Under the pieces are notes generated by a model that worked only from the letters and a program-made list of their open reading frames with translations, was not told the DNA's origin and did not search any database. The translations under genes and the position numbers were made by a program. A stretch of 64,000 nt of DNA from an uncultured Mycoplasmatota bacterium (lineage in GTDB: Bacteria > Bacillota_I > Bacilli_A > RF39 > UBA660), in NCBI GenBank assembly GCA_947056845.1, contig CAMSCJ010000003.1, positions 1-64,000 of the forward strand. The letters are read 5' to 3'. This document shows, piece by piece, positions 1 through 64,000 of this stretch (within the stretch, counting starts at the first letter, position 1; the number at the start of each line of letters is the position of its first letter).

Positions 1-2
1 AT

Positions 3-680
3 TCAAATTCAATGCCGATAAAGATAGATAAGACAGGACCAACAGTAAGTTTAACTGCGATGTTAGGAAGTGAAGAGGGTTATGATACTCAGTCAATGAC
101 ATTAACAGCGAGTGCAAGTGATGTAGAAAGTGGAATAGAAAGATATGAGTTTTATAATGGAACAAACTTATTAGGAAGTAATACAATAGGAACAATAACA
201 ATAAGTAGTTTATTACATTCAGAAAGTAATTATAAAGTAAGAGTATATAATAAGGCTGGATTATATAGTGAAGCAAGTATAAGTGAGGCATGTTCAGTAG
301 ATACAAGTTTATCATCAAGTTGTAGTGGAGGAAAAAGAACAATTGTATATGTATGTACAGGAACAGGAAGAAAGTATAGTGTAACGGAGGAATGTAGTTG
401 TTCTAATGGAACATCTAGTGATCCATGTGCAAACTGTTATAATGGAGAAGTTAGCTTTGATGGAAAGTGTGGACCAAACGGAGGAAGTCAATTAACAGTT
501 TCTGGAACTTGTACAAATGGAGTCTTTACTCAAACATCTTCTCATTGTAGTTATAGTGGTGGAGGTGGCTCAGGCAGTCAATGGACTACCGTGGTTCATG
601 ATGGTGGCCATTGTCAAGTCACTGTAACTTGCCCTACACCTGGTGTTATAAATGGTAGTTGTACTACTTCGTGTGTATAA
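3..680 (+). CDS. Cys-rich surface/Ig-like protein, C-terminal part
   Basis: The frame is open to the left edge of the window, so this is the 3' part of a larger gene; the in-frame ATG at 12 is unlikely to be the true start. The first ~90 residues read like a bacterial Ig-like repeat of extracellular proteins (it opens with IDKTGPTVSLT and ends in a YKVRVYNKAG strand). The remaining ~125 residues hold 14 cysteines with many Gly, Ser and Thr and a GGGGSGS linker, which suggests a disulfide-rich extracellular tail. No LPXTG motif or C-terminal membrane segment is visible. Exact function is unknown; surface location is inferred from composition. A lipoprotein gene follows 19 bp downstream. Confidence 0.6.
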   Translation, partial: SNSMPIKIDKTGPTVSLTAMLGSEEGYDTQSMTLTASASDVESGIERYEFYNGTNLLGSNTIGTITISSLLHSESNYKVRVYNKAGLYSEASISEACSVDTSLSSSCSGGKRTIVYVCTGTGRKYSVTEECSCSNGTSSDPCANCYNGEVSFDGKCGPNGGSQLTVSGTCTNGVFTQTSSHCSYSGGGGSGSQWTTVVHDGGHCQVTVTCPTPGVINGSCTTSCV

Positions 681-699
681 TATAGGAAAGGATACTATT

Positions 700-1398
700 A
701 TGAATAAAAAAAATATATTAATTTCTATATTTATGATTTCTCTTTTATTAATATGTACATCATGCGATAAAAAGGTTGTTGATGATAATATTAGTGATTC
801 TAAAAATCATTTTAAAAGTAATGTTGAAAGTGTTTTAACCGAAATTGAGGCACTTGATTATGAAAGTACCTTGGGTGAATATAATAGTTATTTTATAGAA
901 AATGATTACTTGTATGGATCTAGTGTTTTTAAAGATATATCATCATATAGATTTAAATATGGAAGTATAATAAAGCAAAGTAATGATAAGATATATTTAT
1001 CAATTGAAAATAATGAATATTGTGCTATTAAGGATTTTGATGATAATGATTTTACAATATATGATATATCTGAAAAAGATAAGTGTCATAAATTTTATAT
1101 AGATGGAGATAAAATAAATTTATCATTAACAGCTACTTATTTGTCAAATAGTTATCCATATGATAATAATATAATTAGTGATGATTATATTATGTTATCA
1201 ACATTGAATAATATATTAGATAAAAGAAGTTATAGATATTCGTGGTATCGAAATGGCGAAGTGATAAGTGATTCTGACGTTAGTTCATACATTGTAAAAA
1301 AAGAATTCGAAGATGCAGATTACTATGTTGAAATAATTGCGCCAAATGGTGATAGCTTTAAATCAGAACCAGTAAATGTAAAAATTGATAGGAGATAA
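700..1398 (+). CDS. Putative lipoprotein of unknown function
   Basis: 232 residues. I chose the ATG at 700 because AGGAAAGG lies just upstream and because the product then begins with a perfect lipoprotein signal: two lysines, a hydrophobic core and CTSC at residues 19-22. The longer frame from 652 overlaps the upstream gene and puts a charged stretch before the signal. The mature part is acidic, rich in Asp, Asn and Tyr. Its last ~60 residues (the YSWYRNGEVI region) resemble an Ig-like strand pattern. I recognise no catalytic motif. It probably shares the transcript with the Cys-rich surface protein upstream and ends at the hairpin terminator at 1411. Confidence 0.65.
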   Translation: MNKKNILISIFMISLLLICTSCDKKVVDDNISDSKNHFKSNVESVLTEIEALDYESTLGEYNSYFIENDYLYGSSVFKDISSYRFKYGSIIKQSNDKIYLSIENNEYCAIKDFDDNDFTIYDISEKDKCHKFYIDGDKINLSLTATYLSNSYPYDNNIISDDYIMLSTLNNILDKRSYRYSWYRNGEVISDSDVSSYIVKKEFEDADYYVEIIAPNGDSFKSEPVNVKIDRR

Positions 1399-1410
1399 AA
1401 GATAATTTTT

Positions 1411-1436
1411 AGAGAATTAAATAATTCTCTTTTTTT
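1411..1436 (+). terminator. Rho-independent terminator
   Basis: Perfect 9-bp stem AGAGAATTA/TAATTCTCT (1411-1430) followed by a T run to 1436, immediately after the lipoprotein gene. Confidence 0.85.
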
Positions 1437-1483
1437 GGTTAATTTTGTCGATTTTGGTTAATGCTAATAAAAAGGTGATATAA

Positions 1484-1969
1484 ATGAAAAAAATTTTTTT
1501 ATTAGTATTTATGTTTGCATTGGTAGCTGTTTTTTATTCTAAAGTTGAGTATGATGCTTCTTTAGTGTTTAATGAGGATGAATATATAGATAATTATGAT
1601 TGTGAATATTTTTATATTGCTTCTAAGGATATTAAACTAAATACTAATAATCTAAATGATTATTTTTCTGATGAAGATATTAGAATCATGGGTATATATC
1701 CTGATTTAGAGAAGATATATAATGATGATTTAAAGAAAAAATTGGGTTACTATAGTTTTAGTTCATTATACGATAATAAAATTAATATAAATAATTTTAC
1801 AAATAATTATGTTAGGCTATTAAAAAACAATAGTTATATTGATGAAGCTAATATGGTTTATTTTGATGGTATTAATATTGATAGTGTATTAGTATATACT
1901 ACATATAATTCTATTTATTTGCATGATTCTAGGTATCATGGTTTTAGTTATAAAGTTAAAGAATTTTAA
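1484..1969 (+). CDS. Hypothetical exported/membrane-anchored protein
   Basis: 161 residues. The start is supported by AAAGGTGAT at 1471-1479. The N-terminus is a short Lys-Lys cap and a ~17-residue hydrophobic segment, fitting a signal peptide or membrane anchor. The rest is very rich in Asp, Asn, Tyr and Ile, and I recognise no domain. It stands between two terminators and so is probably a monocistronic gene. The composition resembles the lipoprotein upstream, so both may be surface proteins of narrow distribution. Confidence 0.55.
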   Translation: MKKIFLLVFMFALVAVFYSKVEYDASLVFNEDEYIDNYDCEYFYIASKDIKLNTNNLNDYFSDEDIRIMGIYPDLEKIYNDDLKKKLGYYSFSSLYDNKININNFTNNYVRLLKNNSYIDEANMVYFDGINIDSVLVYTTYNSIYLHDSRYHGFSYKVKEF

Positions 1970-1970
1970 A

Positions 1971-2001
1971 AAATATATAAATTTATTTTATATATTTTTT
2001 T
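1971..2001 (+). terminator. Rho-independent terminator
   Basis: 9-bp stem AAATATATA (1971-1979) / TATATATTT (1989-1997) with a T run, directly after the stop codon of the hypothetical exported protein. The stem is pure A/T, so strength is uncertain. Confidence 0.5.
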
Positions 2002-2002
2002 G

Positions 2003-2031
2003 TTGTATTTTGTCTAATTAAATAGTATAAT
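2003..2031 (+). promoter_or_regulatory. Promoter of the nfeD-SPFH operon
   Basis: TTGTAT at 2003-2008, a 17-bp spacer and TATAAT at 2026-2031, followed by the GAGGTGAT ribosome site at 2042. Confidence 0.7.
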
Positions 2032-2052
2032 TTAATTAGACGAGGTGATATT

Positions 2053-2475
2053 GTGAATGTGTTTATTTGGATAATTATTATAGTTCTACTTACTTTAGTA
2101 GAAATAATGACAATTAACTTAACAACAATTTGGTATGTTGCTAGTGCTATTGTATCTTTAATAATTTCTTTTTTCTCAGAAAATTTTTTGTTACAATTTG
2201 GAATCTTTGTTGTATTTGGTACAATTTTATTGTTGACAACAAGACCATTTTTGAAAAAATTGACTACTCATAAAAAGGAAGCTACAAATTTAGATCGTGT
2301 TATAGGTATGGAAGCAATTGTTACTGAATCAATTGATAAAAATACAATTGGTGAGGTTAAAGTTGATGGGAAAAGATGGTCAGCTTGTTCTAACCAAAAG
2401 ATTGATGTTAATTGCGTCGTTAAAGTTTTAAGTATTGATGGCGTTAAATTAAAAGTAGAAAGAATAGGAGAATAG
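2053..2475 (+). CDS. NfeD-family membrane protein
   Basis: 140 residues, GTG start chosen for its GAGGTGAT site. Two or three N-terminal hydrophobic segments (roughly residues 1-65) are followed by a soluble C-terminal domain of ~75 residues. That domain has the GxEAxVTE...GEVKVDGKRWSA pattern of the NfeD OB-fold. NfeD proteins pair with SPFH/flotillin-type proteins in the membrane and their genes are usually adjacent; here the SPFH gene starts 3 bp after the stop. This is the short, protease-less form of NfeD. Role: membrane microdomain or quality control, known only by family. Confidence 0.85.
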   Translation: MNVFIWIIIIVLLTLVEIMTINLTTIWYVASAIVSLIISFFSENFLLQFGIFVVFGTILLLTTRPFLKKLTTHKKEATNLDRVIGMEAIVTESIDKNTIGEVKVDGKRWSACSNQKIDVNCVVKVLSIDGVKLKVERIGE

Positions 2476-2478
2476 TTT

Positions 2479-3366
2479 ATGTGGATTTTTATTAGTATCT
2501 TGGTTATTGCTGGAATATTAATTATTCCAAATATTAAAATTGTTCCTCAAGCAAAATCATATGTTATTGAGCGAATTGGTTCATATTATGCAACTTGGGT
2601 TAATGGCTTACATTTTAAAATACCATTTGTTGATCGTGTTGCAAACATAGTTAATTTAAAGGAAATTGTTATGGATTTTGCGCCACAACCAGTTATTACA
2701 AAAGATAATGTTACAATGCAAATAGATACAGTTGTTTATTTTCAAATAACTGATGCTAAGTTATATACTTATGGTGTTGAGAATCCAATTAACGCAATTG
2801 AAAATTTAACTGCTACAACTTTACGTAATATTATTGGCGATTTGGAATTGGATCAAACATTAACATCTAGGGATTTAATTAATGCTAAAATGCGTTCGAT
2901 TTTGGATGAGGCAACAGATCCTTGGGGGATTAAAGTAAATCGTGTTGAAGTTAAAAATATCATTCCACCAAGAGATATTCAAGAAACAATGGAGAAACAA
3001 ATGCGTGCTGAACGTGAGAGACGTGAAAAAATTCTTCAAGCTGAAGGTGAAAAGAAATCAAGTATTTTAATTGCTGAAGGTGAGAAAGAAAGTGCTATCT
3101 TAAGAGCTGAGGCTAAAAAAGAAGCTCAAATAAAAGAGGCCGAAGGTGAGGCAGAAGCATTATTAAAAATAAAAACAGCTGAAGCTGAGGGTATTAGATT
3201 ATTAAAAGATGCTAAGGCTGATCAGGCAGTATTAACTTTAAAAAGTTTTGAAACTTTAGCTAATGTTGCTAATGGTCAAGCAACTAAGATAATAGTTCCA
3301 TCCGAATTACAAAATGTAGCTAGTTTAGGTACAACTTTAAGTGAAATGTTTAAAGATAAAAAATAA
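2479..3366 (+). CDS. SPFH/band-7 (stomatin-like) membrane protein
   Basis: 295 residues. One N-terminal membrane segment (residues ~2-17) is followed by the band-7 domain, including the typical stretches RIGSYYATW, LRNIIGDLELD and RVEVKNIIPP. A long Glu/Lys/Ala-rich coiled coil follows (residues ~170-245, repeated AEGEKxS units). This is the layout of stomatin/QmcA-type proteins that oligomerise on the membrane. It is co-transcribed with the NfeD partner 3 bp upstream and followed at 1 bp by a CPBP protease, so all three probably form one membrane-associated operon. Confidence 0.9.
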   Translation: MWIFISILVIAGILIIPNIKIVPQAKSYVIERIGSYYATWVNGLHFKIPFVDRVANIVNLKEIVMDFAPQPVITKDNVTMQIDTVVYFQITDAKLYTYGVENPINAIENLTATTLRNIIGDLELDQTLTSRDLINAKMRSILDEATDPWGIKVNRVEVKNIIPPRDIQETMEKQMRAERERREKILQAEGEKKSSILIAEGEKESAILRAEAKKEAQIKEAEGEAEALLKIKTAEAEGIRLLKDAKADQAVLTLKSFETLANVANGQATKIIVPSELQNVASLGTTLSEMFKDKK

Positions 3367-3367
3367 T

Positions 3368-4213
3368 ATGAAGAATATTTTAGAGTATATTAAAAATATT
3401 TTAAAAGTATTAATTTGGCCAATTATATTTATAATTGGTCAATTTTTATTAGTTATAATTTTTGGGATTATATTTAATACGATTAAATTTAATGATATTA
3501 AACTAGCTAATGATGGTCTAAAAAATGATGAATTAACAATAATTTTTAATGAATATATAAAAACAGAAGAATATCAAATGGAGGTACAAAATTATATTTC
3601 CAATAATGCCTTGGTTATTACAGTTATAACTTTTATAATATTTGGTTTTATTCTTTTCAAAGTTTATCATGGTTATAAAAAGGATTATGATAAGAAAATT
3701 AGTTTTAAAAATGTTTTCATATTTGTAATATTGGGTGTTACAATGAATTTAAGCTATAATTTGATAATTGGTAGTTTAAATAAAATGATTTTATTTAGTG
3801 ATGATTATTTTATAATAAGTATAGATATTTTAACTTATATGATTTGTACAGGAATATTGGGACCTATTTTAGAGGAATTATTATTTAGAGGAATTGTTTT
3901 TAATAGATTAAAGAAATTTAATAAACAGATGAAGGCTATTCTTTTAACGTCATTTATTTTTGCCTTTTTTCATTCTAATATTATTCAAATGATATATGCA
4001 TTTTGTTTAAGTTTTTTGTTAATATATGTTTATGAAAAGTATAAAAGCATTAAAGCTCCAATTATAGTTCATATAGCATCTAATATTATGAATTTTTTTA
4101 CATGTATGCTAATTAATAATAATAATTTATTTATAAATTCGCTGTTAATGATAGTATCGTTTATAATTTTATTTTTATTTCATAGGAATCTTTTTAAACA
4201 TGATTTATTATAG
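3368..4213 (+). CDS. CPBP-family intramembrane metalloprotease
   Basis: 281 residues from the ATG at 3368, placed 1 bp after the SPFH stop; an earlier start would overlap that gene. It is polytopic, with about seven hydrophobic segments. The CPBP/CAAX-protease signature is present: EE at residues ~169-170 followed by an Arg (EELLFRG), then FAFFH, then HIASNIMN near the C-terminus, which supply the metal ligands. Known members process prenylated proteins or bacteriocin-related peptides; the substrate here is unknown. No clear ribosome site is visible, so translation may be coupled to the upstream gene. Confidence 0.85.
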   Translation: MKNILEYIKNILKVLIWPIIFIIGQFLLVIIFGIIFNTIKFNDIKLANDGLKNDELTIIFNEYIKTEEYQMEVQNYISNNALVITVITFIIFGFILFKVYHGYKKDYDKKISFKNVFIFVILGVTMNLSYNLIIGSLNKMILFSDDYFIISIDILTYMICTGILGPILEELLFRGIVFNRLKKFNKQMKAILLTSFIFAFFHSNIIQMIYAFCLSFLLIYVYEKYKSIKAPIIVHIASNIMNFFTCMLINNNNLFINSLLMIVSFIILFLFHRNLFKHDLL

Positions 4214-4230
4214 ATGTTATAATGTGAATA

Positions 4231-4257
4231 AAAACTAGTATAAAATACAGTTTTTTT
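4231..4257 (+). terminator. Rho-independent terminator
   Basis: Stem AAAACT-(A)-GTAT / ATAC-AGTTTT with one bulged A and a T run to 4257, downstream of the CPBP protease gene. Confidence 0.75.
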
Positions 4258-4258
4258 C

Positions 4259-4287
4259 TTAACAAGATATTATTATTTTGTTATAAT
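4259..4287 (+). promoter_or_regulatory. Promoter of hydrolase-ddl operon
   Basis: TTAACA at 4259-4264, 17-bp spacer, TATAAT at 4282-4287, 15 bp before the hydrolase ATG. The short leader leaves little room for a ribosome site (TGGTG at 4292). Confidence 0.65.
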
Positions 4288-4302
4288 ATATATGGTGTAT
4301 TT

Positions 4303-5034
4303 ATGAAAAAGAAAATAAAAAATATTGATATAAATTATATAAGATATGGTCATAATCAAAAGAAAGCAATTGTATTATTACATGGCTGGGGACAAAATAT
4401 TGAAATGATGCGACCAATTGGTGATAATTTGCAAGATTCATTTGATATAGTGATTATTGATTTACCTGGGTATGGCTTAAGTGATGAACCAGATTATGTT
4501 TGGACTGTGTATGATTATGCTGATGCTATTAATGATTTATTAAATAGTTTAAAAATAAAGAATCCAATTATAATTGGGCACTCTTTTGGTGGTAAGATTG
4601 CGCTAGTATATGCTAGTAAATACATGGTTGAAAAATTAGTTTTGTTTGGTAGTCCATATAGACCAGAGATACAAAAATTGTCATTAAAGACAAAATTGTT
4701 AAAAAAAATAGCCAAAATAAAAATATTATCACCATTAGTGGAAATAGCAAAAAAACATATTGGTTCAACTGATTATAAAAATGCTAGTTCTATGATGCGT
4801 AAAATATTAGTTGAAACAGTTAATTTAGATATTACAGTTGATGTGAAAAAAATAAAATGTTCAACTTTATTAATTTGGGGAGAAAAAGATACAGCTGTAC
4901 CACTTGAGAGGGCATATGAATTAGAAAAATTAATAAATGATGCTGGAGTTGTCGTTTATGATGAGTGTACACATTATGCTTATTTGGAACGCTTAAATCA
5001 AACGATAAGTATATTAAATAGTTTTTTGAAGTAG
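4303..5034 (+). CDS. Alpha/beta-fold hydrolase
   Basis: 243 residues, full-length for the family. Visible features are the oxyanion-hole HGWGQN near residue 28, the nucleophile elbow GHSFGG near residue 95, an acidic residue in WGEKDTAVP near 195 and the catalytic His in THYAYLE near 225, which together make a complete Ser-Asp-His triad. The substrate cannot be told from the sequence; esterases, C-C bond hydrolases and peptidases share this fold. It lies 11 bp upstream of ddl on the same strand and is likely co-transcribed. Confidence 0.85.
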   Translation: MKKKIKNIDINYIRYGHNQKKAIVLLHGWGQNIEMMRPIGDNLQDSFDIVIIDLPGYGLSDEPDYVWTVYDYADAINDLLNSLKIKNPIIIGHSFGGKIALVYASKYMVEKLVLFGSPYRPEIQKLSLKTKLLKKIAKIKILSPLVEIAKKHIGSTDYKNASSMMRKILVETVNLDITVDVKKIKCSTLLIWGEKDTAVPLERAYELEKLINDAGVVVYDECTHYAYLERLNQTISILNSFLK

Positions 5035-5045
5035 GAGAGATAGTT

Positions 5046-6248
5046 ATGAAGTTAAAATTAGGTGTTATATTTGGTGGAGCAACTGTTGAGCATGAGATAA
5101 GTATTATTACAGCAGTACAGGCAATGGAGAATTTAGACCAAGAAAAATATGATATCATACCTATTTATATTGATAAGGAAAGAAATTGGTATACAGGAAA
5201 ATTATTAAAGGATATAAATCTGTATAAAAATTTTGATGATTTAAAAAAATATGCGAAGCGATGTATGATGTATAATAAAAGTGGTCGTTTTGTTTTGCAA
5301 TCAATAGGATTATTTAAGAAAATAATTACAGATATAGATATAATTTTGCCAATTGTTCATGGTAATAATGTCGAGGATGGTACTTTAGCTGGATTTTTAG
5401 AGATGCTGGGAGTTCCTTATGTTGGTAGTCGAATAATAGGTTCAGCATTAGGTCAGGATAAGGTTGTTCAAAAGCAGGTTTTGCATAATGAAGGGTTGCC
5501 TGTCGTAGACTATATTTGGTTTTATGATAGTGAATATTTTATAAAAAAAGATGAAATAATTATGAATATTGAACAATTGAAATATCCTGTTGTTGTGAAA
5601 CCAGCTACATTAGGTAGTAGTATAGGAATTAAGATTGCTAAAGATAGAGAAGAATTGACTGAGGCAATTAATGATGCGATTAAGTATGATAATAAGATTA
5701 TAGTTGAAGCGACTGTAAAAAATTTATTAGAGGTAAATTGTGCTGTTTTAGGTAATTATGAATTCCAAGAGACTAGTCTCATAGCCCAAATGAAGTTGAA
5801 AAATGCTATTTTAACATTTGATGATAAATATATAGGTAGTGGCAAGGGTTGTAAAAAGGCTGGCTCATTAAAAAATTCTACTATGGATAATGCTGATTTT
5901 AAAATTCCAGCTGATTTAGATGAAAGCTTGACTGATGAAATTTATAACTTAGCTAAAAAAACTTTTATGGTGCTTAATTTAAGTGGTATTGCACGAATTG
6001 ATTTTTTAATTGATGATAAAACTAAAAAGATTTATATAAATGAACCAAATACAATTCCAGGTAGTTTAGCTTTCTATTTATTTGATAAAAACTTTAAAAA
6101 TTATACAAAATTATTAGATGAGCTAATTATTTTAGCAATTAAAGATTATAAAAAACGTAATAGAAAAATTACATCATTCGATAATAATATTTTAAGTACT
6201 TATAATTCTAATAGTTCTCTAAAGGGGAGCAAAAAGTTTCATAATTAG
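5046..6248 (+). CDS. ddl: D-alanine--D-alanine ligase
   Basis: 400 residues. This is an ATP-grasp enzyme that would join two D-Ala in the cytoplasm for peptidoglycan precursors. The N-terminus has GGATVEHEIS, which is the Ddl GGxSxEHExS motif, then HGNNVEDG in place of the usual HGxxGEDG. KPATLGSSIGI follows in the ATP-grasp core, then the omega-loop start FDDKYIG and the Mg-binding end NEPNTIPGS near residue 335. It is somewhat longer than most Ddl proteins because of a polar Lys/Asn/Ser tail of ~35 residues. GGAGAG lies upstream of the ATG. D-Ala-D-Lac activity cannot be excluded from sequence alone. Confidence 0.9.
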   Translation: MKLKLGVIFGGATVEHEISIITAVQAMENLDQEKYDIIPIYIDKERNWYTGKLLKDINLYKNFDDLKKYAKRCMMYNKSGRFVLQSIGLFKKIITDIDIILPIVHGNNVEDGTLAGFLEMLGVPYVGSRIIGSALGQDKVVQKQVLHNEGLPVVDYIWFYDSEYFIKKDEIIMNIEQLKYPVVVKPATLGSSIGIKIAKDREELTEAINDAIKYDNKIIVEATVKNLLEVNCAVLGNYEFQETSLIAQMKLKNAILTFDDKYIGSGKGCKKAGSLKNSTMDNADFKIPADLDESLTDEIYNLAKKTFMVLNLSGIARIDFLIDDKTKKIYINEPNTIPGSLAFYLFDKNFKNYTKLLDELIILAIKDYKKRNRKITSFDNNILSTYNSNSSLKGSKKFHN

Positions 6249-6285
6249 TATAAACAATATGAAATAATAGAGGATGTGTTTATAG

Positions 6286-6792
6286 ATGGATAATTATTTT
6301 ATTAGCCAATTAGAAGCAGGGAATGAATACAATGTTTGTTTTATGGTACATAATGCTTATTGGCATTATTTAGATAAACTGAATCGTAAATATGAAGGAT
6401 GTAGTATCGATATATATGGTAGTAGTATGTCTTATTTTCACATTCGAAATAGGAATCGACCATTTGATTATGATTATGACTTAATTATCATAAGTAGTGC
6501 TGGTGAGTTTAATAAAGAATCTGACTGGAAGAGAATGGAAAAAATTGCAATAAAGATATCACAAGATAAAAATAAGAGGGTAACAATAGGTTATAACTAC
6601 TTTCTTCCAAAAACAGAAAGAACAAAAGATATTTCTGAAATTTTTAAAGTAGAGTCATTTGATTGTGGAGAAACGCCTTTTAATCAGGATATACCTCTTT
6701 CGCAAATGAATGATGATGTATATAGTTTATTAGCATTATTATCCCAAAAGCATGATGAATTAGAGCAAAGTAAAAAGTTAATAAAAAAATAA
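6286..6792 (+). CDS. Hypothetical protein, nucleotidyltransferase-like pattern
   Basis: 168 residues, not recognised. Residues ~43-66 read IDIYGSS...DYDYDLIII. That resembles the hGS-x(n)-DxD core of minimal nucleotidyltransferases, but the spacing is longer than usual. AGAGGATGTG lies upstream of the ATG. The C-terminal ~20 residues are Lys/Glu-rich. The gene is 37 bp after ddl on the same strand and ends in a bidirectional hairpin shared with the convergent oxidoreductase gene. No function is assigned. Confidence 0.5.
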   Translation: MDNYFISQLEAGNEYNVCFMVHNAYWHYLDKLNRKYEGCSIDIYGSSMSYFHIRNRNRPFDYDYDLIIISSAGEFNKESDWKRMEKIAIKISQDKNKRVTIGYNYFLPKTERTKDISEIFKVESFDCGETPFNQDIPLSQMNDDVYSLLALLSQKHDELEQSKKLIKK

Positions 6793-6812
6793 TTAGATTT
6801 CTAATTATTTTT
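6785..6812. terminator. Bidirectional terminator between convergent genes
   Basis: Perfect 12-bp stem AAAAATAATTAG / CTAATTATTTTT with an ATTT loop. It overlaps the 3' ends of both convergent genes, and the A/T arms give a T run in either direction. Confidence 0.75.
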
Positions 6813-8271
6813 CATTTAATTTAATGCTTTTATTACTAGGACCTTTAATGACATTTCCATCAATATCATATCTTGAACCATGACATGGGCAATCCCATGT
6901 CTTTTCTTCATTATTGAAAATTAGACTACAACCCATGTGTGGACATTTATTTTGAACAATATGTTCTTTTTTATTCTCATCGATATAAATAGCACAATCG
7001 ATATTATTTATTTTTTTAAACAATACGTTTTCATAGAAATCTTTATTTTTATTTATTTTACTATCAATCATTGATGATATAGTTGTAAATCCATCAACAA
7101 AAAAGTTTTTTATTTGCTCCATTGTTATTTCTCGTTCAGGATCAAATAGGCTTATATATTGATTGTTTTCATTAGTAATTAAGTCACTTAAGATTTTACC
7201 AGCTAAGGTCCCGTTTGTCATGCCCCATTTGTTAAAGCCCGTTGCAATATAAAGATTTTCTTTTATTTTTCCAATGATAGGTAATTTATCATTTGTTATT
7301 AAGTCATAAGTAAACCATAGATTAGTTATTTTATTAGGAAATTTACTTTCAAATTTTTTTATGAGAGTTTTAAAATTAGCTTCATTATTTAAATTTTTTG
7401 ATAGTTTACTTTCAATGCTAGCAAAAATTATATAATTTTCTTGATCATGATGATATCTAGTTGAAATGATTGGCTTATGATTTGTGATGGCATTATATTT
7501 TTTTAATTTATCTATTTTAGAAGCAAGAACATATTCTTTTTCAAGATGGGTCTTAAATGGAATTAAACCAGGTATAACAAAAAAGGGATAGTGAGTTGCT
7601 ATAATAATCTTATTAGCTGTAATTATATTTCTATTTGTGTAAACATTATAATAATGATCCAATTTCTCAATTTTTAAAGCAGTAGTATTTTCATATATTT
7701 TAGCATTTGTTTTAAGTATTTCCTCTGTTAATTTATATAGATATTTGATAGGGTGAAAAATAGCTGTATTATCGACTTTAATGCCATATTTGCAATCTAG
7801 ATTATTTGGTAATTTATTGATAACTTTATAGTCAAGGTTAACTTTATCAAAAAATTGTTGTTCTTTTAGAAATTCTTTTATTTCACTATCATTAGTTGTA
7901 TATACAAATGATGAATTTTTTAAGTAATCACAATCAATGTTATATTTTTTTATATTGGCTTCAATTAAATTAATAGCATCTAATTGTGATTGCAAGTATT
8001 TTAAACTAGTATTGAAGTCAAAAATTTTCTCTAATTTATGATAGACTAGTCCTTGTAAAAAAGTAATTTTTCCGGTTGTATTTAAAGTAGCACCACTACC
8101 AATTTCATTAGCCTCAATTAGAGTTATATCTAAATTTTGATCTTTAAGATAAAAGGCTGTTGAAATACCTGTAATACCACCACCAATAATTAAAATATCA
8201 GTTTTAATATCATTCGTCAGTTCTTTTGTTTCAAATGATTTGTTTATTTTCCAAATTGATTCATTTTTCAT
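6805..8271 (-). CDS. FAD-dependent oxidoreductase with C-terminal Rieske domain
   Basis: 488 residues. The N-terminus has the FAD/NAD-binding GGGITG motif (residues ~27-32) of the D-amino-acid oxidase/glycine oxidase family; the middle contains the GATLNTTGKIT and ATGFNKWGMTNG stretches typical of that family. The last ~75 residues form a Rieske [2Fe-2S] domain with CPHMGC and CPCHGS, so both Cys-His pairs are present. Similar DAO-Rieske fusions occur in Bacillus and Clostridium; the substrate is not known. The start is supported by GGTGAT just upstream. It is convergent with the hypothetical gene at 6286. Confidence 0.88.
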   Translation of the reverse strand: MKNESIWKINKSFETKELTNDIKTDILIIGGGITGISTAFYLKDQNLDITLIEANEIGSGATLNTTGKITFLQGLVYHKLEKIFDFNTSLKYLQSQLDAINLIEANIKKYNIDCDYLKNSSFVYTTNDSEIKEFLKEQQFFDKVNLDYKVINKLPNNLDCKYGIKVDNTAIFHPIKYLYKLTEEILKTNAKIYENTTALKIEKLDHYYNVYTNRNIITANKIIIATHYPFFVIPGLIPFKTHLEKEYVLASKIDKLKKYNAITNHKPIISTRYHHDQENYIIFASIESKLSKNLNNEANFKTLIKKFESKFPNKITNLWFTYDLITNDKLPIIGKIKENLYIATGFNKWGMTNGTLAGKILSDLITNENNQYISLFDPEREITMEQIKNFFVDGFTTISSMIDSKINKNKDFYENVLFKKINNIDCAIYIDENKKEHIVQNKCPHMGCSLIFNNEEKTWDCPCHGSRYDIDGNVIKGPSNKSIKLNEK

Positions 8272-8411
8272 TATATCACCATTTTGTTATGGTAAGAATA
8301 TTATGAATCTATACATAATAAATTGGTAATTAACTTAATTGCATTTTTCTTCTATAAAAAAACAACATCATTATGATAATGTCTACTAAGGGGGCAGTTC
8401 AAATTATCATA

Positions 8412-8437
8412 AAAACGACTTTTTAGGAAGTCGTTTT
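8412..8437. terminator. Hairpin, possible terminator in intergenic region
   Basis: Perfect 10-bp stem AAAACGACTT (8412-8421) / AAGTCGTTTT (8428-8437). It sits between the divergent starts at 8271 and 8548, downstream of no visible gene, so it may be the remnant end of a lost gene. The rest of 8272-8547 holds a second small hairpin near 8370 (CATTAT/ATAATG) and the repeat at 8450. Confidence 0.5.
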
Positions 8438-8449
8438 GCTTATACCTGA

Positions 8450-8478
8450 AAAAGTTCGAGTTTCTTATCAATCTGGTG
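8450..8478. repeat. Copy of the tRNA-Glu 3'-flank (partial duplication)
   Basis: 29 nt matching 9787-9815 with two mismatches. The matched part at 9787 covers the encoded CCA end of tRNA-Glu plus the adjacent terminator arm. The sequence on the other side (8479 onward) is not tRNA-like. The two copies bracket the nucleotidase and Nudix genes in direct orientation. Confidence 0.6.
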
Positions 8479-8547
8479 CCCTAAGGAAGGACGTACAACA
8501 ACTTTTTTTAAATATCAATATATGTTATACTATAAAAGGTGATTAAA

Positions 8548-9135
8548 ATGAATATCGGAATAGACATAGATGGTGTCCTTACTAATTTGGAAGATTATAT
8601 AGAAACAGTCGGTAAAAAATATATGATTGAAAATAATTTAGGTTTTGATGATACAATGAACACAAATACGATTTATGGTTTTTTAAGTAAAGAAGATAGT
8701 CATCAATTTTGGGATATGCACTGGGAAAAATATGCTACTACTATAAAGCCCAGAAAAAACGCTAGTAAAGTAATTAAAAAATTGAAAAATAATGAGAATA
8801 AAATAATTATAATTACAGCAAGAACCTATGATAGTCAAATTGTTAAACATGGTGTTAAAAGACAAAAAAATATGGAAGAACTAATTATCAAATGGTTAGA
8901 TAAGAATAGCATAAAGTACGACAAGATTGTTTTTTCTAATTTAAATAAATTAAAGGATTGTTTAGATAATAAAATTGATATTATGATAGAAGATTCTGTT
9001 TCAAATATAGAGCAACTAAAAGATTACATGAAGATTATATGCTTTGATGCGAAGTACAATCGTTCATATACCAACAGTCAAATATACAGAGCAAATAGTT
9101 GGGACAATATATATAATATTATTAATAAGGTTTAA
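8548..9135 (+). CDS. 5'(3')-deoxyribonucleotidase-like HAD phosphatase
   Basis: 195 residues from the ATG at 8548, which has AAAGGTGATT at 8535-8544 in good position; the GTG at 8539 lies inside that site. HAD motifs are visible: IDIDGVLTN (motif I, DxDGV), IIITAR (motif II) and IMIEDSVSNI (motif IV). This matches the NT5C-type 5'(3')-deoxyribonucleotidase family, which dephosphorylates nucleoside monophosphates in the cytosol. It overlaps the convergent Nudix gene by 14 bp. The pair is bracketed by the tRNA-flank repeats, which suggests a small acquired cassette. Confidence 0.8.
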   Translation: MNIGIDIDGVLTNLEDYIETVGKKYMIENNLGFDDTMNTNTIYGFLSKEDSHQFWDMHWEKYATTIKPRKNASKVIKKLKNNENKIIIITARTYDSQIVKHGVKRQKNMEELIIKWLDKNSIKYDKIVFSNLNKLKDCLDNKIDIMIEDSVSNIEQLKDYMKIICFDAKYNRSYTNSQIYRANSWDNIYNIINKV

Positions 9136-9652
9136 TTATATCTTCTAAGGCACTAATGATTTTATTAGTGTTTTCATTATTTTTAAACATCATATCAGGA
9201 TGACTATTATAAATCATATCTTTAAATTTTTTAAAGGGAAACCATCTCACTTCGGATAACTCCTCCTTTTGAATATCAAAATCATCAATATCTAAATTAC
9301 ATATTGAATAATATGCTATTGTATACTGTCTATTTGGGAGTTTATCCCTTTTTAATTCAACTAATAATTTAATCTGATTTTCGGATAAAATTATCCCCAA
9401 CTCTTCTTTGGTTTCTCTAATAATTGCTTCCATACTTGTTTCTCCTACAATAACATGACCTCCATGCCATGCCCATTTATTTGGCTCAATTTCTTTTGTA
9501 GAGGCTCTTTTTTGCAAAAGAATTTGGCCTTTCTTATTTAATAATATTAAGGCCACTTCTCTATGATAAAGTCCTTTTGTATGAATTATATCTTTGTCTA
9601 GTATTTCGCCTGTAGGATCCCCATTTTTATCCAAAACCTCTAGTAATTCCAT
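9122..9652 (-). CDS. Nudix hydrolase
   Basis: 176 residues. A complete Nudix box is present near residues 67-89 (GGHVIVGE...RETKEELGI, matching Gx5Ex7REUxEExGU). The N-terminus (MELLEVLDKNGDPTG...) is of the type found in isopentenyl-diphosphate isomerase-like Nudix proteins of Bacillota. The start has GAGGTGAA nine bases upstream. The substrate is unknown; dephosphorylation of a nucleotide or sugar diphosphate is the family role. It converges on the nucleotidase gene with a 14-bp overlap. Confidence 0.85.
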   Translation of the reverse strand: MELLEVLDKNGDPTGEILDKDIIHTKGLYHREVALILLNKKGQILLQKRASTKEIEPNKWAWHGGHVIVGETSMEAIIRETKEELGIILSENQIKLLVELKRDKLPNRQYTIAYYSICNLDIDDFDIQKEELSEVRWFPFKKFKDMIYNSHPDMMFKNNENTNKIISALEDIIKPY

Positions 9653-9773
9653 ATAAGTAATTCACCTCGTAACATTATTCTTATATTGTTTTGGCAATAT
9701 ACAAGTGTGTTTATTAAATTGACATACCTAATTTAATTTGCATAAATATTCTATCATAATTTTAAACATATTA

Positions 9774-9800
9774 AAACTCTAACCATAAAAGTTAGAGTTT
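9774..9800 (-). terminator. Terminator of the tRNA transcript
   Basis: 10-bp perfect stem AAACTCTAAC / GTTAGAGTTT, 11 bp beyond the 3' end of tRNA-Glu, with TTTT following on the minus strand. Confidence 0.8.
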
Positions 9801-9810
9801 CCTATCAATC

Positions 9811-9887
9811 TGGTGACCCGTACGAGATTCGGACTCGTGAATGCATGCGTGAAAGGCATGTGTGTTAAGCCACTTCACCAACGGGCC
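9811..9887 (-). tRNA. tRNA-Glu (anticodon TTC)
   Basis: 77 nt with encoded CCA. The acceptor arm is GGCCCGT/ACGGGTC (one G-U pair). The anticodon stem is CATGC/GCATG around loop CTTTCAC, giving anticodon TTC. The T arm contains GAGTCCGAATCTC. It is the second gene of a two-tRNA transcript read on the minus strand. Confidence 0.93.
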
Positions 9888-9895
9888 AAAATTAA

Positions 9896-9972
<77 letters not shown>

Positions 9973-9991
9973 ATTAATCAATGACTATTAA

Positions 9992-10020
9992 AGTATAACT
10001 TATTTTTTGCAATTTGGCAA
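9992..10020 (-). promoter_or_regulatory. Promoter of the tRNA-Ile/tRNA-Glu unit
   Basis: On the minus strand: TTGCCA (10015-10020), 17-bp spacer, TATACT (9992-9997), 20 bp before the tRNA-Ile 5' end. Confidence 0.8.
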
Positions 10021-10154
10021 TACTTTTTGATAAAAAATAAGTAAATTCTTTAAAATTTATTTAAAAATACTTAAAAATAAGTATTACATTACTATTTTAT
10101 TAAAAAAATAATGATTATATGATATAATTATAAAAGATTGTGATGGTGATAATA

Positions 10155-11285
10155 GTGGTATATTTAGATTATTCAGCGACAACACCTGTAGATAGAGAAG
10201 TTTTAGATACTTTTAATAAAGTTTCTTTAGAATTTATAGGTAATCCTAATTCTTTACATAAATTAGGTGTTCAAAGTAGGGAATTAATCAATAGTGCAAC
10301 TATACAGATGTCCGAATTATTAGGAGTAAAAAAGGACGAGATAATTTATACAAGTGGAGCTAGTGAGGCAAATAACTTGGCCATCAAGGGTATTGCACTT
10401 AAGTATCAAAATCGTGGCAAGAAAATAATAACAACTGAGTTAGAACATTCTTCTATTTATGGACCACTTAGTTATTTACAAAAATTAGGGTTTGAAGTTC
10501 TATTTGCCCCATTAGATGAATTTGGTGTAGTTAATATAAAAGAATTAGAAAAAATAATGACCGATGATGTTATTTTGGTTACTATTTCGGCTGTTAATAG
10601 TGAACTTGGTTTATGTCAACCAATAAAAGAAATTGGTGAGATGTTAGCAAAATATCCTAAATGCTTTTTTCATACAGATATGACGCAATGTATTGGCAAA
10701 TATCCGATTAATGCTGAATATTTTGAAAATGTTGATTTAGCTAGTTTTTCGGCTCACAAAATTTATGGTTTAAAGGGAATTGGATGTTTAATTAAAAAGG
10801 ATGGTATTAATTTAGAACCATTGATTCATGGTGGTAAAAGTACAACAATTTATCGAAGTGGTACACCGATGGTTGCTTTAATTGCGTCATTTTCTAAGGC
10901 TTTAAGGCTTGTTTTGAATGAGAAGAATGCATATAATTATGTTTTCGAATTAAATAATAAAATAAAAGAGCACTTAAAAAAATATTCTAATGTATTTATT
11001 AATAGTAATGAGCATTGTGTACCACATATATTAAATTTAAGTGTTATTGGTGTTAAGCCTGAAACAATGTTGCATGCTTTAGAGGAAGAGGATGTTTATA
11101 TATCAACACAGAGTGCTTGTTCAAGTAGTAATACACGCTCTAAAGCTGTTTTTGCGCTTACTCATGATGAAGAAAGAGCTTCATCAAGTATTCGTATAAG
11201 TTTATCTTATTTAACTACCGAAAATGAAATTCAAGAATTTTTAATTGCATTTGATAAATGTTATAATAAATTAAAGTTAAAATAG
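10155..11285 (+). CDS. Cysteine desulfurase (NifS/IscS-like)
   Basis: 376 residues from the GTG at 10155, preceded by GATGGTGAT; the upstream ATGs overlap that site. It begins VYLDYSATTP, the class-V aminotransferase start of NifS/IscS. PLP-site features are the His after TELEHSS and the lysine in SAHKIYG; the catalytic cysteine lies in TQSACSSS near residue 320. The reaction is L-Cys to L-Ala plus enzyme-bound persulfide. A separate SufS is encoded at 63188, so this copy more likely serves tRNA thiolation or another sulfur acceptor. It heads a run of closely spaced genes reaching 13385. Confidence 0.9.
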   Translation: MVYLDYSATTPVDREVLDTFNKVSLEFIGNPNSLHKLGVQSRELINSATIQMSELLGVKKDEIIYTSGASEANNLAIKGIALKYQNRGKKIITTELEHSSIYGPLSYLQKLGFEVLFAPLDEFGVVNIKELEKIMTDDVILVTISAVNSELGLCQPIKEIGEMLAKYPKCFFHTDMTQCIGKYPINAEYFENVDLASFSAHKIYGLKGIGCLIKKDGINLEPLIHGGKSTTIYRSGTPMVALIASFSKALRLVLNEKNAYNYVFELNNKIKEHLKKYSNVFINSNEHCVPHILNLSVIGVKPETMLHALEEEDVYISTQSACSSSNTRSKAVFALTHDEERASSSIRISLSYLTTENEIQEFLIAFDKCYNKLKLK

Positions 11286-11286
11286 T

Positions 11287-11922
11287 ATGAAAAAAATAAA
11301 AAAACCTAATTTAAAAGATAAACTAAATTTATGTAATAATATTAATTGTTTATTAAAGGATGATATTATTTATGATTATGAAATTAATGATTTTATTATT
11401 GATAATAAAGATGGTAAATCATTTCGATTTGAAGGGTGCTATTTTGAAAAGGTTAAGTTTATTAATTACAAAAATAATAAATTAGAATTTATCAATTGTA
11501 TTTTTGAAAACTGTGATTTTTCAAATGTTAAAATGTCTAATTCTATTATTAATCAAGTAACTTTTGATAATTGTAAATTATATGGAATTGATTTATCACT
11601 TAGTGGTATATATGATGTTATATTTTTAAATACAAATTTATCTTTCGCGAATTTTACAGATTGTCATATAAATTATTGTGAATTTAATAATTGTGAAATG
11701 AAAAATTGCTTTTTAGATTATGTTAAGTTTAAAGATGTTAATTTTATGACTTCAAATTTATGTTTAAGTGAATTTGTACATACTAGTTTAGAAAATATTA
11801 ATTTATCAGATTGTAAAATATCTGGAATAAGAGTTACTGCGGATTCTTTAAAAGGCTTAATTGTAAGTGAGTTTCAAGCCTTAGAACTTGTTAGTTTATT
11901 AGGAATAAAAATAGATAGGTGA
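11287..11922 (+). CDS. Pentapeptide-repeat protein
   Basis: 211 residues, one base after the desulfurase stop. From residue ~45 to ~190 the sequence follows the A(D/N)LXX-type five-residue rhythm with a regular Phe/Leu/Ile at the centre position (for example FENCDFSNVKMSNSII and LSFANFTDCHI), predicting a right-handed quadrilateral beta-helix. Some family members mimic DNA and protect gyrase, but most have no known role. It has several cysteines. The start has no strong ribosome site, so translation is likely coupled to the upstream gene. Confidence 0.8.
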   Translation: MKKIKKPNLKDKLNLCNNINCLLKDDIIYDYEINDFIIDNKDGKSFRFEGCYFEKVKFINYKNNKLEFINCIFENCDFSNVKMSNSIINQVTFDNCKLYGIDLSLSGIYDVIFLNTNLSFANFTDCHINYCEFNNCEMKNCFLDYVKFKDVNFMTSNLCLSEFVHTSLENINLSDCKISGIRVTADSLKGLIVSEFQALELVSLLGIKIDR

Positions 11923-11926
11923 TAGG

Positions 11927-12187
11927 ATGAAAGTAATAAAAATTAGTTCTGTTTGGTGTCCAAGTTGTTTAATTATGCAATCAAGATATTTAGAGATTGC
12001 TAAATCATATAGTTTAGATATGCTTGAATACGATTATGATATGGATAGTGAAATAGTTCAAAATTATAAGGTTGGTGATATTTTGCCAGTTGTTATAGTT
12101 ATGGATAATAATCAGGAATTGATACGGATTGTTGGCGAAAAGAGCAAAAAAGAGTTAGATGAAATATTTAAGAATTTAGGTGTATAA
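11927..12187 (+). CDS. Small thioredoxin-like protein
   Basis: 86 residues. A thioredoxin-fold start is followed by SVWCPSC (CxxC active site near residues 11-14), and cis-Pro appears as ILPVV near residue 63. It lacks a signal peptide, so it should be cytoplasmic. It lies immediately upstream of a thioredoxin-DsbD-like membrane protein, so it may be the cytoplasmic electron donor to that protein (inference from the known DsbD/CcdA pathway). Confidence 0.8.
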   Translation: MKVIKISSVWCPSCLIMQSRYLEIAKSYSLDMLEYDYDMDSEIVQNYKVGDILPVVIVMDNNQELIRIVGEKSKKELDEIFKNLGV

Positions 12188-12188
12188 A

Positions 12189-13385
12189 ATGAAATTATTA
12201 CGAAGAATAGGATTTATATTTATTATTTTTTTTACTTTTATTAGTAATATAAAAGCTTCAGAAAAAGTTAAGATTTATTTATTTCATAATTATGATTGTC
12301 CACATTGTGCTGAGGAAAAACTGTATTTAAAAGAGTTAGAGCAAGAGTATGATAATTTGGAAATCATTAAATATGAGGTAAAAAAAGATGAAAAAAATCG
12401 AGAAATGTTAAAGAATTTTTTAATCGCAAATGATTGGGATATAAGAGGTGTTCCTTTAACTGTTATTGGTACCAATTATTTTGTTGGTTATAATGATGAT
12501 ATTGGAATAAAAATTAGATGCGCTATTAATCATTATTCAGAAAATGAGCATCGTGATTTAGTTGGTGAATTTCTTGGAACTTCAGAGGTGCGGGAAGATT
12601 TAGAAGATACTTTTGATGCTAATAGTTGTAAATTTAAAATTCCGCTTATAGGAGAAGTTAATCCCAAAAATATTTCTTTACCATTAGCTTCAATTGTTAT
12701 TGGGCTTGTTGATGGATTTAATCCATGCGCAATGTGGGTACTAATTTTTTTAATTAGTCTAATGATTGGTATGAAAAATCGAAAACGTATGTGGTGTTTA
12801 GGAATTGCTTTTTTAGTTTCTTCAGCAATAGTTTATTTTGCCTTTATGTATACTTGGATAAATGTGGCAGGAATGTTTACATCAACTAAGATCATTGAAA
12901 TTTTAGTTGCTATTGTGGCCTTATTAGGTGGAGAAATCAATCTATATCATTTTATTAAAGAAGTAAGAGCTAAAAATGTTGGCTGTAGTGTTACTAATAA
13001 TGACAAAAAGAAAAAAATAATGCTTCGAGCTAAAGAAATCGTAACAGAGAATAGTTTCTTATTAGCTTTGGGTGGTGTAATTGTCTTGGCAGTTTCTGTC
13101 AATATAATTGAACTAGCCTGTTCAGCAGGTTTACCAATTCTATTTGCGCAGATTTTGGCAATGAATGATTTATCAAATACACAGATATTATTTTATAATG
13201 TTTTATATATTATTTTCTTCTTATTAGATGATTTAATAGTTTTTATAATTGCAATGACAACAATGAAATTAACAGGTATTTCAAACAAATATAATAAGTA
13301 TGCTCATTTAATAGGTGGTTTGATTATGGTACTTATTGGATTTTTAATGATTTTCTTTCCAAATTTGTTAAAATTTAATTTTTAA
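12189..13385 (+). CDS. Thioredoxin-like/DsbD (CcdA)-like membrane fusion
   Basis: 398 residues from the ATG at 12189, with AGGTG at 12177-12181. A hydrophobic signal (residues ~8-22) precedes an extracytoplasmic thioredoxin-like domain with YDCPHC near residue 38. From ~residue 160 there are about six membrane segments with the DsbD/CcdA cysteine motifs NPCAMW (first segment) and IELACSAGLP (fourth segment). It would pass electrons from cytoplasmic thioredoxin across the membrane to reduce extracytoplasmic thiols. The domain order (thioredoxin first, transporter second) differs from E. coli DsbD, whose thioredoxin domain is C-terminal. Confidence 0.85.
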   Translation: MKLLRRIGFIFIIFFTFISNIKASEKVKIYLFHNYDCPHCAEEKLYLKELEQEYDNLEIIKYEVKKDEKNREMLKNFLIANDWDIRGVPLTVIGTNYFVGYNDDIGIKIRCAINHYSENEHRDLVGEFLGTSEVREDLEDTFDANSCKFKIPLIGEVNPKNISLPLASIVIGLVDGFNPCAMWVLIFLISLMIGMKNRKRMWCLGIAFLVSSAIVYFAFMYTWINVAGMFTSTKIIEILVAIVALLGGEINLYHFIKEVRAKNVGCSVTNNDKKKKIMLRAKEIVTENSFLLALGGVIVLAVSVNIIELACSAGLPILFAQILAMNDLSNTQILFYNVLYIIFFLLDDLIVFIIAMTTMKLTGISNKYNKYAHLIGGLIMVLIGFLMIFFPNLLKFNF

Positions 13386-13413
13386 AGCAATCACATAAAC
13401 TGATTGCTTTTTT
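13384..13413 (+). terminator. Rho-independent terminator
   Basis: Perfect 10-bp stem AAAGCAATCA / TGATTGCTTT plus T run at the end of the sulfur/thiol block. Confidence 0.88.
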
Positions 13414-13462
13414 CATAATTAAAAAATATTTTCATATAATTCTAATTGAAAATGGAGGATAT

Positions 13463-14110
13463 ATGAAAAAAATAAAGATTCCAAATTATACAGTTAGTGA
13501 GGAAATAATCAATTCTATTTCACATGGAGTAGGTGCCTTACTTTCAATAGCTGGATTAGTTGTTATGATTATTAAAAGTTTAAATGATGATAACTTATCT
13601 TTTATAGCCTGTCTAATATATGGTATATCATTAATATTACTATATTTAATATCTTGTCTTTATCATGCTTTATCACCTAAATTAAAAGCTAAAAGAGTAT
13701 TGCGTCTATTAGATCATTGTAATGTTTTTTTACTAGAAGCAGGAACCTTTACACCCGTTTGTTTAATATTAATTGGCGGTAAAATTGGTTTTATATATTT
13801 CATTATTATTTGGTTATTAACGATTTTTGGTATTATTCTAAATATTATTGATGTTGATAAATATCAAATAGTTTCTTTGATTTTACATTTATTGATTGGT
13901 TGGTCAATTATTTTTATGTTAAAAGAACTTATTTTAAATTTAAATTTGCTTGGATTAATATTTTTATTTGGTGGAGGTATTTTTTATTCTATAGGTGCTG
14001 TTTTATATAAAATAGGCGCAACTAAAAAGTATATGCATTCCATTTTTCATTTTTTTTGTTTGGCTGGTTCAATTTTTCATTTTTTTATGGTTTTTTTATG
14101 CGCAATATAA
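13463..14110 (+). CDS. Hemolysin III/TrhA family membrane protein
   Basis: 215 residues, seven predicted membrane segments, TGGAGG upstream of the ATG. Family hallmarks are NSISHGVGA at the first helix, CLYHAL in helix 2-3 and LLDHCNVFLLEAGTFTP in the middle, with a C-terminal HSIFHFFCLAGSIFHFF segment. The conserved histidines and the Asp in LDH form the putative zinc site shared with the PAQR/CREST superfamily. Despite the name, most members are thought to act in membrane lipid homeostasis. It is monocistronic. Confidence 0.88.
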   Translation: MKKIKIPNYTVSEEIINSISHGVGALLSIAGLVVMIIKSLNDDNLSFIACLIYGISLILLYLISCLYHALSPKLKAKRVLRLLDHCNVFLLEAGTFTPVCLILIGGKIGFIYFIIIWLLTIFGIILNIIDVDKYQIVSLILHLLIGWSIIFMLKELILNLNLLGLIFLFGGGIFYSIGAVLYKIGATKKYMHSIFHFFCLAGSIFHFFMVFLCAI

Positions 14111-14213
14111 ATAATTAATATGATAGATAAAAAATAATATTTTTTACAAGGATTTTAAAAAATTATGTATATATTTATAATTAGGAAGGAAGTGAAAATA
14201 CTACTAAAAAATA

Positions 14214-14242
14214 TTGACTAAGGTGAATAAATAAAGTATAAT
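14214..14242 (+). promoter_or_regulatory. Promoter of the Rpn pseudogene
   Basis: TTGACT (14214-14219), 17-bp spacer, TATAAT (14237-14242), 20 bp before the ATG at 14263. Confidence 0.65.
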
Positions 14243-14262
14243 TTAATTAATAGTTAACAATT

Positions 14263-15076
14263 ATGAAAATATATACATTAACAAATGACTATTTATTTAA
14301 GAAAGTTTTTAAAACATTTATTATTTAATTTTTTTGATATTAAAGTCGATAATATTGAATATTTAAATACATATTTAATTAAAAGTAACAGGGATGGAAA
14401 AGTAGGTATCGTCGATTTATTACTTAATGTTGATGGCGAAATAGTTATATTAGAATTATAAAATATTGATAGACATAATTTTAAGGAAAGACTATTATTT
14501 TATTCATCAAGTGTTATAGCAAACCATTGTTTAAAAGTTGGTGATAATTATAATAATTTAAGAGGTATAAAAGTTTATGCGATAATTAATTATGAATTAT
14601 TTAAATATAACATAAAGAATAAGGTTAGATTGAAGGTCCAAAATAAAATATTTACAAAAAAGTTGGAATATAAAATATTTGATTTAACAAAAGCATATAA
14701 AAGTGATAAAAGAGTCAAATATTCAGAATTAGTTAATTTATTTAAAATTAATGATTTAGAAAAATTAGAGAAAACAATTAAAAGTCAATTAAATCTGGAA
14801 ATATTAGAAGAAATAAGAAATTATAATAGGAATAGCGAGGATTATAAAAATATGGAAGATATTGAAATGTTAATGATTAATGAAACAGAACATTATGAAG
14901 ATGCCTATATAGATGGTTTTAATATTGGTAATAGTCAGGGAATTAATCAAGGAATTAATCAAGGAAAAACAGAAGAAAAGTTAAATATTGCTAAAAAGAT
15001 GAGAGAGAATAATGTTGAGATTGCATTTATTTCTAAAATTACAGGACTTACTAAGGAACAAATTGTTTCTTTATAA
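14263..15076 (+). pseudogene. Rpn-family recombination-promoting nuclease, broken
   Basis: The reading starts at the ATG 14263 with the family opening TNDYLFKKVF, then hits TAA at codon 22. A different frame resumes near 14336 (DIKVDNIEYL...), contains the nuclease core IVDLLLNVDGEIVILEL and then a TAA at 14459 where the family normally has Gln (ELQN), so CAA to TAA is likely. After it the same frame runs open to 15076. The gap between the parts is shorter than normal, so an internal deletion also occurred. The C-terminus keeps the typical NQGINQG repeat and an EGKKEG-like helix. Intact relatives are PD-(D/E)XK nucleases formerly called transposases (PDDEXK_2/Rpn). Confidence 0.8.
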
Positions 15077-15089
15077 ATTGGATATTATA

Positions 15090-15123
15090 AAAAAGACAAA
15101 ATTTGAATTAATTTTGTCTTTTT
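15090..15123. terminator. Bidirectional terminator
   Basis: 14-bp stem AAAAAGACAAAATT / AATTTTGTCTTTTT lying between the Rpn pseudogene and the 3' end of glmS; T runs in both directions. Confidence 0.85.
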
Positions 15124-15129
15124 AGATTT

Positions 15130-17034
15130 TTATTCAACTGTAACGGCTTTAGCTAAATTTTTAGGTTTATCTATATTTTTACCTTTTTTTTCTGCTAAGT
15201 CGAAAGCAATATTTTGAAGTGGAATTACTGCTAGATTTGATTGAAAAAGTGGATGTGTATTAGGAATTTTAATAACATCATAATTTGATATATCTCCAGC
15301 CTTATTATATAAGTCTTCTGTTATATTAAGATAAATTTTCGCACCTCTCGAATATGCTTCTTTAACGTTACTTAATGTTTTTTGAGCGATATTTTCATCA
15401 GTAATAGTTGCAATAACAGGAGTACCCTTTTCGATTAGAGATAGAGGTCCATGCTTTAATTCTCCAGCTGATATTGCTTGACTATTTATACAAGCGATTT
15501 CTTTTGATTTTAAAGCCCCTTCAAGACCTATATAATGATCAATTCCTCTACCAATATAGAAAAGACTTTCTTTATTATAAATATTTGTTGCTATTTCATT
15601 ATATTTAGCCATAGCTTCAGCGTTTAAAAGACTTTCCATTTGGTTTGGTAATTCTTTAATTGCTGTTAGAATTTCTATTTTTTCAGTAGCTGTCAAATCT
15701 TTATTATTATTTACTATATTTAGAGCAAATAGAGCAAGCATAGTAAGTTGAGCTGAATAAGCTTTAGTAGTAGCAACAGAGTTTTCTGCACCTGCTGTTG
15801 TGTATAATACTTTATCAACTTTTCTACCGATTGAGGTTTCAGTACGATTTATAATTCCAAGTGTTTTACAACCATATTGGTTTGCTCTCTCAATAGCTCC
15901 TAATGTATCTGCTGTTTCGCCTGATTGAGAAATGGCAATAACAAGTGATTTATCATCGATAAACAATTGATCAGCATATCTAAATTCACTAGCAGTTTCG
16001 ACATTAACAGGTATTTTAGCATATTTTTCAATTAATTTTTTACCTATTAACCCTGCATAATAAGCACTACCACAAGCTACAATAGAGATGTTATTAAATT
16101 TTGAATAATCTCCTATTTTATTACAAAATAGATTTTCACTCAAATAATTAAACTGTTCATCTACATTTGAAAAAGCTTTTTCTATTGTTTCATTAGCAGA
16201 ATTAAGATCTATATTCATATAAGAATTTACCATTTTTTTAAAAACGTTTGGTTGTTGATGTATTTCTTTTTCCATAAAAGTATCATAAATCCCTTTATCG
16301 TTATCATCTAGTTCAGGATTATGTGTTTTGATATCTTTTTCTATTGCCAAACCATTTTCGTCAAAACATTTTATGCCAGTAGCTGTTAATTCAGCGAATT
16401 CACCATTTTCTAAAACCATATAGTTAGTGGTATATTTGCTGATTGCGCAAATATCTGAGGCAATATAGTTTTCATCGTTATTAATTCCGATAATAAGTGG
16501 GCTATCTTTTCTAATCGCATACATTTTATCATAATTATCATCAACAATAATACCTAATGCATAAGAACCGATAACCTGTTTTTGAAATTCTACTAGAGCT
16601 TTGTTAATATCATTTGTCTCTGCATATAATTTATCCAAAAGTGCGGCAAGAACTTCTGTATCTGTTAATGATTTAAAATTATAGCCTTCATTCGTTAATT
16701 CATTTTTTGCCATTTTTAAATAATCTAATTCTATTGAACCATTATGAACAATGGTAATTTTTCCTTGTTTATGAGGATGACAATTTATTTCTGATGGTTC
16801 ACCGTGTGTAGCCCATCTTGTATGACCAATTCCCAAATTTGATGCTTCTATTGGTAGTATTTCTTTTAAATTTTTAACTTCACCTTGTTTTTTTATTATA
16901 TTAAGTTTATTGTTTTCTGTACAATAGGCTATACCAGCTGAATCATATCCGCGATATTCTAATCTTTTTAGCCCTTCCATTATAACTTCTTGGGCTCTTT
17001 TATTTTTCCCAACATATCCAATTATTCCACACAT
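15130..17034 (-). CDS. glmS: Glutamine--fructose-6-phosphate aminotransferase
   Basis: 634 residues. The cytoplasmic enzyme makes glucosamine-6-phosphate, the first step to UDP-GlcNAc for peptidoglycan and surface glycans. The N-terminal Ntn glutaminase domain begins MCGIIGYVG with Cys2 as nucleophile; LEYRGYDSAG and GHTRWATHGEP follow. The two SIS domains include VACGSAYYAG, ISQSGETADT and the ending LAKAVTVE. It is slightly longer than the common ~600-610. AGGAGG precedes the ATG. Expression is expected to be controlled by the self-cleaving ribozyme in its leader. Confidence 0.97.
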   Translation of the reverse strand: MCGIIGYVGKNKRAQEVIMEGLKRLEYRGYDSAGIAYCTENNKLNIIKKQGEVKNLKEILPIEASNLGIGHTRWATHGEPSEINCHPHKQGKITIVHNGSIELDYLKMAKNELTNEGYNFKSLTDTEVLAALLDKLYAETNDINKALVEFQKQVIGSYALGIIVDDNYDKMYAIRKDSPLIIGINNDENYIASDICAISKYTTNYMVLENGEFAELTATGIKCFDENGLAIEKDIKTHNPELDDNDKGIYDTFMEKEIHQQPNVFKKMVNSYMNIDLNSANETIEKAFSNVDEQFNYLSENLFCNKIGDYSKFNNISIVACGSAYYAGLIGKKLIEKYAKIPVNVETASEFRYADQLFIDDKSLVIAISQSGETADTLGAIERANQYGCKTLGIINRTETSIGRKVDKVLYTTAGAENSVATTKAYSAQLTMLALFALNIVNNNKDLTATEKIEILTAIKELPNQMESLLNAEAMAKYNEIATNIYNKESLFYIGRGIDHYIGLEGALKSKEIACINSQAISAGELKHGPLSLIEKGTPVIATITDENIAQKTLSNVKEAYSRGAKIYLNITEDLYNKAGDISNYDVIKIPNTHPLFQSNLAVIPLQNIAFDLAEKKGKNIDKPKNLAKAVTVE

Positions 17035-17104
17035 AAAAAATCCTCCTTATAAATAAATATGTTTTATTATGTGTGTGATATAAAATTTGTTGTAATATTG
17101 ATTT

Positions 17105-17210
17105 TACCTTTTGTTTATATCTAACGACTACACTTTTCCGTAACAGTATCCGCCGAACTTTTCGATAACTGTTATCCTCGTCAGCCAATTTGGCTCTGGC
17201 GCTAATTAAA
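17105..17210 (-). promoter_or_regulatory. glmS ribozyme/riboswitch
   Basis: On the minus strand the leader contains the conserved core in order: AGCGCCAGAG at the cleavage site (cleavage expected between A at 17203 and G at 17202), GACGAGG, ATCGAAAAGTTCGGCGG, then a P3/P4-like 3' part ending about 17105. These strings match the glmS ribozyme consensus, which cleaves the mRNA when glucosamine-6-phosphate binds. It lies ~70 nt upstream of glmS, as in other Bacillota. The 3' limit is approximate. Confidence 0.95.
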
Positions 17211-17253
17211 TATTATCTAACCTTACCTCCCTGATAATAGATAACTTTATTAC

Positions 17254-17282
17254 ATTATATAAAAAATTATTATTTTTGACAA
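17254..17282 (-). promoter_or_regulatory. Promoter of glmS
   Basis: On the minus strand TTGTCA (17277-17282), 17-bp spacer, TATAAT (17254-17259), about 45 nt ahead of the ribozyme cleavage site. Confidence 0.85.
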
Positions 17283-17340
17283 TAAAAATGAAAATAATTA
17301 TAAAAATTATGTATAATATATATTATTAGAGGTGACCAAT

Positions 17341-18609
17341 ATGGCTAAATTTGGTAAACTAAAAATTATTATTGTCGCTATTCTTTCAATTATATGTATG
17401 ATTATTTTTTATTTAAATTACCGAGATAAACAAATCACAAAAAAATTGGAATACGAACGGATAATAGAAGAGAAAATTGCTGATATTACTAGTCATTATA
17501 ATGGATATGTTAAAACTACTTTAGAAACTGATTTGTATGTTTTAAAAAATTTAGAATATGTCAAAGTTGGTAGAGTAGGAGAAAGTGTTGAACTAACTTT
17601 AAAAAATATAGATATTACTAGTGATACTGAATATTTTATAATTGATAATTTTGATGAAGAATATTTTATAAAATATAATAGTGTTACACCAATTGAGGCA
17701 TTATCTAAATTAGATGATAGATATAAAAATTATATTTTATTTAATGAAAACGTTGTAACAAAAGATATAACTAAATTTTATAAGGATGATAATTTAGTAT
17801 ATGAATTTAATAGTGCTTTTAATTTGCCTATTATTATGAAGGATGAGCATAAGATTTATGTTGAATATCAGAATCAATTATTATACGTTTTAGATTCAGA
17901 AGTTGATAGTATTATCGCAAGTAATAATACTGATAGAGAAAGTGCTAAGGAGATTGCTACAATTGTTTATCACTTTATTTACAATCCAGAAGTTGAAGAA
18001 TGCAACCAAATAATTTGTCATTCAATAGACCAAGTTCAAAGTCACATTGATTATTTAAAAAGTGAAAATTATTTTACCCCAACGATGAAGGAATTTGAAA
18101 TGTTTATTGATGGTAAGTTATTACTTCCTAAAAATAGTGTTGTTATAACGATTGATGATGGATGGTTTGGTGATAATGCTCGCGATATTTTTACAAATAA
18201 TCAGATGAATGCTACTATTTTCTTGATAACATCAGCTTATGGAGCTGATTATTATAAAACGGAATATTTGGAAACACATTCACATAGTAATGATTTACAT
18301 ACCCAAGGAGTTTGTCCAACTGGTCAGGGTGGAGCTATTCAATGTGGTAATCGTGGGTTTTTATTGGAAGATTTAAGATTAAGTCGGGAAAAGACGTATA
18401 ATTCAACGGTTTTTTGTTATCCTTTTTATGAATATAATGATTATTCTATAAATATTTTAAAGGAAGCTGGGTTTACAATGGCTTTTGGTGGTATGTATGC
18501 AGGCGGTTATTTAAAGATGCCAATTGGTGGAGACAAATATCAAATCCCTAGATTTACACTATCCAATACAACAACAGTCAATGAATTAAAGGCAATTTTA
18601 AATAGTTAG
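17341..18609 (+). CDS. Polysaccharide deacetylase (NodB domain) membrane protein
   Basis: 422 residues from the ATG at 17341 (GAGGTGA at 17330-17336). One N-terminal membrane anchor (residues ~8-26) precedes a ~220-residue unassigned stretch, then a NodB/CE4 domain at roughly residues 240-420. The metal/catalytic motifs are ITIDDGW (DD pair), HSHSNDLH (histidines) and YPFYEYN (motif 3). It would remove N-acetyl groups from a cell-wall or capsule polysaccharide outside the membrane. It is the first + strand gene of the surface-glycan cluster. Confidence 0.85.
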   Translation: MAKFGKLKIIIVAILSIICMIIFYLNYRDKQITKKLEYERIIEEKIADITSHYNGYVKTTLETDLYVLKNLEYVKVGRVGESVELTLKNIDITSDTEYFIIDNFDEEYFIKYNSVTPIEALSKLDDRYKNYILFNENVVTKDITKFYKDDNLVYEFNSAFNLPIIMKDEHKIYVEYQNQLLYVLDSEVDSIIASNNTDRESAKEIATIVYHFIYNPEVEECNQIICHSIDQVQSHIDYLKSENYFTPTMKEFEMFIDGKLLLPKNSVVITIDDGWFGDNARDIFTNNQMNATIFLITSAYGADYYKTEYLETHSHSNDLHTQGVCPTGQGGAIQCGNRGFLLEDLRLSREKTYNSTVFCYPFYEYNDYSINILKEAGFTMAFGGMYAGGYLKMPIGGDKYQIPRFTLSNTTTVNELKAILNS

Positions 18610-18627
18610 TTTACATTATTAGTATAT

Positions 18628-18652
18628 AGGAGATATTATCTCTTCTTTTTTT
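18628..18652 (+). terminator. Weak terminator-like hairpin
   Basis: 7-bp stem AGGAGAT / ATCTCTT with a 3-nt loop and a T-rich tail after the deacetylase stop. Confidence 0.5.
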
Positions 18653-18695
18653 TATTTATTTTTGATATAATTAGGTTTGATAATGAGGTGCTTAA

Positions 18696-20201
18696 ATGAG
18701 AACAAAAAAAGCTATTCTTAATTTTATATTTGATGCTTTGCCCCAATTCATTATTTCTTTATTAGGTTTTTTAAGGTTTAAACTTATTTTATCTAATATT
18801 GGTGAGGATGTTTTAGGTGTTTATCAATTATTTGGTCAATTAGTGGCTTATATAACTTTTGTTGATTTCGGATTAACAAGTGCAGTATGTTACAGTTTAT
18901 ATGCTCCAATTGCTAATAATGATGAAGGGAAAATAAATCGTATTTTAAGTGGTGCTAAATATGTTTTTAATATTATTACAATTATTATGTTTGTAGTAGG
19001 GATTGTTCTTACTTTAGGAATAGGTTTTTTTATTAAAGAGACTAGTTTATCATTAGGTTTTATTCAAATTTGTTTCTTTCTAATGGTTATTTCTAATGTT
19101 ATAACTTATTTTGTAGCTAGTCATACAATTTTATTTGATGCTGAACAAAATAAGTATCAATATATTCGCTATACGCAAATTTTATTGTTTATAAAAGCTG
19201 TTTTAGAAATTGTTTTTATCATTATTTTTAAAAATATTTTATCTATTTTAATTTTAGGTGTTATTGTTTCAATAATTCAAAATATTATTATTGTTTCTAT
19301 ATCTAAAAGAAAACATAAAAATTTGAATTTTAAGTGTGAAAAGGATTTATCATTTTGGCAAAAAACTAAAGAGTTAATACCTCATAAAGTTGGAACCTTA
19401 GTTGCTAATAATATTGATGTTTTAATTATTTCAAAGTTTATTGGTTTAGCCCAAGTCGTAACATATACTTCTTATATGTATATTATTAATACATTGGTTA
19501 CCATTTTCTCGAAATTATCAACAGCAAGTTCTGCTGGAATTGGTAATTTGCTAGTTGTTGATAGGGATGCATCTTATGATAAGTTTTTGGAATATAATTC
19601 ATTTGTTTTTTTTCTAGCAACAATAATTTGTGTCCCACTTTATTTTGCTATATCACCTTTTGTTAGTCTTTTTTATGGAGATTCTTATGTTGTTGGAACT
19701 ATTACTTGCTTATTATTTGTTTTCTTAGTTTTTTATAGTATTATTAGAACTATTTTTAATACTTTTGTAACAGCTGCTGGTTTATTTAAGGAGACGATAA
19801 TTTGTGTTTTTTTAGAAATTGCTATAAATTTAACTTTATCGCTTATTTTAATTAAATATATTGGTATTACAGGTGTTATTCTAGCAACTGCTATAGCTTA
19901 TATTTTAAGTGAGTATATTTTAAAACCAAGTATTTTAAATAAGCATATTTTTCATAATAAAATATTAATTTACTATAGAGATTGTTTATTTTATATTATT
20001 ATTGTTATAATAAATTTATATTTAATTAATCTAAGTAAAGATATTTTGATTGTAAGTAATTTCTTTAATTGGCTGTTATTTAGTGGTATAATTTTTGTAT
20101 TAAACTTTTTTATAACAATGATTTATTATAAAATAATAAATAAATTGAGTTTTATGGATAGACTTATTCCTAGTAAATTGAAAGGTAAGATTAAAGTATG
20201 A
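18696..20201 (+). CDS. Oligosaccharide flippase (Wzx/MATE-like)
   Basis: 501 residues with about 12-14 membrane segments across its whole length. The start FIFDALPQFIISLLGFLRFKLI and the later VGTLVANNIDVLIISKF and TAAGLFKETI stretches are typical of the polysaccharide-transporter (Wzx, PST) branch of the MOP superfamily. It would move lipid-linked glycan units across the membrane. AGGTG precedes the ATG and the 3' end overlaps the next glycosyltransferase by 4 bp, so the two are translationally coupled. Confidence 0.85.
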   Translation: MRTKKAILNFIFDALPQFIISLLGFLRFKLILSNIGEDVLGVYQLFGQLVAYITFVDFGLTSAVCYSLYAPIANNDEGKINRILSGAKYVFNIITIIMFVVGIVLTLGIGFFIKETSLSLGFIQICFFLMVISNVITYFVASHTILFDAEQNKYQYIRYTQILLFIKAVLEIVFIIIFKNILSILILGVIVSIIQNIIIVSISKRKHKNLNFKCEKDLSFWQKTKELIPHKVGTLVANNIDVLIISKFIGLAQVVTYTSYMYIINTLVTIFSKLSTASSAGIGNLLVVDRDASYDKFLEYNSFVFFLATIICVPLYFAISPFVSLFYGDSYVVGTITCLLFVFLVFYSIIRTIFNTFVTAAGLFKETIICVFLEIAINLTLSLILIKYIGITGVILATAIAYILSEYILKPSILNKHIFHNKILIYYRDCLFYIIIVIINLYLINLSKDILIVSNFFNWLLFSGIIFVLNFFITMIYYKIINKLSFMDRLIPSKLKGKIKV

Positions 20202-21154
20202 AGCGTGTTAGTATTATAGTTCCTGTATGGAATGTTGAAAAGTATTTAAAAAAGTGTTTGGATAGTTTAGTAAATCAAACTTTTAAAGATATTGAAATAG
20301 TTATTATTAATGATAGTAGTCCAGATAATAGCCAAGAAATAATTGACGAATATAAAAAAGCTTATCCTACTTTAATAAGTTGTTACATTAAAGAGAATGG
20401 TGGACAAGCTAGTGCTAGAAATTTAGGTTTAAAAAAATGCCATGGTGAGTATATAACGTTTGTTGATTCTGACGATTGGGTGGATACACAAATGGTTGAA
20501 AAAATGTATAATCAGGCTATTAATACTAATTCTGATATTGTTGTTTGTGGGGCTTATAGTGTAATTGATGGAAATATTAGAAAACTAGATGTTTTTAGTA
20601 GTAACAATTCTGATGTTCATAAGCGATATATTGTAAATTCACCAGGAGCATGTTGGGGTCAACTTATAAAAAAGGATCTTATAATAAATAATGATTTGTA
20701 TTTTTTGGAGCATCATTTTTATGAGGATATTGCGATTATGCCAGCATTATGTTTGTTTTCTAAAAGAATTACATATATTAATGAAAATTTATATTATTAT
20801 TTGGTTAGAACAGGTTCAACAATGAAGCAAGTTAAATATTCTAAATCATTAGAAGATATATTTGATTCATTAGATTATCTTAGTAAAATATTTATAAAGA
20901 ATAATGTTTATCAAGAATATTATACTGAGTTAGAACACATTTATATTGATCATTTATTGCATGCCGCTTCTTTAAGATTTTATACTTTTAAAAAGTTTGA
21001 TCAATTGTCGAAAATTGTCGATATTATGAAAGATAAATATCCTAAATGGAAAAGAAATAAGTATTATAAGGAACATGGGATTAAGTATAGGATTGTTTGT
21101 TCTTTGTTTTATAAGAAGAAATATAAATTACTTAAGTGCATTTTAAAAGGGTAG
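20198..21154 (+). CDS. Glycosyltransferase family 2
   Basis: 318 residues. The GT-A fold starts VSIIVPVWNVEKYLKKCLDSL; NDSSPDNS and the metal-binding VDSDDW (near residue 90) follow. The C-terminal half (YEDIAIMPALCLF, YYYLVRTGSTM) is of the kind found in capsule GT2 enzymes. It adds one sugar to a growing glycan at the cytoplasmic face; donor and acceptor are unknown. It overlaps the flippase by 4 bp and is the near relative of the GT2 at 23872. Confidence 0.9.
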   Translation: MKRVSIIVPVWNVEKYLKKCLDSLVNQTFKDIEIVIINDSSPDNSQEIIDEYKKAYPTLISCYIKENGGQASARNLGLKKCHGEYITFVDSDDWVDTQMVEKMYNQAINTNSDIVVCGAYSVIDGNIRKLDVFSSNNSDVHKRYIVNSPGACWGQLIKKDLIINNDLYFLEHHFYEDIAIMPALCLFSKRITYINENLYYYLVRTGSTMKQVKYSKSLEDIFDSLDYLSKIFIKNNVYQEYYTELEHIYIDHLLHAASLRFYTFKKFDQLSKIVDIMKDKYPKWKRNKYYKEHGIKYRIVCSLFYKKKYKLLKCILKG

Positions 21155-21162
21155 TGATTATA

Positions 21163-22332
21163 ATGAAAAAAAATATTTTATTTGTAGTTGATGAAAGAAA
21201 AATGGGTGGAGTATCAGTATTGTTTGAGGATATGATGACCCTACTTGATATTACAAATTATAATATTGATCTTTTAATTCTTCATAATAATGGTGATAGT
21301 TTACAAAATTTACCTAAATCTATTAATGTTATTTATGGTACACCTTATTTTGAAGCCATTGATTATACAATGCAAGATGTTATAAAGAAAAAAAACATAA
21401 ATTTACTTTTCAAAAAAATAAGAGTTGTTTTAGATATGAAAACAGGTAGGATTGAAAAGGTAATTAAAAGAGAGAGAAAAAAGATATTAAAGAAACAATA
21501 TGACACAGAAATTGCTTTTAAAGATGGTTTTACAGCTTTATTTACAATTTTTGGTAATAGTAAAAAGAAAATTCATTGGTTACAATATGAGTATAAAAAA
21601 ACTAATCCTAATCAAAAATATGATAAGTTATTTAAAAAGATTTTACCACAATTTAATCAAATTATTGCGGTTTCTGATAATGTAAAAAAGCATTTTAATG
21701 CGGTTTATAATTTAGGTGATAAGGTTAGTGTTATTTATAATGTAATAAATTATGATAAGATTTTGAAGAAATCTAATGAGGAATGTGATTTAGTTTTAGA
21801 TAGTAATAATATTAATATAGTATCAGTAGGTAGAATTCATCATGCTAAAGGATATGATCGATTGATTAATGTTATAGCTAAACTTAAAGAGTTTGATGAA
21901 CAACTAACTCGTAGGTTAAAAGTATATATATATGGTGATGGGCCTTTGTTTTTTGAACTAAAGAAATTAATTCATTCTTTAAATCTTGATGACATTATTT
22001 TTTTAGCTGGTCAAGTTGCTAATCCTTATAAGTATGTTAAAAAGTTTGATTTATTTATTTTGCCATCAAATTTTGAAGCGTTTGGACTTGTCATAATTGA
22101 AGCAATGACTTTAAAAATTCCTGTATTAGCAACAAAAACCTCTGTTACTGATAAATTGATTAACAATAATATTAATGGTTTAGTTGTGGAAAATAGTATT
22201 GATGGTATTTATAATGGACTAAAAAAAATAATTGAAAATAGAGAATTAATTGCAAAATATAAGAATAATTTAACTGATTATTTTTATGATAATAATGAAC
22301 AATTAGAAAAAATTAAACAAATTTTAGATTAG
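21163..22332 (+). CDS. Glycosyltransferase family 4
   Basis: 389 residues from the ATG at 21163; the earlier in-frame start would overlap the upstream gene. The GT-B family-4 C-terminal domain is clear: VSVGRIHHAKGYDRL, YGDGPLFFELK and the EX7E motif within SNFEAFGLVIIEAM. The N-terminal domain begins ILFVVDERKMGGVSVLFED. It acts on the cytoplasmic face in the surface-glycan pathway; specificity is unknown. It sits 8 bp after the GT2 and 8 bp before the polymerase gene. Confidence 0.9.
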   Translation: MKKNILFVVDERKMGGVSVLFEDMMTLLDITNYNIDLLILHNNGDSLQNLPKSINVIYGTPYFEAIDYTMQDVIKKKNINLLFKKIRVVLDMKTGRIEKVIKRERKKILKKQYDTEIAFKDGFTALFTIFGNSKKKIHWLQYEYKKTNPNQKYDKLFKKILPQFNQIIAVSDNVKKHFNAVYNLGDKVSVIYNVINYDKILKKSNEECDLVLDSNNINIVSVGRIHHAKGYDRLINVIAKLKEFDEQLTRRLKVYIYGDGPLFFELKKLIHSLNLDDIIFLAGQVANPYKYVKKFDLFILPSNFEAFGLVIIEAMTLKIPVLATKTSVTDKLINNNINGLVVENSIDGIYNGLKKIIENRELIAKYKNNLTDYFYDNNEQLEKIKQILD

Positions 22333-22340
22333 GTGAGACA

Positions 22341-23879
22341 ATGAATAAAATATTTACTAAAGAATTAATTATAAAATTGACCTTTATTTTTTTAGTTATG
22401 CAACCATTATTAGATATTAAAGTTTTGTATGATTTTGAAATTTTTGGGGTTACAATTCCAACAATTATTAGATTATGCTTTTTTGCTATTTTGTTTTTAT
22501 TATTCCTTTTTAATAAAAGAAAGTTAAAAGTACCTATTATATATTTTATTTTATTTTGTATATATACAGCTTTGCACTTATTAAATGCTTCAAACAATTA
22601 TACCAATGTCTTAGGCAAATATTCATCTCTTAGTGAAATAATATATTTAATTAGATTAGCAATTCCTATGATGTTTATTGTATTTAGTTATAATTATCAT
22701 TTTGAATTTAAGAAAATTAGTAAATTGTTTTTTATAGTAGCTCTTATTTTTTCTAGTATTATAATTATTACTAATATTTTTAATATTTCGTATGCAAGCT
22801 ATTCGCAATCAAATGGTATCGCTGGAAATTTTTTAAATTGGGCATTTTTATCTAAAAGTGATATTGGTTATTATGATTTAGCTACTAAAGGACTTTTTGG
22901 CTATGCTAATCCTTTATCTGGTTTAATGTGCTTAATTTTACCAATCTTATTATATAGTTTTTATAAAAAGCAAAATTTAAAGAAGTTTATAATTATTTAT
23001 AGTTTGCTTCTTTCGATGCTTATAGTAGGCACAAGAATTTCTTCTTATATGCCAATTATAATTTTGGTTGTGATGTTAATTGTCTATATTGTTTTATGTA
23101 AGTGGTTTAAAACAGAAATATTTAATTATAAATGTTTACTTTATAATATTGCTTTTATATTATTATTGATTCCGTTTTTTATTAATGCACCAGTTACCTT
23201 TTCTTCAGATCGTGGTATGACTGATGATAAAAGTGAATATGTTATTGAAAATAAACTCTTAAACCAAGTTCAAACTTATAAGGATTCTTTAGAAGATGAT
23301 TTATCAGATACTAAAAAGCAAGAAATTGAGGATTTTATTAGAGAAAATTATAAATATTTTTCTATTAATACTGGATTAGCGCCAGATAAATATCTGTATG
23401 ATGATTATTTATCATTTTGGTTAGATTATTTTATTGTTTCGTATGAAAATAAAAATGATACAAGAGATTTTGAGTATTATTTATATAAACATATTTATGA
23501 GCATAATAATAACTCTTATGATAAGTTTGTAGGTTATGGTTATTCACAAAATTTTAATGATGAAATTGTTTTAGAACGTGATGGTATTTATCATTTTTAT
23601 ACTTTAGGTATTTTAGGTTTAATTTTGTTTGTAGTACCATATTGTTTTGTTTTGATATATTCAACTATTAAAGTTTTAGTTAATTTTAAAGATAAAATGA
23701 ATTTGGAAAATGTCACTTATATATTTGTAATAGCGTTACTTTTAGCTATTGCGATTATAAGTGGTAATCAATTTGATTTCTTTATTGTCAATATCTTTTT
23801 AAGTTTTTTGTGTGGTCAGTTACTTTACAATGTAAAAAATAAAGGTGAAAGTGAAGAATTAGGTGAAGTTAATGAATAA
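22341..23879 (+). CDS. O-antigen ligase/polymerase-like (Wzy/WaaL) protein
   Basis: 512 residues. About eleven membrane segments flank one large soluble loop at roughly residues 285-405 (beginning after FINAPVTFSSDRGM), the layout of Wzy/WaaL polymerases and ligases. The motif GTRISSYMP before the loop provides the conserved Arg-containing patch; YGYSQNFNDE lies near the loop end. It would polymerise or transfer lipid-linked glycan outside the membrane. The start has AGGTGAGA. The next GT2 start overlaps its 3' end by 8 bp. Confidence 0.8.
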   Translation: MNKIFTKELIIKLTFIFLVMQPLLDIKVLYDFEIFGVTIPTIIRLCFFAILFLLFLFNKRKLKVPIIYFILFCIYTALHLLNASNNYTNVLGKYSSLSEIIYLIRLAIPMMFIVFSYNYHFEFKKISKLFFIVALIFSSIIIITNIFNISYASYSQSNGIAGNFLNWAFLSKSDIGYYDLATKGLFGYANPLSGLMCLILPILLYSFYKKQNLKKFIIIYSLLLSMLIVGTRISSYMPIIILVVMLIVYIVLCKWFKTEIFNYKCLLYNIAFILLLIPFFINAPVTFSSDRGMTDDKSEYVIENKLLNQVQTYKDSLEDDLSDTKKQEIEDFIRENYKYFSINTGLAPDKYLYDDYLSFWLDYFIVSYENKNDTRDFEYYLYKHIYEHNNNSYDKFVGYGYSQNFNDEIVLERDGIYHFYTLGILGLILFVVPYCFVLIYSTIKVLVNFKDKMNLENVTYIFVIALLLAIAIISGNQFDFFIVNIFLSFLCGQLLYNVKNKGESEELGEVNE

Positions 23880-24849
23880 TTCTAAAAAAATATTAGTGAG
23901 TGTTATTGTCCCTGTTTATAATGTCCAAGATTATATTGAAAAATGTTTGGATAGTTTGGTTAATCAGACGCTAAAACAATTAGAGGTGATTGTTGTTGAT
24001 GATGGTTCAACTGATAGAACAAGTTTGATTGTAGATGATTATCAAAAAAAGTATAACGCTATGATTAAAGTAATTCATAAAAAAAATGAAGGTGTTTCTA
24101 TTGCTAGAAATGTTGGATTAGAAAGTGCTACTGGTGAATATATTGGTTTTTTAGATAGTGATGATTGGGTTAATTTTGATATGTATGAAAAACTTTATCA
24201 AAAGGCTATTAAGGATAATTGTGATATTGTTGCTTGTGATACTTTAGCTATTTATCCAGATAAAAAAATTTTGATTGAATCACATATTAATGAAACATCA
24301 ACAATTAAGGATTTAATGCTTAAAGCGTATGCTGTAATATGGAATAAAATATATAAAAGAGAAATTATTAAGGGAATTGATTTTAAAGCTGGTATGACTT
24401 TTTGTGAAGATGTCCGCTTTTTATATATGCTGTATCCAAGAATAAAAAAGATTGGTTCAGTCCATGAGAGTTTACATAATTATTTGCAAAGAAGTGGTTC
24501 TTTAACGTATACGTATGATAAAAAATTATATCAATTGATAGATAGTTTAGATGATATTGTTAGTTATTATAAGAAAAATAGTTTATATGAAAAATATTAT
24601 GATGAACTTGAGTATGCTTATATTCGTTATTTATTTGCTACTTTTATAAAAAGGTTAGCCAAAACAAAAAATAAAGTAGAGTTTGATAAGGGTGTTAATT
24701 TTGTTTTGAATAAAGTTAATACTAATTTTCCTAATTATAGAAAAAATAAGTATTTAAAAAAATTAGATGGAAAAAGCTTGTATTTAAAATATTTTAATAA
24801 GTTTTTAGCTAAATTAGTTTTTAATTTTGAAAAGAATAAATTGAATTAA
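23872..24849 (+). CDS. Glycosyltransferase family 2
   Basis: 325 residues from the ATG at 23872; AGGTGA at 23861-23866 sits correctly for it, whereas the GTG at 23863 lies inside this site. The GT-A domain shows VSVIVPVYNVQDYIEKCLDSL, VVDDGSTD and FLDSDDW. The region around FCEDVRFLYMLYP and YLQRSGSLTYTYD matches the capsule GT2 at 20198, so the two may be old duplicates. It is the last gene of the first glycan sub-operon; a promoter-like region follows it. Confidence 0.9.
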   Translation: MNNSKKILVSVIVPVYNVQDYIEKCLDSLVNQTLKQLEVIVVDDGSTDRTSLIVDDYQKKYNAMIKVIHKKNEGVSIARNVGLESATGEYIGFLDSDDWVNFDMYEKLYQKAIKDNCDIVACDTLAIYPDKKILIESHINETSTIKDLMLKAYAVIWNKIYKREIIKGIDFKAGMTFCEDVRFLYMLYPRIKKIGSVHESLHNYLQRSGSLTYTYDKKLYQLIDSLDDIVSYYKKNSLYEKYYDELEYAYIRYLFATFIKRLAKTKNKVEFDKGVNFVLNKVNTNFPNYRKNKYLKKLDGKSLYLKYFNKFLAKLVFNFEKNKLN

Positions 24850-24939
24850 ATTTATTTTTTTTGTATATTTTGTATAATTTAACTTTATAAATTAGGGACA
24901 ATATCAATTTTATATGTTATAATTTTATTGGTGGTAGAA

Positions 24940-25992
24940 GTGAAAAAACGTAATATTAATCTTGATTTAATTCGCTTTGTAGCAATTCTAAGTGTTATAT
25001 CAGTACATTTTATTAGAAATATTGGTTTTTATGGTGTGCCTATTAATGGCATTTGGTTATCGATGGCAGCTTTTTTTAGAACTTTTTTTATGGTATGTGT
25101 TCCTTTATTTTTGCTATTAACAGGCTATTTAATGAATAAGAAGGAATTGTCTAAAGGTTATTATCTTGGTATTTTTAGAATTATTTTTATTTTTTTATCG
25201 GCTAAATTGATTTATCTTTTGATTGATAATTTTTATTTCCATAATATAGATAGTTTTACAACTGTTTTAAGACATATTTTCAGTTATAGTAATGTAGCTT
25301 ATTATGATGATTATTCTTGGTATGTTAATATGTATTTTGGTTTGTTTTTGTTAATCCCATTTCTCAATTTAATTTATAATAATTTAAAAACTAAGAAGCA
25401 AAAGCATATTTTGATTTTAACGCTACTATTTTTAACTTCTGTATCATCTTTAAATGTTAAGAATATTACTTTTATCCCAGATTGGTGGGGTGGGATTTAT
25501 CCTTTAACTTATTATTTTATTGGTGCTTATATTAAGGAATATGGTTTTAATTTAAAAAAGCATTTTTCGCTTATATCAATTATTTTAATTACTTTAATTA
25601 GTTCAATATTTTATTTAATCTTAAGTTATAATAAACTTTTTATAACAAGAGAGTTTAATGATTATAGGGGACCAATTAACTTTATTCTTTCAATTTTAGT
25701 TTTTGGTTTTTTACTGAATTTAGATCTTTTTAAAATTCCAGCAAAAGTAAAAAGTTTTATCATAAAAGTATCAGAATTATCTTTTGGTATGTATTTATTT
25801 TCATATATTATTGATAAGGTTGTTTATGATAAACTTAATAGTCTTATTTTAGAAATAAATAATCGATTTATTTATGGATTAATAATTATTCCTTTAGTAT
25901 TTTTCGTATCTTTAGTTTTATCATGGATTTTTAATAGAATCTACAGTCAATATATTCATCCGAAATTGCAACGCAAATTTAATAATGAGTGA
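24940..25992 (+). CDS. Acyltransferase 3 family membrane protein
   Basis: 350 residues from a GTG at 24940, with the purine-rich GGTGGTAG before it; TTG at 24928 would be an alternative. Ten or so membrane segments. The N-terminal signature NLDLIRFVAILSVISVHFIR carries the conserved His of the family, and YSWYVNMYFGLFLLIPFLN is the typical mid segment. Members transfer O-acetyl or O-acyl groups to extracytoplasmic polysaccharides. A TATAAT at 24918 suggests its own promoter. Confidence 0.85.
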   Translation: MKKRNINLDLIRFVAILSVISVHFIRNIGFYGVPINGIWLSMAAFFRTFFMVCVPLFLLLTGYLMNKKELSKGYYLGIFRIIFIFLSAKLIYLLIDNFYFHNIDSFTTVLRHIFSYSNVAYYDDYSWYVNMYFGLFLLIPFLNLIYNNLKTKKQKHILILTLLFLTSVSSLNVKNITFIPDWWGGIYPLTYYFIGAYIKEYGFNLKKHFSLISIILITLISSIFYLILSYNKLFITREFNDYRGPINFILSILVFGFLLNLDLFKIPAKVKSFIIKVSELSFGMYLFSYIIDKVVYDKLNSLILEINNRFIYGLIIIPLVFFVSLVLSWIFNRIYSQYIHPKLQRKFNNE

Positions 25993-26008
25993 ATCTTATT
26001 GGTAAATG

Positions 26009-26037
26009 TTTACTAAGTTTTAAATATATTGTATAAT
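26009..26037 (+). promoter_or_regulatory. Promoter before the second glycosyltransferase sub-operon
   Basis: TTTACT (26009-26014), 17-bp spacer, TATAAT (26032-26037); TTGGTGAT ribosome site follows at 26053-26060. Confidence 0.6.
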
Positions 26038-26064
26038 TATAGTGAATGTTAGGTTGGTGATAGT

Positions 26065-27174
26065 ATGAAAAAGATTACTTTTCTTACATTACATTTAGGC
26101 TATGGTGGAGTAGAAAGTGCTGTAACGGCCTTAGCAAATAGTTTAAGTTCAGACTATAATGTAGAAATTATATCTGTTTATAAAAGATATGAGGAGCCTA
26201 TATTTAAATTAAATAAAAATGTTATAGTAAAGTATTTAATAGATCATCCTGATATTAAAAGTAGTGGAAAGAATATATTTCATAGTATTAAAGCTTTTTG
26301 GTTAAAAAAGATAGTAACCAAGTTAGAAAATAAATTAGTTAAAAAATTTATTATTAATTGTGATAGTGATGTTATTATTTCTACTAATATAAGATATAAT
26401 GTATTAATAGGTAAATACCTTAGTAGTAATATTTTAAAGATAGGTTGGGAGCATAGTTATCACAATAATGATAAAAAATATATAAATAAAGTTTTACAAT
26501 CGACTAATAATTTGGATTATTTTGTTTTAGTTTCTAATGTTTTATATAAATTTTATTCAGGTTTTTTAGCCGATTCTACTTGTAAATGTCTTTTTATACC
26601 AAATGCGCTTGAATATATTCCAAAATCATGTTCTAGTTCAACCGATAAAAATTTAATTAGTATAGGGAAATTGTCAAAAGAAAAAAGTTATGTTGATTTG
26701 GTTGAAGTATTTAAATATGTAAGTTTAAAATATCCTGATTGGAAATTAAATATTATTGGCGATGGTCCAGAAAGAAAGTCTATTGAAGAGCAAATAGCTA
26801 AATATAAATTAGAAAATAATGTTATATTACATGGATTTAGGGATAAAAAATATATTAAAAAGATGTTTGAACATTCATCTATTTATGTGATGAGTTCTGT
26901 ATCAGAGGCCTTTGGAATTGTTATTTTGGAAGCATTTTCTTATGGCATACCATGTGTAGCTTTTGATAGTGCTCTAGGAGCTAAAGAGTTAATTAGTAAT
27001 AATTGGGATGGTTATTTAATAAGTGATTTAGATAAAGAGAAGATGACAAAAAAAATTATCGATTTAATTAAAAATGAAAATAGGCGAATTATTATGGGTA
27101 ATAATGCTCGTAAAAAGAGCTTAAAATATACATCTGAAGTTATTAAAGATGAATGGATTAAAATTTTGAATTAG
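26065..27174 (+). CDS. Glycosyltransferase family 4
   Basis: 369 residues. N-terminus ITFLTLHLGYGGVESAVTALA is the GT4 nucleotide-sugar domain start with the Gly-rich loop. The C-terminal domain has SIGKLSKEKSYVDLV, IIGDGPERKSIEEQI and the EX7E motif in SEAFGIVILEAF. A conserved GWEHSYH lies in the acceptor domain. It probably adds a hexose to the lipid-linked glycan. It heads the sub-operon that continues through the Alg14/Alg13-like pair. Confidence 0.9.
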   Translation: MKKITFLTLHLGYGGVESAVTALANSLSSDYNVEIISVYKRYEEPIFKLNKNVIVKYLIDHPDIKSSGKNIFHSIKAFWLKKIVTKLENKLVKKFIINCDSDVIISTNIRYNVLIGKYLSSNILKIGWEHSYHNNDKKYINKVLQSTNNLDYFVLVSNVLYKFYSGFLADSTCKCLFIPNALEYIPKSCSSSTDKNLISIGKLSKEKSYVDLVEVFKYVSLKYPDWKLNIIGDGPERKSIEEQIAKYKLENNVILHGFRDKKYIKKMFEHSSIYVMSSVSEAFGIVILEAFSYGIPCVAFDSALGAKELISNNWDGYLISDLDKEKMTKKIIDLIKNENRRIIMGNNARKKSLKYTSEVIKDEWIKILN

Positions 27175-27191
27175 AAGGAGAATATTAATTA

Positions 27192-27671
27192 ATGAAAAAG
27201 GTATTATTTATAGCTAGTACTGGGGGGCATCTTAGTGAATTATTACAATTAAGTCCTATTTTTAAAAACTATGATTATACATTGATTACAGAGAAGACAA
27301 AAAGTAATATGGGGCTTAGTAAGAAATATCCTAATCGTGTATATTATCTAATTTCTGGCACATATACAACTTTTAGTGCTAAGATAGTGTATCCATTTAA
27401 ATTTATCGCTAATTGTTTTAAATCTTTATATTTTTTTCTAAAAATAAAGCCGGATGTTATAATAACTACAGGTGCTCATAATACTGTTCCTATGTGTTAT
27501 ATAGGGCATTTGTTTAAGAAAAAAGTAATTTTTATAGAGACATTCGCTAATAGTAGTGGTAAAACTAAATCAGGTAAATTAGTTTATCCAATTGCTGATA
27601 AATTTATTGTTCAATGGGAAAGTATGCTTGAGTTTTATCCAGATGCTATATATGGTGGTTGGATTTATTAA
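27192..27671 (+). CDS. Alg14/PssD-like glycosyltransferase membrane subunit
   Basis: 159 residues. Starts VLFIASTGGHLSELLQL, the hallmark of Alg14/PssD/Cps14F proteins. One membrane-associated segment (VYPFKFIANCFKSLYFFLK) is followed by ITTGAHNTVP and VQWESMLEFYPDAIYGG, also typical. Such proteins recruit and activate the catalytic Alg13-like subunit at the membrane. The partner is the next gene, 24 bp downstream, so both should act together as one transferase. AAGGAG precedes the ATG. Confidence 0.88.
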   Translation: MKKVLFIASTGGHLSELLQLSPIFKNYDYTLITEKTKSNMGLSKKYPNRVYYLISGTYTTFSAKIVYPFKFIANCFKSLYFFLKIKPDVIITTGAHNTVPMCYIGHLFKKKVIFIETFANSSGKTKSGKLVYPIADKFIVQWESMLEFYPDAIYGGWIY

Positions 27672-27695
27672 AAATTATTGTTAGGAGGAGTAGTA

Positions 27696-28175
27696 ATGAT
27701 CCTTGTTACATTGGGAACGCAAGATAAATCGTTTGATCGTTTGCTTGAAGCAATTCAAAAACAAATTAATTTAGGAAATATTAAAGAACGTATTGTTGTT
27801 CAAGCTGGTTGTACTAAGTTTGATTCTAATGATATGGAAATGTTTGATTTAATCCCTATGGATGATTTTGATAAGTTAATAGATGAATGTGATCTATTGA
27901 TTACGCATGGCGGGGTAGGTAGTATTATTGCTGGTTTAAACAAGGGTAAGAAAGTTATTGCTGCTGCTAGACTAAAGAAATATAAGGAACATGTTAATGA
28001 TCATCAATTACAAATTATTGATAATTTTTCTAAGAAAGGATATATATTAAAATTAGATAATTTTGAAAAATTAGATGAATTATTAAGAGAAGTAGTTAAT
28101 TTTAAACCTAATAAATATAAAAGTAATGCAGATAATTTTAGAAAAGAAATTGTCCAATTGATTGATAATATGTAG
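27696..28175 (+). CDS. Alg13/PssE-like glycosyltransferase catalytic subunit
   Basis: 159 residues from the ATG at 27696 with TAGGAGGAG upstream. This is the C-terminal half of a GT28/MurG-type fold: ILVTLGTQDKSFDRLLEAI at the start, LITHGGVGSI in the nucleotide-sugar site and HVNDHQLQI afterwards. It forms a heteromer with the preceding Alg14-like subunit, as in Cps14F/Cps14G of streptococci. The sugar donor is unknown. Confidence 0.9.
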   Translation: MILVTLGTQDKSFDRLLEAIQKQINLGNIKERIVVQAGCTKFDSNDMEMFDLIPMDDFDKLIDECDLLITHGGVGSIIAGLNKGKKVIAAARLKKYKEHVNDHQLQIIDNFSKKGYILKLDNFEKLDELLREVVNFKPNKYKSNADNFRKEIVQLIDNM

Positions 28176-28185
28176 GAATAGATTT

Positions 28186-29667
28186 ATGAAAAAATTAGAT
28201 AAATATGTTAAAGTTTTAGGATTAGTTTTTTGTTTCTTTTTTGTTATAGGGCTTTTAATACCATATACAGGTGATGATTGGAATAATTTGCTTGGGCATA
28301 ATGGAAATATATCTATTATGATAAAGGCTGCTATTGATAATTTTAATACCTTTGAAGGCCGATTTTTTAGTCGAATATTTGATTTTATTTTTAATTATTA
28401 TCGAATATTTTGGGCAATTGTAAATGCGTTTGGAATGACTTTTTTATATCATTTTATGCATAAAATGATATCGAGTAAGAAGAGTTTTATTTTGGTTTTA
28501 ATTATTGAGTCATTACTATTAGTGGATAAGGAGACTTTTTCACAAATATATGTATGGATTACTGGCAATACAACTTATTTTATTCCTTTTGTTTTTATGA
28601 TATTTTTGATTTATATAAACAGGGATATATTTTATCTTGATAGTGGTAGTAATACTAATATTTTTATAAAAATTATACTTCCGCTTTTAAGTTTAATTTT
28701 TAGTATGTTTGTTGAAAATGTAAGTGTAGGAATTATTATTACTTGCTTGTTGATAATTATTTATCGGTATATTAAGTGTAAAAAATTTGATTATTATATG
28801 ATTGCAACAATGATTTTTTCAACGATTGGTTTAATTATTATGTTGAATAGTCCAGGAACAAGGAATAGAATTGATGATATGCCAGAGTTCTCTAATCTTG
28901 ATTTAATTTCAAAGCTTTTTATTACTATTCCACGTCAATTAAATTATGTTTTTGTAAAAAATAGTTTTTTAATTTTCTTACTATTATGTGTAATAGATAG
29001 TTATATATTAAAAAATTTTAAATTTTTAAAGAAATGGCTATTGTTGTTTTTTATGAATGTAATTCCGATTATAACATTAGTTTTAAATCAATATTATAAT
29101 ATTTTTGGTCATGGCATTAAGTATTTATCCTTTTTATTAGACTGTAGTAATCTTTTGGTGTTTGTATATTGGTTATTGTTTTTGATAGTTTGTATATATT
29201 TAGTTGTTAGATTTAATAAAAGGAATAATAATAAATTGTTATTTTTCTTCATTATAGCTTTAACAAATCATTTAGCTATGTTAATTTCACCTCTTGCTGG
29301 TGGAAGAACTTCATTTTTATCTACTATAATGTTATATATTTGTGTTATAATTTTATTAGATGGCTTACAACTTGATTTATTGACTAATAAAAAATTTGTG
29401 AATTTCAATATTGCATGTTGTACGATATTATCAGTAGTCTTTGTTTCATATTATTCTTTTTGTCATATATTAGATAAAAAAAGGCAAAACTTTATAGATG
29501 AGCAAGTAACATTAGGTAAGGAAGAAATTGAAGTAATAATGTTACCAGAATTTTATTTATGGAATGCGAATCCATGGAATGATTGGCACTTATATACTTT
29601 TAAACAGTATTATAATATACCAGATGATAACAGAATAAAATTAATAAAATTTAGTTTTAAAAAATGA
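28186..29667 (+). CDS. Polytopic membrane protein, DUF6056/GT-C-like
   Basis: 493 residues from the ATG at 28186. About 11-12 membrane segments. The first extracytoplasmic loop contains IPYTGDDWNNLLGH with an acidic DD pair, and NTFEGRFFSR after it; this resembles the DUF6056 family and the acidic first loop of GT-C glycosyltransferases, which use lipid-phosphate sugars. A short soluble tail contains WNANPWNDWHLY. Likely role: glycan modification at the outer membrane face, working with the GtrB-like enzyme at 29710 (inference). Confidence 0.6.
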   Translation: MKKLDKYVKVLGLVFCFFFVIGLLIPYTGDDWNNLLGHNGNISIMIKAAIDNFNTFEGRFFSRIFDFIFNYYRIFWAIVNAFGMTFLYHFMHKMISSKKSFILVLIIESLLLVDKETFSQIYVWITGNTTYFIPFVFMIFLIYINRDIFYLDSGSNTNIFIKIILPLLSLIFSMFVENVSVGIIITCLLIIIYRYIKCKKFDYYMIATMIFSTIGLIIMLNSPGTRNRIDDMPEFSNLDLISKLFITIPRQLNYVFVKNSFLIFLLLCVIDSYILKNFKFLKKWLLLFFMNVIPIITLVLNQYYNIFGHGIKYLSFLLDCSNLLVFVYWLLFLIVCIYLVVRFNKRNNNKLLFFFIIALTNHLAMLISPLAGGRTSFLSTIMLYICVIILLDGLQLDLLTNKKFVNFNIACCTILSVVFVSYYSFCHILDKKRQNFIDEQVTLGKEEIEVIMLPEFYLWNANPWNDWHLYTFKQYYNIPDDNRIKLIKFSFKK

Positions 29668-29709
29668 AATGTCATAAATTGTGATAAGCCAATATAGGGG
29701 GAATGTAAA

Positions 29710-30654
29710 ATGAAATTATCAATTATAATACCATGTTATAATGAAGAAAAAAATGTTGAATTAATTCATGACGCTGTTGTTAAATTATTTTATAATAAAA
29801 AAATTTCTTATGAGATGATTTTTATTAATGATGGTTCACGTGATAATACTATTGGGGAATTAAAAAAGTTAGTTGATAAAAATGAGGCTAATATTAAGGT
29901 TGTGAATTTTTCTAGAAATTTTGGTAAAGAAGCAGCAATGTATGCAGGGCTTAAAGAATCAAAAGGTAATTATGTATCAATAATTGATGCTGATATGCAG
30001 CAAAATCCTTCTTTACTTTTAAAGATGTTAGGAATTTTGGAGAAAAATGATAATTATGATAGTGTAGCAGCTTATCCAGCGAAAAGAAAAGAGAGCAAGG
30101 TTTTAGTTTTTTTTAAAAAAATATTTTATAAATTAATAAATAAAATTGTTGAAATTGAATTTGTAGATGGTGCTAGTGATTTTAGGATGTTTAAAAGACC
30201 AATGGTTGATGCTATTTTGAGTATGCAAGAGTATTGTCGTTTTTCTAAAGGAATTTTTAGTTGGGTAGGTTTTAATACTTATTATATGCCATATCAAGTT
30301 AGTGAAAGGGCGAATGGTACAAGCAAATGGTCATTTTGGAAGTTGTTTAAATATGCGATTGATGGACTTGTTTCTTTTACGACAGCACCACTTAGGATGG
30401 CAACTATCTTAGGGTTATTTATTTCATTTGGATCATTTGTATATTTTATTATTGTTATTATTCAAACTGTTGTTTGTGGCATTGATGTCCCAGGTTACGC
30501 ATCTTTAATTGGTATTTCTTTATTATTAGGTGGCATTCAGCTTTTATCTTTGGGAATTATAGGAGAGTATTTAGCACGTAATTATATGGAAAATAAAAAA
30601 AGACCAATATATATAGCTAGAGAAGTTTTAGAGACTAAAAAGTCAAAAAAATAA
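29710..30654 (+). CDS. Bactoprenol glycosyltransferase (GtrB/DPM1-like)
   Basis: 314 residues. The GT2 domain of the dolichol-phosphate mannosyltransferase group starts LSIIIPCYNEEKNVELI; INDGSRDNT, SRNFGKEAAMYAGL and the catalytic DADMQQNP follow. The conserved ERANGTSKWSFWKL precedes two C-terminal membrane helices (roughly residues 230-285). It would charge undecaprenyl phosphate with a sugar for transfer outside the cell, probably to the GT-C-like protein encoded just upstream. GGGG precedes the ATG. It is the last gene of the glycan cluster. Confidence 0.9.
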   Translation: MKLSIIIPCYNEEKNVELIHDAVVKLFYNKKISYEMIFINDGSRDNTIGELKKLVDKNEANIKVVNFSRNFGKEAAMYAGLKESKGNYVSIIDADMQQNPSLLLKMLGILEKNDNYDSVAAYPAKRKESKVLVFFKKIFYKLINKIVEIEFVDGASDFRMFKRPMVDAILSMQEYCRFSKGIFSWVGFNTYYMPYQVSERANGTSKWSFWKLFKYAIDGLVSFTTAPLRMATILGLFISFGSFVYFIIVIIQTVVCGIDVPGYASLIGISLLLGGIQLLSLGIIGEYLARNYMENKKRPIYIAREVLETKKSKK

Positions 30655-30659
30655 TTTAT

Positions 30660-30726
30660 GTCAAATTGAGCTAATTATTTCATATAATATTATGAAGTAA
30701 ATGGTTAATTTGACTTTTTTGCTTTT
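30660..30726 (+). terminator. Terminator of the glycan cluster
   Basis: Long imperfect stem with outer arms GTCAAATT (30660-30667) / AATTTGAC (30707-30714) and inner arms TTATTTCATA / TATGAAGTAA, followed by a T-rich tail. Its 3' arm overlaps the -35 box of the next unit. Confidence 0.7.
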
Positions 30727-30738
30727 TTATGTTATTAT
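30710..30738 (+). promoter_or_regulatory. Promoter of the large non-coding RNA
   Basis: TTGACT (30710-30715), 17-bp spacer, TATTAT (30733-30738). Transcription is expected to start about 30745. Confidence 0.8.
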
Positions 30739-30744
30739 TTCGTT

Positions 30745-31358
30745 TGTAATGGCGCATTATTCTAGTCAATACAATCTATTATGAAGGTGGGCCTAAAAAT
30801 CCACTAAAGAGCATATCTGTGAAACTTTTTGTGCTTGCTTCTTACGCCCAGTTTGGGGTGAGTGCTGAAAGGAAGAGTTCTAGGGCGACCGTAATGGCAT
30901 ACGTTATCGACCCAGTTCTTGAGGAGACCCATTCTTGTGTTTAGCCTACACACATTATGTTGATGGACTAAATACGAAATGGGATTGAACCTACTAGGTG
31001 ATGAAAGTTACGAGTAGTGTAGCTTGTCTTGCGTGAGAATATGGGAATAACTGATCTACTAAAAATTTTTTGGCCAAAAAAATTTTTGGATTGCAGTTTG
31101 AAACTATTTTTGCAAAAAAGAATTAATTTTAGATTGATTGTCGAGGAAATCTCCTAGAATGTTTTTTAAGATAGGATTGCAGTGCGTACTAAGTGGTAAT
31201 CAAGTCATATGTTTGGCAACAATATATCAGATTTTTTAATGGGGAACCGCTTTTTGGTAACGAAAAGTAAAATTTGGGGAAATCCAACTTGACCTAAGAC
31301 GTAAAGTTTACTATTTTAAAGCCATTTATGTAAAAAGGGGTTTAGAAACCCTTTTTTT
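30745..31358 (+). ncRNA. Candidate large structured non-coding RNA (~610 nt)
   Basis: No coding frame covers this stretch, yet it begins at a near-perfect promoter and ends in a strong terminator at 31332-31358. It is visibly richer in G+C and in CC/GG blocks than the surrounding intergenic DNA (for example GGTGGGCC, GGGCGACC, GGGGAACCGC). Internal paired elements are visible, including a near-palindrome centred on TTTTTTGGCCAAAAAA at ~31074. It lacks the tmRNA tRNA-like ends and the RNase P core GAGGAAAGTCC. Length and setting fit large ornate Bacillota RNAs such as the ROOL, GOLLD or OLE classes; I cannot assign it to one by eye. Confidence 0.65.
31332..31358 (+). terminator. Terminator of the large non-coding RNA
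   Basis: AAAAA-G-GGGTTT / AAACCC-TTTTTTT hairpin with T run. Confidence 0.85.
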
Positions 31359-31370
31359 GATATAAAAAAA

Positions 31371-31458
31371 GGAACTGTCGGATTAACAGTTCCAAAAAAG
31401 AATAAAAAGGGGTTGGCTAGTGTGATACTAGCTCCAATTCGCTTAAATCGAATTGGTA
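31371..31458 (-). ncRNA. Candidate small RNA of three hairpins, minus strand
   Basis: Three perfect stems lie in a row: CCAATTCG/CGAATTGG (31434-31456), GCTAGT/ACTAGC (31416-31432) and GGAACTGT/ACAGTTCC (31371-31393). Read on the minus strand the last is followed by TTTTTTT (31364-31370), so it acts as a terminator. A minus-strand promoter TTGACT (31488-31493), 17-bp spacer, TAGTAT (31465-31470) precedes the first stem. The RNA would be ~90 nt and convergent with the large non-coding RNA. Confidence 0.5.
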
Positions 31459-31532
31459 CTGTATATACTAATCGAAAATGTTCAAAAAGTCAATGCTTTT
31501 TTTAAAAAAATTTAAATTATTATAAAAAAATA

Positions 31533-31561
31533 TTGTATAACGAACAAAAGTTTGTTAAAAT
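31533..31561 (+). promoter_or_regulatory. recG promoter with LexA (SOS) operator
   Basis: TTGTAT (31533-31538), 17-bp spacer, TAAAAT (31556-31561). Within the spacer, 31541-31554 reads CGAACAAAAGTTTG, which fits the Gram-positive LexA/DinR box CGAAC-N4-GTTYG. A LexA dimer here would block the promoter, so recG should be induced by DNA damage. Confidence 0.75.
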
Positions 31562-31581
31562 GGTTTTAGATGGTAGGTGAT

Positions 31582-33582
31582 ATGTTGGAATTAACAGAAG
31601 TTAATGGAATAGGTTCGAAGGCTATTATAGCTCTAAATAAATTAAGTATTTATAGTGTTGAAAAGTTAGTAACATATTATCCTTTTCGATATAATATCTT
31701 GAAACGCTCAAATTTGTTAGAACTATTACAGGACGATAATGTTGTTATTGATGGGGTAATTGAAAGTAAGCCTAATATTTTTTTCTTTGCTAAACATAAA
31801 GATAAAATGACTTTTAAAATAAAGACTGATAATATGATACTTTCTATAATTATTTATAATCGTGGTTATTTAAAGAATAAGTTATTAATAGGTAATATAA
31901 TTACAGTTATTGGTAAATATGATAAATTACATAATATAATTGTTGCAAATGATATTAAATTATCCCCTTTAGCTGAAATTCCAGCGATAGAACCAATTTA
32001 TCACGCTAATTATAGTATTACATCTAATAAAATACATAATTATATTGTTAAGGCTTTAAAAAAGGATTTTGAACTAATCGATTATATTCCAGATAAGTAT
32101 GTTCAAAAATATAATTTTATAGGTAAAAAAGATGCTGTTATGATTGCGCATAATCCTACTAATATGAATTCATTAAATAAAGCATTGAATCGATTAAAAT
32201 ATGAAGAATTATTTTTATTTATGATAAAAATTAATTATCTTAAACTAAATAATAATTTTCAGTTTGGATTAAAACGTAATACCGATAGAGTAGATATTGA
32301 TAGATTTATTAATGATTTAAGTTTTACTTTGACAGCTGATCAGTTGAATTGTGTTAATGATGTTTATAATGATTTAGTTAATGAAAAGAGAATGAACCGT
32401 CTTATTCAAGGGGATGTTGGTAGTGGCAAAACTATTGTAGCTATTATTGCTATGTATATTAATTATTTAAGCGGTTATCAAAGTGCCTTAATGGCTCCAA
32501 CTGAAATTTTGACTAAGCAACATTATGAAAATATTAATAATTTGTTTTTTAAATATGGTATTAGAGTGGCTCTTTTGACTGGTAATTTAAAATTAAAAGA
32601 AAAAAAGCAGATTTATGAAAAATTAAATACTGGTGAGATTGATGTTATTGTTGGGACTCATGCTTTATTTACTGATGATGTTAAGTATCATAATTTAGGT
32701 TTGGTTATTACCGATGAACAACATCGCTTTGGTGTTAATCAACGCGCTAATTTAAAAAATAAAGGGTTAGTACCAGATATTTTATATATGAGTGCAACCC
32801 CGATTCCTAGAACTTACGCATTAACTATTTATGGCGATATGGATGTTTCCAGTATTAAAACAATGCCTAATGGCCGTAAGCCGGTAATTACTTATTTAAA
32901 AAAAGATAATGAGATTAAAGATGTTTTAAATATGATGCTAGAACAATTAAAAAATAATCATCAAATATATGTTATAGCACCATTAATTGAAGAAAGCGAT
33001 AAAATTGATTTAGAAAATATTAATGAATTATACAAAAAAATGGATCGAGCGTTTGGAAAATTTTATAAAGTAGGAATATTGCATGGAAAAATGGAAGCTA
33101 ATGAGAAAGAAAATGTAATGAATCAGTTTGCTAGTAATGAAATTCAAATATTAGTTAGTACAACAGTTATTGAGGTAGGTGTAGATGTTAAAAATGCTAC
33201 CATGATGGTCATTTTTGATAGTTACCGTTTTGGTTTATCGGCAATACACCAACTTAGAGGTAGAGTTGGAAGAAATGATTTACAATCTTATTGTATTTTA
33301 ATTAGTAATAAAAATACTGAAAGATTAAAGATTTTAACTGAAACAAATGATGGGTTTAAAATTAGTGAGGAAGATTTTAAATTACGTGGTAGTGGGGATC
33401 TCTTTGGTGTTAGACAAAGTGGTGATATGAATTTTCAAATAGCAAATATTAAAAATGATTATACTATTCTTTTAAGTGCTAAAAATGATAGTGATGAGTA
33501 TTTGAAAAATATTGATTTATATAATGATATCAAATCTAATCAAATAAAAGAAATTTTATATTGTTCCAATGCACTTGATTAA
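31582..33582 (+). CDS. recG: ATP-dependent DNA helicase RecG
   Basis: 666 residues from the ATG at 31582; AGGTGAT is directly upstream, and the ATG at 31570 lies too close to the predicted transcription start. TTG at 31585 is also possible. The N-terminal wedge (LTEVNGIGSKAIIALNKL, YYPFRY) precedes SF2 helicase motifs: GDVGSGKT (Walker A), DEQHRFG (DEQH box), SATPIPRT and QLRGRVGR (motif VI); the ending contains FKLRGSGDLFGVRQSG. RecG drives fork regression and branch migration. Size is normal for the family. It follows the non-coding RNA locus and precedes the integration site. Confidence 0.96.
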   Translation: MLELTEVNGIGSKAIIALNKLSIYSVEKLVTYYPFRYNILKRSNLLELLQDDNVVIDGVIESKPNIFFFAKHKDKMTFKIKTDNMILSIIIYNRGYLKNKLLIGNIITVIGKYDKLHNIIVANDIKLSPLAEIPAIEPIYHANYSITSNKIHNYIVKALKKDFELIDYIPDKYVQKYNFIGKKDAVMIAHNPTNMNSLNKALNRLKYEELFLFMIKINYLKLNNNFQFGLKRNTDRVDIDRFINDLSFTLTADQLNCVNDVYNDLVNEKRMNRLIQGDVGSGKTIVAIIAMYINYLSGYQSALMAPTEILTKQHYENINNLFFKYGIRVALLTGNLKLKEKKQIYEKLNTGEIDVIVGTHALFTDDVKYHNLGLVITDEQHRFGVNQRANLKNKGLVPDILYMSATPIPRTYALTIYGDMDVSSIKTMPNGRKPVITYLKKDNEIKDVLNMMLEQLKNNHQIYVIAPLIEESDKIDLENINELYKKMDRAFGKFYKVGILHGKMEANEKENVMNQFASNEIQILVSTTVIEVGVDVKNATMMVIFDSYRFGLSAIHQLRGRVGRNDLQSYCILISNKNTERLKILTETNDGFKISEEDFKLRGSGDLFGVRQSGDMNFQIANIKNDYTILLSAKNDSDEYLKNIDLYNDIKSNQIKEILYCSNALD

Positions 33583-33602
33583 ATATATATAAATAATTTT
33601 GC

Positions 33603-33631
33603 TTGACTTTTGGATTTGAATAATGTATTAT
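33603..33631 (+). promoter_or_regulatory. Promoter of the small RNA at the integration site
   Basis: TTGACT (33603-33608), 17-bp spacer, TATTAT (33626-33631). A second TATAAT overlaps at 33632. Confidence 0.75.
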
Positions 33632-33638
33632 TATAATA

Positions 33639-33733
33639 GCGTGATAGTATCACGCTGTGCTCTTACGGTTGAATGTGAGAGCGTAACCGAAACCCCCTGA
33701 AATTCCCCTCGAAAGAGGGGAATACTTTTGTTT
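33639..33733 (+). ncRNA. Small RNA gene used as integration target
   Basis: About 95 nt from promoter to terminator with no credible coding frame. The 5' end forms a 7-bp hairpin GCGTGAT/ATCACGC. Next GCTCT/AGAGC (33659-33663, 33678-33682) and CGGTT/AACCG (33666-33670, 33685-33689) interleave, which could form a pseudoknot. The 3' end is CCCCCTGAA followed by a GAAA-capped terminator. The class is not recognised. The 3' portion from 33693 is shared with 47042 and 52182, so integration appears to have replaced the native terminator by the element's own. Confidence 0.5.
33693..33733 (+). other. Attachment site, left end (attL-like)
   Basis: CCCCCTGAA, a stem of variable sequence with a GAAA loop (ATTCCCCTC/GAGGGGAAT), then ACTTTTGTTT. 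The same framework (CCCCCTGAA-N7-CGAAAG-N7-ACTTTTTGTT) recurs at 47042-47080 and 52182-52220 in direct orientation, bracketing the integrase-bearing module. The hairpin doubles as a terminator. Confidence 0.7.
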
Positions 33734-33765
33734 ATAAGGCCTTTTAAGGCTTTTTATTTTTTTCT

Positions 33766-33807
33766 AGATACCAAGCCAGATACCAAAAATTATATTCTAG
33801 ATACCAA
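33766..33807 (+). repeat. Integrase arm-type direct repeats, left
   Basis: AGATACCAA occurs at 33766-33774, 33778-33786 and 33799-33807, between the left attachment site and the integrase gene. The same word recurs at the right end (46906). Such short direct repeats near the ends are where the N-terminal domain of Tn916/lambda-type integrases binds. Confidence 0.7.
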
Positions 33808-33831
33808 AATAAATTATTTAATAGAGTTTAT

Positions 33832-34950
33832 TTAGATACTTAAGTTCAAATTGTCCATAGTATTTTTTACATCAGTTAAGTTATTAGGAAACATATGAGC
33901 ATAGGTATCTAATGTTTCTTTAGTACTAGCATGACCTAAATATTTAGATACAGTAGTTACTGGTTGACCTGTATTTATTAAAAGTGATGCACAACTGTGT
34001 CTAAAAGAGTGTAGTGGTATTCTTCTTATATCAGCATTTTTTGCAATTCTACCATTAATTCTAGACATCATTCCAAATGTTAATGGATCTAATTCTCCGA
34101 AGATAAACCATTTATTATTGAAGCCATAGTATTTCTTTTTTTGATTATATAGTTCTACTAAATCATTGTATAACACATCTGTAAGAGGTAAAGTTCTAAT
34201 ACTTTTTTGAGTTTTAGGTGGTGTTAGCTCATAAAATTTTTGACTATCTCTAACACTATTAGCTTGTTTAATAATAGAAACTTCTTTTTTATTCCAGTCT
34301 ATATCAGACCATTGAAGTCCACGACATTCACCTCTACGTAATCCACAATAATATAACATCTCAAACATTGTTTTATCATTTAAGTTATTAGCACCAGTTA
34401 TATATTTTTGAAATTCATTAAAAGTATATACATCTTTTTCTTCTTGCATTTCATTTGGATCTTTAAAAAACTCTATCTTTTTATAAAAACGCATTAAATT
34501 AATGTCATACATTTTCATTCCCCAGTTAAGAATTATTTTAAGAAACTTTTGAACATCATTTCTAGTAGAACATTTTATAGGCTTATTCCATAAATCTTGT
34601 TGAAATTTATGATACAAATTTCCATCCATATCTTTTAATTTAACATTTTCAAAATCAGTAAAATATCTTCTTCTTTTTAAATATGTTTCCATTGTTCTTC
34701 TTCTAACTTTATTTTTTTGTGATTCAATATATTGGTCGGTAAGAGTACCAAATGTCATATCCATATCTCCACCAAATTCAACTTTACTATTTAAAAAATC
34801 TCTTTCAGCATTCATTGCATCTAATTTAGTTTTATAAGCTTGTGAAAATTTTTTATGCCATTTACCACTTTTATCTTTCTCGTTCCAATAATATTTATAT
34901 TTACGACCATCTTTAGTCCACTCTTTCTTAGGTAATTTATATATTCCCAT
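33832..34950 (-). CDS. Tyrosine recombinase/integrase
   Basis: 372 residues, Tn916-type layout: N-terminal arm-binding region (WTKDGRKYKYYWNEKDKSGKW), a core-binding helix bundle (~residues 70-160) and the catalytic domain. The catalytic residues are all visible: Arg in YCGLRRGECRGL, HSFRH (His-x-x-Arg), His in LGHAS and the Tyr nucleophile in LDTYAHMFP near the C-terminus. AGGAGG precedes the ATG. It lies next to the left attachment site and is read towards it. It should catalyse integration and excision of the module. Confidence 0.95.
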   Translation of the reverse strand: MGIYKLPKKEWTKDGRKYKYYWNEKDKSGKWHKKFSQAYKTKLDAMNAERDFLNSKVEFGGDMDMTFGTLTDQYIESQKNKVRRRTMETYLKRRRYFTDFENVKLKDMDGNLYHKFQQDLWNKPIKCSTRNDVQKFLKIILNWGMKMYDINLMRFYKKIEFFKDPNEMQEEKDVYTFNEFQKYITGANNLNDKTMFEMLYYCGLRRGECRGLQWSDIDWNKKEVSIIKQANSVRDSQKFYELTPPKTQKSIRTLPLTDVLYNDLVELYNQKKKYYGFNNKWFIFGELDPLTFGMMSRINGRIAKNADIRRIPLHSFRHSCASLLINTGQPVTTVSKYLGHASTKETLDTYAHMFPNNLTDVKNTMDNLNLSI

Positions 34951-34986
34951 ATATTGTTCCTCCTTTTTTGGAATTTATAAATATAC

Positions 34987-35000
34987 CAGTTCGTAACAAT
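34987..35000. repeat. 14-bp inverted pair, left copy
   Basis: CAGTTCGTAACAAT; the exact reverse complement ATTGTTACGAACTG is at 47016-47029, 13 bp before the right attachment site. It lies ~37 bp upstream of the integrase start. Possible binding site for an accessory recombination factor. Confidence 0.5.
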
Positions 35001-35034
35001 ATCATTTTATCATATAAACTGATAATATTATAAA

Positions 35035-36416
35035 TCATCTTTCTAAATCATTTTTAGACCTTGAATTTTTCTTTAAATAATCACTCGTTTTATCAATAGC
35101 ATAATCAATATTATTTGCTTCATACCAAGTATATGGTATATGAAGAATATCAAATATTTTAGAAGTAAGAGAGAATATCTTATCTTGAATTTTTTTTTTG
35201 AATAGTTTAAATTCATCAGCTAATTCATCAAATTTATTCTTCCAATTATTTATTTCATTATCTTTTTGATTGATAATTTTCTTTTGATTATCTATGATTT
35301 TATTTTGCTCTTTGTAAGTTTTACCTGATTTAAAATCATTAATTTCTTTAGTAAGAGATTTAATTTCTAAATCTTTTCTTAAATTATCTTCAGCAAGTTC
35401 TTTTGAATAGGTTGATAATTATCTATATCTTCATCTTTATATTGCTTAATAATACCTTTTTTAATAGGATTTAAGATATCTTTTGACGTTTCTTTATCAA
35501 CTTTATCAATAAATATATTTTCACTTTTATTTGCCTCTTTTAATAGCCCATTTTCGCGTTTTATTTCTTTATTTAAAGCATTTAGTTCATATTGTTGTTT
35601 CATAGCATTAGTTAAATGAGTTTTATCTCCACCAATTTCTCCTCGAAATAAATTAAAACCTTTAGATTTTATAAATTCATTATAATCATCTTGCATAAGA
35701 GTATAAGAAGCATTACCACCTTTTTGTTTCCAAAATTGATCTGAATTTAGAAATTTACCTTTAACAGTTTCATAGATATTTTTTCCATTTTCATCCTTCT
35801 TTTGAATTGGTACTAGTTTCTTTTCTCCTTTTTTATTAGTTATTTCATGTTTTAATTGATGACCATTTTGATCTAGTTCAAATACTTTTCTTTTAACCTC
35901 ATTTACTACTGGAGTAAAATATATATGCATATGTGGTGTTGATTCATCTAGGTGTATAGCAGCATACATTATATTTTCTTTTCCTACAAAGTCTGCTATA
36001 AAGTTTAGACTCTCATCAAAATACCTTTTTATTTCAGTTGGTAATTGATGATTTTCATCTATAATTACATGTCTAATAGGTTTATCCTTATTATCTCCAG
36101 TTTTATAAACTTCACCAGTATCTATAAATTCCATACCATAGTGTTCAAAAAATTCTTGGCCACTAGTAATAATTAATCCATTTAATACTTTAGTACTTTT
36201 CTTATTTGGATTATAGTTAATATTGTTATTATAAAGATATTTATATGTTGAACTAGCTAGAGTAGGTTCATTATAATTTATTAATTCTATATTATAAGGT
36301 GTTCTAGTAGAATCATATTTTCCTGAACCTTTTCGCATCTTTAATTCTTTATCAAGTCCTCCTATATCTGATGCTTTAAATTTTTCTAATCGTAGTGCTT
36401 GTTTTCCTGAGTACAT
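35035..36416 (-). pseudogene. MobV-family relaxase, frameshifted near C-terminus
   Basis: The first frame (36416 to 35379, 345 residues) carries the Pre/Mob relaxase core: KELKMRKGSGKYDSTRT and the metal-binding HLDESTPHMHIYFTPV near residue 160. It then stops after LLKII. Removing one missing A near 35400 (CAAAAG where CAAAAAG would keep frame) continues without a stop for ~120 more residues of coiled coil to a TGA at 35035, giving ~461 residues. The nicking domain is intact, so partial function is possible. The protein would nick oriT to start conjugal transfer with a helper element. AAAGGAGG precedes the ATG. Confidence 0.8.
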
Positions 36417-36439
36417 TTATTTTCCCTCCTTTCACATCT

Positions 36440-36665
36440 TGTTTTAAAAATAATACTCTATCTCACTAGGGCATAATATATGCCCAATCGTGAGCTAAGG
36501 AATAATTCCTTAGAATCCTTTATGCTTGTTTTAGTTTCAACCAATACCTGATAAACAGGTAAAGGTACCAACTAAAGCAAGATTAATTAAACGATAACTA
36601 TATCATTTAATTAATTGATAATGAATTCACTATCGCCACTTTCATTTACTAAAGTAAACGGAAAC
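36440..36665 (-). other. Probable origin of transfer (oriT) region
   Basis: The ~260 bp between the relaxase and RepA-like genes are packed with inverted repeats: GGGCATA/TATGCCC, the palindrome CTAAGGAATAATTCCTTAG, ACCTG/CAGGT, TTAATTAAA/TTTAATTAA, TTTACT/AGTAAA and AAACGTG/CACGTTT. MobV elements carry oriT just upstream of the mob gene, as here. The exact nick site cannot be fixed by eye. Confidence 0.5.
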
Positions 36666-36674
36666 GTGCCACGT

Positions 36675-37625
36675 TTATTCATTATTCTCGGAAGGTTCTT
36701 CATAAGAACAATGCCATAATCTTTCAGTAGCAGTTCTTTTACTTGTTATATGAAGACCTTCACTTTCCAACAAACTTATGTGTCTTTGAATTAAACCACC
36801 AAGTTGTGTTGGTGTTAATAAAATATTTGTCTTAGATAAAATATCTGATATTGTATAATCAAAATCTTTCTTTTGGACTGCATATTTTATAAATAGTAGT
36901 AGATTATAATCAATTTCATCATCACTATTTTCATCAATTACTGAAAATGTTTGATTATCATTTCTTTTTAAATTTAATTCTAATCTACCTAAATCTCTAC
37001 CTTTATATGATAAAGTGAGCTTATTATAATTATTTTTAGATTCTTTTAATTTAATGATTCCAGATACATCAGCATTTAATCCAACACTACCCATAGTGTC
37101 ATCTCTTTTATTTAAGTGATGTGTAACGAGTAGAGTAATATTATATTTCTTACATAAATCTTTTAATTTTCTAAATACTACATCATTAATTTCTTGATAG
37201 TTATTTAAATCATAACTTGGATCAAACTTTATATCTTTAAACATATCCATAATGACAAATAAAGTTTCTCCATCAAATGTTAAATTATGAATATCTGTTT
37301 CAATATCTCTGATATAAAAGTCTGGTGTATCATCAGAATCTATCACATGAAATTTATCTATATTAGGTTTCAAATTCATCAATTTAAATCTTGATTCTAA
37401 TTGATTTATATCTCCCTCTGTGGTAATATATAAGATATGAGAGGGATTTACTTTGAATCCTAAAAAATCTTCTCCAGTAGTAAGAGAGAAGGCAAGTTGC
37501 TGCGCTAACATTGACTTGCCAACCTTAGGATGAGATACAAGTAGATAAACTCCGGCTGATATCATTAAGTTTTCAACAATGATATCTTTTTTTATTGTTT
37601 TATTTATTTCATTTAGTTGTTTCAC
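36675..37625 (-). CDS. RepA-like AAA/RecA-fold helicase ATPase
   Basis: 316 residues, GTG start with GGGAGATGAT upstream. RecA-fold features: Walker A SHPKVGKSM near residue 36, ITTEGD, Walker B FVIMDMFKDI, and VTHHLNKRDDTMGSVGLNADV, the sequence type of RSF1010 RepA/DnaB-like helicases and regulatory ATPases of small mobile elements. A C-terminal winged-helix-like region (~230-300) may bind DNA. It probably supports autonomous replication or mobilisation of the excised circle. It is followed by the oriT-like region and relaxase. Confidence 0.75.
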   Translation of the reverse strand: MKQLNEINKTIKKDIIVENLMISAGVYLLVSHPKVGKSMLAQQLAFSLTTGEDFLGFKVNPSHILYITTEGDINQLESRFKLMNLKPNIDKFHVIDSDDTPDFYIRDIETDIHNLTFDGETLFVIMDMFKDIKFDPSYDLNNYQEINDVVFRKLKDLCKKYNITLLVTHHLNKRDDTMGSVGLNADVSGIIKLKESKNNYNKLTLSYKGRDLGRLELNLKRNDNQTFSVIDENSDDEIDYNLLLFIKYAVQKKDFDYTISDILSKTNILLTPTQLGGLIQRHISLLESEGLHITSKRTATERLWHCSYEEPSENNE

Positions 37626-37638
37626 TTATATCATCTCC

Positions 37639-37890
37639 CTATATTTTTTTTGTTAATTCTTTACTAGAAACTCTAGATTCTAAATAAGGTATATCTATAT
37701 CAAAGAATGCTACAACTTCTTTTGTAGGTACAACAGACTTTGGAATAAGATAACCTTGTTTTTCTAATTTTTCTTTAATTTTTTTCTTAGCCTTTAGTGC
37801 AGAATTTCTACCTAGATGTCCAAGTTTCATAATATCTTCTAGGGTGCACCATTGTTTAGCTATTAAATTTAATGTTTCTTCTGCAGACAT
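37639..37890 (-). CDS. Small helix-turn-helix protein (DUF3173/Xis-like)
   Basis: 83 residues, with AAAGGAGGAAT upstream. CTLEDIMKLGHLGRNSALKAKKKIKEKL resembles the N-terminal helix-turn-helix of the small DUF3173/excisionase-like proteins common in integrative elements, followed by PTKEVVAFF. It may direct excision or regulate the element. It lies in the leftward operon between the winged-helix protein and RepA. Confidence 0.6.
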   Translation of the reverse strand: MSAEETLNLIAKQWCTLEDIMKLGHLGRNSALKAKKKIKEKLEKQGYLIPKSVVPTKEVVAFFDIDIPYLESRVSSKELTKKI

Positions 37891-37910
37891 TTTTATTCCT
37901 CCTTTCGTTT

Positions 37911-38165
37911 TTAATCTGTTTTTGGTGATACATAAACGTAATACGTATCATCTAAAGAACCATAAATAATATATTTCTTTTTTCTTAATTCTCTAAATGC
38001 TAAAGCAACATCTTTTCTACTATCATTACTAAGAGAGTAGAGGTCAATATTATTTAACTCATCATTAGGTCTAATTAATATAGAATTAAGCATTCTAGTT
38101 GCTTCTAAAGATAAGTCCTTAGGTACAACATAATCAGTAATATTCTCTTTTTTAAACAATCTCAT
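37911..38165 (-). CDS. Small winged-helix-like protein
   Basis: 84 residues, with GAAAGGAGG upstream. The central segment (SLSNDSRKDVALAFRELRKKKYIIYGSLDDTYYV) reads like a winged helix: a recognition helix followed by a beta hairpin. No family is recognised. It is the first gene of the leftward operon, directly after the operator region, so it may be a regulator or a replication-initiator partner of RepA. Confidence 0.5.
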   Translation of the reverse strand: MRLFKKENITDYVVPKDLSLEATRMLNSILIRPNDELNNIDLYSLSNDSRKDVALAFRELRKKKYIIYGSLDDTYYVYVSPKTD

Positions 38166-38195
38166 ATTTTAGCCTCCTTTCACTTTAAAATTTAA

Positions 38196-38274
38196 TGTCC
38201 GATAATAAGGACAATATAAATATAACACTGTCCAGAATTATTGTCAATGCTATTTTGTCCGAAAATGTAGACAA
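38196..38274. promoter_or_regulatory. Paired repressor operators between divergent operons
   Basis: Two 19-nt sites share the form TGTCCGA-(N)-GACAA: 38196-38214 (TGTCCGATAATAAGGACAA) and 38256-38274 (TGTCCGAAAATGTAGACAA). Each is an imperfect inverted repeat. A third TGTCC half-site lies at 38229 and TTGTC at 38241. They sit between the leftward rep/mob/int operon and the rightward operon containing an XRE repressor, a phage-like switch layout. Confidence 0.65.
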
Positions 38275-38397
38275 ACGATTAAAAAAGTGGTAAAATTAAA
38301 TTGTGCTGAAGAATAATGTACAAAAGAGAATAATAATAAATTAAAATAAATGATTGGAGTTTATTAATTAATTTCTAATTTAGTGAGAGGTGATAAG

Positions 38398-38880
38398 ATG
38401 GCAAATTATACATGGAATAATGATCTGGTTCCTAGTACTATAAAAGTAAAACAAGTTTATGGAATTGCTTTTACAAATGATTTTAGAATTTTACTAAGAA
38501 TTGAAGATAATAAATATAAATTAACCGGCGGAAAACCTGAAGTAAATGAGGATTATGAACAAACATTAAAAAGAGAATATATTGAAGAACTAAATGTTGA
38601 ATTAGAGGATTGTTATTATTTAGGCTACTTATTAGTTGAAGAAAACAATGAATCTTATGCACAAGTTAGAATGATTGCTAAAATAAAAAGCATAAATGAT
38701 AAACATATTGATCCAGCTAATGGCAAGATATACGACAGAAAATTAGTTTTACCTGATAGAGTAAAGAAATATTTAAATTATCAAGATAAAGCGGGTAATA
38801 TAATGTTAGACGAAGGTATTAATTTAGCAAAGAATACTTATGAATTTAATGAAAATTCTTTAAAAGAAGAATTAATATAA
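38398..38880 (+). CDS. Nudix-fold protein of the mobile element
   Basis: 160 residues from the ATG at 38398, with AGAGGTGATAAG upstream. Nudix box at residues ~46-68: GGKPEVNE...REYIEELNVEL, with the E and REUxEE residues present, although the first part reads GGKPE rather than GGxxE. The rest does not suggest a substrate. It is the first rightward gene after the operators and precedes the XRE regulator by 14 bp. Confidence 0.75.
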   Translation: MANYTWNNDLVPSTIKVKQVYGIAFTNDFRILLRIEDNKYKLTGGKPEVNEDYEQTLKREYIEELNVELEDCYYLGYLLVEENNESYAQVRMIAKIKSINDKHIDPANGKIYDRKLVLPDRVKKYLNYQDKAGNIMLDEGINLAKNTYEFNENSLKEELI

Positions 38881-38894
38881 TAGGAGTGGTATAA

Positions 38895-39425
38895 ATGAAT
38901 TCAGAAGAACTTAAAAATTTAATTGAATCAGCTAGAGAGGTAAAAGGTATTTCGCAAAGAGAACTTGCTAAATTAACAGGAATTAGTAGAAGTACTTTAA
39001 ATGATTTAATTAATGGAAAAATAAAAAAAGTAGATATAGATGATCTACGTAAGATTGCTGAAACTTTAGATATGTCATTATCTAAATTATTAAAAGTTGC
39101 AGGATATGATGAAATGTCTTTATATTTTCATGCGCATAAAACAAAAGATAAATACGCTGATAAATCTAGTAAAGATTTAAAAGAATTGATAGAAAAATAT
39201 AAAGAATCTGAAACAAATTTATTACAATTTGATTCTAATAAAAGAGATAAAACAAGAGAAGCAGGTTTTGTGATATTTGAAGTAGTAGAACATTTAAAAT
39301 TACTTAAAGATGGAAAAAGTAAATATACATTAGAACAAGCTATAGAAGAATTAACTAAAGCTCAAGAATTACTTAATCCTGTTATGGAAAAATATGATTA
39401 TAGTAAACTACCTAAGAAAAATTAA
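38895..39425 (+). CDS. XRE-family transcriptional regulator
   Basis: 176 residues. The helix-turn-helix covers residues ~6-65 (AREVKGISQRELAKLTGISRSTLNDLINGK), followed by a helical ~110-residue C-terminal region of unknown role. AGGAGTGG precedes the ATG. Its place beside the divergent TGTCC operators suggests it represses the rep/mob/int operon and itself, like a phage cI-type switch. Induction mechanism is not visible; no RecA-cleavage or peptidase motif is seen. Confidence 0.85.
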   Translation: MNSEELKNLIESAREVKGISQRELAKLTGISRSTLNDLINGKIKKVDIDDLRKIAETLDMSLSKLLKVAGYDEMSLYFHAHKTKDKYADKSSKDLKELIEKYKESETNLLQFDSNKRDKTREAGFVIFEVVEHLKLLKDGKSKYTLEQAIEELTKAQELLNPVMEKYDYSKLPKKN

Positions 39426-39437
39426 CTATACTAAATA

Positions 39438-39463
39438 AATTGGTCAGTTGCGACTGACCAATT
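39438..39463 (+). promoter_or_regulatory. Perfect 11-bp hairpin without T run
   Basis: AATTGGTCAGT-TGCG-ACTGACCAATT between the XRE gene and the SnoaL-like gene. With no T run it is more likely a protein-binding or RNA-processing site than a terminator. Confidence 0.45.
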
Positions 39464-39482
39464 CAAAGAAAGGAATTATAAT

Positions 39483-39827
39483 ATGAATAAAGAATATATT
39501 GAAAAATGGTTGAATAATTTAAAAAATTATTGGTTTAATAAAGATATAGAAAGTGCAGTTTCTTTATTTACTAAAACAACATTTTATCAAGAAACTCCAT
39601 TTATGAAACCGTATATAACTTTAGAAGAAATAAATCAAGAATGGCAACATGTAAAAAATGAAAACATTCAAACTATTGAGTTTAAAATATTAGCAATAGA
39701 TGGTAATAAAGTTATAGTTGAATGGCTTTTAAAACAAAACGATATTGATTATGATGGTATTTATGAAATTAAATTCAATGATGATTTAGAATGTATATAT
39801 TTTAAAAGTTGGGAGATGACAAAATGA
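39483..39827 (+). CDS. SnoaL/NTF2-like small protein
   Basis: 114 residues. The alternating helix-strand pattern with LKNYWFNKDIESAVSLFTKTTFYQETPF at the start and VEWLLKQNDIDYDGIYEIKF at the end fits the NTF2-like/SnoaL cone fold often annotated as nuclear transport factor 2 family. AAAGGAATT is upstream. The product is a small ligand-binding or isomerase-type protein; the substrate is unknown. It is coupled to the hydrolase downstream by a 4-bp ATGA overlap. Confidence 0.65.
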   Translation: MNKEYIEKWLNNLKNYWFNKDIESAVSLFTKTTFYQETPFMKPYITLEEINQEWQHVKNENIQTIEFKILAIDGNKVIVEWLLKQNDIDYDGIYEIKFNDDLECIYFKSWEMTK

Positions 39828-40360
39828 ACTATATAATATTACATGGTAGTTTTGGATCAAAAGATGGTAATTGGTTTCCATGGTTAAAAGAACAATTAAC
39901 AAATAACGGTAAAATTGTTGAATGCCCTCAAATGCCTGTTGGTGTAGGAAATCAAAATTTTGAAAATTGGTCTAATGTTATGGATACTTTAACAATAAAC
40001 GAAAATACAACTATTATTGCTCATAGTATTGCTCCAATATTTGTATGTAAATATTTAATATCAAATAAAATTAAAGTAAATAAATTAATATTTGTTTGTG
40101 GATTTAATAATTATTTAGGAATAGATAATGATTTTGATGCTGTAAATGGACCAATGTTTATAGATAACTTTGATGATGTTAAGAAATTATGTAATGATAT
40201 TGTTTGCTACTATTCAGATAATGATCCATATGTTAAATTTGAAGTAGAAAAAGATTTTGCAGATAAGCTTACTGAAAAACAATTTATTATTAAAAATGGT
40301 GGGCATATAAATTCAGAAAGTGGATATACAAAGTTTGAAGAAATTTTAACGGAGATATAA
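39824..40360 (+). CDS. Small alpha/beta hydrolase (RBBP9/YdeN family)
   Basis: 178 residues from the ATG at 39824, which overlaps the upstream stop. It begins ILHGSFGSKDGNWFPWLKEQL and continues VECPQMPV and NWSNVMDTL, the pattern of the RBBP9/YdeN serine hydrolases. The nucleophile motif reads AHSIAP rather than GHSxG, which is usual in this family; YYSDNDPYV supplies the Asp and NGGHINSESGY the His. The substrate is unknown. Confidence 0.8.
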   Translation: MNYIILHGSFGSKDGNWFPWLKEQLTNNGKIVECPQMPVGVGNQNFENWSNVMDTLTINENTTIIAHSIAPIFVCKYLISNKIKVNKLIFVCGFNNYLGIDNDFDAVNGPMFIDNFDDVKKLCNDIVCYYSDNDPYVKFEVEKDFADKLTEKQFIIKNGGHINSESGYTKFEEILTEI

Positions 40361-40361
40361 G

Positions 40362-40703
40362 ATGAATGTTGATGTTAAAAGAGTGAAAATTTTTGTGACT
40401 ATACCATTAGAAAATGTAGAAGAAGTTAGAAATGCAGTTTGTGAAGTAGGTGCAGGTGTAATTGGAAATTATACTTATTGTACTTCATCAGTTAAGTCAA
40501 TCGGTACTTTTATGCCAAATGATAATGCTAATCCTTATATTGGTAAAAATAATAATTTAGAATTTGTGGAAGAAGAAAAATTAGAATTTGTTTGTGATAT
40601 TGATAATGTTAAACAAGTAATCACTAAATTAAGAAAAATACATCCTTATGAAGAACCTGCAATAGATATTTTTCCTTTGATTGATGAAGAAGCTTTCAAA
40701 TAA
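40362..40703 (+). CDS. Stand-alone NIF3/YqfO-type PII-like domain protein
   Basis: 113 residues, one base after the hydrolase stop. The sequence VKIFVTIPLENVEEVRNAVCEVGAGVIGNYTYCT, GTFMPNDNANPYIG and HPYEEPAIDIFPL match the CutA1/PII-like domain that is inserted into NIF3/YqfO proteins and also occurs alone. It is usually regarded as a small-molecule or metal-binding module. It is translated in one cluster with the flanking genes. Confidence 0.75.
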   Translation: MNVDVKRVKIFVTIPLENVEEVRNAVCEVGAGVIGNYTYCTSSVKSIGTFMPNDNANPYIGKNNNLEFVEEEKLEFVCDIDNVKQVITKLRKIHPYEEPAIDIFPLIDEEAFK

Positions 40704-40714
40704 TAAGGATATGT

Positions 40715-41476
40715 ATGATAGCTAATAAAGAAAATATTGATAAATTGGTTAAAAAGGCACATGATTATTATGGTAATAAAGATTCAAGTACTTTAGCAAC
40801 TGTTGATTTTCCAAAAGAAATAAAATATAAAAGCAATGAATGGTTAATTTATATCTTTTATTCTTGTTTATTAGACTATGGTATGAGATCACAAAACTAT
40901 CATAAAAATTTAATAAATACTTATCATATTTATCCACAAATATTTAATCCAAATTATGCTCTAAGTAAATTTACTAAAGAAGAATTATTAAATATAATGA
41001 AAAATAATATACATCCTAGATATCCTAATGTTGCTTTAGATAAATGGATAAATTTATCATTAGAATTATCAAAATATGATAATTTAGTAGACATAATTAA
41101 AAAATTTAATAGTTTTAATGAACTTAATATGTTTGTTAGAAATATTAAAGGATATGGTCAAAAAACAGGTGGGTTATTACTTAGATTAATATATGAATCT
41201 AAAATATGTGAATTTAACGATAATTTAGGTTATATTCCTTTAGATAGGCATGATATAGAAATAAGTTATTTAAATAATATTATTGATAGTCAAAAATTAA
41301 ATAATAGTCAAATTGAAGAACTGTCTAGTGCATACATAGAAAGTGGTAACAAGTTAGATATAGATGCAAATCTTATAGATAAATATTTGTGGAATATTGG
41401 TAATGAGTTTTGTAATAAAAAGAATTGTATTGATTGCCCATTATGTAATGATTGTAAAACAAAGTTGAATAAATAG
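40715..41476 (+). CDS. Endonuclease III-like protein with C-terminal Fe-S motif
   Basis: 253 residues. A helix-hairpin-helix of HhH-GPD type is seen at NIKGYGQKTGGLLLRLIYES, followed by PLDRHDIEIS, the usual place of the catalytic Asp. The tail FCNKKNCIDCPLCNDCK has five closely spaced cysteines, similar to the [4Fe-4S] loop of endonuclease III/MIG-type glycosylases. The long N-terminal part is unusual. It could be a base-excision DNA glycosylase carried by the element, but could also act on modified phage DNA (inference). Confidence 0.65.
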   Translation: MIANKENIDKLVKKAHDYYGNKDSSTLATVDFPKEIKYKSNEWLIYIFYSCLLDYGMRSQNYHKNLINTYHIYPQIFNPNYALSKFTKEELLNIMKNNIHPRYPNVALDKWINLSLELSKYDNLVDIIKKFNSFNELNMFVRNIKGYGQKTGGLLLRLIYESKICEFNDNLGYIPLDRHDIEISYLNNIIDSQKLNNSQIEELSSAYIESGNKLDIDANLIDKYLWNIGNEFCNKKNCIDCPLCNDCKTKLNK

Positions 41477-41518
41477 TTGAACATTAAATAATTCTAAAAT
41501 GGCAAGGAGATAAATTAT

Positions 41519-41980
41519 ATGATAATTGATATTATTGAAAAAAATTTAAATAGAATAGAAAATGATTTAAATGAAATAGAAGGATTAGAAAACATAGACT
41601 TTATTGACATATTCCCAACAAGTGAAGAACATAAATTGCAGTTAGAAAACGAAATTAATAATATAGCAACACTAAAACTTAAAACTGAAAGAGGAAATAT
41701 ATATACTTTAAATAATCCTTTGGATACTAAATATGGCAAATTAGAGTGGATTAAGATTCGCTATTTTGATGAAAGTCGCCTAAATTGGGAAGCAGCAGCC
41801 GATTTTGTTGTAAAAGATAGAAATGTTTTATTTGATAAAGTTGATAAAGATGAAAGATTTACTTATATTAAAAGGACTGATTGGGATGCTATAGAATTTA
41901 AAACTAAAGATACATTAATTTATTTTTTGCAGCCATTAGCTTCAGAAGTGTATAGTAAAAAGGAAAGAGAAAATGGATAA
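41519..41980 (+). CDS. Hypothetical protein, partner of zeta-like kinase
   Basis: 153 residues, unrecognised. The N-terminal ~35 residues are strongly helical and acidic (IIEKNLNRIENDLNEIEGLEN); the rest is mixed with IRYFDESRLNWEAAADFVV. AAGGAG is upstream of the ATG. Its stop overlaps the zeta-like kinase start by 8 bp. This tight coupling, small size and acidic character would suit an antitoxin, but it does not resemble the known epsilon or PezA antitoxins. Confidence 0.5.
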   Translation: MIIDIIEKNLNRIENDLNEIEGLENIDFIDIFPTSEEHKLQLENEINNIATLKLKTERGNIYTLNNPLDTKYGKLEWIKIRYFDESRLNWEAAADFVVKDRNVLFDKVDKDERFTYIKRTDWDAIEFKTKDTLIYFLQPLASEVYSKKERENG

Positions 41981-42827
41981 TAAAATTTTAGAAAAATTGA
42001 TTGATAAATATAAGTTATTAGAAGAAGAACATAATAGAGTTTTAGAAATGCTCAAAAAAGATATTTTTAAAGGTAAGAAATCAGAAGAAAATCCTTCTAT
42101 CATGTTTGTTATAGGGCAACCTGGATCAGGTAAAACAACATTTATAAACTATGCTAATTTATCTAATTATATAGTTATAAATTCTGATGATTATCGACAT
42201 TTTAGTAAATATTCTAAAGAAATACTGACCAAACATTCAACTTATTATACAAAGTTAACAAATTTTGATGCACATTTATGGGGAGATGAACTTTTTTCAT
42301 ATGCGATAAATAGTGGATATTCAGTTCTAAGAGAAAAAGCTCCTATTGATTATAGTTTGTTGAAATTAATTAAAACACTATTATCTAAATATGATGTAGT
42401 TATTAATGTAATGGTTGAAGGTAATTTGGAAAGTTTATTAAGAACTAGAGAAAGATATGAAAAAGAAGTATTAAAAAATAACAATGCTAGGCTATCAAAT
42501 ATTGATTCACATAACAAATGCTATAATTTATTACCTGATTTTATTTCCAAATGTTTAATATGTGGTGCAAAAGTAAATTATGTTGTACCAGTTAATAATG
42601 AATTTAAAATTATTCAAGTTGATAATGATAATTTAAACTTGTTAGAAAAAATAAGAAAAGAAAGTAATGAACAAGCTTGTTGTAATTATGAGATGAGAAT
42701 GAATAATATTAAAAAATCAATGCTAAATAGAAATGCTCCACAAGAACAATTTGAAGAACTTATTAGAATAGATAAAGTATATTTTGATATGATTCGTTCT
42801 TATTCAGATAATAAATGTAAAAAATGA
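41973..42827 (+). CDS. Zeta-toxin-like P-loop kinase
   Basis: 284 residues. Walker A IGQPGSGKTTF near residue 48, followed by YIVINSDDYRHF, which corresponds to the zeta-toxin (i)D-x-D-x(n)R substrate motif, and FDAHLWGDELFSYAINSGYSVLREKAP, the zeta LID/substrate region. Zeta toxins phosphorylate UDP-N-acetylglucosamine and block peptidoglycan synthesis; whether this protein does so is inference. The N-terminal ~40 residues form a helix. It lies 8 bp into the upstream unknown gene, and a long inverted repeat covers its stop codon. Confidence 0.7.
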   Translation: MDNKILEKLIDKYKLLEEEHNRVLEMLKKDIFKGKKSEENPSIMFVIGQPGSGKTTFINYANLSNYIVINSDDYRHFSKYSKEILTKHSTYYTKLTNFDAHLWGDELFSYAINSGYSVLREKAPIDYSLLKLIKTLLSKYDVVINVMVEGNLESLLRTRERYEKEVLKNNNARLSNIDSHNKCYNLLPDFISKCLICGAKVNYVVPVNNEFKIIQVDNDNLNLLEKIRKESNEQACCNYEMRMNNIKKSMLNRNAPQEQFEELIRIDKVYFDMIRSYSDNKCKK

Positions 42828-42884
42828 CACAATGACACTATTAATGAGACTAGGGTACCCACAAACAATGTGTCACTGTGTCAT
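42824..42884. repeat. 15-bp inverted repeat at end of zeta-like gene
   Basis: ATGACACAATGACAC (42824-42838) and GTGTCACTGTGTCAT (42870-42884) pair with one mismatch around a 31-nt loop containing GGGTACCC. It overlaps the stop codon and has no T run. Each arm also holds two TGACAC words, so it may be a protein-binding array or an RNA-stabilising hairpin. Confidence 0.6.
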
Positions 42885-42919
42885 AGAAATTATCATATTA
42901 ATAGGAAAATATTGGAAAA

Positions 42920-42990
42920 TGTGCTATAATTGGTATATAAAAAGGAAGCGCTAGTACAGGCTTATTTTATAAGTTTTTGTATTGGCGCTT
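42920..42990 (+). promoter_or_regulatory. Promoter and structured leader of the helicase gene
   Basis: Extended -10 TGCTATAAT (42922-42930). The leader then forms a 12-bp stem AGCGCTAGTACA (42947-42958) / TGTATTGGCGCT (42978-42989, with G-U pairs), enclosing a second small stem CTTAT/ATAAG, followed by TTTT. It looks like an attenuator-type hairpin before the ATG at 43014. Confidence 0.5.
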
Positions 42991-43013
42991 TTAAGTAGTA
43001 AGGAAGTGAAAGA

Positions 43014-45968
43014 ATGGAATATCGTATTGAGGAAAATTTAATAAATTGTCAGTGCAATTATGATGGTAATGAAGTTTTAAAAAAGGATATAATAAAGTCA
43101 TGGGATAATAATTTAAATTATGATTTATTAGAAAAAAAACTAAGGAAGCCACAATTGGGCGCACTATATGCTTTGAAATCTCATTTTACTGTTTCTAATA
43201 ATGAAGCAACTATTGTGATGCCAACTGGAACAGGCAAAACAGAAACTATGTTGTCATATATAGTCAGTGAAAAATTAGAACAGGTATTAATTATATTGCC
43301 AAGTGTTTTATTAAGGGATCAAACTTATAATAAATGTAAAACCTTAGGTCTTATTTCACAATTTAAAATATTGAATGAAAAGGCATCATTACCAAATGTA
43401 TGCATGTTAAAAAAAACACCAAGTGATAAAGAAACATTTGAAAGCATTACACAAAATGTTAATATTATTGTTTCGACAATAGGTATTATATCTAGACTTA
43501 ATGATGAACAGATAGATGTTCTTAAGAAAAATTGTAGTGCTGTAATAATTGATGAAGCGCATCATATTGCTGCTAAAACTTGGAATAATGTAAAATCTAA
43601 GTTTAGAAATTTGAAAATAATACAATTCACTGCCACGCCTTTTAGAAATGATAATAAAAAAATAGATGGTAAAATTATTTATAATTATCCATTAAGTAAT
43701 GCACAAAAAGAAGGCTATTTTACAAAAATAAATTTTAATCCTGTAATTGAATATGATATTTCGAAATCAGATATTGAAGTTGCTAAAAAATCAATTTCAA
43801 TTTTGAAAAATGATATTGAAAATGGGTACGATCATTTATTGTTAGTAAGAGCTGGTTCAAAGAAAAGAGCATTAGATTTATATGAAAAAATATATAAAAA
43901 ATTTTATAGTAATTATAACCCAGTATTGATTACAAGTAATCAGACAAAAAATACAAATAAAGATAATTTGTCAAAATTAAGAAGTTTGGAATCGAGAATA
44001 GTTGTTTGTGTAGATATGTTTGGTGAAGGAATAGATTTACCTAATTTAAAAATTGCGGCCATTCATGATAAATATAAAAGTTTACCAATTACCCTTCAAT
44101 TTATAGGGCGCTTTGCTAGGGTTAGTAATGAGAAAATTGGAAATGCATCATTAGTGGCTAATATTATGCTTGAAGAGGTTAATGAAGAAATAAAACAATT
44201 GTATTCACTAGACTCTAATTGGGATTATATAATTAGCGATTTATCAAAAACTGCAATAGGTAAGGAAATATCTTTTCAGCAATTTATGAGTGGTTTTGAT
44301 ATAGAACAATTACGAGATATTTCAGTAAAACAGTTAGTTCCAAAAGTAAGTATGGTTGCATATAAAACTGATATAAGAGAATGGCAAATAGAAAATTGGA
44401 AAAAAATATTTAATGATGAATTATCTGTAATTTCAATAAATGAAGAAAATAATACATTTGTAATTATTGAAGCAATTGAGTCTCCAATTTCTTGGACATC
44501 GAATAAAATTATAACTAATAAAATATTGGAGTTATATGTTGTTTATTGGAATAAAGAAAAGAATACAGTATTTATAAATTCATCTAATAAAACAATCTCA
44601 AATATGATAGCAGACAAAATCTTTAATACAACGAATAAAATTACTGGAGATGTAGTATTTAGGGCATTATCTGGGATTAATCGATTAATGATGGCTTCAG
44701 TAGGATTAAGAACTGCTATCAATGGACCAATTAGATATAAAATGTATGCTGGTATTGATATTGCATCGGGTATAAGTGATTCTGCGGCAGGCACTTCCAT
44801 AAAATCTAACATATTTGGTACTGGATATGATGGTAATGGTAAGGTTTCTATTGGTTGTTCATATAAAGGAACGATATGGTCTAAATGGGTAGAAACAATA
44901 GATTATTGGAAGAATTGGTGTGACAATATACTTGATAAATTATTGGATGATTCAATCAACACACAAGATATTTTAAATTCAGCATTAGTTCCTAAAGTTA
45001 TTAATAAAAGGCCTACTCATGTACCAATTTCTATAGAATGGCCAGATGAGTTAGCAATTGAGGATTATAATAAATATTTTATTAAAAGCGGTATAAATGA
45101 GAATAGTCTAGATGAAATAGATTTAAAAATAGTAGATGCGGAATTACTAGATAAAAATATAACATTTTTAATAAATGATTTACAGTTTCAGTTAGAAATT
45201 ACTAATAAAGGTTATAAATTTATAAATATTTCTGGTAAAAAAGTAGAATTGTTTAAAAATAATAATAGTATGGGAAATATAAGTGATTACTTTACAGAAA
45301 ATCCACCAAGGATTTTCTTTGATAATCAGTCATCACTTGAAGGTAATCTTTATGTGGAGATTAATAAAGATCTTTCTAATTATTTTCATAAAGATAGAAT
45401 AATTAAAGAAAATTGGAACAACGTAGATATTTCAGTTGAATCACAAACAAAGAATAAAATTAAAAATTCTATTCAATATCATATAATTAGCAAATTAAAA
45501 GAAAATAATAAATATCAAGTTATTTTTGATGATGATGGGTCTGGAGAAATTGCAGATATAGTAACTTTAAGAAACGACGAAAAATGTATTTATATTGAAT
45601 TATATCATTGTAAGTTTAGTGGTAAAAATACTCCTGGAAAGAGAATAAGTGATTTATATGAAGTATGTGGACAATGTCAAAAATCTATTAAATGGAGGGC
45701 AAATATAGATATAATAATTGACCATATGTTACATAGGGAGAATTTAGCACAAGAAAAAAATTATTCAAGAATTGAACTTGGAGATATAGAAACCATATAT
45801 AAGTTCAAAAATTTATTAAAATGTAAAAAAATAGATATGAAAATATTTATTGTTCAGCCTGGAGTAGATTCTAAAAATATTACTCCAGATATGATGTATT
45901 TATTAAGTTGTACACAATCATATTTGATAGATACATATAATGTTCCTTTAACTATGATTTGTTCATAA
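43014..45968 (+). CDS. SF2 DEAD/DEAH helicase with C-terminal nuclease-like region
   Basis: 984 residues. Helicase motifs in order: Walker A MPTGTGKTE (residues 69-77), motif Ia ILPSVLLRDQ, DEAH box IIDEAHHIA near 180, SATP-like FTATPFRND near 212, and motif VI QFIGRFARVS near 365. A ~400-residue middle region is unassigned. Near residues 830-870 the pattern GEIADIVTL...CIYIELYHCKFSG resembles a PD-(D/E)xK nuclease core (Asp, then Glu-x-Tyr...Lys). AGGAAGTG precedes the ATG. Helicase-nuclease fusions on mobile elements are frequently anti-phage genes (for example Nhi- and Hna-type proteins); assignment to a named system is not possible by eye. Confidence 0.75.
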   Translation: MEYRIEENLINCQCNYDGNEVLKKDIIKSWDNNLNYDLLEKKLRKPQLGALYALKSHFTVSNNEATIVMPTGTGKTETMLSYIVSEKLEQVLIILPSVLLRDQTYNKCKTLGLISQFKILNEKASLPNVCMLKKTPSDKETFESITQNVNIIVSTIGIISRLNDEQIDVLKKNCSAVIIDEAHHIAAKTWNNVKSKFRNLKIIQFTATPFRNDNKKIDGKIIYNYPLSNAQKEGYFTKINFNPVIEYDISKSDIEVAKKSISILKNDIENGYDHLLLVRAGSKKRALDLYEKIYKKFYSNYNPVLITSNQTKNTNKDNLSKLRSLESRIVVCVDMFGEGIDLPNLKIAAIHDKYKSLPITLQFIGRFARVSNEKIGNASLVANIMLEEVNEEIKQLYSLDSNWDYIISDLSKTAIGKEISFQQFMSGFDIEQLRDISVKQLVPKVSMVAYKTDIREWQIENWKKIFNDELSVISINEENNTFVIIEAIESPISWTSNKIITNKILELYVVYWNKEKNTVFINSSNKTISNMIADKIFNTTNKITGDVVFRALSGINRLMMASVGLRTAINGPIRYKMYAGIDIASGISDSAAGTSIKSNIFGTGYDGNGKVSIGCSYKGTIWSKWVETIDYWKNWCDNILDKLLDDSINTQDILNSALVPKVINKRPTHVPISIEWPDELAIEDYNKYFIKSGINENSLDEIDLKIVDAELLDKNITFLINDLQFQLEITNKGYKFINISGKKVELFKNNNSMGNISDYFTENPPRIFFDNQSSLEGNLYVEINKDLSNYFHKDRIIKENWNNVDISVESQTKNKIKNSIQYHIISKLKENNKYQVIFDDDGSGEIADIVTLRNDEKCIYIELYHCKFSGKNTPGKRISDLYEVCGQCQKSIKWRANIDIIIDHMLHRENLAQEKNYSRIELGDIETIYKFKNLLKCKKIDMKIFIVQPGVDSKNITPDMMYLLSCTQSYLIDTYNVPLTMICS

Positions 45969-46094
45969 CAACTTTAAATTTATGCTTATTAATGATATGA
46001 AATATAAAATAAGTATTAATTTAGTAAAACTTGGTAAATTATTAAAAATGTATGTATAATGTAGATTATAACAACATGGAATTGCATCACATAT

Positions 46095-46118
46095 ATTTTG
46101 ACAAAATGTCGTCAAAAT
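46095..46118. promoter_or_regulatory. Inverted repeat upstream of the ToxI array
   Basis: ATTTTGAC-AAAATGTC-GTCAAAAT, an 8-bp perfect inverted repeat ~110 bp before the antitoxin repeats, resembling an operator. The rest of 45969-46208 shows no gene. Confidence 0.45.
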
Positions 46119-46208
46119 ATAGACAAGATTACTATTTTATGATATATTATTAGCACATAAGTGATTATGTTATGCAGAAATGCATATACTAATAATGCCT
46201 TATGGCAA

Positions 46209-46320
46209 TAAAAAAGCTAGTGATTCCCACTATAAGAGGAACTTAAAAAAGAAGCGATTCCGGCTTTGACAGGAACTTAAAAAAGCGGCGATTCCGGCCA
46301 TAACAGTGAAATTAAAAAAG
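46209..46320 (+). ncRNA. ToxI-type RNA antitoxin repeats (type III TA)
   Basis: Three tandem degenerate repeats of 34-35 nt (46209-46243, 46244-46277, 46278-46312) plus the first 8 nt of a fourth. Each begins TAAAAAAG, continues to GATTCC and ends near GGAACT. They are followed by a terminator and then a ToxN/AbiQ-like gene. This is the defining layout of type III toxin-antitoxin loci, in which each repeat is processed into an RNA that binds and inhibits the toxin. Confidence 0.8.
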
Positions 46321-46346
46321 AAACTAGAGAGCACACTCTAGTTTTA
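46321..46346 (+). terminator. Terminator between antitoxin RNA and toxin gene
   Basis: Perfect 9-bp stem AAACTAGAG/CTCTAGTTT with loop AGCACA and TTTT. In type III systems a leaky terminator here sets the excess of RNA antitoxin over toxin mRNA. Confidence 0.85.
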
Positions 46347-46386
46347 TTATGCTTTTTAGTATATAATATCTATTGAAGGTGATATC

Positions 46387-46899
46387 ATGAAAGAATCATT
46401 AATTTTAGTTAGATTAGATACAGAATATTGTAATTATTTAAGAAGATTTGATGACAAGGTTCCTTATAATTATAATGAAAAGGAATTAAGACCATTTGTT
46501 GGTATATTATTTGAAGTTAATAACTGTAAGTATTTTGCACCCTTATCTAGTCCTAAACCAAAACATTTAAAATTAAGATCTAAATTAGACTTTTTAAAAA
46601 TAGATAATGGTAAACTAGGTGCAATTAATTTTAATAATATGTTACCTGTTACTGAAAATAATATAATTAAGTTAGATTTAGATAAAGAGTGTTTAACTAA
46701 ATCAGAAGAAAAATATACCAAATTATTAAAGGACCAAATCTATTGGTTAAATCGTAATAGCGAAAAATTATATGGAAGATCTAAAAAATTATATGATAAA
46801 TATATAAATGGTACATTAGATTCAAATATTGCTAAAAGATGTTGTGATTTTAAATTATTAGAAGAAAAGTGCAATGAGTATAATAATGTAATAGTATAG
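46387..46899 (+). CDS. Type III toxin, ToxN/AbiQ family endoribonuclease
   Basis: 170 residues, the usual size for ToxN/AbiQ. GAAGGTGATATC lies before the ATG. Family hallmarks: a Tyr-rich N-terminus ending in KVP, RPFVGILFEVN, the active-site stretch YFAPLSSPKPKH (residues ~49-60) and KLGAINFNNMLPV. The toxin cuts RNA, including its own antitoxin precursor, and on phage infection is released to abort growth. It forms a unit with the repeats and terminator directly upstream. It is the last gene before the right attachment site of the element. Confidence 0.88.
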   Translation: MKESLILVRLDTEYCNYLRRFDDKVPYNYNEKELRPFVGILFEVNNCKYFAPLSSPKPKHLKLRSKLDFLKIDNGKLGAINFNNMLPVTENNIIKLDLDKECLTKSEEKYTKLLKDQIYWLNRNSEKLYGRSKKLYDKYINGTLDSNIAKRCCDFKLLEEKCNEYNNVIV

Positions 46900-46905
46900 T
46901 TTTCC

Positions 46906-46927
46906 AGATACCAAATTCAGATACTAA
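46906..46927 (+). repeat. Integrase arm-type direct repeats, right
   Basis: AGATACCAA (46906-46914) and AGATACTAA (46919-46927), matching the three copies at the left end. Confidence 0.65.
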
Positions 46928-47015
46928 ATGCAAAAAATAATGTTATTTTAATAAACTTTGATAAATTAAAAAAAATTAAAAAGCCTTATTTTACAAGACT
47001 TTAGTACAATTTTAA

Positions 47016-47029
47016 ATTGTTACGAACTG
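47016..47029. repeat. 14-bp inverted pair, right copy
   Basis: ATTGTTACGAACTG, the exact reverse complement of 34987-35000, 13 bp before the right attachment site. Confidence 0.5.
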
Positions 47030-47041
47030 ATATTAATATTT

Positions 47042-47080
47042 CCCCCTGAAGAGTCAGCGAAAGCTGGCTCACTTTTTGTT
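47042..47080 (+). other. Attachment site, middle copy (attR of module 1)
   Basis: CCCCCTGAA, then GAGTCAGC-GAAA-GCTGGCTC hairpin and ACTTTTTGTT. It is nearly the same as 52182-52220 and shares framework with 33693-33733. It marks the junction of the two tandem modules. Confidence 0.7.
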
Positions 47081-47108
47081 TTGGTTAAAACAATTCAGTA
47101 TTATTTAA

Positions 47109-47525
47109 AATTTAGAAAAAGATGATGAATTATATAAAGATACAGATAAATATCATAAAAAATTAGATATTGTTTATAAATCTGCTACTTTTGATTTTAA
47201 AAATATTAAATCAAAAAATCCTGAAGTATCTTATATGGATCCTAGAAATGAAATAAAATATGTTGATTTTTCTACTGAAAGATATAATATAGATTCGGTA
47301 ATAAATTTGATTAATTCAATCAATTATTCTATAAATAAAGAAAATTATATGCCAATTAGTAGACATTCTATAAAATGTGTATATTATTCTAAAGATTGGT
47401 ATATAGCAGATACTAATCAGGGAATTATTGGTGAGTATTTAGAAAACGATTATAAAGCTAAAGAAGAATTTGATGATTGTATGAATATGTTGAATAAAAT
47501 TGGTAAGCAAAAAGTATTAAAATAA
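47109..47525 (+). pseudogene. 5'-truncated gene at the module junction
   Basis: The frame is open from 47109, right after a TAA at 47106, and reads NLEKDDELYKDTDKYHKKLD onward without a start codon until an internal ATG at 47235. The visible ~139 residues have no recognised domain. Since it starts only 28 bp after the attachment repeat, its 5' part was probably lost by recombination at that site. Translation from 47235 (96 residues) is possible but no ribosome site is seen. Confidence 0.55.
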
Positions 47526-47549
47526 ATTAATAGTTGGATAATTTAAACT

Positions 47550-47583
47550 AAATCACGTTTTATAAAAAGAACGTGATTTTAAT
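47550..47583 (+). terminator. Rho-independent terminator
   Basis: 10-bp stem AAATCACGTT / AACGTGATTT with T-rich tail after the truncated gene. Confidence 0.8.
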
Positions 47584-47702
47584 TTTATTAATAGTATAGA
47601 TTTTTCTAAAGGAATCTAATGTTAAAATAATGGATAAAATTTAGGAATAGTTTGAATATTATGTTATAATATATATATATTTTTTTTTGGAGGTATATAA
47701 CT

Positions 47703-48551
47703 GTGAAAATAAAAGTAAATAATGAATATAGTAAATTAAAAACAGTTGTGGTATCAAGTGCTGATTATTTTGATTCATCTAATTTAGCTATTAATAATGA
47801 AACAATTAAATATTATGCTTTAAATGGTGGAATTCCAACTAAAGAAGCAATATTAGAAGAACAAAAGTGTTTTTGGGATGAATTAAAAAGGCATGGAATA
47901 AATTTATTGGTAGCAGAACAAGTTGATAGTGCAAAAGGACAAATGTTTACTAGAGATTTAGCATTTGTAATTGGTGATAAATTTTTTATATCAAATATGA
48001 AGAAAGAAAACAGGCGTTTAGCCATAAATGGTTGGCATAAAATAATTGATCAAATAGATTCAAATAAGATAATTAAAGTACCATCTAATATTTATTTAGA
48101 GGGTGGAGATATACTAGTGGATAATAAGACCATTTATGTAGGAATTAGTGAAAGGACTACTATGGAAGGGGTTAGGTTTTTAAATGATGTTTTAGGAGAA
48201 GATTACGCTGTTGTACCGATAAAATTAAAACCTAAATTTCTCCACTTAGACGTAGTATTTACAATTGTAAGTTCTAATTTAGCTTTAATCTATAAAGATG
48301 GTATAGAAAATGAATCTTACGAATTACTTGATAAATTTACGAAAATTGAGGTAACTGAGCAAGAACAATTTGAATTAGCTACAAATGTTTTTTCTATAGA
48401 TTCTAACACAGTTATAATGAATTCAAATCATAAAAGAATTGCAAATGAATTAAAAAAATTTAATATAAATATAATATCAATCAATTTATCACAAACAGCA
48501 AAAGATGGTGGAGCTTTTAGATGTACTACTTGTCCACTTGAAAGAGAATAA
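47703..48551 (+). CDS. DDAH/arginine deiminase-superfamily amidinohydrolase
   Basis: 282 residues, GTG start with GGAGGT upstream; an extended -10 TGTTATAAT lies at 47662-47670. The guanidino-modifying fold is indicated by MFTRDLAFVIGDKFF, YLEGGDILVDN, the His of LHLDVVF and the catalytic Cys in GGAFRCTTCPLE at the C-terminus. This matches dimethylarginine dimethylaminohydrolase-like enzymes, which hydrolyse methylated arginine to citrulline. Why a mobile module carries it is unclear. It probably shares a transcript with the GNAT and SDR genes downstream. Confidence 0.8.
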   Translation: MKIKVNNEYSKLKTVVVSSADYFDSSNLAINNETIKYYALNGGIPTKEAILEEQKCFWDELKRHGINLLVAEQVDSAKGQMFTRDLAFVIGDKFFISNMKKENRRLAINGWHKIIDQIDSNKIIKVPSNIYLEGGDILVDNKTIYVGISERTTMEGVRFLNDVLGEDYAVVPIKLKPKFLHLDVVFTIVSSNLALIYKDGIENESYELLDKFTKIEVTEQEQFELATNVFSIDSNTVIMNSNHKRIANELKKFNINIISINLSQTAKDGGAFRCTTCPLERE

Positions 48552-48581
48552 AAGTGTTATATTATAGGAAAGGTTTAAAAA

Positions 48582-49127
48582 ATGATAAAATTAGTAATAC
48601 CAACAATTGAACATAAGGATAAATATAAAGAAATGATCGAAGAATGGCAAGAACATGGTGGGCTATATGTACCTTGTATAATTGATTATGATTGCAATAA
48701 TCCTATTGAAGAATTAGATTATGATGCTGTTTTAAAAGTTGTGGATGATTATCGTAACGGCAATATATTTGATTACGATGTCGATTACTTTGAAAGTTCT
48801 GATTTTTATTTCATTTTTGATGATGATACTTTAATTGGAATGAGTGAAATTAGACATAATTTAAAACCTTTAGGAATTAAAACTATAGGACATATTGCTT
48901 GTGGTATTAGACCATCACAAAGAGGTAAAGGTTATGCGTTAAAGTCAACTGAATATATGCTTGAAAAACTAAAAGAAGATGGTATTGAAGAAGTGGTTCT
49001 TTGTCACTATTCTGAAAATAATATTAGTCCCAAAATTATCAAAAAATTAGATTTTAAATATAAAGATAGTATGATTTCTGAAGTGAGTAAAAAAGAAATA
49101 AAGCGATATATAAAAAAATTAAAATAA
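48582..49127 (+). CDS. GNAT-family N-acetyltransferase
   Basis: 181 residues, with AGGAAAGG upstream. Acetyl-CoA site: IACGIRPSQRGKGYALKSTEYMLEKL (the RxxGxG/A motif A near residues 111-122), preceded by FYFIFDDDTLIGMSEIRHNL and followed by CHYSENNISPKIIKKLDFKY, the usual motif B with an Asn. Substrate unknown; members acetylate amino acids, antibiotics or proteins. Confidence 0.88.
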   Translation: MIKLVIPTIEHKDKYKEMIEEWQEHGGLYVPCIIDYDCNNPIEELDYDAVLKVVDDYRNGNIFDYDVDYFESSDFYFIFDDDTLIGMSEIRHNLKPLGIKTIGHIACGIRPSQRGKGYALKSTEYMLEKLKEDGIEEVVLCHYSENNISPKIIKKLDFKYKDSMISEVSKKEIKRYIKKLK

Positions 49128-49153
49128 TAGTTTGAAAGTGAGATGAGAAAATA

Positions 49154-49843
49154 ATGAAGGAAAATATATTAATAATAACTGGGGGATCTAGTGGGTTAGG
49201 ATTAGAAATTGCCAAACAAGCAATCGAAAGAGGTTTATTTGTTTGTAACATATCACGAAATAAACAAAAAATGAATGAATTAGATGAAGTATTTAAGAAA
49301 AACTATAGAGGTTTTATAGGAGATATAACTGATGAAGAATTTATAAATAAATCTATAAATGAAATTTCAAAATTGGGTAATATAAAATATTTGGTAAATA
49401 ATGCCCAAAAAGCTTGTTTTAAATCACCAATAGAATATAATTCTGAAGATATAGAAATATCTTTAAATGGTTTAAAGGGAATGATACTATGTACCAAAGA
49501 AACATTAAAGGTTAAAAATGAACAGGATTTAAAGATAATAAATATTATGTCTTCGGCTGCATTAAAAGGAAATAAACAGGAAGCATTATATTGTGCTACT
49601 AAATGGGGTGAAAGAGGATATACTGAAAGTTTAAAAGTAGCATATAAGGGAACATCAGTAAAAGTTATAGGTGTTTATCCTGGAGGAATGAATACAGAAT
49701 TTTGGATCAATAATAGAGAATATGTATCTGAAGATAAATCAAATACTTTTATGAATCCTAAAGATGTTGTAACAGTAATTTTAGATAATATTTTAAATTA
49801 TGATAATTTGACTGTTTCTGACATTATTATAGAAAGAAATTAG
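49154..49843 (+). CDS. Short-chain dehydrogenase/reductase
   Basis: 229 residues. Classic SDR pattern: ITGGSSGLGLEIAKQ (cofactor-binding TGxxxGxG), NNAQKA in place of NNAG, the catalytic Ser in IMSSAAL, and YCATKWG with Tyr and Lys (YxxxK). PGGMNTEFW follows. NAD(P)H-dependent oxidation or reduction of an unknown substrate. GTGAGATGAG precedes the ATG. 217 bp without a gene follow it. Confidence 0.88.
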   Translation: MKENILIITGGSSGLGLEIAKQAIERGLFVCNISRNKQKMNELDEVFKKNYRGFIGDITDEEFINKSINEISKLGNIKYLVNNAQKACFKSPIEYNSEDIEISLNGLKGMILCTKETLKVKNEQDLKIINIMSSAALKGNKQEALYCATKWGERGYTESLKVAYKGTSVKVIGVYPGGMNTEFWINNREYVSEDKSNTFMNPKDVVTVILDNILNYDNLTVSDIIIERN

Positions 49844-50060
49844 GTAATAATTAGGCATTAAAGTTTTAGATTTTTATTATATTGTTTTAATTCATATTAA
49901 TAAAAATTAGATAATTTTTTTAGAATAAGATGGTAAATGATTTGAAGATGTATTTATGTGTAATATGTAATTATTATAGCATAGATTTTTTTTAATATTT
50001 TCAAAGATCAAGAGAAGATTAATTTAGATAGAGTCTGGATGTAAAAAGAGAGATGATACA

Positions 50061-50774
50061 ATAGTTAAAAGGAAAAACTTTTCAGATAGTGTTCTAGAAT
50101 TTAATGAATGGTTAGCGAATATATCTTTAGAATTATTTGATAATTATACTATTAGTAATCCATTTAGTGGTAAAAATAGAGTACGAATAAAAAAGATTAC
50201 GAATGCTTTTTATAAAAAATATTATAATGACCCTAATAAAAGATATTTAATACTTGGCAGCTCACCAGCAAGAAAGGGCACAGCAATAACAGGTATTCCA
50301 TTTGAAGATGCAAGTCATCTTTATAAAGAAACTGGTATTATGATTGATAAATTTTATATAAATAAATCATCTTCTGATTTTTTATATGATGTTATGGAGC
50401 AATATGGTGGTTGTGAAAAATTTTATAAGAACTTTTTTATGAGTTTTGTATGCCCATTAGGTATAGTAAATGTAAATTCAAAAGGAAATGAAGTTAATTC
50501 AAATTATTACGAAAATAAAAAATTAGAGAATGTTTTGCACGATTTTATTGTTGATTCTTTAAAAAAACATATTGCTTTTGGAATTGAAACATCTATATGT
50601 TATTGTATAGGAAGTGGAGAAAATTTTAAATTTTTAACAAAAATTAATGAACAATATAATTTTTTTGATAAGATTATTGCTTTAGAACATCCAAGATTTA
50701 TTATGCAATATAATTCGAAAGATAGAAATAAATACTTGGATAAATACATTAATGCTTTAAATAATAGGGACTGA
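50061..50774 (+). CDS. SMUG/UDG-like glycosylase (DUF4918), start unclear
   Basis: The frame is open from 50028 to 50774. RYLILGSSPARKGTAITGIPFEDASHL at 50250-50325 matches the N-terminal active-site motif of the uracil-DNA glycosylase-like DUF4918 family, and VCPLGIV and ALEHPRFIMQY fit its later parts. No ATG, GTG or TTG precedes that motif in frame; ATA at 50061 or a mutated start is likely, and the ATG at 50053 is out of frame. Translation from ATG 50340 would remove the motif. It may be a gene with a non-canonical or lost start. Confidence 0.6.
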   Translation: MVKRKNFSDSVLEFNEWLANISLELFDNYTISNPFSGKNRVRIKKITNAFYKKYYNDPNKRYLILGSSPARKGTAITGIPFEDASHLYKETGIMIDKFYINKSSSDFLYDVMEQYGGCEKFYKNFFMSFVCPLGIVNVNSKGNEVNSNYYENKKLENVLHDFIVDSLKKHIAFGIETSICYCIGSGENFKFLTKINEQYNFFDKIIALEHPRFIMQYNSKDRNKYLDKYINALNNRD

Positions 50775-50967
50775 AATAATAAAAAAGACATAAAAAAGTC
50801 CCCATAAATAGTTAAAATATAGGTAAAAACTTATAAAAAAAATTCAAGATGAAAAACATAAAAAAGCAGAGTTGAGTATTTGAGTCCTAGCCAGCACTAC
50901 AAATTGACTTCCGCCATTTGCAAAATATGGGATTTATCCCAAACCTGTATGAAAGGAGAATTATAAA

Positions 50968-51863
50968 ATGAATGATGTTCTTGTAAAAGAAAAAGAAGTA
51001 GGAAAAGTTGAAAATCTAATTTATGAAGTTCGTGGTATACAAGTAATGTTGGATTCAGATTTAGCAAGACTTTATGAATGCGCAAATGGAACGAAAGATG
51101 TTAATAAAGCAGTTAACAGAAATATAGAGCGCTTTCCTAAAGATTTTTATTTTCAGCTAACTAAAGAAGAGTATTATAACTTGAAGTTCCATTTTGGAAC
51201 TTCAAGATTAAATAGTCATGGTGGTGTTAGAAAAATACCTTATGTTTTTACTGAACAAGGTGTTGCAATGCTTGCAAGTGTTCTTAGAACAAGTGTTGCA
51301 TCTTCTGTAAGTGTAGATATTATGCGAGCATTTGTAGTAATGAAAAAATATATATCTAAAACTTTATTGGAGCAAACATATATAAATGAACTTGTTTTAA
51401 AAGATTCAAAAAGAATAGATTTGTTAGAAGAAACAATGTCGAAGTTTAAAGAAAAAAGTAATCATTTATTCTTTGATGGTCAAATATATGATGCATATTC
51501 TAAAATAAATGAAATATTTTTGAATGCGAAAAAAGAGTTAATTGTTGTGATGCCTATGCAGATATCACTATTTTAGATATGATAAAAAAATTGAATGTTG
51601 ATGTTATAGTCATTACAAAGCAAAATGGATTACTTACAAATATGGATGTTAAAAAATATAATAATCAATACAGTAATTTGACTGTTAAATATAGTGATGC
51701 ATTTCATGATCGTTATTTTGTAATTGATAATAATAAGATCTATCATTGTGGAGCCTCTATTAATCATGCTGGTGCTAGAACTTTTAGTATTAATATACTT
51801 GAAGATAAAGAGGTATGTAATGCTCTTAAAAATAAGATTGACAAAATAATAAGTAAAAAATAA
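50968..51863 (+). pseudogene. ORF6N-domain protein, frameshifted
   Basis: The first part (50968-51576) has the ORF6N domain (IYEVRGIQVMLDSDLARLYECANGTK...RFPKDFYFQLTKEEY...FTEQGVAMLASVLRT). It then runs out of frame after IVVMPMQISLF. With one extra base near 51547 (GTTGTGATGCC where GTTGTTGATGCC would keep frame) it continues YADITILDMIKKL and joins the second frame to 51863, total ~298 residues. AAAGGAGAA precedes the ATG. ORF6N proteins are typical of phage and integrative elements. Confidence 0.8.
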
Positions 51864-52047
51864 AAACTGAAATATTATCAGTTCTTACCGTCCGCGATAC
51901 CACGAACCCCAAGCAAACTTAATTGCTTTTAATATACTCAATATAACAAATAAATGAATATTTGTAAATGCTGATAATTAAAAAATGGCTAAAATATGCA
52001 AAAATGAGGAGTTAAATATGAATATAAGTAGTAGAATTATCACTTTT
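51864..52047. other. Intergenic stretch, no gene seen
   Basis: Contains a GC-rich patch at ~51885-51912 (TTACCGTCCGCGATACCACG) that I cannot assign, a small AAGCAA/TTGCTT hairpin at ~51914 and no convincing gene. Confidence 0.4.
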
Positions 52048-52069
52048 AGGTACCCAAATAGGTACTCAA
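52048..52069 (+). repeat. Arm-type repeats of the second module
   Basis: AGGTACCCAA (52048-52057) and AGGTACTCAA (52060-52069), 12 bp apart. They resemble the AGATACCAA sites of module 1 in spacing and position (just inside an attachment repeat) but differ in sequence, suggesting a related integrase of different specificity. Confidence 0.55.
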
Positions 52070-52181
52070 ACTATAAAATTCGATAATATATTTTAACTTT
52101 TATTAATCTAAAATGGTTTTAAATTGCTTAAAATATAGGGAACTAATTAACAATAATTAATTTTATATGCAATAAATTTAG

Positions 52182-52220
52182 CCCCCTGAAGAGTCAGCGA
52201 AAGCTGGATTACTTTTTGTT
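52182..52220 (+). other. Attachment site, right copy (end of mobile region)
   Basis: CCCCCTGAA, GAGTCAGC-GAAA-GCTGGATT and ACTTTTTGTT; 35 of 39 bases or more identical to 47042-47080. Core chromosomal genes resume after it. The 52221-52417 stretch is AT-rich with no visible gene. Confidence 0.7.
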
Positions 52221-52417
52221 ATTATGAATTAAATTAGTTTAAAACATCACAAAAAAGTTTAATTTCAATTAAAAAAGTTATAGTTTTTTAAATAAAACTT
52301 TTATTTTCGTTAATTTTAAGATTAAATATATGTGATATTTTATCAAAAAATATTTTATTTAAATCCTTGTAGCACCTTATAAACAAAAACATATTATGTA
52401 GTATGAGGTGAATAAGA

Positions 52418-53215
52418 TTGAATTGGTTTGAAAATTTAAATCCAGTAGTTCAGGCACTACTTGCAACAATTTTTACTTGGGGTGTAACAGCACTAGGGGC
52501 TCTTGTAGTATGTTTTTTTAAAGATGTTAATAAAAAGGTATTAAATACAATTTTAGGGTTTAGTGCTGGAATAATGATAGCCGCATCCTTTTGGTCATTA
52601 TTATCACCTGCCATTGATTTATCTATAGAGCTAGATTATATTGCGTGGGTATTACCAATGACTGGTTTTATTATCGGTGGATTATTTGTTTTATTATCTG
52701 ATCGCTTTTTAGACCGGGTACTTAAAAATAAGAGTAATTTACAAGATTCGGCTTCATTAAAAAGAAGTATTCTCTTGGTATCAGCTATTACTATTCATAA
52801 TATCCCAGAAGGTATGGCAGTAGGAGTTGCATTCGGAGGTATTGCGAGTGGGGTTTCTGGTATGACTTTAATTGGCGCTATTATGTTAGCACTTGGTATT
52901 GGTATTCAAAATTTTCCGGAGGGTGCAGCTGTTTCCTTGCCACTTAGAAATGAAGGATTTTCTCGAACTAAAAGTTTTATGTTTGGTCAGGCTTCAGCAC
53001 TTGTTGAACCTATATCAGCAATAATTGGTGTTGTATTAGTCCTAACTATAAGAGGTATTTTACCATTTTTACTTTCTTTTGCCGCTGGGGCAATGATTAC
53101 AGTAGCAGCTAGGGAATTATTACCAGAGTCTGTTAAGGAAAATAAAAATTTATCGACATTAGGTTTAATAGTTGGTTTTACAATAATGATGGTATTGGAT
53201 GTTGCTTTAGGATAA
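52418..53215 (+). CDS. ZIP-family metal transporter
   Basis: 265 residues, TTG start with GAGGTGAATA upstream. Eight membrane segments. The ZIP signatures are intact: HNIPEGMAVGVAFGG in helix IV and NFPEGAAVSLPLRNEG in helix V, which carry the metal ligands His, Asn, Glu and Pro. The sequence belongs to the GufA/ZupT-like branch that imports zinc and related divalent ions. It lacks the long His-rich loop. It is monocistronic, ending in a terminator at 53218. Confidence 0.92.
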   Translation: MNWFENLNPVVQALLATIFTWGVTALGALVVCFFKDVNKKVLNTILGFSAGIMIAASFWSLLSPAIDLSIELDYIAWVLPMTGFIIGGLFVLLSDRFLDRVLKNKSNLQDSASLKRSILLVSAITIHNIPEGMAVGVAFGGIASGVSGMTLIGAIMLALGIGIQNFPEGAAVSLPLRNEGFSRTKSFMFGQASALVEPISAIIGVVLVLTIRGILPFLLSFAAGAMITVAARELLPESVKENKNLSTLGLIVGFTIMMVLDVALG

Positions 53216-53217
53216 AT

Positions 53218-53247
53218 AATGAAGTTATTCAACTTCGTTTTTTTTGT
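53218..53247 (+). terminator. Rho-independent terminator
   Basis: GAAGTT-ATTC-AACTTC stem extended by AAT/GTT and followed by a long T run. Confidence 0.85.
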
Positions 53248-53250
53248 TAT

Positions 53251-53279
53251 TTGCCAATATTAAAAAAAAGTGTTATAAT
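53251..53279 (+). promoter_or_regulatory. Promoter of the LCP gene
   Basis: TTGCCA (53251-53256), 17-bp spacer, TATAAT (53274-53279). Confidence 0.85.
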
Positions 53280-53323
53280 TTTTTAGTATAAGAATAATAA
53301 TTAATTATAGAAGAGGTAAATAA

Positions 53324-55093
53324 ATGGCAAAAAAGGTGAAAAAAATTAATCCTAAAACTAAAAAGATGATAAATATTATAAGTTCATTATTATATTTTAT
53401 CTTTTGTTTTATAGCTTTATTACTTACAATAAATATCTTTAAATTAAACATGCTTCCATTTAAAATTACTTTTTTAATATTTACATTTGGTATTATTTGT
53501 ATTTTAATTTTTGGTTTATTATGTCTTCACAAAAAAATAAAATGGAAAATAAAAATTATTAGTGATGTAATGGTTTTAATTTTATCTGTAATATTATTTT
53601 TTGCTAATCACTATATTGATAGGACTATATCATTTTTTAGAGAGATAACAGGTAGTAATTATGAGGTTGAAAATTATTATGTATTAGTTTTAGATGAAAG
53701 TGATTTATCTAGCGAAAATGATTTATTAGATAAAAAAGTTGGATATGTTGGTAAACTAGGTAATAATGATAAGGCTTTAGAAGAATTGAAAAATAAAGTT
53801 GTATTTGAAACAGTTAATAATAAAAGTATTTTTGATTTAGGAAATGCCTTATTAAAAAAACAGACTGACGCTATTTTATTAGCTGATTATCATAAAGCTA
53901 TTTTAGATGAGCAAATTGAGGATTTTGATGATAAAACAAAAATTATTTATCAGTTCTCAATAAAAAAAGAAACTAAAGTCGAATCTAATTCTGTTAATGT
54001 TACAAAGGATTCATTTAATATATTTTTAAGTGGTATAGATACTTATGGCGAGATTGACTCTATAGCGCGAAGTGATGTTAATATGATAATAACTATTAAT
54101 CCAGTAACGAAGCAGGTTTTGTTAACATCAATACCTAGAGATTATTATGTAGAGCTTTCTTGTTACAATGAAAAAGATAAATTAACGCATGCTGGTATGT
54201 ATGGAATTGATTGTTCAATTGGAACAATTGAGAATTTACTTGGCATAGATATTAATTATTATGCTCGTGTTAATTTTTCATCATTGATTAATCTTGTAGA
54301 TGTTTTAGGTGGTGTAGAGGTATATTCCGATTATACTTTTAATACTTATGGTTATCAGTTTAATAAGGGGTATAATTATGTAAATGGTAAATATGCTTTG
54401 GCTTTTTCGCGTGCTCGATATAATTTTGTTGATGGGGATAGACAACGTGTTAAAAACCAACAAGCTGTTATAACAGCTATTGTAAATAAGGCGATGAGTC
54501 CAGCCATTTTAAGTAAATATACAAGTATTTTAGATTCTTTAAAAGATTCTTTCCAAACTAATATGGGAATGTCGGATATTCAGTCTTTAGCTAAATTTCA
54601 GATTGATAAGATGCCAAAATGGAATATAGCATCAATAAGTTTAAATGGTAGTGATTCAGAAAATTATACTTATAGTTATGGGTCACAAAAATTGTATGTA
54701 ATGGAACCTGATATTTCTACTGTTGATTATGCACGAGAAACAATTAATAAGGTGATGAAGGGAGAAGCTATTGATGTTGCTAATACCCAAACACAGATTG
54801 TCTCTAATAGTAATCAAACAATTAGTAAAGCTACAACGACAACTCCAATAAAATCAACAACGAAAACGACAACAACCAAAGTGCCAACAACCAAAGTGCC
54901 AACAACTACTTCAATTAAAAAAGAAGAGAATGATAATGTGAATAAACCAAATAATACAGAAGATTCTAATGGGGATTTTAATCAGGAGGATAATAAAGAG
55001 AATACCTCAGATAGTAATACGGATGAAAATCAAGTCGATAATGATAAGAGTGAAACGTTGGAAAATTCTGATGATAAAAAACAAGATAATTGA
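53324..55093 (+). CDS. LytR-CpsA-Psr (LCP) family glycopolymer ligase
   Basis: 589 residues. Three N-terminal membrane segments (to about residue 105), an extracytoplasmic stretch, then the LCP domain from ~residue 225: FNIFLSGIDTYG, RSDVNMIITINP, SIPRDYYVEL, VDVLGGVEVY and FSRARYNFVDGDRQRVKNQQ hold the conserved Arg and Asp residues. The C-terminal ~100 residues are a Thr/Pro/Lys linker (repeated TTKVP) and an Asp/Asn/Glu-rich tail. LCP enzymes attach lipid-linked polymers to peptidoglycan, so this is the probable last step for the glycan made by the 17-30 kb cluster. Confidence 0.92.
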   Translation: MAKKVKKINPKTKKMINIISSLLYFIFCFIALLLTINIFKLNMLPFKITFLIFTFGIICILIFGLLCLHKKIKWKIKIISDVMVLILSVILFFANHYIDRTISFFREITGSNYEVENYYVLVLDESDLSSENDLLDKKVGYVGKLGNNDKALEELKNKVVFETVNNKSIFDLGNALLKKQTDAILLADYHKAILDEQIEDFDDKTKIIYQFSIKKETKVESNSVNVTKDSFNIFLSGIDTYGEIDSIARSDVNMIITINPVTKQVLLTSIPRDYYVELSCYNEKDKLTHAGMYGIDCSIGTIENLLGIDINYYARVNFSSLINLVDVLGGVEVYSDYTFNTYGYQFNKGYNYVNGKYALAFSRARYNFVDGDRQRVKNQQAVITAIVNKAMSPAILSKYTSILDSLKDSFQTNMGMSDIQSLAKFQIDKMPKWNIASISLNGSDSENYTYSYGSQKLYVMEPDISTVDYARETINKVMKGEAIDVANTQTQIVSNSNQTISKATTTTPIKSTTKTTTTKVPTTKVPTTTSIKKEENDNVNKPNNTEDSNGDFNQEDNKENTSDSNTDENQVDNDKSETLENSDDKKQDN

Positions 55094-55130
55094 AAATAAT
55101 CAGGGCTGTTTATATTAATGAAAAAGAAAT

Positions 55131-55158
55131 TTGCTTTTTTCTTTTTTTTTGTTATAAT
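55131..55158 (+). promoter_or_regulatory. Promoter of parC
   Basis: TTGCTT (55131-55136), 16-bp spacer, TATAAT (55153-55158), then the AGGTGATT ribosome site at 55165-55172. Confidence 0.7.
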
Positions 55159-55174
55159 TGAATAAGGTGATTCT

Positions 55175-57694
55175 ATGCAAGATATATTAAAACGAATTTA
55201 TAATTATTCACTAGAAGAAATTATGGGTGTTAGATTTGGTGAGTATGCTAAGTCAATTATTCAAGAACGTGCTTTACCTGATGTTCGTGATGGTTTAAAA
55301 CCAGTTCAAAGACGTATACTTTATGGTATGTATCGTGATAAAAACACCTATGATAAGGCTTATAAAAAATCGGCTAAAACAGTTGGAAATGTTATGGGAC
55401 AATATCATCCCCATGGAGATTCTAGCATTTATGAAGCTATGGTCAGGATGAGTCAATGGTGGAAACAGAATGCCATAACAATTGATATGCATGGAAATAA
55501 TGGTTCAATGGACGGTGATAGTGCCGCAGCTATGCGTTATACAGAGGCTAGGCTTTCAAAAATTAGTAATGAATTATTGAAAGATATTGATAAAGGAACA
55601 ATTTTATGGACTTGGAATTATGATGATACTCTGTTGGAACCAACAGTTTTACCAGCTAAGTTTCCTAATTTATTAGTTAATGGTTCGACAGGTATTAGTG
55701 CAGGTTATGCGACTAATATACCGCCTCATAATTTAGGTGAAATTATTGATGCAACAATTTTATTAATGGATAATCCTTTGGCAACATTAGATGACGTTAT
55801 GCAAATTGTAAAGGGGCCTGATTTTCCAACTGGTGGAATTGTTGAAGGTATAAATGGAATTAAAGATTCTTTTAAAACGGGACGAGGCAAAATTGTTGTT
55901 AAATCTAAATACGTAATTGAGCAAAATAAAGGGAAGAAGCAAATTGTTATTACTGAAATTCCTTTTGATGTCAATAAAGCTAATTTGGTGAAAAAAATTG
56001 ATGATATTAGAATTGACAAAAAGATTGACGGTATTGTTGAAGTTAGAGATGAATCCAATTTGGATAATCCTGAAACAATTGTCATTGATTTAAAAAAAGA
56101 TGCTAATAGTGATTTAATTATAAATTATTTGTTAAAGAATACGGAAATGCAAATTACATATAACTATAATATGGTTTCAATTGTTAATAACCGACCAATG
56201 ACACTTGGACTAGTAGAAATTTTAAATGCATATGTTAATCATCAAAAAGATGTTGTTACGAAAAGAACACAATTTGATTTAGAACATGCTAAAGCTAGAA
56301 TGCATATTGTGGAAGGGTTAATAAAGGCATTATCTATATTGGATGAAATTATTTCTTTAATTAGAGCTAGTAAAAACAAAAGTGATTCAATTAAGAATTT
56401 AATTGAAAAGTTTGAATTTACAGAAAAGCAAGCAACTGCAATTGTTGATTTACAATTATATCGTTTAAGTAATACTGATGTTGCTGATTTAATAGAAGAA
56501 CAAAAAAATTTAAAAAAATTAATTAAAGCTTTAGAGAATATTTTAAATGATAATAAAAAATTGATGGATGTTATTAGAGCCGAATTGATACGGATCAAAG
56601 ATGAGTATAGTATACCCAGAAAAACGGTAATTAAAGAGGAAATCACAGAGATTAAGATAGATGTTACTAATCTTATACCAAAGGAAGATTGTGTAGTGGT
56701 TGTCACGCATGATGGTTATGTAAAAAGGACTTCTTTAAGAAGCTATAAGTCTAGTGATGATAATTCTATAACTTTAAAAGATGGGGATTATGTCTTGGGA
56801 CAATTTGAAACAAATACAATGGATACGCTTTTAATTTTTACAAATTTAGGTAATTATTTATATGTACCAGTCTATGAGTTGCCTGATTTAAGGTGGAAAG
56901 AATTAGGAAAACATATAAGTAATATTATTAAATTAGGTGAGGGAGAAAATATTATTAGTTCATATCCTGTTTATGATTTTAATAATGATAGTTTCATTAC
57001 TATTTTTACGCATGATGGTATGGTAAAACGTACTAAATTATTTGATTTTAAAGTTCAGCGATATTCTAAACCAATATCATGTATAAAATTAAAGGAGGCC
57101 GATCAAGTTGTTTCTGTTTGTATGAGTAATGCGAGTGATATTTTCATTTCAACATTTAATGGCTATGGATTGCGTTATAAATTAGAAGAAGTTCCTGTTG
57201 TTGGCTTAAAGGCAAGTGGTGTTAAGGCTATTAATTTAAAAAATGATTATGTGGTAAATGGTGAAGTTTTTGATCAAAAATGTTATGATTATTTAACACT
57301 TGTTACTAATAAAAATACTGTTAAACGCATTCATTTAACTCAATTTGATTATATTAGTAGGGCTAAAAAAGGTGTACAAATTATTAGAGAAGTTAAGACC
57401 AATCCTTATAATGTATTGAAAACGTTTATTACTAATAGTAAAGATTCATTAGGAATTAAAAAACATGATGATATATTATTATTTAAAATGACAGAAATTC
57501 CTATTTTGGATAGGTATTCGACTGGAACGGTTATTTGTAAGGGGAATATTGTGGATGTATTTAAAAATTTTAAAATTATTACTAAAGAAAGCAACGACGT
57601 TATTGAAATTAATGATAGTTCAAATGCAACTTTAGATAATATTGATAATCAAATAATGACCATAGATGATTTTCTAGATGATTTCAAAATATAA
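55175..57694 (+). CDS. parC: DNA topoisomerase IV subunit A
   Basis: 839 residues. Cuts and rejoins DNA for decatenation of daughter chromosomes together with ParE, which is not in the window. Visible parts: GEYAKSIIQERALPDVRDGLKPVQRRI, the winged-helix with HPHGDSSIYEAMVRMSQ, the active-site Tyr in AAMRYTEARL and a C-terminal beta-pinwheel (repeats such as FTHDGMVKRTKLF). The residues equivalent to the quinolone-resistance sites Ser80 and Glu84 are unchanged (Ser and Glu). ParC rather than GyrA is preferred from the start and the absence of a clear GyrA box, but this is not absolute. Confidence 0.88.
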   Translation: MQDILKRIYNYSLEEIMGVRFGEYAKSIIQERALPDVRDGLKPVQRRILYGMYRDKNTYDKAYKKSAKTVGNVMGQYHPHGDSSIYEAMVRMSQWWKQNAITIDMHGNNGSMDGDSAAAMRYTEARLSKISNELLKDIDKGTILWTWNYDDTLLEPTVLPAKFPNLLVNGSTGISAGYATNIPPHNLGEIIDATILLMDNPLATLDDVMQIVKGPDFPTGGIVEGINGIKDSFKTGRGKIVVKSKYVIEQNKGKKQIVITEIPFDVNKANLVKKIDDIRIDKKIDGIVEVRDESNLDNPETIVIDLKKDANSDLIINYLLKNTEMQITYNYNMVSIVNNRPMTLGLVEILNAYVNHQKDVVTKRTQFDLEHAKARMHIVEGLIKALSILDEIISLIRASKNKSDSIKNLIEKFEFTEKQATAIVDLQLYRLSNTDVADLIEEQKNLKKLIKALENILNDNKKLMDVIRAELIRIKDEYSIPRKTVIKEEITEIKIDVTNLIPKEDCVVVVTHDGYVKRTSLRSYKSSDDNSITLKDGDYVLGQFETNTMDTLLIFTNLGNYLYVPVYELPDLRWKELGKHISNIIKLGEGENIISSYPVYDFNNDSFITIFTHDGMVKRTKLFDFKVQRYSKPISCIKLKEADQVVSVCMSNASDIFISTFNGYGLRYKLEEVPVVGLKASGVKAINLKNDYVVNGEVFDQKCYDYLTLVTNKNTVKRIHLTQFDYISRAKKGVQIIREVKTNPYNVLKTFITNSKDSLGIKKHDDILLFKMTEIPILDRYSTGTVICKGNIVDVFKNFKIITKESNDVIEINDSSNATLDNIDNQIMTIDDFLDDFKI

Positions 57695-57706
57695 TTAAAA
57701 AATAAA

Positions 57707-57734
57707 AAAAAGTAAAAAAATAGTTTTACTTTTT
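57707..57734 (+). terminator. Rho-independent terminator
   Basis: 11-bp stem AAAAAGTAAAA / TTTTACTTTTT after parC. Confidence 0.75.
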
Positions 57735-57819
57735 AAAATTTTATGATATACTGTATATGATAATTTAATACTAGGGTATGTTATTTTGCTCTAAGTAATA
57801 GTAAAGAGGGGAAAGAAAG

Positions 57820-58977
57820 ATGGATAAAGGATTAGAATTTATGGATAATAAAGATAATAAGGTATTAGATGAAAATGAAAACAATGTATTAAAAGAAAAT
57901 GATTTCTATGATAAAGAGATAATGGAAATTGATAATGGAGCTAATTTATTAGATGAAGATTTTGATTCAATTGGGGAAGAGTTAAATAATGATAATTTTT
58001 CGGCTTTCGTTAGTTCAACTAAAGATGAGGATTTAAAACCTGCAGAGTTTGAGCAACCTGTTTTAGCGGTTGAAAACAATGATGATAGTGATGATAAAAA
58101 ATTAACTTCTATTAATGAAAATTCTAATAAAGATATTCAACCAAAGGAAAATATAAGTTCTACAAGCACTTCTATTGTAGATACTGAAAGTAATGATGTT
58201 CTTTCAGATTTCGATTCTCTATTCAATAATTTGTATAGTGATGTAGTTGGAGCCAATAATTTTATTTCTAATTTAATAGAAAAAAAATCTTCATTAAATA
58301 AGAATGAAAAATCTTTAGAAGAAATAAAAGAAAAATTTGAAAAAGAAAAGGCTGAATTTGATCGTTATGTTGCAGAACAAAGAAAATCTATTGAGAAAGA
58401 AAAACAGCAATGTGATGAGTATGTTGCAACCCAACGTCAAAGAATCGAAAGTGAAGAGGCTAAGTTTAATGAGGATGTTTTGGCTAAGAATACAGAGCTT
58501 GATTTGTTAGAACAATCTTTAAATATTACAAGGGAACAATTAGAAACTGAAAAGGAACAATTTGAAGACTATAAAAAGGTTGAAGAGGAAAAAATTAGAA
58601 GTGATAAAAATAAATTAGATACAGAAAAAAGTCAATTTGAAAAAGAAAGAGAAATGACTCAAAAAAGCTTAAAAGAAAGACAAGATGAGTTATCTACTAA
58701 AGAGCAAGAGTTTGCGAAGTTTAAGGATTTAGAACAATCAAAATTGGATTCTGAAAGGGAACAATTAGATAAAGAGATTGGCTTGACTCGTCAAGGATTA
58801 GAAAATTCTAGAAAAGAATTAGATTTCAAACAAGAACAATTTGCAAAATATAAAGAAGTAGAAGAAAAGAAGTTAGAGTTAGAAAATAAAAATTTAGCGC
58901 AAAGCTGTGCGAGATTCAAAACTTTGGTTTCTCAATTTAATACAAGTTTTTCACAATTACCTAATGATAAGGAATAG
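57820..58977 (+). CDS. Long coiled-coil protein with acidic N-terminus
   Basis: 385 residues; AGAGGGGAAAG lies upstream of the ATG. Residues 1-~150 are acidic and disordered-looking with many Asp, Asn and Glu. From ~155 to ~365 there is continuous heptad-type coiled coil containing repeated units EKExxxFxxYxxxxxxxIxxEK, with FDRYVAEQRKS, CDEYVATQRQR and FEDYKKVEEEK as repeat-like blocks. No membrane segment or catalytic motif. It resembles the next gene in plan (acidic head, coiled coil) and may be a cytoskeletal or chromosome-associated structural protein; function unknown. Confidence 0.65.
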   Translation: MDKGLEFMDNKDNKVLDENENNVLKENDFYDKEIMEIDNGANLLDEDFDSIGEELNNDNFSAFVSSTKDEDLKPAEFEQPVLAVENNDDSDDKKLTSINENSNKDIQPKENISSTSTSIVDTESNDVLSDFDSLFNNLYSDVVGANNFISNLIEKKSSLNKNEKSLEEIKEKFEKEKAEFDRYVAEQRKSIEKEKQQCDEYVATQRQRIESEEAKFNEDVLAKNTELDLLEQSLNITREQLETEKEQFEDYKKVEEEKIRSDKNKLDTEKSQFEKEREMTQKSLKERQDELSTKEQEFAKFKDLEQSKLDSEREQLDKEIGLTRQGLENSRKELDFKQEQFAKYKEVEEKKLELENKNLAQSCARFKTLVSQFNTSFSQLPNDKE

Positions 58978-58981
58978 TTAG

Positions 58982-59689
58982 ATGTCTTTAAATGATGTTC
59001 AAGAAAATGTCTCTAATGACAATGAAATTGATTTAGATAAAGATTTTGTTATTGATAATAGTTTAAATGATAATTCTGATGTTGGTGATATTAGCGAAAT
59101 TAAAAATGCTAGTAGTAATGTTCCAAAAGATTCTATAAATATTGAGAATATTTTTGAACGTGCTAATAATAATGTTAAAGAAGCTACAAATATTTTTCAA
59201 AAAAATTTGTTACTAAAACAGCAATTAGAGGAAAAAATAAAAGAATTTAATGTAGATAAAAGCAATTTTGAAAAAACTAAAGAGCTTGAATACGAAAAGA
59301 TAAAAGAGTATAAAAAAACAGCTTATGAAAAGCTAAAGCAGAAAAAAATTGTTATTGAAAAAAGTATAGATGAGCTTAAGCAACAACAAGAAAAATTGAA
59401 TGCTGAAAAAATAGCCTTTCAAGAAAAACGTAAACAAGAATTAGAAAAGATTAAAGAGGAAAAACAAAAGAATATCTTATTTATGAAAGAGAAAAAACAG
59501 CAGCTAGAAGCTTTAGAACGTGAATTAAATGCTGAGAAAGAAAGTTTGAATGAGATGAAAGAGCAACTTAAATTGGATCGTATTCAATGTGAGAGTGACA
59601 AGAGTGAACTTGCTAATAATTTAATTAAATTTAATGAATTAGTAGGTGAGTTTACAGTAGGAATTGAAAAATTTAGTGATGAAAATTAA
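58982..59689 (+). CDS. Coiled-coil protein, paralogue-like partner
   Basis: 235 residues, 4 bp after the previous stop, so co-transcribed. An acidic N-terminus (DNEIDLDKDFVIDNS) is followed by a coiled coil from ~60 to ~215 (KLKQKKIVIEKSIDELKQQQEKLNAEK). The last ~25 residues (NNLIKFNELVGEFTVGIEKF) resemble the end of the preceding protein (ARFKTLVSQFNTSFSQL), suggesting a common origin. Function is unknown; the two may form a hetero-oligomer. Confidence 0.65.
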   Translation: MSLNDVQENVSNDNEIDLDKDFVIDNSLNDNSDVGDISEIKNASSNVPKDSINIENIFERANNNVKEATNIFQKNLLLKQQLEEKIKEFNVDKSNFEKTKELEYEKIKEYKKTAYEKLKQKKIVIEKSIDELKQQQEKLNAEKIAFQEKRKQELEKIKEEKQKNILFMKEKKQQLEALERELNAEKESLNEMKEQLKLDRIQCESDKSELANNLIKFNELVGEFTVGIEKFSDEN

Positions 59690-59715
59690 AAAACTGTCTA
59701 TTGACAGTTTTTTTG
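59690..59715 (+). terminator. Rho-independent terminator
   Basis: AAAACTGTC-TATT-GACAGTTTT stem with T run at the end of the coiled-coil pair. Confidence 0.9.
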
Positions 59716-59725
59716 ACTAAATAAG

Positions 59726-60349
59726 TTAATTATTGATAGGTGATTTCCTTTTTAGGAGTTGTTTGTCAATATAAACTTCACCAGTCTCACTATCTAAATG
59801 TTGATCTATTGCTAATGTTTGATAATCATTATTTACAATGTCATTATACATTAATATACAATACCAAGTTATATCAAATATTGAAATATCACGTAAATCT
59901 AGACCTAAATTAACTTTTAATTCAATTAGTGAGTATATTAATTCAGTATATAATACTTTATATTTTTCATGTATATCATCAATATCTAAATTGTAATATT
60001 TGTTCAATAGTACTAATAATTCATTATTAATTTTTTTCAATTTTTTATAATCAGTAAATTTTTCTTGTAATTTTTTATAGTCATTAAACTTTTCTTGTAA
60101 TTTTTCATATACTGATAAATAGCCTTTATTTCCTTTTATTTTTGCTAATTTAAAAGCAATATCTTTTTCATTTTTGGTTAATAAGTTTTCATCAATAATT
60201 GTTACTTCATCATGTAAATCTGTTAAATTTCCTTCTTTGTTTCCTATTGCTATTTCTATGATATTAAAAACATGTTTGTCATTTGCTGGTGATTTTTTGT
60301 ATAATTTTAGCCTTTGTTTAAATTGCTTGTCATTGAAAACTATATCCAT
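59726..60349 (-). CDS. Hypothetical protein with internal 8-residue repeats
   Basis: 207 residues, AAAGGAGAAAT upstream. Soluble and mostly helical. Around residues 82-107 it repeats YEKLQEKFNDYKKLQEKF, a short coiled coil of tandem units, also visible at DNA level. The C-terminal part (LGLDLRDISIFDITWYCILMYNDIV) is hydrophobic. The closing LDSETGEVYIDKQ looks like a beta hairpin. No known family is recognised. It lies 26 bp beyond the HIT gene start-to-stop arrangement on the same strand, probably co-transcribed. Confidence 0.55.
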   Translation of the reverse strand: MDIVFNDKQFKQRLKLYKKSPANDKHVFNIIEIAIGNKEGNLTDLHDEVTIIDENLLTKNEKDIAFKLAKIKGNKGYLSVYEKLQEKFNDYKKLQEKFTDYKKLKKINNELLVLLNKYYNLDIDDIHEKYKVLYTELIYSLIELKVNLGLDLRDISIFDITWYCILMYNDIVNNDYQTLAIDQHLDSETGEVYIDKQLLKRKSPINN

Positions 60350-60375
60350 AATTATTTCTCCTTTTATAAAAATGT

Positions 60376-60741
60376 TTAATTCATTAATAGATTATATACT
60401 TCTTCAACAGGTTTTAATTCTTGTGCTTGATTATAATGTGGTTTTAAATGTAAATGATAGTGTTTAACCTCTTGAACAGATCCATTATTTTGAATAAGTG
60501 TTAATCCGTCAATATGTAATTTATTAATTAATTTCTCTTCCATTTTTCTAGCCATTTTCATAATGTGTGAAAGTGTTTGATCATCAATTTCTTTTAATCC
60601 CAAATAATGTTTTTTAGGAATTATTAATAAATGACCATTAACATCAGGATTAATATCCAAAAAAATTTTAACTATTTCATCTTCATAAATAGTATATGAA
60701 GAAATTTCTTTATTAATTATTTTACAAAAAATGCAATCCAT
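60376..60741 (-). CDS. HIT-family hydrolase
   Basis: 121 residues, Hint branch. It starts DCIFCKIINKEI with the CxxC zinc site, continues FLDINPDVNGHLLIIPKKHY and ends with the histidine triad HYHLHLKP (HxHxH). Family members hydrolyse nucleoside phosphoramidates or adenylated compounds. AAGGAGGAAT precedes the ATG. The downstream gene at 59726 follows at 26 bp. Confidence 0.92.
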   Translation of the reverse strand: MDCIFCKIINKEISSYTIYEDEIVKIFLDINPDVNGHLLIIPKKHYLGLKEIDDQTLSHIMKMARKMEEKLINKLHIDGLTLIQNNGSVQEVKHYHLHLKPHYNQAQELKPVEEVYNLLMN

Positions 60742-60923
60742 AAATTATTCCTCCTTATATAAATTATTGTATCATATTTTAGTTAAAAATAAAAAGAGTT
60801 GTGCTCTTTTTAGTGAATACTGCAAATATTCATTTATATTATGGTATAGAAAAAAATATATATACAGTTAATTCTTGTTTTTTAATTTTTTATATGTTAA
60901 TATAATTTTATTGAGGTGATATT

Positions 60924-61169
60924 ATGGCAAATTTTTATATGCCTGTTTATAATAAAAAACTTAATTGTAATGATATTTATAATATGGAATATGATAAAGA
61001 TTATTTAAATAAATTTTTGGATAACATTAGATTTACGTATCAAGATAAGCATATACATAATAATTCAGGAAATGATTTAGTTGAATATAGCGTTAATCCA
61101 TTATTATATACTATTTTGATGGATATGATGCATTATAATGTTTTGAATTTGTGTATATATGGATGTTAA
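60924..61169 (+). CDS. Hypothetical small protein
   Basis: 81 residues, GAGGTGATAT upstream of the ATG. Not recognised; a Tyr/Asn/Asp-rich N-terminus precedes a helical end (YTILMDMMHYNVLNLCIYGC). Its last 11 bp overlap the next ORF, and the sequence looks cut short, so the two frames may be one gene interrupted by a frameshift near 61160. Confidence 0.45.
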   Translation: MANFYMPVYNKKLNCNDIYNMEYDKDYLNKFLDNIRFTYQDKHIHNNSGNDLVEYSVNPLLYTILMDMMHYNVLNLCIYGC

Positions 61170-61536
61170 TTTTAAAGAAGAAATGGTCAATAATTATACG
61201 GAAAATGATAAAAATAATATTTTATTGCAATTGAAAAATATTGAACCATTTTCTAAGGATATTCAATTTGCTAATATAGATACTATAAGCAACTTTATTT
61301 ATGGGATGGAATTGCAACAAGTAGCTAATAATTTAACAATAAATGAAAAAGGTATGATGATAAGTGATTTTTCTAATATAATATTGCGATTTTTTGACTT
61401 ATTTGAAATTCAAAAAGTAGAACTAAAACGGAATTATAAGGATTATATTATGGGTAATAATTATGAGGTTGCACATATAAACGAAAATGTTTTAAGGCAT
61501 CATGCTTTTCAAAAAGTTTATAAAAAGTTTTTCTAA
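61159..61536 (+). CDS. Hypothetical protein, possibly continuation of the upstream frame
   Basis: 125 residues, not recognised. No ribosome site stands before its ATG (TTGTGTATAT), so it needs translational coupling to the upstream ORF or a frameshift joining the two into ~200 residues. It is helical, with the C-terminus VLRHHAFQKVYKKFF basic and aromatic. A terminator follows at 61547. Confidence 0.45.
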   Translation: MDVNFKEEMVNNYTENDKNNILLQLKNIEPFSKDIQFANIDTISNFIYGMELQQVANNLTINEKGMMISDFSNIILRFFDLFEIQKVELKRNYKDYIMGNNYEVAHINENVLRHHAFQKVYKKFF

Positions 61537-61546
61537 AAATGTTCTA

Positions 61547-61572
61547 AAAGGTCGAAGTTGTCGACTTTTTTT
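61547..61572 (+). terminator. Rho-independent terminator
   Basis: AAAGGTCGA / TCGACTTTT stem (one G-U pair) with T run, ahead of the suf operon; a TATAAT at 61584 for the suf promoter follows. Confidence 0.75.
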
Positions 61573-61610
61573 AAGTATTAATGTATAATAATTAGTTAGG
61601 AGATGGTTTT

Positions 61611-62378
61611 ATGCATACACTTAAAATTGTTGATTTAACTGTTAAAGTTGAAGATAAAAAAATCTTGGATAATTTATCTTTAACTATTAATAGTGGGGAA
61701 ATACATGTTATTATGGGCCCAAATGGGACAGGAAAATCAACTTTGTCTAAGGTTATTATGGGTGATAAACATTATCAAATTTTAAAAGGTGAAATATATT
61801 TTGACGATAAATTAATTAATGAGTTAACGGTTGATGAGCGTGCTCGCCTAGGTTTGTTTTTAGGAATGCAAATGCCCTTAGAAATTGATGGTGTAACTAA
61901 TGCGGATTTTTTACGTGCTGCTTTACATGCAAAAGAAGGGGATAATTTTAAATTATATAGTTTCATTAAAAGATTAGATCAAGTGGTTGAAAATTTAAAA
62001 ATGAATAAGGATATGATTCATCGAGGAATAAATAAAGGATTTTCTGGTGGTGAAAGGAAAAAAAATGAAATATTACAAATGTATATGCTAGAGCCAAAGA
62101 TGGTATTATTAGATGAAATTGATTCTGGACTTGATGTTGATAGTTTAAAAGTTGTCGGCGAAAAAGTTATGGGTTATTATGAACAATTTAAACCAGCCAT
62201 TTTATTAATTACGCATTATCAACGTTTATTAGATTATATTAAACCTGATTATGTTCATATTATGAAAAATGGACATATTGTTAAAAGTGGCGATTTTAGT
62301 TTAGTTGCACAAGTTGAAAAAAATGGTTATGATTTTTTTCTAAATACTAGGGAAAATGTTATAGAGGATAATTTATAA
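61611..62378 (+). CDS. sufC: SUF system ATPase SufC
   Basis: 255 residues. ABC-type ATPase: Walker A MGPNGTGKSTLSK, signature FSGGERKKNEILQM, Walker B MVLLDEIDSGLDVDSL and the switch His in LLITHYQRLLDYI. SufC energises the SufBCD Fe-S scaffold in the cytoplasm. TAGGAGATGG precedes the ATG. It starts the operon sufC-sufD-sufS; sufU and sufB presumably follow outside the window, the usual Bacillota order. Confidence 0.96.
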   Translation: MHTLKIVDLTVKVEDKKILDNLSLTINSGEIHVIMGPNGTGKSTLSKVIMGDKHYQILKGEIYFDDKLINELTVDERARLGLFLGMQMPLEIDGVTNADFLRAALHAKEGDNFKLYSFIKRLDQVVENLKMNKDMIHRGINKGFSGGERKKNEILQMYMLEPKMVLLDEIDSGLDVDSLKVVGEKVMGYYEQFKPAILLITHYQRLLDYIKPDYVHIMKNGHIVKSGDFSLVAQVEKNGYDFFLNTRENVIEDNL

Positions 62379-62379
62379 C

Positions 62380-63183
62380 ATGAATAAAATAGTTATTGAA
62401 AATGGTTTAATAAAAGATAAAATAGTCGATAATACGATTAAGGTTAATTATTCCGTTAGTGATAATTTTTTGGCTGTCAATAATTTAGAAATATCTTGTT
62501 TAAAAGATACTAGTATATGTATATATTACGCAAATAATTATGATATAAAATTTAATGTAATTATAAATTGTTTAGAGAGTGTTAATGTCAATCTTTTTGA
62601 AATTTATGTTGATGGTAAATTGAAGATAAGGAATACGTATAATTTAGAAAGAACAAGTAATTTGACAATTCAAAAATTCTATGATGTGGAGAAAATTAAT
62701 CAATTTGATATTATTAATATGGATGGTGAGTATTCTAATGTCAATTATATTTTAAAAACGGTTAGTAAAAATTACGAAAAATATAATTTATTAATTAATC
62801 ATAATTCCAAAAACACCTTTAGTAATGTTATCAATAATGCGGTTAATATAAATAATGGAAAGGTTATTTTTGATATTACAGGAATAGTACCAAAAGGTAT
62901 GTCTAATTCTACTCTTAATCAAAATAATCGAATTGTTACTTTTAATCAAAATAAGTGTCAAATTAATCCTAATTTATTAATTGATGAAGATGATGTTAGT
63001 GCTAATCATTCAGCGTTTGTTGGAGAGTTTAGTTATGAGGAATTATTTTATTTACAAAGTAGAGGAATTCGATATGATGAAGCTTTAAAGTTGTTGATAA
63101 AAGGTTTTCTATTTAATAATTTGATTTTAATTGATGATATTACTAATGCTTTAGAGGTAATAATAAAGAAGTATTGGGGGTGA
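62380..63183 (+). CDS. sufD: SUF scaffold subunit SufD, short form
   Basis: 267 residues, one base after sufC. The right-handed beta-helix core and the C-terminal SufB/D signature are visible: INPNLLIDEDDVSANHSAFVGEFSYEELFYLQSRGIRYDEALKLLIKGF. Most SufD proteins are nearer 400 residues; the N-terminal helical domain is missing and the beta-helix is short. Shortened SufD occurs in some reduced-genome Firmicutes. Assignment rests on the C-terminal motif and operon position. Confidence 0.85.
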   Translation: MNKIVIENGLIKDKIVDNTIKVNYSVSDNFLAVNNLEISCLKDTSICIYYANNYDIKFNVIINCLESVNVNLFEIYVDGKLKIRNTYNLERTSNLTIQKFYDVEKINQFDIINMDGEYSNVNYILKTVSKNYEKYNLLINHNSKNTFSNVINNAVNINNGKVIFDITGIVPKGMSNSTLNQNNRIVTFNQNKCQINPNLLIDEDDVSANHSAFVGEFSYEELFYLQSRGIRYDEALKLLIKGFLFNNLILIDDITNALEVIIKKYWG

Positions 63184-63187
63184 GTAT

Positions 63188-64000
63188 ATGAATCGTGAAG
63201 ATTTTCCAATGTTAAAGCATAATATTATTTATTTTGATAATGGTGCTACAACTTTCAAACCTTATAGCGTGATTCAAAAATTGTGTGATTATTATACTAA
63301 TTATAGTTGTAATGCACATCGTGGTGACTATAAATTCAGTTTAAAGGTCGATGAAGAAATTGAGAATACAAGGTCTTTAGTTAAAAATTTTATTAATGCT
63401 AAAAGTAATCGAGAAATAATATTTACTAGTGGTGCAACAGATGCTTTAAATAAAATTATTTTTGGTTATTTTAAGAATTATTTATCCTCAGGGGACGAGG
63501 TTTTATTGACAAAAGCAGAGCATGCTTCTAATGTTTTGCCATGGTTTGAATTAGCAGAAGAAAAAAATTTGGTTATTAATTATATTCCATTAAATACTGA
63601 GTTTACTTTTGATTTAGAAGATTTAAAAAAAAGTGTTACAGAAAAAACCAAGGTTATTAGTATTGCTCATGTTACTAATGTAGTTGGGGATATTCGTGAT
63701 ATTAAAAAGATTATAGAATTTGCGCATAGTAAAGACATTTTAGTAATTGTTGATGGAGCTCAAAGTGTTCCTCACATTAAAGTTGATGTTCAGGATTTAG
63801 ATATTGATTTTTTAGCTTTTTCGGCTCATAAAATGTGTGGTCCTACAGGAGTTGGTGTTTTATATGGTAAAGAGGAATTCTTAAATAATATAAGACCAAT
63901 TGAGTATGGTGGTGGTATGAATGCCATGTTTTCGTATGATGGCATTAGAAGGTATAGTAATATTCCAACATTATTAGAGGCTGGAACGCTTAATATTGCC
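63188..64000 (+). CDS. sufS: Cysteine desulfurase SufS, partial (runs off window)
   Basis: 271 codons are visible before the window ends. GGGGTGAG lies just upstream of the ATG. It opens PMLKHNIIYFDNGATTFKP, continues NAHRGDYKFSLKVDEEIENTR and TSGATDALNKI, and has the PLP-binding Lys in SAHKMCGPTGVGVLYG near residue 220. This is the group II desulfurase (SufS/CsdB) that supplies persulfide sulfur to the SUF scaffold. Different from the group I-like desulfurase at 10155. Confidence 0.96.
   Translation, partial: MNREDFPMLKHNIIYFDNGATTFKPYSVIQKLCDYYTNYSCNAHRGDYKFSLKVDEEIENTRSLVKNFINAKSNREIIFTSGATDALNKIIFGYFKNYLSSGDEVLLTKAEHASNVLPWFELAEEKNLVINYIPLNTEFTFDLEDLKKSVTEKTKVISIAHVTNVVGDIRDIKKIIEFAHSKDILVIVDGAQSVPHIKVDVQDLDIDFLAFSAHKMCGPTGVGVLYGKEEFLNNIRPIEYGGGMNAMFSYDGIRRYSNIPTLLEAGTLNIA

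Follow-up and report, generated by a model that had tools for sequence, protein, structure and literature searches.

Type III toxin-antitoxin systems are, according to a review, transcribed from a single promoter (PMC5086642). Among their antitoxin RNAs, ToxI-Bt has 2.9 units of 34 nt and antiQ 2.8 units of 35 nt (PMC5086642), and the ToxIN clusters of E. coli have 3-5.6 units (PMC8860590). In experiments antiQ required at least 1.8 repeats and ToxI-Pa 2.5 (PMC5086642). The known ToxN:ToxI complex is a 3:3 ring (PMC8860590), whereas CptIN has 45-nt units, two repeats and a heterotetrameric complex (PMC4627078). The catalytic residues of ToxN-Pa are Thr52, Ser53 and Lys55; the corresponding residue of AbiQ is Ser51 (PMC5086642 for the AbiQ position).

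Here we describe a locus in a 64,000-nt stretch of DNA (the window) from an uncultured Mycoplasmatota bacterium of the gut. We computed the family and fold of the toxin, the gene order, the repeat array and its covariation, the association between array size and toxin integrity, and the limits of the carrier element. With a probability of about 95%, the locus is a complete type III ToxIN/AbiQ system, forming part of the accessory cargo of an integrative mobilizable element. The initial annotation, made from the letters of the window, had proposed such a system, and the profile, fold and repeat covariation data support it.

The toxin gene

46387-46899, plus strand: toxN, 170-aa ToxN/AbiQ-family endoribonuclease (Pfam, PADLOC, PDB sequence and fold)

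The gene is preceded by the ribosome-binding site AAGGTG. Its product scored 170.4 bits against Pfam PF13958 ToxN_toxin (cut-off 25), which was the sole Pfam report, and 141 bits against the AbiQ model of PADLOC; the profile search suggested by the initial annotation thus gave a clear hit. The three segments quoted there as family hallmarks (RPFVGILFE, FAPLSSPKPKH, GAINFNNM) are all present in the 170-residue frame. The solved relatives found by sequence were 4ato (91 bits), 7d8o, 2xd0 and 4glk. An AlphaFold model of the toxin (pLDDT 89.8), compared with solved structures by Foldseek, matched the same four entries, that is ToxN-Bt, ToxN-Ec, ToxN-Pa and AbiQ, with TM scores of 0.77-0.82, the best E-value being that of 4ato. 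Nothing unrelated was found with this model at E <= 0.001, and CptN and MazF were far behind.

Three residues at aligned active-site positions are candidates for catalysis: Ser54, which corresponds to Ser51 of AbiQ and Thr52 of ToxN-Pa, Ser55 and Lys57. Ser55, Pro56, Lys57, Lys59 and His60 are invariant among 30 homologs. AbiQ retains RNase activity whether residue 51 is Ser or Thr (PMC5086642), therefore Ser54 is compatible with activity.

Two other assignments were considered. Membership in the CptIN or TenpIN groups was rejected: the CptN fold match had an E-value of 0.03, and Pfam returned ToxN_toxin alone. ToxN and MazF/Kid share a common fold, and there was a weak match to a MazF structure (4mzt, E 0.34), which could suggest an RNase of the MazF/Kid fold outside type III, preceded by an unrelated regulatory repeat. 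This reading is hardly credible: both sequence and fold are far closer to ToxN/AbiQ, a pseudoknot array and a terminator precede the toxin in nearly all homologs, and the Pfam and fold matches, taken with the covariation described below, refute it.

Repeat array and pseudoknot units

Tandem Repeats Finder (TRF) detected an array at 46209-46322 with a period of 34, 3.3 copies, 78% matches and a score of 133. When the window was scanned without gaps in a 35/34 register, the top scores of the whole window fell in the region around 46183-46208. The three tandem units of 34-35 nt in the initial annotation were confirmed, but its partial fourth unit turned out to be an A-tract followed by the 5′ arm of the terminator.

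46216-46244, plus strand: ToxI unit 1, GCTAGTGATTCCCACTATAAGAGGAACTT (TRF; pseudoknot covariation); helices S1 TAGTG/CACTA and S2 TTCC/GGAA; followed by A6 at 46245-46250
46251-46278, plus strand: ToxI unit 2, GAAGCGATTCCGGCTTTGACAGGAACTT (TRF; pseudoknot covariation); helices S1 of the AAGC/GCTT type and S2 TTCC/GGAA; followed by A6 at 46279-46284
46285-46313, plus strand: ToxI unit 3, GCGGCGATTCCGGCCATAACAGTGAAATT (TRF); helices S1 GGC/GCC and S2 TTC/GAA, or TTCC/G-GAA with one bulged base; followed by A6 at 46314-46319

The A6 linker (AAAAAA) lies directly 3′ of each of the three units. Each unit is predicted, from comparison of sequences, to be an H-type pseudoknot of ToxI architecture, with a weaker S2 in unit 3. 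Between units 1 and 2 the S1 helices differ by compensatory changes (TAGTG/CACTA and AAGC/GCTT). Unit 3 keeps S1, and its S2 either is limited to three pairs or contains a bulge; the same GNGAA variant is also found in the last unit of six related loci (L001, L004, L005, L012, L020 and L085). Single-strand folding of the whole array by a program blind to pseudoknots revealed no extra stability relative to shuffled sequences (z +0.7).

The pseudoknot prediction was examined in about 120 homologous loci. Units were picked by the spacing of the A-tracts only, without any pairing rule, and 158 distinct units were parsed. S1 was complementary in 155 of them (mean 116 and maximum 125 after 1000 shuffles of the partners), and S2 in 131 (mean 75, maximum 88, likewise from 1000 shuffles). 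More than a dozen helix sequences occur among the units; S2 for example appears as TTCC/GGAA, GCCA/TGGC, CCCA/TGGG, TCCA/TGGA, CCTC/GAGG, ACTT/AAGT, GGCA/TGCC and GTCA/TGAC. In a set of 28 representatives 91% of the cells pair, two-sided changes occur at seven of the eight pairs, and there are 36 compensated cells versus 7.4 in shuffles. Sliding the partner by 1-3 columns abolished the signal in these representatives. The fold of the repeat unit as a pseudoknot, proposed as a check in the initial annotation, is thus borne out by two-helix covariation across relatives.

First units of the related arrays (GCT[AG]GTG..CAC[TC]A) tend to have an extra base before the core stem, which lengthens the first helix. 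The extra base, which also appears to be a new observation, was seen in 41 of 59 first units versus 12 of 59 for second and third units alike; the unit at 46216-46244 is the first unit of the window array.

Promoter, leader and terminator

46120-46148, plus strand: predicted sigma-70-type antitoxin promoter (consensus scan, 10/12 matches)
46155-46170, plus strand: predicted 5′-terminal antitoxin hairpin ACATAA-GTGA-TTATGT with a GNRA tetraloop (leader alignment)
46171-46209, plus strand: rest of the conserved leader, an ATGCA-N4-TGCAT hairpin or palindrome, then a GCC..GGC hairpin (leader alignment)
46320-46345, plus strand: intrinsic terminator hairpin between antitoxin and toxin (folding)

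The predicted promoter consists of TAGACA, a 17-nt spacer and TATATT, with TG before the -10 element. Homology to close relatives in other genomic surroundings begins at 46114-46137, near this promoter. Judged from the promoter, the antitoxin transcript most likely starts near 46154, so that the hairpin at 46155-46170 would be at its 5′ end.

Among 28 aligned leaders the first helix shows two-sided changes at three of six pairs, with 99% of the cells paired; the second helix is nearly invariant and consequently yields little covariation evidence. Somewhere in the leader, 44 of 91 loci have a GNRA hairpin, versus 3.2 in shuffles. At 33 of these 44 loci the stem is CATAA/TTATG, CTTAA/TTAAG or CACAA/TTGTG, usually a few bases from the -10 element; at the remaining ones, the hairpin listed for the window included, another hairpin was counted (GAAA loop, second leader hairpin). 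The exact GNRA-hairpin pattern of the window occurs once in its genome and once in a sister genome, at toxIN in both. The conserved GNRA hairpin predicted at the 5′ terminus of the antitoxin leader appears to be a new observation, and it may plausibly guard the antitoxin from decay starting at the 5′ end.

The hairpin terminator noticed in the initial annotation lies, as described there, between repeats and toxin. It has 10 pairs (-11.5 kcal/mol, z -4.5), and the 1.15-kb stretch examined contains three terminator-like sites versus 0.1 expected. Unit 1 might also pair with the terminator arm, but this idea was dropped: CTAG is a palindrome, and A/T tracts pair unspecifically.

Relatives and the number of units

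Genome contigs contained 59 loci with ToxN homologs, up to 94% identical to the window toxin. Within the same bacterial family 75 of 386 genomes had a ToxN above the Pfam cut-off, versus none of 14 control genomes. The best plasmid relatives were 43% identical and phage relatives 41%; a nucleotide search of plasmids yielded matches inside toxN alone. Since viral contigs (one) and phage records (two) yielded distant relatives alone, the cassette is not typically phage-borne in the collections searched. DNA homology to close relatives in other surroundings spans only about 46115-46905, from promoter to stop codon, with different genes around it, which suggests that the cassette moves as a self-contained unit.

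Three is the commonest number of units among the relatives. In about a fifth of the toxN homologs of the family the frame is truncated or interrupted by stops or frameshifts, so that selection for the system is not constant; most of these loci have arrays reduced to 0-2 units. Tallies of units are given raw and hand-corrected, the automatic count being off at a few loci. Among these loci, which come from related MAGs and short-read assemblies that may collapse identical repeats, at least three units were counted in 70 of 85 with an intact toxin (67 with exactly three) versus 4 of 21 with a broken one (Fisher p = 9e-8); after correction by hand the numbers were 75 of 84 and 4 of 21 (p = 8e-10), roughly 90% versus 20%. 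Some intact loci have one or two units (L016, L029). Array shrinkage may follow loss of the toxin, and the direction of cause could be either way. The association agrees with the experimental minima for antiQ and ToxI-Pa cited above.

The initial annotation had called the repeats few and degenerate compared with the classic ToxI. Three units are ordinary, considering ToxI-Bt, antiQ and the E. coli clusters. Degeneracy would favour a decayed remnant, made up of an inactive toxin and units that have ceased to neutralise it, and this reading can point to the differences between units, the weakened S2 of unit 3 and the broken toxin frames of relatives. We consider it very improbable: the window toxin has a complete frame with all invariant residues, and its locus has three units whereas broken relatives usually have fewer. 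Most of the differences between units are compensatory and recur position by position in relatives, for which reason the unequal units were rejected as a sign of decay.

Three units would also be enough to occupy every slot of one 3:3 ring, by analogy with the solved complex.

LexA-like boxes in relatives

Between terminator and toxN, 26 of 119 loci have a palindrome resembling CGAACN4GTTCG at a score of at least 7 out of 10, versus 3.2 in shuffles; at a score of at least 8 there were 11 loci versus 0.2. None of 95 antitoxin leaders reached a score of 8. Eighteen of the 26 palindromes lie on a second promoter-like pattern for the toxin gene (a TTGAC-like box, 15-19 nt, TA-N3-T), several being near-perfect, e.g. 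TTGACAAACCTATGTTCGTATAGATATAAT. Loci with LexA-like boxes include L006, L024, L028, L031, L037, L084, L090, L099, L103, L119, L125, L132, L138, L142, L143, L155 and L157. Similar boxes occur in the promoters of lexA itself in these genomes, among them the window genome; in one genome only two such sites were found, and one of them is that of toxN. For the window's own toxN, with a gap of 47 nt, there was no LexA box.

On these patterns, about a fifth of the relatives are predicted to have toxN under LexA control, with the box overlapping or beside a second promoter; the window is not among them. If the boxes are real, they break the textbook statement of a single promoter for type III systems (PMC5086642), and DNA damage would be tied to an RNase of phage defence. 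No paper found by full-text search connects ToxN with LexA control in its title or abstract.

Tentatively, at somewhat less than even odds, we propose that the loci form a ToxIN branch of its own design, common in one family of uncultured gut Bacilli. Its antitoxin RNA would begin with a GNRA-capped hairpin and carry three unequal units, the first tending to have the extra base, sized to fill a single 3:3 ToxN:ToxI ring. In about one-fifth of the relatives toxN would have acquired a promoter of its own, overlapped or flanked by a LexA box, through which DNA damage, in addition to failing antitoxin transcription, would raise the toxin level; the window, having no LexA box, would lack this last feature.

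Some other features of the window were noted. OLE RNA (RF01071, 395.6 bits) occupies 30733-31341, directly upstream of recG. OLE RNA has mostly been described from extremophilic Gram-positives; the host here belongs to small-genome uncultured Bacilli. Between OLE RNA and recG there is a LexA-box-like sequence, CAAACTTTTGTTCG (31541-31554, minus strand). A glmS ribozyme (77.5 bits) is found at 17067-17214, upstream of the gene for glucosamine-fructose-6-phosphate aminotransferase, as usual.

The carrier element

33693-33701, strand not assigned: attL-like core repeat CCCCCTGAA, left limit of the element (repeat search; empty site)
47042-47050, strand not assigned: attR-like core repeat CCCCCTGAA, right limit of the element (about 140 bp downstream of toxN)

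The 9-bp repeat occurs three times in the window, versus 0.05 expected; the third copy, at 52182, has the same following hairpin. Homology of the left flank to a genome of the same genus (G003) stops at 33681. G003 has CCCCCTGAA at this place, and the element is absent: recG is followed by the uninterrupted sequence ...CCCCCTGAAGAG... On the other side, the stretch shared with the element end of L001 reaches as far as 47045. The integrative mobilizable element delimited in this way measures about 13.3 kb (33693-47050) and lies downstream of recG. Genes for a tyrosine integrase, a Mob/Pre relaxase and an AAA ATPase (helicase-like gene) are in its left part, and AGATACCAAA repeats resembling integrase arm sites lie inside both ends. 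Among the cargo genes are those for a DEAD/ResIII helicase and a Zeta-toxin-like kinase. ToxIN lies closest to the right end, with no gene in between; the two cores confirm the right-end position stated in the initial annotation.

The Zeta-toxin-like kinase gene (PF06414, 41519-42827) is preceded by an overlapping 153-aa ORF without a Pfam match, and the two may form another toxin-antitoxin pair of the element. The ResIII/DEAD helicase has 984 aa (43014-45968), lies just upstream of toxIN and has a long C-terminal part without Pfam matches; it is a candidate defence gene.

The location raises the question of whether this genuine ToxIN mainly stabilises the mobile element, by addiction on its loss, and provides no phage defence. 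The cassette adjoins the attR of an element with integrase, relaxase and helicase-like genes, the same element end with toxIN is found in L001 and L020, and the antitoxin RNA has been reported to be shorter-lived than the toxin (PMC5086642), all of which speak for such a role. Relatives of the cassette also occur in unrelated surroundings, however, and ToxIN-Pa and AbiQ are shown phage-defence systems (PMC5086642). Stabilisation without defence is rather unlikely, although it deserves some weight; the two roles are compatible with each other.

Proposed mode of action

Known ToxIN systems suggest the following picture of how the RNA would be processed and read through, how the ring would assemble, and how toxicity and phage defence would arise. 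The single promoter at 46120-46148 would produce an RNA that starts with the GNRA-capped hairpin and contains three pseudoknot units separated by A6. Most transcripts would end at the hairpin 46320-46345, and a minority would read through into toxN. ToxN would cut the precursor into units of 34-35 nt, most likely within the A-rich linkers, and would be held inactive by these units, most likely in a closed 3:3 ring. ToxN would be freed if the supply of antitoxin failed, for instance on loss of the element or after a phage has stopped transcription in the host. The freed enzyme could then cut cellular and phage RNA, leading to abortive infection, maintenance of the element, or both.

Comparison with known systems

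The Rfam ToxI model (RF02519) had no match at E <= 10 in the window and none at E <= 1 in ten loci. Genuine antiQ itself scored merely 26.8 bits against this model (gathering score 50), so the model is narrow and an absent match is weak evidence. The antitoxin group is outside the Rfam ToxI model, which is not striking on that ground alone. The suggestion in the initial annotation that the repeat may be unreported holds as far as Rfam is concerned, but the repeat is common in public genomes of related gut Bacilli. The kind of system is well known, whereas the antitoxin sequence group and some regulatory features of the relatives look undescribed.

The best solved relative of the window toxin (91 bits) is that of ToxIN from Bacillus thuringiensis pAW63 (4ato). 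The two systems have the same gene order and a near-identical length and number of units (34 nt x 2.9; PMC5086642). The toxins are about 32% identical, and the Rfam ToxI model did not match the arrays described here. AbiQ/antiQ of Lactococcus lactis pSRQ900 (L177; 4glk) is alike in fold and order, with 35 nt x 2.8 in antiQ. The toxins are 33.5% identical, and the window toxin has Ser at the position of AbiQ Ser51. The antiQ units, TTGGAGTATCCAAGCCATAGTTGGAATTGATAAAA, end in GATAAAA, whereas the linkers of the window are A6.

Plasmid-borne ToxN/AbiQ systems of Fusobacterium (L174), Lactococcus UCCL632 (L175) and Sutcliffiella (L176) have toxins 39-43% identical to that of the window. Their arrays have 3-4 units, A-rich linkers and a first stem of the GGTGA..ACC type, as here; S2 and the loops differ, and the array region is without nucleotide similarity at blastn sensitivity. 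CptIN of Eubacterium rectale (4rmo) is likewise a type III system with a pseudoknot antitoxin and shares the core fold at low similarity (E 0.03), but the window protein clearly belongs with ToxN and is not a CptN.

The analysis adds a well-supported ToxIN group of uncultured bacteria, whose antitoxin is not recognised by Rfam. Across many loci it also gives comparative support to the ToxI pseudoknot and to the coupling of array size to toxin integrity. Compared with the described systems the locus is a true ToxIN of a known family, and the comparative pattern is of more interest than the locus itself.
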